The notes below the pieces were generated by a model. The model saw only the letters and a list, made by a program, of their open reading frames with translations, did not search any database and was not told the origin of the DNA. A stretch of 26,341 bases of DNA from a virus. The stretch lies in IMG/VR virus record IMGVR_UViG_3300017719_003292, positions 1 through 26,341 of that record, one strand, 5' to 3'. Each line of letters begins with the position of its first letter. The stretch's first letter is position 1. The position numbers and the translations under genes were made by a program. Below are positions 1 to 26,341 of the stretch, in pieces.

Positions 1-1
1 T

Positions 2-478
2 AGGTGTCAAGGTTCTCACATTGCTAAAATTGACCAAACAGAGTTCACAGCTCGAGTCGCTGAAATACTTATTACCGAAGGTGTTACTCCTGATTTGGAT
101 ACGCTCGATACCTACGTAAAAGCAACATATCCAGACTTGCGTAAATGTATTAATACTGTACAGATGAATGTACAGGACAACAGTTTGCTGAAGCCTAATG
201 AAGGCGATACAGGCGAAGCTGATTGGAAACTTGACATGGTTGAATTGTTTAAGGCAGGCAAAATTCAAGAAGCACGTAAATTACTTTGTGGTGCTGTACG
301 TCCTGAAGAGATGGAAGAAATATATCGTTGGCTGTATGACAACATTGAGCTGTTCGGATCAGAAGAGCAACAGGATCAAGCTGTGCTAACTATTAAGCAG
401 GGGTTGGTAGATCACACACTAGTGGTCGATCCAGAAATTAACTTAGCGGCAACGCTTATAAGACTAGCGAGATTATGA
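2..478 (+). CDS. 44: Clamp-loader large subunit gp44, C-terminal part (partial)
   Basis: The reading frame is open from the left edge, so the gene starts outside the window. The visible 158 residues begin with RCQ, which fits the SRC (arginine-finger) motif of RFC-type clamp-loader ATPases. A helical segment with YPDLRKCINTVQ follows, matching the lid and collar region of RFC small subunits and T4 gp44. The family loads the sliding clamp gp45 onto DNA using ATP; gp45 is encoded at 24517. The Walker motifs would lie upstream and cannot be seen. The stop overlaps the next start (ATGA). T4 places gene 62 directly after 44, but a tiny membrane-protein gene follows here. The assignment rests on the C-terminal signature only. 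Confidence 0.8.
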   Translation, partial: RCQGSHIAKIDQTEFTARVAEILITEGVTPDLDTLDTYVKATYPDLRKCINTVQMNVQDNSLLKPNEGDTGEADWKLDMVELFKAGKIQEARKLLCGAVRPEEMEEIYRWLYDNIELFGSEEQQDQAVLTIKQGLVDHTLVVDPEINLAATLIRLARL

Positions 479-597
479 AAAAAGATTTAAAAGCATTAGG
501 CCTAATTGCAGGCAAAAAGAAATCAAAACAAATGGTAAATGTAGGCTATATAGCAACAACACTGTTTGTATTAGTATTAATTTATTCAATGATGTAG
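475..597 (+). CDS. Small single-span membrane protein
   Basis: This 40-residue frame starts at an ATG that overlaps the gp44 stop (ATGA), so it is probably translated by coupling. The first 19 residues are rich in lysine. They are followed by one hydrophobic stretch (about residues 21-40, YIATTLFVLVLIYSMM) that could span the inner membrane with a cytoplasmic N-terminus. No family is recognised. The tight fit between gp44 and the ferredoxin gene and the clear positive-inside pattern support a real gene, but its shortness limits certainty. Confidence 0.55.
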   Translation: MKKDLKALGLIAGKKKSKQMVNVGYIATTLFVLVLIYSMM

Positions 598-600
598 TAT

Positions 601-948
601 ATGACTTATCTTGTAACAGATAATTGCATTAAATGCAAACACACTGATTGTGTTGAAGTATGTCCAGTAGATTGTTTTTACGAAGCAGACAACTTTCTTG
701 CAATCAATCCTGATGAATGTATTGACTGTGGTGTATGTGTTCCGGAATGTCCTGTAGATGCTATTGTAGCAGATCACGAACTACAACCTGAAACACGGGA
801 GAAGTGGGACGAGATCAATCGGCGGGTATCTGACTGGAACGTAAACATCATTGATAAAATTGAACCGCTAGACGATTCAAAAGAATGGGATGGATATCCT
901 AACAAGTACGAAAAATTTGGTATTATACCAATTAAGGACATAACATGA
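601..948 (+). CDS. fdxA: FdxA-type 7Fe-8S ferredoxin
   Basis: This 115-residue protein closely resembles the bacterial FdxA / Azotobacter ferredoxin I family, soluble low-potential electron carriers with one [3Fe-4S] and one [4Fe-4S] cluster. By family alignment C9, C17 and C50 would hold the 3Fe cluster, and C21, C40, C43 and C46 the 4Fe cluster. The flanking [18 protein letters not shown] and [10 protein letters not shown] segments are all intact. The C-terminal WDG-x-NK segment also matches the family tail. No Shine-Dalgarno sequence is evident and the start lies 3 bp after the upstream stop, so coupling is likely. It is distinct from the plant-type [2Fe-2S] ferredoxins of cyanophages. A likely role is electron supply to a phage or host reductase; the partner is unknown. 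The IscU gene at 6133 could help mature its clusters. Confidence 0.93.
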
Positions 949-1136
949 CGACCCGTAATGATATAACTGGAGATGAACTAAGAAGTAAGACTCCTACAGA
1001 AAAGTATCGAGACAACTACGACAAAATCTTTGGCAACAAAGATCAAAAAGTAAAACAGCAAGATTTAACAGAGCTTAATGGTGACGGCAATAGAGACCGT
1101 GGCCGCAATGGAGAGGACCTATCTAACAATGGCTAA
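945..1136 (+). CDS. Small hydrophilic protein of unknown function
   Basis: A 63-residue, highly charged protein whose ATG overlaps the ferredoxin stop (ATGA). It has no membrane segment or cysteine. The C-terminal third is rich in glycine, asparagine, arginine and aspartate ([18 protein letters not shown]) and is probably disordered. Its last codons overlap the ThyX start and contain the ThyX ribosome-binding site. No function is assigned. The ATGA coupling and consistent spacing are the main support. Confidence 0.6.
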
Positions 1137-1806
1137 ACTAGTAAGTTACAGCAAAGCAGCACCTGAATTCGAAGCAGAAGGTTTAACAGACCTACAAGAA
1201 CTAATTGCATTTTGTGCAAAGGTATCAAATCCTGCCGCACAGATTAATACAGAAACAAGCGAACGCTTGATCAAGTATTTGATTAAACATGCACATTGGT
1301 CACCACTTGAGATGGTTAACGCTGTTATTGAAATTGAAACTACAAGAGACATTGCACATCAAATTGTGCGTCATAGAAGTTTTGCATTCCAAGAGTTTAG
1401 TCAACGCTATGCAGAGCCAGGTGAAATGGGCGAAGTATTTGTTACTAGTGAAGCACGTTTACAAGACACAAAGAACAGACAGAACTCTATTGACATTGAT
1501 ATCAGTGAAGATGGTATGGCTGAACTAATTGTTAAGTGGGAAGAGCTTCAACAGGACGTATGTTATACAGCAGGTAAGGCATACGACTGGGCTATTGCAA
1601 ACGGTATTGCTAAAGAAGTAGCACGTAAAGTATTACCCGAAGGTCTTACTAAAACACGTTTATATATGAATGGTACATTGCGTAGTTGGATACACTACAT
1701 TGAGTTACGTGGTGGAAATGGCACACAAAAAGAACATATGGATGTTGCGAAAGCATGTGCAAAAGTTATTGCTGAGATATTTCCGTTAGCCGAGGACTTG
1801 TGCTAG
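1129..1806 (+). CDS. thyX: Flavin-dependent thymidylate synthase ThyX
   Basis: ThyX converts dUMP to dTMP using methylene-tetrahydrofolate, NADPH and FAD, supplying thymidine for phage DNA synthesis. The ThyX signature RHR-x7-S is present as RHRSFAFQEFS at residues 81-91, followed by QRY. The C-terminal LPEGLTKTRLYMNGTLRSW segment, with substrate-binding arginines, is also typical. Length from the chosen start is 225 residues, normal for the family. In-frame ATG codons also exist at 1078 and 1108, but GGAGAGG at 1110-1116 is well placed for the ATG at 1129, and family proteins usually start close to this point. It overlaps the gene before it by 8 bp. Confidence 0.95.
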   Translation: MAKLVSYSKAAPEFEAEGLTDLQELIAFCAKVSNPAAQINTETSERLIKYLIKHAHWSPLEMVNAVIEIETTRDIAHQIVRHRSFAFQEFSQRYAEPGEMGEVFVTSEARLQDTKNRQNSIDIDISEDGMAELIVKWEELQQDVCYTAGKAYDWAIANGIAKEVARKVLPEGLTKTRLYMNGTLRSWIHYIELRGGNGTQKEHMDVAKACAKVIAEIFPLAEDLC

Positions 1807-2030
1807 GGCACAGTTACTACGGTAAAGTTCTGTCCGACCAGTTTAAATATGTAAAGAAATTTGCGTGGTCGCCCACTATATCTAATAGTGGCAAACGTAT
1901 ATGGTTGTCTAACTATTATATTAGACATACATTCTATGACAACAATGGAAGACCCCCTATAAAAGGGCATAGTTGGGAATGTATCTTTACTAAGAATGAA
2001 TACTTACTAATACAAATAAAGGGAGCATAA
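1800..2030 (+). CDS. Small unknown protein downstream of thyX
   Basis: A 76-residue frame beginning with a GTG that overlaps the last codons of thyX. It is rich in aromatic residues (WSPT, IWLSNYYI, HSWECIF) and basic, suggesting a small folded domain. I do not recognise a named family. The overlap with thyX and the hairpin at its stop codon make it the likely last gene of the leftward block of + strand genes. The alternative start codon lowers certainty about the exact N-terminus. Confidence 0.6.
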   Translation: MLGHSYYGKVLSDQFKYVKKFAWSPTISNSGKRIWLSNYYIRHTFYDNNGRPPIKGHSWECIFTKNEYLLIQIKGA

Positions 2031-2037
2031 TGCTCCC
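2021..2037. terminator. Hairpin terminator between convergent genes
   Basis: A perfect 7-bp stem GGGAGCA/TGCTCCC with a TAA loop that doubles as the stop codon of the upstream + strand gene. The + strand continues with CTTATT and the minus strand with TTTATTT. It lies between converging transcription units, so it may stop both, with the better U-run for the phoH direction. Confidence 0.65.
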
Positions 2038-2052
2038 CTTATTCGTTAAAGG

Positions 2053-2775
2053 TTATTCGTCTCCATATATTTGGAGGACTTCCTTAACAGCCTTATGTCG
2101 TTCAATGTCTCCCTGTTCGAACTGGACTATGTCCAAATAAGATACGTTACTCGATTGCAACAGTTTCATAAAATTTAATAAACCATTGTCCTTTAGCCTG
2201 TCTGCTTGTGCTAAGTCGCCTGTAACAGCCATCATTGAGCCTTCGCCTAAACGTGTAAGTAACATTTTCATTTGATTATGGGTAGTATTCTGCATTTCGT
2301 CAGCTAATATAAAACTCCTTTTAAATGTACGGCCTCTCATAAATGCTAATGGAGCGATTTCTATGATCTGTTCTTCGATCATTCCTTCGATTTCTTTAGC
2401 ACTAAAGTAGTCTCGTAATACGTCAAATATAGGCCTTGTCCATGGTGCCATTTTTTGTTCTAATGTACCAGGTAAAAAACCTAAATCTTCGTCTGCCGAA
2501 ACCGCTGGTCTCGTAACGATGATTTTATCTATTACACCATCTTTAAATAGTTTTACAGCAACTTGCACAGCCAAAAGAGTTTTGCCTGTTCCTGCTGGAC
2601 CAACGCCAAAGACTATGTCTTTTGTAGGATCCATCAGTTTCAACACGTATGCTTCTTGATTTCTATTTCTGGGTAATATTTGTACTTGTTTTTGTGGTTT
2701 TTTGTGAATGTTAATGTCTACGACATTTTGAAAGTTTGGATTTGCGTTATTACGCTGTTTCCTCTTTGCTCCCAT
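2053..2775 (-). CDS. phoH: PhoH-like P-loop ATPase
   Basis: The 240-residue protein has a Walker A motif GPAGTGKT (residues 59-66) and a Walker B motif FILADE (155-160) followed by MQNTT, the arrangement of the PhoH family. The TRPAV segment near residue 88 is also typical. PhoH proteins are NTPases related to helicase domains; their role in phages is unsettled, despite a historical link to the phosphate regulon. The first 30 residues are a basic, asparagine-rich extension. The start is supported by AGGAGGAA a few bases upstream on the minus strand. It is the only convincing minus-strand gene here. Confidence 0.93.
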   Translation of the reverse strand: MGAKRKQRNNANPNFQNVVDINIHKKPQKQVQILPRNRNQEAYVLKLMDPTKDIVFGVGPAGTGKTLLAVQVAVKLFKDGVIDKIIVTRPAVSADEDLGFLPGTLEQKMAPWTRPIFDVLRDYFSAKEIEGMIEEQIIEIAPLAFMRGRTFKRSFILADEMQNTTHNQMKMLLTRLGEGSMMAVTGDLAQADRLKDNGLLNFMKLLQSSNVSYLDIVQFEQGDIERHKAVKEVLQIYGDE

Positions 2776-2800
2776 TAAGTTTCCTCCTATGGAATTGTGG

Positions 2801-2820
2801 TGTAGAAAGTATGTTCTACA
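2801..2820 (-). promoter_or_regulatory. Hairpin in the phoH leader
   Basis: TGTAGAA and TTCTACA form a 7-bp stem around a 6-base loop, about 25 bases upstream of the phoH start codon. It would lie in the 5' leader of a phoH transcript starting further upstream, where a TAAATA-like late box occurs on the minus strand (2825-2832). It lacks a U-run, so termination is less likely than a leader structure. Function is not known. Confidence 0.3.
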
Positions 2821-2875
2821 AAAGTATTTACCATTTGGTGCAAAGAGAAAAACTGTCTGTTATGAATTCAAGTCT

Positions 2876-2883
2876 GATAAATA
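2876..2883 (+). promoter_or_regulatory. T4-type late promoter (GATAAATA)
   Basis: GATAAATA differs at one base from the T4 late-promoter consensus TATAAATA. Initiation would be expected near 2889, leaving a short leader with the ribosome-binding site CGGAGA before the ATG at 2905. It lies in the only divergent intergenic region of the window. Confidence 0.6.
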
Positions 2884-2904
2884 AGTATAGCGGAGAACTA
2901 TAAA

Positions 2905-3423
2905 ATGCAAGACACACTTGATATAATAAAAAATGTAGAAAACATATATAATAGTGATACAGCATTCCAAGTCCTAAAAGACTTTGAAAGAGTGCTAGAT
3001 GAACTTGATTTGTATGTGTATAAGAATTGGGAAGATGGAGAATTACTCCAAGGTCCTGATATAGGAAGACATTTAGTTACTTGTTCCTTTATGTGGGACA
3101 GAGACAACATGCCAGACCCAATGGGAGGCAAGCGTCTAGTAGATTATGATTGCAAAGTGTCTTATAAAAAAGATGATCTTATTGTTCCCCGTAAAATTAA
3201 AAAGCAAGAAGATATGCGTCCAGGCACTAAAAAAGGTAAACTAGATAGAAAGCCTGTTTGGGTCGTAAATATTGAAATGCCTAAGAGCTTATTAGCAGAC
3301 ATATATGGTGGGTATAAAGAAACTATTACTCAACCTGCAAATGCTGCTGAAACACAAGCACAACAAGAACCGCAAGAAGCTGACATGGAAGCACAAACTG
3401 ACGTAGCTGGAGAGTTAGAATAA
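2905..3423 (+). CDS. Unknown protein with Q/A/E-rich tail
   Basis: A 172-residue soluble protein. The N-terminal 130 residues look folded and include NWEDGELLQGPDIGRH and MPDPMGGKRL; the last 40 residues are a low-complexity tail rich in Q, A and E. I do not recognise a named family, though this protein type feels familiar from marine T4-like genomes. A late-type promoter and good ribosome-binding site precede it, and its stop overlaps the next start (TAATG), so the two genes are probably expressed together. A virion-related role is possible from the promoter class only. Confidence 0.75.
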   Translation: MQDTLDIIKNVENIYNSDTAFQVLKDFERVLDELDLYVYKNWEDGELLQGPDIGRHLVTCSFMWDRDNMPDPMGGKRLVDYDCKVSYKKDDLIVPRKIKKQEDMRPGTKKGKLDRKPVWVVNIEMPKSLLADIYGGYKETITQPANAAETQAQQEPQEADMEAQTDVAGELE

Positions 3424-4142
3424 TGGGATTACGAGCATCTGACTTAAAAAACATGGTCTATGACATTTTTGAAATTGATAGTTTCAAAAGTAAAATGGGC
3501 GATGATAAAGATATCGTTACACTAGCATTTAGTGTAAAGGAAAAAGAAGCCGCCAAAGACTTAGAAAACTTTTTAGAAAAAGGATACGATTTTATACTTG
3601 ATGCTGATGCTACAGCAGGCGAACAAAGTGACGGAACATACAAAGTGTTTGTTGAAATTGAACGTAACAAGCATGTACCAGAACAAGTGTTAGAAATTGC
3701 AGACGGTGTATGTAAACTTGCTGACTGTGAAGCTCTAAAATATAGATACTACAAAGACTTTAAATCTAAAGATTTAACACAAGATGCATTATCAGAAGAA
3801 ATACCATTAGACAGTGATACTTATGATATTGCAATTTCAGAAAACAGTCTAAACAACTACAAAGACTTTTTTAACAAAAGTTATTTAGAAGAGACATATA
3901 TGACCGGTGATGTATTAACGGTCAGAAAGATTTATGCAGACCCTGTACAATTTAAAGTTATCGACTTTGGCGATACACTTGAAACAATCCAAAACATCAC
4001 TGAACGTGTCAACACTAATGACTTCGCAGAGGTCATTTTTTTAAGTAAGTATCTCGGCGATTACAACATTACTAAATTTGGTAATAAGTTTTCACTTGAT
4101 AACAACGGATCTACACTAGTTGTAGAGAGACTACAAAGTTAA
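3423..4142 (+). CDS. Unknown acidic protein, possibly virion-associated
   Basis: A 239-residue acidic protein starting in a TAATG overlap with the upstream gene. It has no signal peptide, membrane segment or recognised catalytic motif. The N-terminal half (DLKNMVYDIFEIDSFKSKMG, then a charged helix and a beta-rich part) and the C-terminal half (VRKIYADPVQFKVIDFGDT) may be two domains. Shared late promotion with the previous gene hints at a structural or assembly role, which I cannot confirm. Confidence 0.75.
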   Translation: MGLRASDLKNMVYDIFEIDSFKSKMGDDKDIVTLAFSVKEKEAAKDLENFLEKGYDFILDADATAGEQSDGTYKVFVEIERNKHVPEQVLEIADGVCKLADCEALKYRYYKDFKSKDLTQDALSEEIPLDSDTYDIAISENSLNNYKDFFNKSYLEETYMTGDVLTVRKIYADPVQFKVIDFGDTLETIQNITERVNTNDFAEVIFLSKYLGDYNITKFGNKFSLDNNGSTLVVERLQS

Positions 4143-4175
4143 TACAACGTAGCACACAAAAACAGGAAAGATACT

Positions 4176-5063
4176 ATGGATTTTGAATTCACTAAAGAAC
4201 AACTCGGAAAGATTATTCCGGGTAATAAAGACGTTGACGATTGGTATGCCGCATTAGTTGCTGTTATGCCTAAATATGAAATAAACACAAAGAGGCGAGT
4301 AGCACACTTCCTTAGTCAATGTGCTCACGAATCAAACAACTTTAGAAGTTTACAAGAAAACTTAAACTATAGTGAAAAATCACTGAATGCTGTATTTGGC
4401 AGGTACTTTGGTACTGGTGTTCATCCAGCAGGTCACACAAGACGTAATGCAGCTGAGTATGCTCGCAATCCAGAAAAAATTGCAAACTATGTATACCAAG
4501 ATGAATTCCGTAAGTACAAAATGGGCAACGTAAATGAAGGTGACGGTTGGTTATTTAGAGGCCGTGGCTTAAAGCAATTAACAGGACGTGAAAACTATAC
4601 ACGTTTTGGTGCAAGTATTGACATTACAGCAGAAGAAGCAGCAGAATATGTTGCTACACCAAAAGGTGCTGTAGAGTCAGCATGCTGGTTCTGGGACGCA
4701 AACAAATTAAATTCAATTGCTGATACAGATAACGTCACTAAGATGACTAAAAAGATTAATGGTGGTAACATTGGTCTTGCAGATCGTCAATTACGTTATA
4801 CTAAAGCAATGGAAATACTAGGTAGCCCAGTAACACTAGCAGAAGATGCCGGCGATGATGACTTTGATGTAGATGACATTGGTGTACTACGCAAAGGTTG
4901 TCGTGGCGAAGGTGTTAAATTAATGCAGGAAGCATTAGGTATAGGCGCAGACGGGATATTTGGTCCTGGCACTGAGCGTAAATTAAAAGAGTGGCAAGCA
5001 AGTAAAGGATTAACAGCAGATGGTATTGCTGGTCCTGCAACACTCGGAGAACTATTAGGATAA
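4176..5063 (+). CDS. GH19 endolysin with peptidoglycan-binding domain
   Basis: The 295-residue protein has an N-terminal glycoside hydrolase family 19 (chitinase/lysozyme-like) domain. The expected catalytic acids are E52 in CAHESNNF and E61 in LQENLNYS, and FRGRGLKQLTGRENY near residues 127-142 is the GH19 signature. A typical PG_binding_1 domain follows an acidic linker at about residues 238-294 (LRKGCRGEGVKLMQ, GADGIFGPGT, GIAGPATLGELL). It should cut the glycan of peptidoglycan to release progeny. There is no signal peptide or SAR segment, so release through a holin is expected. T4 uses a different lysozyme fold (gp e). The overlapping spanin-like genes downstream support the lysis role. 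Confidence 0.93.
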   Translation: MDFEFTKEQLGKIIPGNKDVDDWYAALVAVMPKYEINTKRRVAHFLSQCAHESNNFRSLQENLNYSEKSLNAVFGRYFGTGVHPAGHTRRNAAEYARNPEKIANYVYQDEFRKYKMGNVNEGDGWLFRGRGLKQLTGRENYTRFGASIDITAEEAAEYVATPKGAVESACWFWDANKLNSIADTDNVTKMTKKINGGNIGLADRQLRYTKAMEILGSPVTLAEDAGDDDFDVDDIGVLRKGCRGEGVKLMQEALGIGADGIFGPGTERKLKEWQASKGLTADGIAGPATLGELLG

Positions 5064-5069
5064 TAAATT

Positions 5070-5300
5070 ATGTATGTAGATGATATTATGGAAGTACTAA
5101 AAGGACATTTTGGAGATGACAAAGAGTTCACTCCTAACACTCACTTTCTAGACCATTTAGACGGAGATGAGATAGATATAGTTGATGTTGTTGTACAAAT
5201 CAGCAATAAACTAGACATTAACATTCCTGAAGAAGAGACATTTGACATAGGAACTGTTGGTGAGTTAATAAGTGTAGTAGGAAAACATGTGAATGTTTAA
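5070..5300 (+). CDS. Acyl-carrier-protein-like protein lacking the attachment serine
   Basis: This 76-residue acidic protein aligns along its length with acyl carrier proteins: the FLDHLDGDEIDIVDVVVQI segment corresponds to the ACP helix II region, followed by LDINIPEEE and IGTVGELISVV. In true ACPs the Asp-Ser-Leu motif carries 4'-phosphopantetheine. Here the aligned residues are D33-E34-I35, so the serine is replaced by glutamate and the prosthetic group cannot be attached in the normal way. It may act as a protein-binding ACP mimic; this is inference. It sits between the endolysin and spanin-like genes, overlapping the latter by 8 bp. Confidence 0.7.
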   Translation: MYVDDIMEVLKGHFGDDKEFTPNTHFLDHLDGDEIDIVDVVVQISNKLDINIPEEETFDIGTVGELISVVGKHVNV

Positions 5301-5778
5301 TTCTCTTAAAATAGCATTAATACTAGTAATAATAAGTGCGGCTGGTGGTGGCTTTTTGTATGTTAAAGCATTACAAAAAGACTTAGATACCGCCAAAGGC
5401 AATATTATTAAATTAGAAGATGCTGTTGGAGAACAAAAAGCCGTAATAGCACAACAGGCATCAGACTTTGAGGATATTATACAAATACGTAATAACCTCG
5501 AAGACACAAATAGAATGTTAGAGACAGCAAATAGAAACTTAAATGAAAAATTTAACAAACTAAATGCGTCCGGCGAAAGAAGAGACATTGGTGCGTTGTC
5601 AACATCAAGACCAAAGTCAATAGAAAGAATATTAAATAAAGATGAAGTTAACGAAAGACGTTGTTTTGAAATTATACAAGGTGCTGAGTTAACCGAAGAG
5701 GAAATAAATGCTACAAAGAAGTCAAAGATCAATACTGTTTGTCCTGAGCTTGCTAATCCTAACTACGTTACTTACTAG
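5293..5778 (+). CDS. Rz-like inner-membrane spanin (i-spanin)
   Basis: A 161-residue protein with one N-terminal membrane segment (about residues 5-24, IALILVIISAAGGGFLYV) followed by a long charged helical region (about 27-90) rich in heptad-like leucine, isoleucine and alanine positions, then a C-terminal tail with two cysteines. This is the layout of lambda Rz-type i-spanins, which span the periplasm and with an outer-membrane partner fuse the two membranes at lysis. The next gene encodes a lipoprotein and starts inside this gene in another frame, exactly as Rz1 does. Sequence similarity alone would not be enough; the position after the endolysin carries weight. Confidence 0.72.
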   Translation: MFNSLKIALILVIISAAGGGFLYVKALQKDLDTAKGNIIKLEDAVGEQKAVIAQQASDFEDIIQIRNNLEDTNRMLETANRNLNEKFNKLNASGERRDIGALSTSRPKSIERILNKDEVNERRCFEIIQGAELTEEEINATKKSKINTVCPELANPNYVTY

Positions 5779-6097
5779 TTGCAGCACAATACAGCCATTA
5801 GAAGTTTTTAAGACTGAAGTAGAACGACGACCTCTTAACCTTCCATTACCTGCACCTGCAGAACTAGAACAAGTTCGTTGGATTATAATAAACAGAGAAA
5901 ATGCTGAAGAAGTATTTACAGACTTAGAAAGCAAAAACATTGATCCTGTTATAATAGGTTTAACAGATGAAGACTACGAAAACTTTAGAAAAAACTATGC
6001 ACAAATACGTGCATATATGATTAAACAAAATAAAATTATAGATGCTTACAAAGAGTATTACGAAAGTGAAACTCAAGAGGTTGACAAACAAGAATAG
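5708..6097 (+). CDS. Rz1-like outer-membrane lipoprotein (o-spanin)
   Basis: A 129-residue protein with a lipoprotein signal: a basic start (MLQRSQRS), a hydrophobic core and the lipobox LLTSC with C25 as the predicted lipidated residue. The mature part has the proline-rich stretch RRPLNLPLPAPAELEQ, common in Rz1-type proteins, then helices. It begins 71 bp before the end of the upstream gene in a different frame. It likely pairs with that protein across the periplasm. It is longer than lambda Rz1, which leaves room for an extra domain or role. Confidence 0.75.
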   Translation: MLQRSQRSILFVLSLLILTTLLTSCSTIQPLEVFKTEVERRPLNLPLPAPAELEQVRWIIINRENAEEVFTDLESKNIDPVIIGLTDEDYENFRKNYAQIRAYMIKQNKIIDAYKEYYESETQEVDKQE

Positions 6098-6109
6098 TTT
6101 TGTTATACT
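6081..6109 (+). promoter_or_regulatory. Sigma70 promoter upstream of iscU
   Basis: TTGACA (6081-6086) and TATACT (6104-6109) are separated by exactly 17 bp, close to the sigma70 consensus. The -35 box lies in the last codons of the Rz1-like gene. Initiation near 6116 would give a very short leader before the ATG at 6133. It should allow early expression of iscU by the host polymerase. Confidence 0.8.
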
Positions 6110-6132
6110 ATTAAAATAATAACTAAAAACTT

Positions 6133-6561
6133 ATGGCATATTCACAAAAAGTAGTAGATCGTTTCGAAGACGTTCTAAACAATCCAGCAAAGCATGGCGT
6201 TGGTCGCTTTGATCCAAAAGATCCCAATATAGCAACAGGAATGACAGGAGCACCGGCGTGTGGCGATGTCATGAAACTTGATCTTAAAGTAGATCCTGAC
6301 ACTGATACTATACTAGATGTGAAGTTTAAAACATACGGCTGTGGCAGTGCTATAGCAAGTTCAACAATGTTTGTTGAAATGCTTACTGGTCTTACAATGT
6401 CTGAAGCATTAGAAATAAAAGATAAAGACATAGCCGAAGCACTAGAATTACCACCTATTAAGTTACATTGTAGTGTATTAGCAGAAGACAGTATTAAACA
6501 AGCCTTAAAAGATTGGGACGAAAAAAAATTAAAACGTAAACATAACGGAGGGCCTGAATAG
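6133..6561 (+). CDS. iscU: IscU-type iron-sulfur cluster scaffold
   Basis: IscU holds nascent [2Fe-2S] clusters built with sulfur from IscS and passes them on with HscA/HscB help. All expected ligands are present in this 142-residue protein: C43 in GAPACGD (with D45), C70 in YGCGSAIASS, and C113 in LHCSVLAED with H112. The HscA-binding motif LPPVK appears as LPPIK at 106-110. It is slightly longer than E. coli IscU, with a basic C-terminal extension KKLKRKHNGG. The start has a poor ribosome-binding site but a strong sigma70 promoter. IscS, IscA or HscB homologues are not seen in the window, so host partners are probably used. Confidence 0.93.
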   Translation: MAYSQKVVDRFEDVLNNPAKHGVGRFDPKDPNIATGMTGAPACGDVMKLDLKVDPDTDTILDVKFKTYGCGSAIASSTMFVEMLTGLTMSEALEIKDKDIAEALELPPIKLHCSVLAEDSIKQALKDWDEKKLKRKHNGGPE

Positions 6562-6749
6562 TGCCAGCAAAATTTAAACCATCACACACAGTAAGAGACA
6601 AGAATACTGGAAGAAACAAAGTAGAACACTTTTATTTAAAATCTACACCAAAGCAAGAACTATTAGACTACTTAGAAAATAGTAATGCAATACCTAAAAT
6701 AAAAGTTAAAGTAAAAAGAGAACTTGTTCGTAGAGGTCACACATGTTAG
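6561..6749 (+). CDS. Small basic protein of unknown function
   Basis: A 62-residue basic protein starting at a GTG in a TAGTG overlap with the iscU stop; GGAGGG lies upstream. It contains FKPSHTVRDKNTGRNKVEHFYLKST, then a short helix and KVKVKRELVRRG. I believe similar small proteins are common in marine T4-like phages, but I know no function for them. The positive charge could fit nucleic-acid binding. It overlaps the following membrane-protein gene by 7 bp. Confidence 0.72.
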   Translation: MPAKFKPSHTVRDKNTGRNKVEHFYLKSTPKQELLDYLENSNAIPKIKVKVKRELVRRGHTC

Positions 6750-6937
6750 AGATACTTAGCATTACATTTATCTTGTTCATAGCCTTAACTAGTTTTGTCG
6801 CATTAACATATTGCTTGTTTGATTTATTATATAGCAAAGCAGGTGGAACTAAAGGACTTGCAGAAGTACCTTTCACTAGTCCAATCAGCGGTAAAGTTCG
6901 TACAGCTAAAAAGTCACGGCAGGATTACATAGTATGA
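6743..6937 (+). CDS. Small membrane protein
   Basis: A 64-residue protein with one strong hydrophobic segment (about residues 3-29) and a polar tail with basic residues (KVRTAKKSRQDY). It overlaps the genes on both sides, so it is likely part of the iscU transcription unit. No family is recognised; a single-span inner-membrane protein is the simplest reading. Confidence 0.65.
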   Translation: MLEILSITFILFIALTSFVALTYCLFDLLYSKAGGTKGLAEVPFTSPISGKVRTAKKSRQDYIV

Positions 6938-7035
6938 TCAATTGGCTTAGTGATCTACTAGGCCGTTTGTTAGAACGTTCGTGGCAACGCAAAGCAAACA
7001 AATTTCAAAAGAGATACCCACGTTACCGAAAGTAA
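6934..7035 (+). CDS. Very small basic protein
   Basis: A 33-residue frame starting in an ATGA overlap with the previous gene. It has a short amphipathic start (INWLSDLLGRLLERSW) and a strongly basic end (KANKFQKRYPRYRK). The stop codon lies in the stem of the terminator that follows. The coupled start supports translation, but the size makes this tentative. Confidence 0.5.
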   Translation: MINWLSDLLGRLLERSWQRKANKFQKRYPRYRK

Positions 7036-7046
7036 CACGTTTTTTT
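7022..7046 (+). terminator. Rho-independent terminator after the iscU unit
   Basis: GTTAC (7022-7026) and GTAAC (7032-7036) form a stem with a CGAAA loop, followed after ACG by a run of seven T. The stem is short, but the GNRA-like loop and U-run fit an intrinsic terminator. It closes the unit that starts at the promoter at 6081. Confidence 0.7.
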
Positions 7047-7054
7047 GTCATTTA

Positions 7055-7062
7055 GATAAATA
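7055..7062 (+). promoter_or_regulatory. T4-type late promoter (GATAAATA)
   Basis: GATAAATA lies just after the terminator and three bases before a sigma70 -35 box. Initiation near 7068 would give a leader of about 40 bases before the ATG at 7108. Together with the sigma70 site it would let the small-membrane-protein genes be expressed both early and late. Confidence 0.5.
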
Positions 7063-7065
7063 TGG

Positions 7066-7094
7066 TTGACTTACAAAGGTTTGTAAGTTATAAT
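7066..7094 (+). promoter_or_regulatory. Sigma70 promoter before the small-membrane-protein run
   Basis: TTGACT (7066-7071), a 17-bp spacer and a perfect TATAAT (7089-7094). The spacer contains the inverted repeat ACAAA/TTTGT, which might bind a regulator. No long gene overlaps it, and the tiny gene at 7108 starts just downstream. Confidence 0.82.
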
Positions 7095-7107
7095 ATTTTT
7101 TTAAAGA

Positions 7108-7215
7108 ATGAAACCTCCAAAAATTAACATAGAATCTTTTCGAGACGCACTCGAAGTAAGCGGACTTGCGGCTGTTTTTATGTTATCTTTGTTGGGAGTA
7201 AACACACACATATAG
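7108..7215 (+). CDS. Very small protein with hydrophobic segment
   Basis: A 35-residue frame, the first after the promoters at 7055 and 7066. After a polar start (KPPKINIESFRDALEV) it has a hydrophobic stretch (SGLAAVFMLSLLGV). There is no clear ribosome-binding site, and the predicted sigma70 start would leave a very short leader. No function is assigned. Confidence 0.45.
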   Translation: MKPPKINIESFRDALEVSGLAAVFMLSLLGVNTHI

Positions 7216-7229
7216 ATGGAAAACACACA

Positions 7230-7367
7230 ATGACACAGATGATTTTAAAATTGAAAGAAGACGAAAGGGTATGCAGATTTTGCGACCTTGTAGAAGGATT
7301 GTTCTTAGTAACATTTCCTATCGCATTACCGTTCTTTATAATGATGGCATCAAGCAGGTACTATTAA
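7230..7367 (+). CDS. Small membrane protein with a Cys pair
   Basis: A 45-residue frame with an N-terminal amphipathic part carrying the pair C15-R-F-C18 and one hydrophobic segment (about residues 22-40). The CxxC is close to the membrane start and could bind metal or form a disulfide. It ends one base before the next start. No family is recognised. Confidence 0.5.
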   Translation: MTQMILKLKEDERVCRFCDLVEGLFLVTFPIALPFFIMMASSRYY

Positions 7368-7368
7368 A

Positions 7369-7545
7369 ATGAAGGACTACAGTAACGCAACACCCGAACA
7401 AGTAAAACAATGGCACGAAGAAGACTACTGGATGAAAATGGACTATAATCCGCTAGTTATGTTTGTTGTAATACCTACAACAATACAGGTAATGGCAATG
7501 GCATTCATGTTTGGCGTAATGGCTATTAATGATTGGGTTCTTTAG
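7369..7545 (+). CDS. Small membrane protein
   Basis: A 58-residue frame with a polar, aromatic N-terminus (SNATPEQVKQWHEEDYWMKM) and one hydrophobic segment (about residues 29-53) rich in methionine. The next gene starts inside it in another frame with a 17-bp overlap. No family is recognised. Confidence 0.55.
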   Translation: MKDYSNATPEQVKQWHEEDYWMKMDYNPLVMFVVIPTTIQVMAMAFMFGVMAINDWVL

Positions 7546-7693
7546 AGCTGTACTTAAAACAGTAATTGGTGTAGGACGTATTGAAGACATTCCTGTTACA
7601 CCGTTCAACATAGTTTTATTCGCTTTTGGAGTACTAACAGTATTCTTAGGTACCATTACGGCATTACTTTTACTAGCCAGTTTGTTCATATAA
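7529..7693 (+). CDS. Small membrane protein
   Basis: A 54-residue frame starting inside the previous gene. The N-terminal half is weakly amphipathic with charged residues (RAVLKTVIGVGRIED) and the C-terminal half (about 27-54) is a strong membrane segment running almost to the end. It resembles short single-span phage membrane proteins; no specific role can be given. Confidence 0.55.
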   Translation: MIGFFRAVLKTVIGVGRIEDIPVTPFNIVLFAFGVLTVFLGTITALLLLASLFI

Positions 7694-7696
7694 TAG

Positions 7697-7704
7697 CATA
7701 AATA
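7697..7704 (+). promoter_or_regulatory. T4-type late promoter (CATAAATA)
   Basis: CATAAATA sits in the short gap before the gene at 7731. Initiation would be expected near 7710, followed by the ribosome-binding site GAGGG and the ATG at 7731. It differs from the TATAAATA consensus at one base. Confidence 0.5.
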
Positions 7705-7730
7705 CTAGTAATTAAACTAGAGGGTATATT

Positions 7731-8018
7731 ATGTGGGAAATGATTGAACAAATGGCGAGTGATCGCTTATGGATTTATACAGCACTAGCAGGATCGTTGT
7801 TTGGTGCAGGGTTTTTGTTTTGGTTTAAAGATACAAGAATGGCAACATGGGCTGTAACAAAATTTGATTCTATCTTAGAGTACCTAGCTGTACGTTGGGG
7901 CTGGACATGGTTACAAAATGATCCAGATGCTTGGCGTAAAAAATATCCACACGTAACAAAAAAGATAGATGAGCTAGAAGCACGTCTTGTTAAATTAGAG
8001 GGAAAGAAAAAGAAATGA
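7731..8018 (+). CDS. Membrane-anchored protein with C-terminal coiled coil
   Basis: A 95-residue protein with a hydrophobic segment at about residues 13-32 (LWIYTALAGSLFGAGFLFWF), a tryptophan-rich middle (WGWTWLQNDPDAW) and a charged helix at the end (KKIDELEARLVKLEGKKKK) that may form a short coiled coil. GAGGG precedes the start. It overlaps the next membrane-protein gene by ATGA, so the two probably work together. A holin-related role is possible but not shown by sequence. Confidence 0.7.
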   Translation: MWEMIEQMASDRLWIYTALAGSLFGAGFLFWFKDTRMATWAVTKFDSILEYLAVRWGWTWLQNDPDAWRKKYPHVTKKIDELEARLVKLEGKKKK

Positions 8019-8305
8019 GCGACACTCAAACTAAAAAAGTAAACATTGAACTTGAAGTAGATACAACTACAGTAGATAGTTCTAAGAATAGATACCAACG
8101 TCTTATTGACATGGCCAAAGCTGTAGATGCTTGGAGAATATTTCCAAGATTATTCTTAACAGTTTACATTGTATTACTATACAAATGTGTAATTTGGTAT
8201 ATGGACTTAGCAGCTCCTACAATGGAACAATCAGGTTTAATTAGTATTGTGGTTGGTGCTGGTGCAGCATGGTTTGGCTTATACACCGGAACTAGCAAGA
8301 AGTAG
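8015..8305 (+). CDS. Two-span membrane protein, holin candidate
   Basis: A 96-residue protein with a polar N-terminal part (about 1-40), then two hydrophobic segments (about 45-65 and 75-92, the second ISIVVGAGAAWFGLYTG), and a short KK end. Size and topology resemble class II holins and unrelated small phage membrane proteins. The endolysin at 4176 has no secretion signal, so the phage needs a holin, and this is one of several candidates. No holin family motif is recognised, so the call is tentative. Confidence 0.68.
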   Translation: MSDTQTKKVNIELEVDTTTVDSSKNRYQRLIDMAKAVDAWRIFPRLFLTVYIVLLYKCVIWYMDLAAPTMEQSGLISIVVGAGAAWFGLYTGTSKK

Positions 8306-8326
8306 TACTCTAACAAATAAGTACTA
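8303..8326 (+). promoter_or_regulatory. Hairpin just before the J-domain gene
   Basis: TAGTACT and AGTACTA form a 7-bp stem around a 10-base loop (CTAACAAATA), ending two bases before the ATG at 8329. The stem includes the stop codon of the upstream gene. The downstream gene has no visible ribosome-binding site, so this structure could affect its initiation. Confidence 0.35.
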
Positions 8327-8328
8327 GT

Positions 8329-9177
8329 ATGGACCACTATACATCACTAGGCTTACATAAATCAGCTTCTGAGAAAGAAATAAAAACCGCATTTAGAAGA
8401 CTTGCGGCAAAGCATCATCCTGATAAGGGCGGTGATCATAAAGAATTTATCAGAATCAAAGAAGCATACGAAGTACTAAGCGATCCACAAAAGCGTCAAC
8501 AATATGATAACCCACAGCCACAGTGGAATCAACAACGACCTGGCTTTGGTTATGATAATGTTAATGTAGACATTCAAGATATATTTGGTAATATGTTTAG
8601 AAACGGCGCACAAGGAAATCCTTTTCAAAATCCTCCAAAACGTAATAAAGACATTACTATTGCAGCAAAAATAACTTTAGAAGATGTTCTAAACGGTAAA
8701 AATTTAATTGCTAGTTATGCATTACGAAGCGGAAAGAAAGAAACAGTTGATATCGAAATACCACCAGGAATGAAAGATGGTGATGTTATAAGATACAGTG
8801 GGTTAGGTGATGATATACTACAAATGCAACGAGGTGATTTGCATGTTAAGATACAAATATTAAATGATGTAAACTGGATGCGTGAAGGTATTCATCTTTA
8901 CAGAGAATATAAAATAAATGCACTTGACTTAATTGTAGGAACTAGTATAATAGTAGATACAATAGACGGAAGACAACTGAACTTAAAGATACCACCAGGT
9001 ACACAAACAAATGGAAGGTTTAATATCGCACAACATGGATTGCCAAACAGAAAGAATGGTACTAGAGGCAATGCATATATAATTGTAAGTGCTATTATAC
9101 CAAAGATAAAAAACTCAGCGGTATTACAATACGTAAAGAGTATAAAGAAAACGATAGAAAATGATGAAGCTGATTAA
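8329..9177 (+). CDS. J-domain co-chaperone, CbpA/DnaJ-like without zinc finger
   Basis: The 282-residue protein starts with a J-domain (about 1-60) holding the HPD motif at residues 30-32 (KHHPDKGG), which stimulates Hsp70 ATPase. A short linker rich in Gln, Pro, Gly and Phe (about 65-107) follows, then a DnaJ C-terminal substrate-binding domain (about 108-275) with the typical ITIAAKITLEDVLNG, IPPGMKDGD and IPPGTQTNG segments. The cysteine-rich zinc-finger domain of DnaJ is absent, as in CbpA. It likely recruits host DnaK. It overlaps the deformylase gene by 17 bp, forming an operon with it and the Clp ATPase. Confidence 0.93.
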   Translation: MDHYTSLGLHKSASEKEIKTAFRRLAAKHHPDKGGDHKEFIRIKEAYEVLSDPQKRQQYDNPQPQWNQQRPGFGYDNVNVDIQDIFGNMFRNGAQGNPFQNPPKRNKDITIAAKITLEDVLNGKNLIASYALRSGKKETVDIEIPPGMKDGDVIRYSGLGDDILQMQRGDLHVKIQILNDVNWMREGIHLYREYKINALDLIVGTSIIVDTIDGRQLNLKIPPGTQTNGRFNIAQHGLPNRKNGTRGNAYIIVSAIIPKIKNSAVLQYVKSIKKTIENDEAD

Positions 9178-9661
9178 ATCACCAAACACATGGCTACAAA
9201 AAGTTGTAGATCCTTTTGACTTTAACACTCTTGATGCTAAAGAAGTATCAGAGAATATGATTGCGTTAATGACACAGGAAGGCGGCATAGGATTAAGTGC
9301 AAACCAAGTTGGTATTAATGCACAGATCTTTGTAATGAAACCGCATCTACTTGAAGATAATAGTCCACTTACCGTTATTAATCCTACTATTGATAAAGTA
9401 AGTATTAATTCCGAATTAATGCCTGAAGGCTGTCTTAGTCATCCAGACTTGTTTTTAAAAGTAACAAGACCTAAAGGATTAGTTGTAAAATTCCTTGACA
9501 TTGATGCAAAAGAGTGTATAATGGAACTATATGATTTAGATGCAAGATGCTTTCTACATGAATATGATCACTTACAAGGAATAGAATTTACAAATCGGGT
9601 ATCAAGACTAAAACTAGATATGGCGAAGAAAAAACAAACTAAAATTAGGAAAACACTATAA
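9161..9661 (+). CDS. def: Peptide deformylase
   Basis: Peptide deformylase removes the formyl group from the first methionine of new proteins using a bound metal. All three family motifs are intact: GIGLSANQ (residues 42-49), EGCLS (89-93, metal ligand C91) and HEYDH (133-137, metal ligands H133 and H137, catalytic E134). Length is 166 residues, close to bacterial enzymes and longer than some minimal phage versions. Ser46 stands where many have Ala. Marine phages often carry this enzyme, possibly to support high protein turnover. The stop is directly followed by the Clp gene start. Confidence 0.96.
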   Translation: MMKLIKSPNTWLQKVVDPFDFNTLDAKEVSENMIALMTQEGGIGLSANQVGINAQIFVMKPHLLEDNSPLTVINPTIDKVSINSELMPEGCLSHPDLFLKVTRPKGLVVKFLDIDAKECIMELYDLDARCFLHEYDHLQGIEFTNRVSRLKLDMAKKKQTKIRKTL

Positions 9662-11905
9662 ATGGTAGAACCAAGCAAAGAATTACAGTTAGTATTTGAA
9701 AAAGCAATCAATGATGCTCGCAAACTTCAACACGAATACGTTACAGTTGAACATATTCTTTTCGCAATGTTATGCGAAGAAAACTTTGAGAATGTAATTA
9801 AAGGATATGGTGCAGACCCTGCTTTCTTAAAAAGCAATCTTGAGAATCATTTAAAGACCGCACTTGATGATATTAAAACAAACGAAGGTAAACAAAAGCC
9901 TAAGAAAACACAGTCTGTAGAACGTGTGTTAAACAGAGCGTTTACACAAGTATTGTTTAGCGGACGTAGTAACATTGAACTAAGTGATGTGTTTATTAGT
10001 ATCCTAAGTGAAAAGAAATCTATTGCAACTTACTGGATTGAAAAAGGCGGCATTAGCAAAGACAGGTTTGCTGACTATGTGTCCAATGAACTAGAAGAAG
10101 ATTTTGAAGATGAAGAAATGAGTGGAGCGGCCGCTAAAGCACTACGTTCATTTACTACTAATCTCAACGACGAAGTACACAAGGATAGAATTGATCCAAT
10201 TATAGGCCGAAGTGAAGAACTAGATTCAATTGCACTAGCATTAGGTAGACGTTCAAAGAACAATGTACTACTAGTTGGTGACCCAGGTGTTGGTAAAACA
10301 GCAATTGCTGAAGGTCTTGCATATAAAATTGTTAATGATGAAGTGCCAGAGTTCTTAAAAGAGTACGAAGTGTACAACTTAGACATTGGTAGCATGTTAG
10401 CAGGTAGTAAGTATCGCGGTGACTTTGAAGAACGTTTAAAACTAGTACTCAAAGGACTTCAGAAAAAAGGTAAAACAGTAATGTTTATCGATGAAGCACA
10501 CATGATGCAAGGTGCAGGTGCTGGCGGCCAAGAAAAGACAAACGATCTAGCAAACATGTTAAAGCCTGCATTGGCAAAAGGCAATTTAAAAGTAGTTGCA
10601 TCAACTACATGGGAAGAGTTCCGTAAGAGCTTTGAAAAGGATCGTGCCTTAATGCGTAGATTCCAACGTGTAACTGTTGACGAGCCTACATCAGAAGTAG
10701 CAAAAGATATTTTACGTGGTATTAAGAAGTACTATGAGGACTATCATCAAACTATTATTACAGAACAAGCAATTGAAGCGGCTGTAAAACTAAGTGTCAA
10801 GTATCAGAACGATAAGAAGTTACCCGATAAGGCAATTGACTTAATTGATGTAGCATGTTCACGTTTTAACTTAAAAGATCCAGAAACAGAAAAACTTGTA
10901 ACTGAAGAAGAAATACAATTTGAACTTGCAAAAATGATTAATATGCCTGTTGAAAATGTTGCTGAAAAAGAAACAAGTAATCTTGCACATCTTGAAAATA
11001 ATATGAAGCAAGATGTTTATGGACAAGACGAAGCAATTGAAAATATTGTAGATAAGATACTAGTTGCACAAGCAGGACTTAAAGCAGAAGATAAGCCTAT
11101 CGGTAGTTTCATCTTTATGGGACCAACTGGTACAGGTAAAACTGAAACAGCAAAATCACTTGCTGAACAGTTAGGTGTAAACCTTGTGCGTTTTGATATG
11201 AGTGAATATCAAGAAAAACATAGTATTGCTAAACTAATTGGTTCGCCTCCAGGATATGTTGGCTTTGATGATGACGCAGGACAGTTGATCACAAGGCTAC
11301 AAGAGAATCCTAACTGTGTATTACTACTAGATGAGATTGAAAAAGCACACCCTGACGTATCACAAATCCTATTACAACTTATGGACAATGGTAAGGTAAC
11401 TGGATCAAATAGTAAAGAAGCAGATGCACGTAATTGTGTGTTGATCCTTACTACTAACCTTGGTGCTAGTGATGCAGAGAAAAACTTAATTGGATTTAAC
11501 GACGAGTTTGAATTAGAATACGAAGATAAAGCACTTAAAAAGTTCTTTGCTCCAGAGTTCCGTAACAGACTTGATGCTACTATTATCTTTAAGAAACTAT
11601 CTAAAGAAGTTATGCTTAAAATTGTTGGTAAGTTCCTTGTTGAACTTAAAGACATGGTTAAAGACAAAGGTGTTAAGATTGATATATCAAGTGAAGCACT
11701 TGACTACTTAGTAGAAAAAGGATTTGATCCTAAGATGGGTGCAAGACCGTTAGCTCGTGTTATTGATAATGAAATTAAACGACCCTTATCACGTGAACTA
11801 TTATTTGGCAACCTTAAAACAGGCGGTACTGTTAATATTACACTAACAGAAGAATCAAATAGTTTAGAATTAGAGTGTGTTGGGGAAGCTCTTGTTGAAT
11901 TATGA
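9662..11905 (+). CDS. clpA: ClpA-like AAA+ protein unfoldase
   Basis: A 747-residue protein with a Clp N-domain (about 1-145), a first AAA+ module with Walker A GDPGVGKT (206-213) and Walker B MFIDEAH, and a second module with Walker A GPTGTGKT (487-494), Walker B LLLDEIEKAHP, a sensor-1 region and FAPEFRNRLD. The long coiled-coil M-domain of the ClpB disaggregase is missing between the modules, so it is of the ClpA type. At residues 610-612 there is IGF, in the place of the ClpA IGL loop that docks on ClpP. It may direct host ClpP to chosen substrates. It lies immediately after the deformylase gene. Confidence 0.94.
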   Translation: MVEPSKELQLVFEKAINDARKLQHEYVTVEHILFAMLCEENFENVIKGYGADPAFLKSNLENHLKTALDDIKTNEGKQKPKKTQSVERVLNRAFTQVLFSGRSNIELSDVFISILSEKKSIATYWIEKGGISKDRFADYVSNELEEDFEDEEMSGAAAKALRSFTTNLNDEVHKDRIDPIIGRSEELDSIALALGRRSKNNVLLVGDPGVGKTAIAEGLAYKIVNDEVPEFLKEYEVYNLDIGSMLAGSKYRGDFEERLKLVLKGLQKKGKTVMFIDEAHMMQGAGAGGQEKTNDLANMLKPALAKGNLKVVASTTWEEFRKSFEKDRALMRRFQRVTVDEPTSEVAKDILRGIKKYYEDYHQTIITEQAIEAAVKLSVKYQNDKKLPDKAIDLIDVACSRFNLKDPETEKLVTEEEIQFELAKMINMPVENVAEKETSNLAHLENNMKQDVYGQDEAIENIVDKILVAQAGLKAEDKPIGSFIFMGPTGTGKTETAKSLAEQLGVNLVRFDMSEYQEKHSIAKLIGSPPGYVGFDDDAGQLITRLQENPNCVLLLDEIEKAHPDVSQILLQLMDNGKVTGSNSKEADARNCVLILTTNLGASDAEKNLIGFNDEFELEYEDKALKKFFAPEFRNRLDATIIFKKLSKEVMLKIVGKFLVELKDMVKDKGVKIDISSEALDYLVEKGFDPKMGARPLARVIDNEIKRPLSRELLFGNLKTGGTVNITLTEESNSLELECVGEALVEL

Positions 11906-12557
11906 AACAAAATCGCTGTTTTATAATCAATACCTTTATAAGTTAGTTATAAAGAACCATTGTTCTCATCTGTTTAGAGATAAGAATCTAAATCATGCAC
12001 GTATTAATTTAGATCGTATGCAATCTAGTCTTGATGAGAACAATGTAATACTTACTATGTATGGTATAAGAGAAAAGTTTATTTCTTACGATGACTTTCG
12101 TAATGCCAAAACAATGCTAAATGTATTTTCATCATTTGATCCGGACGAATACAAACTTAGAATTGAAAATTCGACTATGAATGTGTATACTAATAGTAAT
12201 TCTGTGATTACAAACTTAGTTTCTCGCTTAACAATTAAAGAATACTGGCAACCAAATCCTAAAAATTTATCTAAGTTAGATAAGAATGTTATACTTGTTG
12301 ACACTGACACTGGGTTTGATTATAGAGTTACGTTTAACCATCGTAGTATTGACTATAGTTTTTATAATTGGGTACTAAACAACAAAGACAAAGTAAAAAT
12401 AGGACGTATAGCATTAGAAGCTGTAGAACAAGGTGGTGCTTGCGGATTATACTTTTATGTTAGGGACGAAAAGATATTACAACTAATAAGTTTGTTGATA
12501 GGACACAATTTTCAGAGTGTACAAAGAATTGTTAGTACACAAGATCTAGATAAATAA
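11877..12557 (+). CDS. Unknown protein overlapping clpA
   Basis: A frame of 226 residues from a GTG at 11877; a TTG at 11880 is also possible, and no ATG lies near the beginning. It overlaps the end of clpA by 29 bp. The protein is soluble and rich in Asn, Tyr and Ile, with segments such as YLYKLVIKNHCSHLFRDKN, EYWQPNPKNLSK and VILVDTDTGFDYRVTFNHRS. I do not recognise a named domain. The length, codon pattern and packing support a real gene, but the start is uncertain. Confidence 0.72.
   Translation: MLGKLLLNYETKSLFYNQYLYKLVIKNHCSHLFRDKNLNHARINLDRMQSSLDENNVILTMYGIREKFISYDDFRNAKTMLNVFSSFDPDEYKLRIENSTMNVYTNSNSVITNLVSRLTIKEYWQPNPKNLSKLDKNVILVDTDTGFDYRVTFNHRSIDYSFYNWVLNNKDKVKIGRIALEAVEQGGACGLYFYVRDEKILQLISLLIGHNFQSVQRIVSTQDLDK
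12549..12556 (+). promoter_or_regulatory. T4-type late promoter close to the next start codon
   Basis: GATAAATA ends five bases before the ATG at 12562. If initiation occurs at the usual short distance, the transcript would start at or near the start codon. No ribosome-binding site is visible between box and ATG. The box overlaps the last codons of the upstream gene. Confidence 0.45.
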
Positions 12558-12561
12558 ATAT

Positions 12562-12969
12562 ATGCAGAACAATAGCGAAACAATTTTAACAGCAAATACA
12601 CACCCAGGAGGCGGTACCACTGAGACTGTCACAGGTGAAAAATTCAAAGGGGACGGGTACTACGGACGTAGTGACGGCCTTCATACAGTACAAGTAGACC
12701 TAACAGGGTTTATTGGGAAAGTAGCTATGCAAGGAACACTTGCAACTAACCCAGTAGAAGCTGACTGGTTTACTTTAGTTTTAGACTCCGGTGAACAAAG
12801 TGTTGACACTACTGGTTTAGTTGCAACTCAAAGCATTACTTCTGTAGAATATACTAGTGCTACTACTAATAGTAAAAACTATAATTTTACTGGAAACTAT
12901 GTTTGGGTAAGAACATACGTTAGTAATTGGACTGACGGCACAGTTAACAGTATAAGACTAAATCATTAA
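12562..12969 (+). CDS. Beta-rich structural (tail/fibre-associated) protein
   Basis: A 135-residue protein rich in Thr, Gly, Val and Ser, with alternating patterns typical of beta-sandwich virion proteins (GYYGRSDGLHTVQVDLTGFIG, KVAMQGTLATNP, YNFTGNYVWVRTYVSNW). It has no cysteine or membrane segment. It lies just before the repeat-containing fibre-like gene and under a late-type box, so a tail or fibre role is likely. I cannot name a T4 counterpart. Confidence 0.75.
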   Translation: MQNNSETILTANTHPGGGTTETVTGEKFKGDGYYGRSDGLHTVQVDLTGFIGKVAMQGTLATNPVEADWFTLVLDSGEQSVDTTGLVATQSITSVEYTSATTNSKNYNFTGNYVWVRTYVSNWTDGTVNSIRLNH

Positions 12970-12980
12970 GGGCGTAATAG

Positions 12981-14213
12981 ATGGCAAAACAAACGATAAA
13001 TTTAGGAACAGGCGAATTAACCGGAGACGGTGAAAGCATACGTTCAGCCCTTGATAAAGTTAATGATAACTTTGACGAAGTATATCCTCGTGTTGAAGCA
13101 CTAGAGGATGGAAATAGTACATTAGATGTTGTAGGTAGTGTGTTTGGTGATGATAGTACATTACTAGTAGATGGAGTTAGCAATAAGATTGTCGGCCCAG
13201 TAGATACAGCAAGTGTAGATGCAGTAAGTTTAAGAACAAGTGCGTCAAGTATAGCACTTGGTAGCAATGCAGGTAAAACTAATCAGGCAAACCTCGCAGT
13301 AGCAATTGGTTCAAGTGCAGGTGAAACAGGACAGGCTCTCTGGACTGTAGCAGTTGGTACTGGTGCAGGAAGTATCAACCAAGCAATGATGTCAGTAGCA
13401 GTTGGTAATAATGCAGGTTTAAATGAGCAAGGTCAAGATGCAACAGCAATTGGTCAATCAGCGGGTGCAGAATATCAAGGCCATGACACTGTTGCAGTTG
13501 GTGCAGCCGCAGGCGCCTTTGGGCAAGAAAATGGCGCTGTTGCAGTTGGCTATAGCGCAGCACCGGGTAACCTTCTTGTTCCTAGTTATGTAAGTGGCGG
13601 AACTGGCGGTGCAGCACTTGTTGTAGATGATACAACAGGAATATATCCAGGGTTCCGAGTTCGTGGCACTGGATTTACAACACAAACTGTTGTTTCTGTA
13701 GATAGCGGCACAACACTTACACTAAGCGCAAATGCAAGTCAAACACCTACGAGCGATATGTTTTTCCTCGGAGGACAAGGTACAGACGCTATAGCAATTG
13801 GTAAAGACGCAGCCGCAATTCAACAAAGTACCTCTGCTATAGCAATTGGTAAAGACGCAGGTAAAACTACTCAAGGCGCAAATGCAATAGCAATTGGTAA
13901 AGAATCAGGTGTAGCAAATCAAGGCGCAAATGCAATAGCAATTGGTGAAAAAGCAGGTTATTCAAACCAAGCCGCAAACTCGATTGTAATAAACGCAACT
14001 GGTGCAGAAGTATACAACTTTGGAGCAAATAGCACAATAATTACACCAATTAGAAACGATACAATGACAACCATACTTGGTTACGATGCTGACACCGGAC
14101 AAGTTACACACAATGCGGCAATACCAGGGTATACTAATACAGCAGACTTGAAAGCATTAGTAGCAGCAAGTACAGACTTTGCAGACTTCAAAACAAGAAT
14201 AGCAGCATTATAA
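12981..14213 (+). CDS. Tail-fibre-like protein with YadA-type head repeats
   Basis: A 410-residue protein. Residues 1-91 form an N-terminal part that begins INLGTGELTGDGESIRSALDKVNDNFDEVY, the kind of start that often attaches phage fibre proteins. Residues 92-193 and 272-335 contain 16-residue repeats of the type A-[IV]-G-x2-[AS]-G-x3-Q, like the trimeric beta-roll head of YadA adhesins. An inserted beta domain of about 80 residues (VDDTTGIYPGFRVRGTGF) separates the arrays. The C-terminal 75 residues contain TTILGYDADTGQVTHNAAI but no recognised chaperone or peptidase domain. It is probably a trimeric receptor-binding or fibre protein. Confidence 0.8.
   Translation: MAKQTINLGTGELTGDGESIRSALDKVNDNFDEVYPRVEALEDGNSTLDVVGSVFGDDSTLLVDGVSNKIVGPVDTASVDAVSLRTSASSIALGSNAGKTNQANLAVAIGSSAGETGQALWTVAVGTGAGSINQAMMSVAVGNNAGLNEQGQDATAIGQSAGAEYQGHDTVAVGAAAGAFGQENGAVAVGYSAAPGNLLVPSYVSGGTGGAALVVDDTTGIYPGFRVRGTGFTTQTVVSVDSGTTLTLSANASQTPTSDMFFLGGQGTDAIAIGKDAAAIQQSTSAIAIGKDAGKTTQGANAIAIGKESGVANQGANAIAIGEKAGYSNQAANSIVINATGAEVYNFGANSTIITPIRNDTMTTILGYDADTGQVTHNAAIPGYTNTADLKALVAASTDFADFKTRIAAL
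13254..13541 (+). repeat. First array of 48-bp / 16-residue repeats
   Basis: Six consecutive 16-residue units (residues 92-187), each starting with A-[LIV]-G and carrying AG at positions 6-7 and Q near position 11; a seventh unit starts at 188 and breaks off. DNA copies have diverged, so protein selection maintains the period. Confidence 0.8.
13794..13985 (+). repeat. Second array of 48-bp / 16-residue repeats
   Basis: Four units (residues 272-335), all beginning AIG. Here DNA identity is higher: a 25-base stretch at 13788 recurs at 13836, and a 27-base stretch at 13872 recurs at 13920, both 48 bp apart. This suggests recent duplication or gene conversion. Confidence 0.82.
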
Positions 14214-14234
14214 AATGGCGTATAAGTTGATTAC

Positions 14235-14242
14235 GATAAATA
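14235..14242 (+). promoter_or_regulatory. T4-type late promoter (GATAAATA)
   Basis: GATAAATA lies in the 45-bp gap after the fibre gene. Initiation near 14248 would place the AAGGA ribosome-binding site at the very start of the leader, before the ATG at 14259. Confidence 0.58.
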
Positions 14243-14258
14243 TTAAAAAGGAAGCATT

Positions 14259-14852
14259 ATGGAACATTTTGTAAGAGTAGTAATGGAAAAGAACGAAAGT
14301 TTAAACGAAAGTTTAGATGAAAGCATTTTTCCAGGTACAGAATTATTAGAAACAGAGCAAGGAGCAAGTGTATATCATATACCGCTACCTAGACTACTAG
14401 ATGAATCGGAAGCAGACGAATATGCTGATAAACTAGCGAACTTCTTGTTTAGTGAGGGCTACGATGACTTTGATATTGAAATATCATCAGGTGACGATAC
14501 ACCTGTCGTAGAAGAAACATACGATGATGACGACGAGTTTTTTGAAAACTACGGAGTTATGTGGTACAATGACGATGACGATCCGATAGATGAAGCAGAA
14601 TATCAAGGACGTAAAGTTAAACTTGGTAAGCCTATGGCAGGTGATACTAAAAAGTTTAAAGTATATGTAAAGAATCCAAAAGGTAATGTAGTTAAAGTAA
14701 ACTTTGGACACGGCGGTTCAAGTGTCAAAGGCAAGTCTATGCGTATTAGAAAAAACAATCCAGCAGCAAGACGTTCATTTAGAGCAAGACACAACTGTGA
14801 TAATCCAGGACCGCGTCATAAGGCACGTTATTGGAGTTGTAGAAAATGGTAG
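14259..14852 (+). CDS. Acidic/basic bipartite protein with Cys/Trp C-terminal module
   Basis: A 197-residue protein. The N-terminal two thirds are very acidic (EETYDDDDEFFENYG, MWYNDDDDPIDEAEY). The C-terminal 80 residues are strongly basic, start with GRKVKLGKPMAGDTKKFKVY and end with SFRARHNC and ARYWSCRKW, where two cysteines and one or two histidines may bind metal. I associate this C-terminal module with marine T4-like phage proteins, but its function is not known to me. Near the N-terminus LNE-S and LDE-S fit the T4 prohead protease cleavage pattern. A late-type promoter precedes it, so a virion or head-interior protein is a reasonable guess. Confidence 0.75.
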   Translation: MEHFVRVVMEKNESLNESLDESIFPGTELLETEQGASVYHIPLPRLLDESEADEYADKLANFLFSEGYDDFDIEISSGDDTPVVEETYDDDDEFFENYGVMWYNDDDDPIDEAEYQGRKVKLGKPMAGDTKKFKVYVKNPKGNVVKVNFGHGGSSVKGKSMRIRKNNPAARRSFRARHNCDNPGPRHKARYWSCRKW

Positions 14853-15019
14853 AAAAATCAGCAGCAGAACAAATAAGAGATTTAGGCAATCGTTTAGCTA
14901 AGATAAACGGATTAGACAATACGGAATCAGATAAACAACAGCCCGAAGATGATAATATTTTAATAGCATCTAGTCCATACGGAACTAAGTATGAAGATTT
15001 TATAAACAAAGAGAGTTAG
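14846..15019 (+). CDS. Small hydrophilic protein
   Basis: A 57-residue frame whose ATG overlaps the end of the previous gene by 7 bp. It has a helical, charged N-terminal half (AAEQIRDLGNRLAKINGL) and an acidic second half (DNILIASSPYGTKYEDFINK). No family is recognised. The next gene starts two bases after its stop. Context favours a real gene. Confidence 0.62.
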   Translation: MVEKSAAEQIRDLGNRLAKINGLDNTESDKQQPEDDNILIASSPYGTKYEDFINKES

Positions 15020-15020
15020 T

Positions 15021-15350
15021 ATGAAGTTACTTGAATTAGCAAACAAAGATGATTTTACACTAGAATGGAATGTATCACATGATTGTCATACATACATGAA
15101 AAATGATCCTATGTTTTATAGAAAAGAATATTATCCTGTTATGACTAGCATATCAGATAAGTTTAGAAAAGGCGAGTCAGTAGACTTTGCAGAGACTTTA
15201 CGTCCATTAGTAAAAAATGCAATGGAACAGTATTGTACAAAGTACGGACTTGATGGTTCACAAAGTGTGTTTACAGAAGAAGATGAACTAAACATAATTG
15301 AACGTATACGTGACGAAGAAGTAAAAAATATTGAAGAAGGGGAATACTAA
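15021..15350 (+). CDS. Unknown helical protein
   Basis: A 109-residue acidic protein that is probably mostly helical. It includes WNVSHDCHTYMKNDPMFYRKE, a region rich in aromatic and His/Cys residues, then long helices ending IIERIRDEEVKNIEEGEY. It sits 1 bp after the previous gene and is followed directly by the nucleotidyltransferase gene. I know similar small proteins from marine T4-like phages but no function. Confidence 0.75.
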   Translation: MKLLELANKDDFTLEWNVSHDCHTYMKNDPMFYRKEYYPVMTSISDKFRKGESVDFAETLRPLVKNAMEQYCTKYGLDGSQSVFTEEDELNIIERIRDEEVKNIEEGEY

Positions 15351-15950
15351 ATGTTTCTTAGAGAACTGTTTGAAGCACCAGCAAAAAGAGCGGTTCTTGC
15401 TTTTGGTAGATTGAACCCTCCAACTATTGGTCATCAAAAATTAGTTGACCAAATTAAGAAACAAGATGGTGATCATTATTTGTTCCTTAGTCAAACACAA
15501 AAACCTAAAACAGATCCACTAGACTTTACAACTAAATTAAATTTTGCAAAGAAGTTTTTTCCCGCTATTAACGTAGGACACCTAAGTGTACGTACACCTG
15601 TACAAGCATTAGAAATGTTACAAAGTTTAGGATATACTGATTTAATCTTTATTGCAGGTAGTGATAGAGTAGATGGCTTTCAAAAAATGTTTGACACATA
15701 TAATGGCAAGCCTGATAAAACAGGTAAAATACCATTTTCTTTTAACACATTAAAAGTAGTAAGTGCAGGCGAGCGTGATCCAGATGCAGACGGTGCAGAA
15801 GGCATGAGTGCAAGTAAAATGAGACTTGCGGCTGCTGAAGGTAACTTAGAAGCATTTTCACAAGGTGTTCCAAATCGTAAATTAGCACAACCTTTATATA
15901 CCGCTGTACGTAAAGGCATGGGCGTAGTAGACAAAGAAACTAATGGATGA
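15351..15950 (+). CDS. Nucleotidyltransferase (NMN adenylyltransferase-like fold)
   Basis: A 199-residue protein with the nucleotidyltransferase signature GRLNPPTIGH (residues 19-28; T25-x-G-H28 replaces HxGH) and GMSASKMR (151-158) in the place of the ISxTxxR motif. The middle DLIFIAGSDRVDGF fits the family's nucleotide-binding core. Enzymes of this fold join a nucleotide to a phosphate-containing acceptor, for example in NAD or FAD synthesis. The substrate cannot be told from sequence. The N-terminus MFLRELFEAPAK precedes the catalytic domain and resembles a cleavable capsid-targeting tag. It overlaps the next gene by 8 bp. Confidence 0.85.
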   Translation: MFLRELFEAPAKRAVLAFGRLNPPTIGHQKLVDQIKKQDGDHYLFLSQTQKPKTDPLDFTTKLNFAKKFFPAINVGHLSVRTPVQALEMLQSLGYTDLIFIAGSDRVDGFQKMFDTYNGKPDKTGKIPFSFNTLKVVSAGERDPDADGAEGMSASKMRLAAAEGNLEAFSQGVPNRKLAQPLYTAVRKGMGVVDKETNG

Positions 15951-16164
15951 GTTACAGGACATAAAGCGCCTTGCTGGGGTAGGAGAATTTAGAGGATATT
16001 CAGAATATAAACTTGACGAAAATCCTAGTGAAACAGCTGCAGAGCTAAAGAAGAAAGAAAAGAAAATGGGACTAAAGCCAGGAGACCAAGAATGGTTTAA
16101 ACTTTGGTTCAGCAAACCTTATATGACAGGTGCTACTCAATTTAGGGGCCGTAAAAAGAAATGA
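15943..16164 (+). CDS. Small basic protein with LAGV and FRGRKKK motifs
   Basis: A 73-residue protein overlapping both neighbours. It starts DELQDIKRLAGVGEF, then has a charged helix (ETAAELKKKEKKMGLKPGD), and ends with WFKLWFSKPYMTGATQFRGRKKK. The LAGV segment recurs in the protein encoded at 18489. No named family is known to me. The basic end and company suggest a DNA-contacting or head-associated role, which is inference. Confidence 0.72.
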   Translation: MDELQDIKRLAGVGEFRGYSEYKLDENPSETAAELKKKEKKMGLKPGDQEWFKLWFSKPYMTGATQFRGRKKK

Positions 16165-17357
16165 AGTTTCAAGAGATATCAGAAGACGGAAGAATTGTAA
16201 AAGGCGTTAACACTACTGTTGATGTTGATACTAACCAGATTCCTAAAGAAGCTGGAAAGTTTGGCAACAAGGTAGATAAAGACGGAGTACCGCCTACACT
16301 AAGTAAAAAAGTAAAAGGCAAGAGTACAAACGTACTATTCAACTTAGGACTTTCTGAAGGCAAGTATGCAGACATACATGATGTAAAAGACTATAGTCCT
16401 GATAACTTAGAAATATGGGTAAAGGGCGTTGGTGTTTACACACTTAACGGACTTAAGAATAGATTAAAACAAAGACTAGAAGGCTTTAAAGATAACATGG
16501 ACTACAACGCTGAAGGCGTAGAGTCAGTGTTAAGCGGCACAGGTTACGATGCATTTATGAGTATGCTTAGAGGTTACAACGAAGTAATGAAAGCATTAGA
16601 AACACCGCAAATGAAACGTAAAAAAACTATTGCAAAGCGTAAAGCACAATACAGTGAAGGTGAACAAATACCTAATCCTAAGAATACATTCTTAGCAAAG
16701 TCTGATACAGCATATGATCATTACAAAATTGGAACAAACTTAGCAAACTTAAAGTCAGTACCAAAAGGTGCAAACTATGATGAACCAGATGTAGTTATTG
16801 CTCCGTATGCTGGACAAAAAGAAATGAAGTATCTTATGAAACAACTTAACCGTATTGGTTATGATGTACAAGATGCTGAAGGATATAAAGATGCACACTT
16901 TGATGACGAGCCTACAGGCGGAGAAGCACCTCCACAAATTAAAGATCAAGGTAAATTAGGTAAAATCAAATTAAACAAATTACGTAGTGTACAAAAAGGT
17001 AGAAACTTCCGTAAACTTGAAAAGCAAATGACTAAAGTAAAAGATGGAAACTACAGTCCTTTAACTATTGATCCAAAAGGACGTATAGTAAACGGCCATC
17101 ATAGGTTTGATGCATTAAGACTTATGGGTGAAGAATTTGCAACTGTTAGAATGATTGACACTCCATTAGAAGAAGTTATTGCAGAAAACTTTGCTGATGG
17201 TAAGAAAAAAGGCAAAAGCAGACCTGGACGAGTAAAGAAGTCAGGTGCTAGTTGTAACGGATCAGTTACAGCACTACGCAAACGTGCTAAGAAAGCATCA
17301 GGTGAAAAAGCAAGAATGTATCACTGGTGTGCAAACATGAAAGGTGGCAAAAAGTAA
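16161..17357 (+). CDS. ParB-like domain protein with basic Cys C-terminal module
   Basis: A 398-residue basic protein in ATGA overlap with the previous gene. At about residues 293-340 it carries a ParB/sulfiredoxin-like domain, SPLTIDPKGRIVNGHHRFDA, with the GHHR motif used by ParB-type proteins to bind nucleotides or DNA. The C-terminal 50 residues (KKKGKSRPGRVKKSGASC, then TALRKRAKKASGEKARMYHWC) are very basic with two cysteines. The N-terminal region is of unknown fold, with NLGLSEGKYADIHDV and EPDVVIAPYAGQKEMKYL. The first residues MKFQEISE resemble a T4 capsid-targeting tag. Nuclease activity or DNA binding is possible; neither is shown. Confidence 0.82.
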   Translation: MKFQEISEDGRIVKGVNTTVDVDTNQIPKEAGKFGNKVDKDGVPPTLSKKVKGKSTNVLFNLGLSEGKYADIHDVKDYSPDNLEIWVKGVGVYTLNGLKNRLKQRLEGFKDNMDYNAEGVESVLSGTGYDAFMSMLRGYNEVMKALETPQMKRKKTIAKRKAQYSEGEQIPNPKNTFLAKSDTAYDHYKIGTNLANLKSVPKGANYDEPDVVIAPYAGQKEMKYLMKQLNRIGYDVQDAEGYKDAHFDDEPTGGEAPPQIKDQGKLGKIKLNKLRSVQKGRNFRKLEKQMTKVKDGNYSPLTIDPKGRIVNGHHRFDALRLMGEEFATVRMIDTPLEEVIAENFADGKKKGKSRPGRVKKSGASCNGSVTALRKRAKKASGEKARMYHWCANMKGGKK

Positions 17358-17560
17358 TGTTTAGTAAACAATGCAAACTACACTTAGAAAAACAAGGCGA
17401 AACTGCCTTACAACATATGACAGCGGCACTAAAGACAGCCGCTAAACTTCAGTTACTTGTACCGGCATTAGTAGTACACAGTGTTGCTCCAAGGTTTTTT
17501 ACTGACACAGCAACAAAAGTAATGGAAGATATACTGGAAGATAGACATGAAAATAAATGA
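17357..17560 (+). CDS. DUF6356-like small protein
   Basis: A 67-residue protein starting in a TAATG overlap. The pattern FSKQCKLHLEKQGETALQHM, then a hydrophobic helix (LQLLVPALVVHSVAPRFF), resembles the DUF6356 family, in which a short polar segment precedes a membrane-like helix with a conserved His and a Pro-x-x-Phe. The function of that family is not known to me. An in-frame ATG at 17327 lies inside the previous gene and is less likely as start. Confidence 0.68.
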   Translation: MFSKQCKLHLEKQGETALQHMTAALKTAAKLQLLVPALVVHSVAPRFFTDTATKVMEDILEDRHENK

Positions 17561-17885
17561 TATAATATTAGAATCCCAAAAAGACACACATTGTTCAGAC
17601 AAGTGTTGTGGTGCAGATACTAAAAGAGAAGATTGTGTTTGTCCAGCAGATTGTAAACATTGTAACTGTAACGATCCTAGTGTGGCAGAATCAGCAAGCG
17701 CAGGTGCTACTAGCTCGGGTAGTGTTGCTAGTGTAGTTAATCCTACGTATGCATACAGTAAGGGTAAGAAAAAAGGCAAACACGGTACACCACAAGCACC
17801 ACAAGCAAAGAATCCAGACGGAACAGCTAAAAATGCCTTAGATATTAAAAACAATTTAATGGGCGGCAAGGTCGCAAAAAGATAA
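17547..17885 (+). CDS. Cysteine-rich protein with basic Gly/Lys tail
   Basis: A 112-residue protein overlapping the previous gene by 14 bp. Residues 16-42 contain nine cysteines in close spacing (CSDKCCGADTKREDC, CPADCKHCNCN), a density that suggests a metal-binding or disulfide-bonded knot. A Ser/Ala/Gly linker follows, then a basic tail (YSKGKKKGKHGTPQAPQ and NNLMGGKVAKR). The start MKINDIILE fits the capsid-targeting pattern described in the findings. Function is unknown; the pattern would allow a small metal-bound domain tethered to DNA or to the head. Confidence 0.75.
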   Translation: MKINDIILESQKDTHCSDKCCGADTKREDCVCPADCKHCNCNDPSVAESASAGATSSGSVASVVNPTYAYSKGKKKGKHGTPQAPQAKNPDGTAKNALDIKNNLMGGKVAKR

Positions 17886-17888
17886 ATA
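17881..17888 (+). promoter_or_regulatory. T4-type late promoter (GATAAATA)
   Basis: GATAAATA includes the stop codon of the Cys-rich gene. Initiation near 17894 puts the ribosome-binding site GTAGGAG (17897-17902) right at the transcript start, before the ATG at 17909. Confidence 0.58.
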
Positions 17889-17908
17889 TATATTAGTAGG
17901 AGTTACTG

Positions 17909-18487
17909 ATGAGAGAAAAAGATTTAAAAGAAGGTTTAGGCGAATTAGCTGATAGAGCTGAGCAAGACCACGAAGTACAAATGGCACGTGCCGAGTTATA
18001 CAAGGCCGCTAAGTATTCAATTAAACTACACGATATGCTTAAAGGTGTAAGTGAAGCAGAAGGCTTAGAAGGCTGGGTACAAGCAAAGATTACGAAAGCC
18101 GCAGACTATTTAAGTTCTGTTTATCATCACATGGATTACCAAGAAGCTGACGATAGTGCAATGGCTCCTGATGCACTAGATAGTATTTCAAGTGGTAAAG
18201 ATGAAGTTGGTGAAGGCAAAGGTAAAAGCAACAAACAAAAAGCTGCTATTGCAATTGCTAAGAAAGAAAAAGGCTACAAAGAATCATTAGCAGACAGATT
18301 ATCTGAAGCTGTTGCTATATGCGACGAGTGCGGTAACCCAAGTTATAAAACATTAGGGTTATCAGAAGATGAATTATCTGAAGTAGCTGGTCCTGAAAAG
18401 TGTTGGAAAGGCTACAAAAGAGCTGGAACACAAAAAGGCACTGGCAAGAACGCAGGCAAACGTGTTAATAAGTGCGTAAAGGCCTAA
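17909..18487 (+). CDS. Helical protein with Cys/Lys C-terminal module
   Basis: A 192-residue protein. Residues 15-80 form a helical domain (HEVQMARAELYKAAKYSIKLH, GLEGWVQAKITKAADYLSSVY) of a kind I associate with marine T4-like phages, without a known function. A lysine-rich middle (GKGKSNKQKAAIAIAKKEKGYKE) and a basic end with a possible zinc site follow: CDECG, then KCWKGYKRAGTQKGTGK and RVNKCVKA. The N-terminus MREKDLKEG fits the [LI]-x-E cleavage pattern, and LSE-A recurs internally near residue 130. It is preceded by a late promoter and good ribosome-binding site. Confidence 0.78.
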   Translation: MREKDLKEGLGELADRAEQDHEVQMARAELYKAAKYSIKLHDMLKGVSEAEGLEGWVQAKITKAADYLSSVYHHMDYQEADDSAMAPDALDSISSGKDEVGEGKGKSNKQKAAIAIAKKEKGYKESLADRLSEAVAICDECGNPSYKTLGLSEDELSEVAGPEKCWKGYKRAGTQKGTGKNAGKRVNKCVKA

Positions 18488-18488
18488 T

Positions 18489-19361
18489 ATGGATTTTCAA
18501 AAACTTCAACAAAAACTATTCCAAATAGAACCAACTGATCGAGCTGCTGATAGAGCAGCGATGGTTGCAAGTATGCAAGGCGCTAACCCGCAAGAAAGTG
18601 TACAAGTTGAAGAAAACTTCCTACAAGAAAGTGTAAATGTACCGCAAGGTACTATGCCAGTTGAAGGTAATTACAGCATAAGTGATTTTGCTAAACTAGC
18701 AGGCGTAACACTTAACGAAGGTAAACAAAAACATGGTAGTGCAGGTCAACTCAAAGGCAAGGATGCCTTTACTAAGAGTTCTAAACCAGGTGGCAACGAA
18801 TCACCACACCCTGCTAGAAATAAACTTGTTGGTGACAGCATGGACAATGATATTGAAGAAGGTCCAATCGATGCTGTTAAAGCTGTTAACAAATCCAAAG
18901 GTTTAGGCGGCGCATTTCAAACAGGTTATAATGCAACACAAAAAGGCGGAGCACTTGCTCCTGATGCTCTAAACAAAGCATTAAGCGGAGTATTTACAGG
19001 CAACGATAAGAAAGATAAAACAGACACTAAAGGCAAGAATAGTGTAGCTGATAAGTATGCAACATCAATACAAAACATACTTAAAGATCCTGCACTAAAA
19101 AGAGAACTATTAATACTAATGAAGAAGGCAAACTCAAAGAGTCAAATGAACTCTGAGGCACAAAAGAAACCTAAGAAACCGTTAATCAAGGCACGTAATC
19201 CGGGATACAAAGATCTACAAGCACTACGCACTAGTGGAGCAGGTGGTTCACATACGGATAAAACAAAAGTACTTCCACGTAAGCAAAAGTACAAAACAGA
19301 TCCTACTCAGGAATCTATCAAAGAAATGCTTTTTCGTAAATTAAACGAAAAAAGTTCTTGA
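18489..19361 (+). CDS. Basic protein, possible head-interior or structural role
   Basis: A 290-residue basic, Lys/Gly/Ala/Gln-rich protein, one base after the previous stop. It starts MDFQKLQQKLFQIEPTDRAA, contains ISDFAKLAGVTLNEG (LAGV shared with the gene at 15943; LNE-G fits the prohead protease pattern), a low-complexity middle, a helical part (YATSIQNILKDPALKRELLILM) and a basic end. No enzyme motif is seen. Together with its neighbours it looks like a scaffold, internal or DNA-contacting virion protein; this is inference. Its stop codon lies inside the -35 box of the next promoter. Confidence 0.72.
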   Translation: MDFQKLQQKLFQIEPTDRAADRAAMVASMQGANPQESVQVEENFLQESVNVPQGTMPVEGNYSISDFAKLAGVTLNEGKQKHGSAGQLKGKDAFTKSSKPGGNESPHPARNKLVGDSMDNDIEEGPIDAVKAVNKSKGLGGAFQTGYNATQKGGALAPDALNKALSGVFTGNDKKDKTDTKGKNSVADKYATSIQNILKDPALKRELLILMKKANSKSQMNSEAQKKPKKPLIKARNPGYKDLQALRTSGAGGSHTDKTKVLPRKQKYKTDPTQESIKEMLFRKLNEKSS

Positions 19362-19386
19362 CAAACCCTTCATAATACCGTATAAT
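19358..19386 (+). promoter_or_regulatory. Perfect-consensus sigma70 promoter
   Basis: TTGACA (19358-19363), a 17-bp spacer and TATAAT (19381-19386): a full match to the sigma70 consensus. Initiation near 19393 leads to the strong ribosome-binding site AAGGAG (19403-19408) and the ATG at 19417. It likely drives dsbA, the membrane-protein gene and gene 43 early in infection. Confidence 0.9.
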
Positions 19387-19416
19387 AGTATATAAATTAC
19401 TAAAGGAGATCCTCAT

Positions 19417-19677
19417 ATGGGAAGTCGTGTATTCGGTGCCGATGAAAAGGCAAAATTAGAAAGACTAGTAAATGAAGGCGTAACAGTCTATCAAGAAGTA
19501 GAAGACCTTACAGCAGGTCTAAAAGATACAGTTAAGGCTGTAGCTGAAGAACTTGACATTAAGCCAAGTTTAATTAACAAAGCAATTAAAATTGCACAAA
19601 AAGGTGACTGGGAAAGAGTTTCCGATGAGTTTGACGATCTTGAAACATTGGTCGTAACTGTCGGTAAGGACAAATAA
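19417..19677 (+). CDS. dsbA: DsbA-like double-stranded DNA-binding protein
   Basis: An 86-residue charged, helical protein similar in size and pattern to T4 DsbA, a dsDNA-binding protein that assists late transcription (unrelated to the bacterial thiol oxidase). The segment GLKDTVKAVAEELDIKPSLINKAIKIAQKGDW is characteristic of this phage family and resembles a helix-turn-helix. It has the strongest ribosome-binding site in the window and a perfect sigma70 promoter, implying high early expression. The stop is directly followed by the next GTG start. The name follows the phage family; the sequence match is from memory. Confidence 0.75.
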   Translation: MGSRVFGADEKAKLERLVNEGVTVYQEVEDLTAGLKDTVKAVAEELDIKPSLINKAIKIAQKGDWERVSDEFDDLETLVVTVGKDK

Positions 19678-19956
19678 GTGCAAGGGATTAAAGACTTTTA
19701 TAGAGATAGTCTCACCTCAGACCCGGTTGCACACTATGCAGAGATGATAGGTGCTGTTAGTGTTATTATAGGTAGTTCTATATTAACATGGACTGTACTC
19801 ACTCCAAGACCAGATATCTTCATACCGTTCTATTTTGTAGGAAGTTGTGCAAGTTTCTTTGGAGCATATAGACGTGGACTACCTTGGGTATTAGTACTCA
19901 CTGGTTGGTTCATTATTATGAACATCATAGCTCTTAGTAGACTATATATTATATAA
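19678..19956 (+). CDS. Multi-span membrane protein
   Basis: A 92-residue frame starting with GTG immediately after the dsbA stop. The first 17 residues are polar; three hydrophobic segments follow (about 22-41, 48-62 and 70-90) separated by short polar turns such as TPRPDI and YRRGLPW. It is likely an inner-membrane protein co-expressed with dsbA and gene 43. No family is recognised. Confidence 0.7.
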   Translation: MQGIKDFYRDSLTSDPVAHYAEMIGAVSVIIGSSILTWTVLTPRPDIFIPFYFVGSCASFFGAYRRGLPWVLVLTGWFIIMNIIALSRLYII

Positions 19957-19991
19957 CGCCAATAGCAATAGCTAGGCATGTAGAAGGTTAA

Positions 19992-20014
19992 GTTGGCCAT
20001 AAGCAACGTAGGAG
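19992..20014 (+). promoter_or_regulatory. Possible translational operator before gene 43
   Basis: GTTG (19992-19995) and CAAC (20004-20007) form a 4-bp stem with an 8-base loop (GCCATAAG), followed after two bases by the Shine-Dalgarno AGGAG (20010-20014) of gene 43. T4 gp43 represses its own translation by binding a hairpin with an 8-base loop next to its ribosome-binding site. The stem here is shorter than in T4, so this is only a candidate. Confidence 0.35.
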
Positions 20015-20019
20015 AATGA

Positions 20020-22692
20020 ATGAGTTATGTAGACGCAATGTTTGATCGCGACTCTGATATTATCAGAGTAGTTGAACGCAAAGACGGTAAAAGAGAATAC
20101 CGCGAGTACAACGCAAAGTATACGTTTTACTTTAAAGACCAACGTGGCAAATACAAAAGTGTGTATGGCGATCCGCTAACACGTATTGTATGTAAGAACA
20201 CAAAAGACTTTAGAAAAGAAGTTGCTATTAACCGCGACAAAGATCTTTTCGAAAGCGACATCAATCCAATATTCCAATGTTTAAGTGAAAACTATCTTAA
20301 CCAAGATGGTCCTAAGATGAATATTGCATTCTTTGATATTGAGACAGACTTTGATCCTGAGAAAGGCTTTGCTGATCCTAGTGATCCGTTTATGCCTATT
20401 ACTTCTATATCTGTATACTTACAGTGGATGGAAACTATGGTGTGTCTTGCTGTTCCGCCTAAGACACTTACAATGGATCAAGCAAAAGCAGAACTTGAAG
20501 GCATTGAAAATGTAATGTTATTTGAAAAAGAAGGTGACATGATTGACACTTTCTTAACGCTAATTGAAGACGCTGATATTTTATCAGGTTGGAACAGTGA
20601 AGGTTATGATATTCCGTATACTGTAAACAGAACAAGTCGTGTACTAAGCAAAGATGATACACGCAGATTCTGCTTGTGGGGCCAATTGCCTAAGAAGCGT
20701 GAATATGAAAAGTATGGCAAGACAGCACAAACATTTGACTTAGTAGGTAGAGTACACTTAGATAGTTTAAACTTGTATCGTAAGTACACATATGAAGAAC
20801 GTCATACATATCGACTAGATGCTATTGGTGAAATTGAAGTAGGCGAAAACAAAGTGCCATATGAAGGCACACTAGATCAACTGTATAACAATGACTTCCG
20901 TAAGTTTATTGAATATAACATACAAGATACAGCACTACTTGACAAACTAGACAAGAAACTACGCTTTATTGATCTATCAAATACTGTTGCACATGAAAAC
21001 ACAGTGCTGTTACAAACAACTATGGGTGCTGTTGCTGTTACAGAACAAGGCATTGTTAACGAAGCACACAACAGAGGCCTACAAGTTCCTAATCGTAAAA
21101 GACGCGACGACACTGAGAATACACAAGCGGCTGGTGCGTATGTTGCATTTCCAAAGAAAGGCTTGCACAAATGGGTAGCGTCAATGGATTTGAATTCACT
21201 GTATCCTAGTGTTATTCGTGCATTGAATATGGCACCTGAAACTATCATAGGACAGATACGTCCTGAGATATCAGAAGCCCGTGTGCATGAAGATATGACT
21301 CTTAAGAAAAAGTCATTTGCAGGTAGTTGGGAAGGACGTTTTGCAACAGAAGAATACGATGCTGTTATGGAACAACGTAAAGATATTCCTCTTACAATTG
21401 ATTTTGAAGGCGGACAAACAGAAGTAATGAGTGGTGCTGAAATATACAAACTTATATTTGACTCACACAATCCTTGGATGCTTAGTTCGAATGGTACAAT
21501 CTTTACACAGGAGTATGAAGGTGTTATTCCAGGACTACTAAAGCGTTGGTATGCTGAACGTAAAGACATGCAGGCACAACTTAAAAAAGCAAAAGATGCC
21601 GGCAATGCTGTTGAAATTGAATATTGGGATAAAAGACAGTTAGTTAAAAAGATTAACTTGAACAGTCTGTATGGTGCTATTCTTAATCCTGGTTGTAGAT
21701 TCTTTGATAAACGTATTGGACAATCGACAACACTAACAGGACGTAGTATTGTTAAGCATATGTCAGCAGAAGTAAACAATTGTATCACAGGTGAATATGA
21801 TCATGTCGGTAAGGCAATGATATATGGCGATACTGACTCTTGTTACTTTAGTGCTTGGCCTATGCTAAAAGATGATGTCGAAAGCGGAAAACTTGAATGG
21901 TCTAAAGAAAAGTGTATTGCACTTATGGATCAGGTATGCGAACAAGCAAATACAACATTTGCAAAGTTTATGGCAGACGCATTTCATTGTCCAAAGTCAC
22001 GTAGTGATGTTATTGCGGCAGGACGTGAAATTATTGCACAGTCGGGCTTGTATATTACTAAGAAGCGTTATGCGGCACTAGTAATTGATAACGAAGGCTT
22101 TAGAACAGACCTAGACGGTAAAGCAGGCAAGGTAAAGGCAATGGGCTTAGACTTGCGTAGATCAGACACACCTGTGTTTATGCAGGAGTTTCTAAGTGAA
22201 ATCTTGCTTATGGTACTTACTGATATTCCGCAAGCAGATGTTTTGCAACGTATTACAGAGTTCCGTAAGGAGTTTGAAAATCGTCCTGGTTATGAAAAAG
22301 GATCTCCTAAACGTGCTAACAAAGTAGGACACTACAAACGTTTAGAAGAAAAGCAAGGCAAGGCAAATATGCCAGGTCATGTACGGGCAAGCATTAACTG
22401 GAATACGCTAAAGCGTATGAACGGAGACAAATACTCGCAAGAGATTGTTGACGGTATGAAAGTTATTGTTTGTAAATTAAAACAGAATCCGCTGGGTTAC
22501 ACAAGTGTTGCGTATCCAACAGATGAATTACGTATTCCGGAATGGTTTAAAGAACTACCATTCGATGATTCAGCAATGGCGGAGACTATTATTGATAACA
22601 AACTAGACAACTTGATTGGTGTGCTAAACTATCCATTAGAAGATACTAAGCAACATAATACATTTAGTAGTTTGTTTGATTTCGGAGAATAA
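20020..22692 (+). CDS. 43: T4-type family B DNA polymerase gp43
   Basis: An 890-residue replicative DNA polymerase, close in length to T4 gp43. The exonuclease I motif FDIETDF carries D106 and E108; polymerase motif A is DLNSLYPS with D390; motif B is KKINLNSLYG; motif C is YGDTDS with D604 and D606. The extreme C-terminus SSLFDFGE resembles the T4/RB69 SLFDMFDF tail that binds the sliding clamp gp45, encoded at 24517. All catalytic residues are intact, so proofreading and synthesis are expected. The start is fixed by AGGAG five bases upstream of the ATG. It probably shares the sigma70 promoter at 19358. Confidence 0.98.
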   Translation: MSYVDAMFDRDSDIIRVVERKDGKREYREYNAKYTFYFKDQRGKYKSVYGDPLTRIVCKNTKDFRKEVAINRDKDLFESDINPIFQCLSENYLNQDGPKMNIAFFDIETDFDPEKGFADPSDPFMPITSISVYLQWMETMVCLAVPPKTLTMDQAKAELEGIENVMLFEKEGDMIDTFLTLIEDADILSGWNSEGYDIPYTVNRTSRVLSKDDTRRFCLWGQLPKKREYEKYGKTAQTFDLVGRVHLDSLNLYRKYTYEERHTYRLDAIGEIEVGENKVPYEGTLDQLYNNDFRKFIEYNIQDTALLDKLDKKLRFIDLSNTVAHENTVLLQTTMGAVAVTEQGIVNEAHNRGLQVPNRKRRDDTENTQAAGAYVAFPKKGLHKWVASMDLNSLYPSVIRALNMAPETIIGQIRPEISEARVHEDMTLKKKSFAGSWEGRFATEEYDAVMEQRKDIPLTIDFEGGQTEVMSGAEIYKLIFDSHNPWMLSSNGTIFTQEYEGVIPGLLKRWYAERKDMQAQLKKAKDAGNAVEIEYWDKRQLVKKINLNSLYGAILNPGCRFFDKRIGQSTTLTGRSIVKHMSAEVNNCITGEYDHVGKAMIYGDTDSCYFSAWPMLKDDVESGKLEWSKEKCIALMDQVCEQANTTFAKFMADAFHCPKSRSDVIAAGREIIAQSGLYITKKRYAALVIDNEGFRTDLDGKAGKVKAMGLDLRRSDTPVFMQEFLSEILLMVLTDIPQADVLQRITEFRKEFENRPGYEKGSPKRANKVGHYKRLEEKQGKANMPGHVRASINWNTLKRMNGDKYSQEIVDGMKVIVCKLKQNPLGYTSVAYPTDELRIPEWFKELPFDDSAMAETIIDNKLDNLIGVLNYPLEDTKQHNTFSSLFDFGE

Positions 22693-22693
22693 T

Positions 22694-22807
22694 ATGAAAA
22701 TTAAGATGGAAGTGGAAATAGATACTGATAACAATCAAGACCTAAATACCATTGAAGAATTAATTGCAATGCTAAGAAACTTAGCAGAAAACTATTACGA
22801 GGAGTAA
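22694..22807 (+). CDS. Very small acidic protein
   Basis: A 37-residue frame one base after the gene 43 stop: KIKMEVEIDTDNNQDLNTIE, then a helix ELIAMLRNLAENYYEE. It could be a small helical accessory. GAGG-like sequence at its end serves the next gene. Support is only the coupling and frame fit. Confidence 0.5.
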   Translation: MKIKMEVEIDTDNNQDLNTIEELIAMLRNLAENYYEE

Positions 22808-22811
22808 TATA

Positions 22812-22994
22812 ATGTGGACATTAGTATTTGTATACTTTTATGATGCAACGCCTTACGTTGAGCATGTAAGTACCCATACTAATATGGTAGAGTGTTTCCA
22901 AGCAAGAGAAGCATTAAGTGAAAATCATGGCAAAGGCGGAGGTTACTTTAAACCTGAACAGCAAGCTCTTTGTATTAACATGAACGAAAGTTAA
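22812..22994 (+). CDS. Small conserved-looking protein
   Basis: A 60-residue protein with an aromatic, beta-like start (MWTLVFVYFYDATPYVEHVST), then MVECFQAREALSENHG and a C-terminal cysteine (ALCIN). Similar proteins are familiar to me from marine phage genomes, without known function. AGGAG is well placed upstream. The N-terminal hydrophobic strand is too short for a confident membrane call. Confidence 0.68.
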   Translation: MWTLVFVYFYDATPYVEHVSTHTNMVECFQAREALSENHGKGGGYFKPEQQALCINMNES

Positions 22995-23004
22995 AGGATG
23001 ATAA

Positions 23005-23334
23005 ATGAAATACAGTGAATGGGATATTGGCGGCGATGAAGTTAAAAACGATGATCGCTACATTGTAAAAGATAATACATTATTAAATAACTTGGTAGTA
23101 AGCAGTACAATGTTATCAGCTCATAAAAGTACAACTGGACATCGACATGCCGGGCAAGAAGAAGTATATATGTTTGTCAGCGGCAGTGGCCAGATGGAAC
23201 TTGATCATAAAATATTTGATGTTACAGCAGGTGATACTGTACTAATTGAGGACAATGTATTCCACAGAGTACATAATAATACAGACTTTGGTTTAAAGTT
23301 TATTTGTGTATTTGACGGTGGGAGGAATCACTAA
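23005..23334 (+). CDS. Cupin-domain protein
   Basis: A 109-residue single-domain cupin. Motif 1 appears as GHRHAGQEEVYMFVSGSG, giving candidate metal ligands H46, H48 and E52 or E53; motif 2, GDTVLIEDNVFHRVHN, gives H87. Cupins of this size act as isomerases, epimerases, dioxygenases or sugar binders. Its position directly before a cytidylyltransferase-like and a sugar-nucleotide epimerase gene suggests sugar processing. It shares a base with the next start (TAATG). The substrate is not predictable. Confidence 0.85.
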   Translation: MKYSEWDIGGDEVKNDDRYIVKDNTLLNNLVVSSTMLSAHKSTTGHRHAGQEEVYMFVSGSGQMELDHKIFDVTAGDTVLIEDNVFHRVHNNTDFGLKFICVFDGGRNH

Positions 23335-23750
23335 TGAAAGTAGGATTTACATGTAGTGCATTTGACTTACTTCACGCAGGACACGTACAAATGTTACGTG
23401 AAGCAAAAGAACAATGTGATTATCTCATATGCGGTCTGCAGGTTGATCCTAGTAATGATCGTAAAGATAAAAACTCTCCTATACAAACAGTAGTTGAGCG
23501 TTACACACAATTAAAAGCTGTAAGTTATGTAGATGAAATTATTCCTTATGGTACTGAAAAAGACCTTGAGGATATACTAGAATTATACACTATTAATGTA
23601 AGAATTCTAGGAGAGGAATATAGAGACAAAGAGTTTACAGGCAAAGATATATGTCGTAGACGTGATATAGAATTGTATTTTAACAATAGAGATCACAGAT
23701 TTAGTAGCTCATACTTACGAGAAAGCGTTATAGAATCGGAAAAGCGATGA
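23334..23750 (+). CDS. Cytidylyltransferase-like protein (TagD/GCT family)
   Basis: A 138-residue protein with the nucleotidyltransferase signature FDLLHAGH (HxGH at residues 14-17) and FSSSYLRES near 122-131 in the place of the ISTTxIxxR motif. Length and order fit the glycerol-3-phosphate cytidylyltransferase (TagD) group, which makes CDP-linked precursors; related members use other phosphates. It overlaps the epimerase gene by ATGA (23747-23750). In this context it may activate a sugar or polyol phosphate. Confidence 0.85.
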   Translation: MKVGFTCSAFDLLHAGHVQMLREAKEQCDYLICGLQVDPSNDRKDKNSPIQTVVERYTQLKAVSYVDEIIPYGTEKDLEDILELYTINVRILGEEYRDKEFTGKDICRRRDIELYFNNRDHRFSSSYLRESVIESEKR

Positions 23751-24520
23751 ATATATTACTAACAGGTTCAAGTGGCTTTATAGGAAGTGAACTACTAAAG
23801 CGTTTAACACTAAAGTATGGACACAATGTACATACAATTGATATTGCTAATGGTGTAGAACAAGACTTAATGTTTTGTCAGTTTCCAAAAGAATCTACAA
23901 TTGATTTAGTAATACACTTAGCAGGTAAAAGCGGTGTACGTGAAAGCATCAAAGACCCTGCTAGTTATTGGTTAAACAACATCGAAGCAAGTAAACGCTT
24001 GTTTAATGCTTTCCCTGACACAAGAGTGCTTTATGCAAGCTCTAGTAGCGCATATGAGCCCGATTTAAACCCTTATGCGGCGTCTAAGTATTGCTTAGAA
24101 GAACTAGCAAGTCGTTACCCTAACACACTAGGTATGCGCTTTCATACAGTATATTCAGACATATGTCCTAGAAAGAATATGTTCTTTCAAAGACTACGCA
24201 ATGATACACTAGAATATGCTACTAGGCATTATAGAGACTTTGTTCATTTACAAGACTTGTTAGATGCTATTGATATACTAATAGCAAAAGTCAATGTAAA
24301 TGGAATAATTGATATAGGTACAGGAGCACCTGTACGTATTCAAGACCTTGCACCAAATGTACCCGTTCGCCTAAATACACCTGGAGAACGTGAATATACT
24401 TGTGCAAACACAGAAAAAATTAAAGCGTTAGGTTGGAAACCTAAATACTTTATAGAAAACTTCTTGACAAAAGAAGATAAAGGCAATATAATAAACATTA
24501 TAAACGGAGAACCCATATGA
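23747..24520 (+). CDS. NAD-dependent epimerase/dehydratase (extended SDR)
   Basis: A 257-residue protein with the NAD-binding GSSGFIG motif (residues 7-13), HLAGKSGVRESIKDP, the strand YASSSSAYEP and the catalytic YAASK (Y110, K114). These are hallmarks of extended short-chain dehydrogenases such as UDP-glucose 4-epimerase and dTDP-glucose dehydratase. It is shorter than typical GalE (about 340), mainly in the C-terminal part. It completes a three-gene sugar module with the cupin and cytidylyltransferase. The last codons carry the promoter for gene 45. Confidence 0.92.
   Translation: MNILLTGSSGFIGSELLKRLTLKYGHNVHTIDIANGVEQDLMFCQFPKESTIDLVIHLAGKSGVRESIKDPASYWLNNIEASKRLFNAFPDTRVLYASSSSAYEPDLNPYAASKYCLEELASRYPNTLGMRFHTVYSDICPRKNMFFQRLRNDTLEYATRHYRDFVHLQDLLDAIDILIAKVNVNGIIDIGTGAPVRIQDLAPNVPVRLNTPGEREYTCANTEKIKALGWKPKYFIENFLTKEDKGNIINIINGEPI
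24464..24492 (+). promoter_or_regulatory. Perfect-consensus sigma70 promoter for gene 45
   Basis: TTGACA (24464-24469), 17-bp spacer, TATAAT (24487-24492), all inside the end of the epimerase gene. Initiation near 24499 would place the GGAG ribosome-binding site of gene 45 about five to ten bases downstream. Confidence 0.88.
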
Positions 24521-25245
24521 AAGATATTTTACAAGACATTGTCGCTCACACACATGCACTAGGCTTTTTAAGTTTAGTAAAAGTAACAAGCGATACAGAC
24601 ACAACAGTTGAAAGCATGGCTGAAGATAGATCTGTTATTTTAACAGCATCAACAAATAATCCTGTTGCAGAGTTTACAGGTACATTTGGTATGCCTAACT
24701 TAGATAAACTAAGTTTGCATTTAAAGAATCCTGAGTATCAGAAAGATGCTAAGATTGATGTAATACAAGCAGACCGTAATGGAGAAACTATTCCAACGCA
24801 CATTCACTTTGAAAATGCGGCAGGTGACTTTGAAAATGATTATCGCTTTATGAACAAAGCAATCATTGAAGAAAAACTTAAGACTGTTAAGTTTAAAGGC
24901 GCACAATGGAACGTAGAGATTACTCCAAGCATGGCTAGTATTGCACGTATGAAACTAATGAGTGCGGCACATTCAGAAGAGCCTACATTTAATGTAAAGA
25001 CTACTGATGGTAACTTAGTGTTTAGTTTTGGTGATGCAAGTACACACGCAGGTGAGTTTGTATTCCAACACGGAATTGAAGGATCGCTACAACACCAATG
25101 GAGTTGGCCTGTAGCACAAGTACAAAGCGTCTTAAACTTAGACGGCGATGTAACAATGAGCATTAGTGATCAAGGTGCTATGATGATTAGTGTAGATAGT
25201 GGTATGGTCAAGTATGATTATATCTTACCAGCACAAAGTAAGTAA
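24517..25245 (+). CDS. 45: Sliding clamp gp45
   Basis: A 242-residue protein matching the marine T4-type sliding clamp pattern: ILQDIVAHTHALGFLSLVKV at the start, TVKFKGAQWNVEITPS in the middle, HQWSWPVAQVQSVL and a final beta-strand region MMISVDSGMVKYDYILPA. The clamp trims polymerase dissociation and in T4 also activates late transcription. It is slightly longer than T4 gp45 (228). It has its own perfect sigma70 promoter inside the previous gene and an ATGA overlap with it. Partners in the window are gp44 (partial) and gp43. Confidence 0.88.
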   Translation: MKDILQDIVAHTHALGFLSLVKVTSDTDTTVESMAEDRSVILTASTNNPVAEFTGTFGMPNLDKLSLHLKNPEYQKDAKIDVIQADRNGETIPTHIHFENAAGDFENDYRFMNKAIIEEKLKTVKFKGAQWNVEITPSMASIARMKLMSAAHSEEPTFNVKTTDGNLVFSFGDASTHAGEFVFQHGIEGSLQHQWSWPVAQVQSVLNLDGDVTMSISDQGAMMISVDSGMVKYDYILPAQSK

Positions 25246-25262
25246 AAAGAAAGAAATGTTTA

Positions 25263-25553
25263 ATGACGAGTTTTATTATTGATTGGTGGAATGTTATAAT
25301 GGATAGTGATAAGAATCCATTATCTAACATTAAGGATCTAAGAGTCCGTCACATGGTGATGCAAATACTAGCATGGATGTGGTGTATTGCATTTACAGCA
25401 ATGACTGGTACTTGGATGTACTTGGGTGCTAACATACTAATACACACATTACTATTAGGTGCTGTATGTATAACAGTAGCAACATTTGAAGCTGCTAAAC
25501 GCAAGCCTCAAATCTTTTACACATTACGTGGCAAAGGTGGCGAGCATGAGTGA
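25263..25553 (+). CDS. Two-span membrane protein
   Basis: A 96-residue protein with a polar N-terminal third (SDKNPLSNIKDLRVRHM) and two hydrophobic segments (about 33-52 and 57-75), then a basic tail (KRKPQIFYTLRGKGGEHE). It resembles small membrane proteins of marine T4-like phages, function unknown. It overlaps the next gene by 8 bp. Confidence 0.68.
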   Translation: MTSFIIDWWNVIMDSDKNPLSNIKDLRVRHMVMQILAWMWCIAFTAMTGTWMYLGANILIHTLLLGAVCITVATFEAAKRKPQIFYTLRGKGGEHE

Positions 25554-25686
25554 TCCAAACAAACCGTATCACAATAAAGGCGCAGGACTAGCGTTCTTTA
25601 TTATTGCAGTAACAATGATTGGTGTGCCAGTTGTAATCGGAACATCAATGGGATGGTTTAACTTGTTTGGCATACTAGGACTATAG
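25546..25686 (+). CDS. Small membrane protein
   Basis: A 46-residue protein from the ATG at 25546; an upstream in-frame start lies inside the previous gene and is less likely. After the polar start SDPNKPYHNKG it has one or two hydrophobic stretches (AFFIIAVTMIGVPVVIGTSM, then WFNLFGILGL). No family is recognised. Confidence 0.6.
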   Translation: MSDPNKPYHNKGAGLAFFIIAVTMIGVPVVIGTSMGWFNLFGILGL

Positions 25687-25694
25687 GAAAATAA

Positions 25695-26341
25695 ATGAAC
25701 AAAGATTTAACAGCAACACAAAATGATTATGCAACGTTCTTGCCTGCACTAAGCGGCTTTTATGCAACTTATGTAGGTAAGCAACGGTATGACGAGTATG
25801 TTGATAAGAATCGTGTTCCAAGTAACTTTGCTAATGGTGTTGAGAGTTTAAATTATCTTAATAAGAACGAAGGACAGTTTACATATAAATGGAGTTTGTA
25901 TTCAGCTGGACATGCTGACTTAGATACAACTAAGGTTGTTCCTAAAGAAGATATGGTTCGAAATAGAGATAGAGAAAACACTTGGCTACTAGGAGACTCA
26001 GGAGGTTTCCAAATTGGTAAAGGTGTTTGGGAAGGCGATTGGAAAGATATCAATTGTCCTAAAGCACAAAAGAAACGTGACGGCGTTCTCCGTTGGATGG
26101 ATGCTTATATGGACTATGGCATGGTACTTGATATTCCGGCTTGGGTAGCACGTTCGCCCGAAGGAGCAAAAGCAACAGGCATTAGCACATACCAAGAAGC
26201 TGTTAAAGCAACACGTATTAATAATGACTATTGGATGAAGCATAGAACAGGTGCTTGTAAATTGTTAAATGTTTTGCAAGGTGAGAATCATGCAGATGCA
26301 GATGACTGGTACGAGCAGATGAAAGACTATTGCGATCCTAA
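25695..26341 (+). CDS. tRNA-guanine-transglycosylase-like protein, possible DpdA relative (partial)
   Basis: The frame is open to the right edge, giving 215 residues. It contains LLGDSGGFQIGKG near residue 98-110, the DSGGFQ motif of tRNA-guanine transglycosylases, whose Asp acts at the base-exchange site. Further on, MVLDIPAWVA and LLNVLQGENHADADDWYEQM fit the TIM-barrel order of this family (LD-x-P and QG motifs). Family members insert 7-deazaguanine bases into tRNA, and the phage/bacterial DpdA branch does so in DNA. I cannot tell which applies because the zinc site and C-terminus are outside the window. No preQ0 genes are seen here. Confidence 0.75.
   Translation, partial: MNKDLTATQNDYATFLPALSGFYATYVGKQRYDEYVDKNRVPSNFANGVESLNYLNKNEGQFTYKWSLYSAGHADLDTTKVVPKEDMVRNRDRENTWLLGDSGGFQIGKGVWEGDWKDINCPKAQKKRDGVLRWMDAYMDYGMVLDIPAWVARSPEGAKATGISTYQEAVKATRINNDYWMKHRTGACKLLNVLQGENHADADDWYEQMKDYCDP

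Follow-up and report, generated by a model that had tools for sequence, protein, structure and literature searches.

The best-described counterparts of the proteins considered here are the internal proteins IPI, IPII and IPIII of phage T4, which carry a capsid targeting sequence (CTS). Cleavage in T4 follows the rule L/I-x-E, with propeptides of 10-19 aa, and the targeting of IPIII needs tag residues 4 and 7, which are aromatic or hydrophobic there, the aromatic character of residue 4 being of importance (PMC9026906). T-even internal proteins disarm host restriction (PMC12373910). A related case is T4 Alt, an injected ADP-ribosyltransferase that enters the head and is processed there by gp21. 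In T4 gp22 and gp67, and in the inner-body proteins of phiKZ and SPN3US, several protease sites per head protein are cut after glutamate and either propeptides are removed or the scaffold is destroyed.

The window analyzed here is a stretch of 26,341 nucleotides of viral DNA (IMG/VR record IMGVR_UViG_3300017719_003292), in which the genes between positions 14,259 and 19,361 had been predicted, from [LI]xE motifs near several N-termini, to encode cargo of the head interior. This block probably encodes head-core proteins of the T4 type, targeted to the capsid, processed by a gp21-type protease and built here as exchangeable, cleavable cassettes. As in IPI-III, the putative tag is short, N-terminal and closes with [LI]xE, one type of tag serves unrelated bodies, the set varies between strains, and a gp21-type protease is present, here in relatives. 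However, the window tags have only 8-9 residues, the 8-mers lack an aromatic residue 4, the cargo families are other, and extra sites separate internal cassettes. These sites, unlike those of gp22/gp67 and the phiKZ/SPN3US proteins, would bound exchangeable cargo. A homolog of Alt is absent from the window, where the enzyme is a putative nucleotidyltransferase, although a PARP-like block protein occurs in one relative (L071). The location of the block in this marine clade, flanked by a tail-fiber-like gene and DNA polymerase, also sets it apart from the T4 system. The block adjoins DNA polymerase and clamp genes. In the literature searched, no description of such a tag system in marine T4-like phages was found; a megablast search of phage records with the block as query gave no match, and Pfam assigned most block proteins to no family with confidence.

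Enrichment of the N-terminal motif

All the N-terminal motifs named in the original prediction were found: LFE↓A (15351, E8), ISE↓D (16161, E8), ILE↓S (17547, E9) and LKE↓G (17909, E8), the arrow marking the predicted cut. Thus, [LI]xE ends at residue 8-9 in four of nine block genes and in one of the 34 other genes of the window (Fisher p=0.0046), so that the window by itself is suggestive, and it is the relatives that are decisive. After redundancy in the sets had been reduced at 50% identity over 30 residues, the motif was present in 47 of 183 block proteins of relatives, compared to 6 of 134 control genes (p=1e-7) and 24 of 461 in a second control gene set (p=2e-12). When residues 2-25 of the block proteins were shuffled 2000 times, with composition kept, the mean number of motif-bearers was 11.9 and the highest 23. 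The enrichment is therefore confirmed. The tag is absent from replication-gene orthologs of the same phages, and among the few genes that bear the motif elsewhere are gp21, gp22 and one gene near the head genes.

Other elements of the prediction stood only in part. The plain tag is absent from 14846, 15021, 15943 and 18489, and 14259 has a variant only; hence, the picture of a tagged head-cargo block is well supported by comparison as to targeting and tag removal, but extends to a plain tag on just four of the nine genes. The proteins had been described as mostly basic, and five of nine indeed have a whole-protein pI above 8.5, but the other four (14259, 14846, 15021 and 17909) range from acidic to near neutral. 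Late-type ATAAATA boxes do lie 23 and 27 nt upstream of 14259 and 17909; nevertheless, the window contains seven of them against 12.3 expected by chance, and they consequently carry little weight.

Tags and bodies of the block proteins

In three unrelated ortholog families (15351, 16161 and 17909) the tag glutamate is invariant, while most other tag residues vary. The window tags are 8- and 9-mers, compared with the T4 10-mer, and are followed by A, D, S or G (Asp in 16161); V or M stands at P3 in several sites. Position 4 of the 8-mers is R, Q or K, whereas the 10-mers of isolates (MKKFSAFLNE) fit the IPIII pattern. One tag type sits on otherwise unrelated bodies, and different tags precede one enzyme body (MFLRELFE↓AP, MRLRQLFE↓SP and MKFKDIKE↓AP). 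Untagged homologs exist in PA5oct and KP13-7 and, for the 14259 domain, in Aegir, CRP-902 and HTVC106P, and the tag boundary coincides with their first residues. The untagged PA5oct homolog carries no mass-spectrometry note, whereas its neighbors have one.

Table 1. Features of the block (positions in the window).
Feature	Position	Strand	Remarks
14259 protein	14259..14849	+	197 aa; residues 1-112 acidic, pI 4.1
14259 C-terminal basic domain	14595..14849	+	residues 113-197, pI 11.3 if cut after IDE112
14846 protein	14846..15016	+	57 aa, untagged, present in few relatives
15021 protein	15021..15347	+	109 aa, start MKLLELAN, no plain tag
Putative nucleotidyltransferase (15351), tag MFLRELFE↓	15351..15374	+	M1, L3, E8 invariant in 11 orthologs
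Putative nucleotidyltransferase-superfamily cargo	15375..15947	+	TxGH and SASKMR motifs conserved
15943 protein	15943..16161	+	73 aa, conserved, MDELQDIKRLAGVGEF..., no plain tag
ParB-like protein (16161), tag MKFQEISE↓	16161..16184	+	E8 invariant in 16 orthologs
16161 N-module DGRIVKGVNTTVDV...	16185..16349	+	also stands alone in phage Phosso
Putative ParB/sulfiredoxin-fold domain of 16161	16950..17180	+	about residues 264-340
16161 basic C-terminal module	17184..17354	+	two conserved Cys, ENFADGKKKGKSRPGRVKKSGASC...MYHWCANM
Small conserved gene MFSKQCKLHLEKQGETALQHM...	17357..17560	+	absent from the list of the original prediction
17547 tag MKINDIILE↓	17547..17573	+	motif ILE↓S, E9
17547 Cys-rich cassette	17574..17690	+	39 aa, 8 Cys, ends SVAE↓; predicted excised at both sides
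17547 basic arm SASAGATSSGSVASVVNP...	17691..17882	+	pI 10.3
17909 tag MREKDLKE↓	17909..17932	+	M1 and E8 invariant in 10 orthologs
17909 body	17933..18484	+	DHEVQMARAEL helical module, then Cys-containing C-terminal module
18489 protein	18489..19358	+	290 aa, basic, no N-terminal tag

The nucleotidyltransferase and the ParB-like protein of the original prediction correspond to 15351 and 16161. The former matches PHROG 3041 (E=2.5e-48), and its TxGH and SxSxxR-type motifs are conserved among orthologs, which places it, on profile and motifs, in the nucleotidyltransferase (cytidylyltransferase-like) superfamily; weak PDB matches to S-layer proteins (E 0.03) were set aside. For 16161, Foldseek matched ParB N-domains (E=1.7e-4) over residues modeled at pLDDT about 70-85, and the profile matched PHROG 620 (E=2e-5), so that the protein probably carries a ParB/sulfiredoxin fold; of a complete ParB, with its DNA-binding helix-turn-helix, the model showed just the N-domain-like fold, and most of its residues lie below pLDDT 50 and are unreliable. 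Deoxyribonucleotidase matches of the A1 profile stem from an extra domain that some orthologs possess.

Predicted internal cut sites and exchangeable cassettes

The additional sites named in the original prediction were likewise found. In 14259, LNE17↓S and LDE21↓S follow a variant tag (MEHFVRVVME); LSE133↓A is internal to 17909, and LNE77↓G to 18489. In 14259, a conserved xxDE↓AEYQGRKV junction precedes the C-terminal domain, which in small podo/siphophages is a free-standing, untagged protein; a structure model of this domain was discarded (mean pLDDT 43). In other relatives, the N-terminus of this family is exchanged for T4-like tags (MTKKFRDYLAE, MTKTFKDYLKE or MKKFKQYIDE). Likewise, the 15021 domain is fused in some relatives to the C-terminus of large tagged proteins, and the 16161 N-module occurs by itself in Sinorhizobium phage Phosso, in a protein of 64 aa where ILKLLE↓DGKVVKGVNTT precedes it. 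The LNE77 site of 18489 precedes a GSAGQxKGKD module that in relatives lies behind N-terminal tags or other cut sites, and in relatives the 17909 body includes the Cys-rich cassette.

The cut motif recurs at module boundaries, both N-terminal and internal; for random 13-aa windows the figure is 22%. The Cys-rich cassette, in 47 contexts (17 of them collected by scanning once the idea was in place), has an entry site in 45 and an exit site in 44, and a site is present in all 13 dissimilar internal contexts. Moreover, phages closely related to one another differ by cassettes gained or lost in frame at cut-motif sites. This role of the motif as a marker of exchangeable cassettes is the more unusual part of the picture, and it was missed in the original prediction.

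Proposed head cargo and competing readings

A search for the prohead protease gene elsewhere in the genome had been suggested as a check. Two long relatives encode a gp21-type (S77) protease above the Pfam cut-off, but no protease or capsid gene was found in the 26-kb window or in a 118.9-kb close relative, so that it is through more distant relatives that the block is connected with gp21. In the two S77-bearing phages, gp22 has 16-17 cut-motif sites in 362 aa, and gp23 contains YL[AS]E↓[TS]ATAG; the basic arm of 17547 resembles the sequence just past this maturation site (YL[AS]E↓[TS]ATAG[AT]TSAGN). The best experimental support for tagged head cargo comes from the literature: the cyanophage core virion cytidylyltransferase T4-GC190 was detected in purified virions of S-SM1 (PMC3037559). 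T4-GC190 proteins (S-SM1 SSM1_190, 39% identical to 15351; Syn9 gp184; 39-41% over the enzyme domain) start with a T4-like tag, MKKFSAFL[NS]E↓A (MKKFSAFLNE↓A in SSM1_190), but differ in this 10-mer and in about 70 additional residues ahead of the enzyme domain. The passages of PMC3037559 consulted describe no tag, processing or injection role for T4-GC190, and the detection reported there does not prove a location inside the head or tag removal.

Taken together, the enrichment, the invariant P1 glutamate, the untagged homologs, the protease of relatives and the S-SM1 detection support targeting and tag removal well, and from these comparisons both are strongly inferred. The block would then be the cargo locus of the phage head. 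Proteins made late would be drawn into the prohead core by an N-terminal tag of 8-10 residues, the gp21-type (S77) protease would cut after the tag glutamate ([LIVM]xE↓small residue), and the mature body would remain in the head beside the DNA. The further sites between modules of several proteins point to several products per precursor: that of 17547 may yield a Cys-rich peptide and a basic tail like the arm of the major capsid protein, and that of 14259 a basic 85-aa domain. Gene gain and loss would run through the addition or dropping of cassettes that lie between cut sites. Likely cargo comprises the nucleotidyltransferase, the ParB/sulfiredoxin-fold protein and the Cys-rich, perhaps metal-binding, peptide. 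By analogy to T4 Alt and IPI-III, it is plausible that the products are injected with the DNA and act early in infection.

Alternatively, the tagged proteins could serve the structure or assembly of the prohead core, much as the scaffold-like gp67/gp68 do, and be cut and partly lost in the course of maturation instead of being delivered to the host. The many predicted internal cuts, as in gp22, would suit such a role, as would several small, basic modules without a known enzyme family and an arm in 17547 that mimics the mature gp23 N-terminus. Yet enzyme domains are present: the nucleotidyltransferase motifs are conserved here, and the block proteins of relatives include PARP-like, polyA-polymerase-like, PG-binding and nucleotidase-like domains. 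A tagged homolog persists in mature S-SM1 virions (PMC3037559), and cargo content varies even where phages are closely related to one another, unlike a core scaffold. We therefore regard a purely structural role as rather unlikely.

Ordinary intracellular enzymes or regulators of nucleotide metabolism and ParB-like DNA binding, with an N-terminal peptide serving translation, stability or another purpose, are a still less probable explanation: cytidylyltransferase and ParB-like families are mostly intracellular and replication genes lie next to the block, but the cyanophage homolog is a virion protein (PMC3037559), the replication-gene orthologs lack the tag, and the tag ends where untagged homologs begin. 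That N-termini rich in Leu/Ile and Glu, or the common ancestry of a few proteins, gave rise to the motif as a by-product without any targeting role is very hard to sustain. The motif is short, the window alone gives p=0.005 and homologous proteins are non-independent observations; however, the sets were non-redundant, composition-keeping shuffles never exceeded 23 against the 47 observed, the site recurs at internal junctions in dissimilar contexts, and different bodies are tagged while the same bodies are untagged in other kinds of phage. Pure chance was rejected on the enrichment over shuffles and the junction counts of the Cys-rich cassette.

Under the preferred reading of the block as capsid-targeted, cleavable head cargo, related phages swap pieces of cargo at cut sites, and the set of proteins carried into the host is thus probably changeable. 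We lean slightly towards the broader proposal that this marine T4-like lineage makes its cargo as polyproteins cut by the prohead protease, in which any cassette between two [LIV]xE sites, including the Cys-rich, probably metal-binding peptide, would be released in the head and pass to the host, new injected functions arising by cassette moves. The tag system may also offer a reason for the presence of a cytidylyltransferase in cyanophage virions, an observation for which PMC3037559 gives no explanation and which dates from 2010. If true, hundreds of unannotated proteins of abundant ocean phages would become candidate injected effectors that could be found by their tag.

Candidate head-targeting motifs in the block

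The window is a 26-kb piece of a marine T4-superfamily phage, whose genes, named here by start position and read from their sequences and related T4-like genomes, include a putative DNA polymerase (20020) and predicted clamp-like (24517), PhoH-like (2053) and ClpA-like (9662) proteins. The block at 14259-19361 comprises nine listed genes and one extra small conserved gene, and the four N-terminal and the internal motifs originally claimed for it are all present as described. The motif [LI]xE, with Glu at residues 6-11, was found in 4/9 block genes versus 1/34 other window genes (Fisher p=0.0046). Close relatives abound in IMG/VR, where 590 candidate stretches carry a gene for a relative of 16161. 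After reduction of the relatives' block proteins to a non-redundant set (at 50% identity, first 30 residues), 47/183 carried the motif versus 24/461 other genes of large relatives and 6/134 orthologues of non-block window genes. Replication genes do not have the motif at an equal frequency, the condition originally set for refutation. Shuffling residues 2-25 gave a mean of 11.9 carriers and a maximum of 23 over 2000 trials. The positional profile peaked at residues 8 and 9, and the few non-block carriers include the prohead protease gp21 and the scaffold gp22, both expected substrates of cutting.

Across aligned members of three ortholog families unrelated to one another (16, 11 and 10 sequences), Glu8 is invariant and most tag residues beside it vary. 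One nucleotidyltransferase body is preceded by different tags (MFLRELFE, MRLRQLFE, MKFKDIKE), and the 14259 family in some phages opens with MTKKFRDYLAE, MSKTFTDYLKE or MKKFKQYIDE. As to the prohead protease gene sought elsewhere, Pfam Peptidase_S77 was matched in 2/12 relatives' records (G002 and G004; E 1e-25 and 6e-27), there adjoining portal, scaffold and capsid genes, and in none of the other ten, which are partial. In both records gp22 contains 16-17 [LIVM]xE[AGSTN] sites over its 362 aa, compared with ~0.5 per 100 aa for window genes outside the block.

Candidate cargo types and a virion-detected homologue

Among the candidate cargo, 15351 belongs to the nucleotidyltransferase superfamily of enzymes and has conserved TxGH and SASKMR motifs, 16161 contains a ParB/sulfiredoxin-fold domain, and 17547 carries an 8-Cys peptide, whose cysteine pattern prompts the guess that it may bind metal. 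In one relative (L065) a single tag precedes a fusion of the nucleotidyltransferase with the ParB-like domain. Further domains in relatives' block proteins are a PARP-like one (L071, E 1.6e-4), which recalls T4 Alt, and polyA-polymerase-like, nucleotidase-like and peptidoglycan-binding ones.

Sullivan et al. 2010 report the putative cytidylyltransferase T4-GC190 among the proteins of purified cyanophage S-SM1 virions (PMC3037559). The gene marked T4-LIKE GC 190 in the S-SM1 record is SSM1_190. It is a homologue of 15351 in the window (39% over 188 residues, E 5e-41), and its product begins MKKFSAFLNE↓A (arrow, predicted cut), in line with the T4 L/I-x-E rule and with a propeptide of 10 residues (PMC9026906). 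Similar tagged starts occur in Syn9 gp184 (MKKFSAFLSE↓A), P-SSM2 (MKSFSQFLTE↓T) and Melnitz (MKKFSEIIE↓ARGDTAVFTFGRFNPP, with the same boundary as in the window). Two homologues serve as negative controls: those of PA5oct and KP13-7 begin almost directly with the enzyme, and that of PA5oct lacks the ESI-MS/MS note present on neighbouring genes. In Aegir, CRP-902 and HTVC106P the 14259 C-domain stands alone, in free proteins that begin at the domain start.

Features of the block and of related loci
Feature	Position	Strand	Observation
Small conserved gene (MFSKQCKLHLEKQGETALQHM...)	17357-17560	+	lies between its neighbours 16161 and 17547 and overlaps each; also in relatives L002-L006; absent from the original gene list
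57-aa gene	14846-15019	+	in few close relatives only; no function found
PARP-like block protein	L071:4613-5497		MRFSEIVFVHLNE start; PARP-like domain (YHGTS)
Gly/Ala-rich hydrophobic module (AFPLLIPALIAGARIAAPW...)	L002:2928-3752		after tag and second site; in several relatives
S-SM1 SSM1_197	L129:7805-8353		annotated 'major head protein'
Syn9 gp190	L136:9449-9973		annotated 'major head protein'
64-aa protein, Sinorhizobium phage Phosso (469 kb)	L001:6001-6195		nearly only tag-like start and KGVNTTVDV module of 16161; gene adjoins tail-type genes and tRNAs

Predicted cut sites at module junctions

An [LIVFMY]xE site precedes six recurring modules, chosen by eye from the first set, in most contexts, whether the module follows the N-terminus directly or lies far inside a protein; the motif occurs in 22% of random internal 13-aa windows, and related contexts are non-independent. 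A seventh pattern (nucleotidyltransferase) returned a single context. A second scan for the Cys-rich cassette (39 aa in 17547), run after the idea had formed, gave 24 contexts (17 new), with an entry site in 22 and VxE behind the cassette in every one of those listed. Over all loci, the entry site was present in 45 and the exit site in 44 of 47 distinct contexts, with 13/13 mutually dissimilar internal contexts having the entry site (binomial P ~3e-9).

Close relatives differ by cassettes gained or lost. The gene at the 17547 position encodes tag, hydrophobic module, cassette and basic C-terminal arm in L002 (274 aa; 16161 97% identical), tag, cassette and arm in the window (112 aa), and tag and arm only in G001 and L005 (72 aa), all junctions lying at or adjoining [LIVA]xE sites. 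The hydrophobic module could be membrane active. The arm resembles the sequence behind the major capsid protein (gp23) maturation site of G002 and G004 (KYL[AS]E↓[TS]ATAG[AT]TSAGN). SSM1_197 and Syn9 gp190 open with a copy of the post-gp23-cut-site sequence (TGY/TGGF...ATGPTAGYDPV), the rest being different, and are a second case in which a block protein bears the arm of a head protein.

Proposed role of the block

The open literature searched, subscription journals being mostly outside it, yielded no previous description in marine T4-like phages, and novelty is not proven. The block proteins would be T4-type capsid-targeted head-core proteins, cut by a gp21-type protease, with the products retained in the head. 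The inference is strong for targeting and cleavage; host delivery would follow by analogy with T4 only. T4 Ip1-3 act against host defence (PMC12373910), and the block pieces may possibly do likewise.
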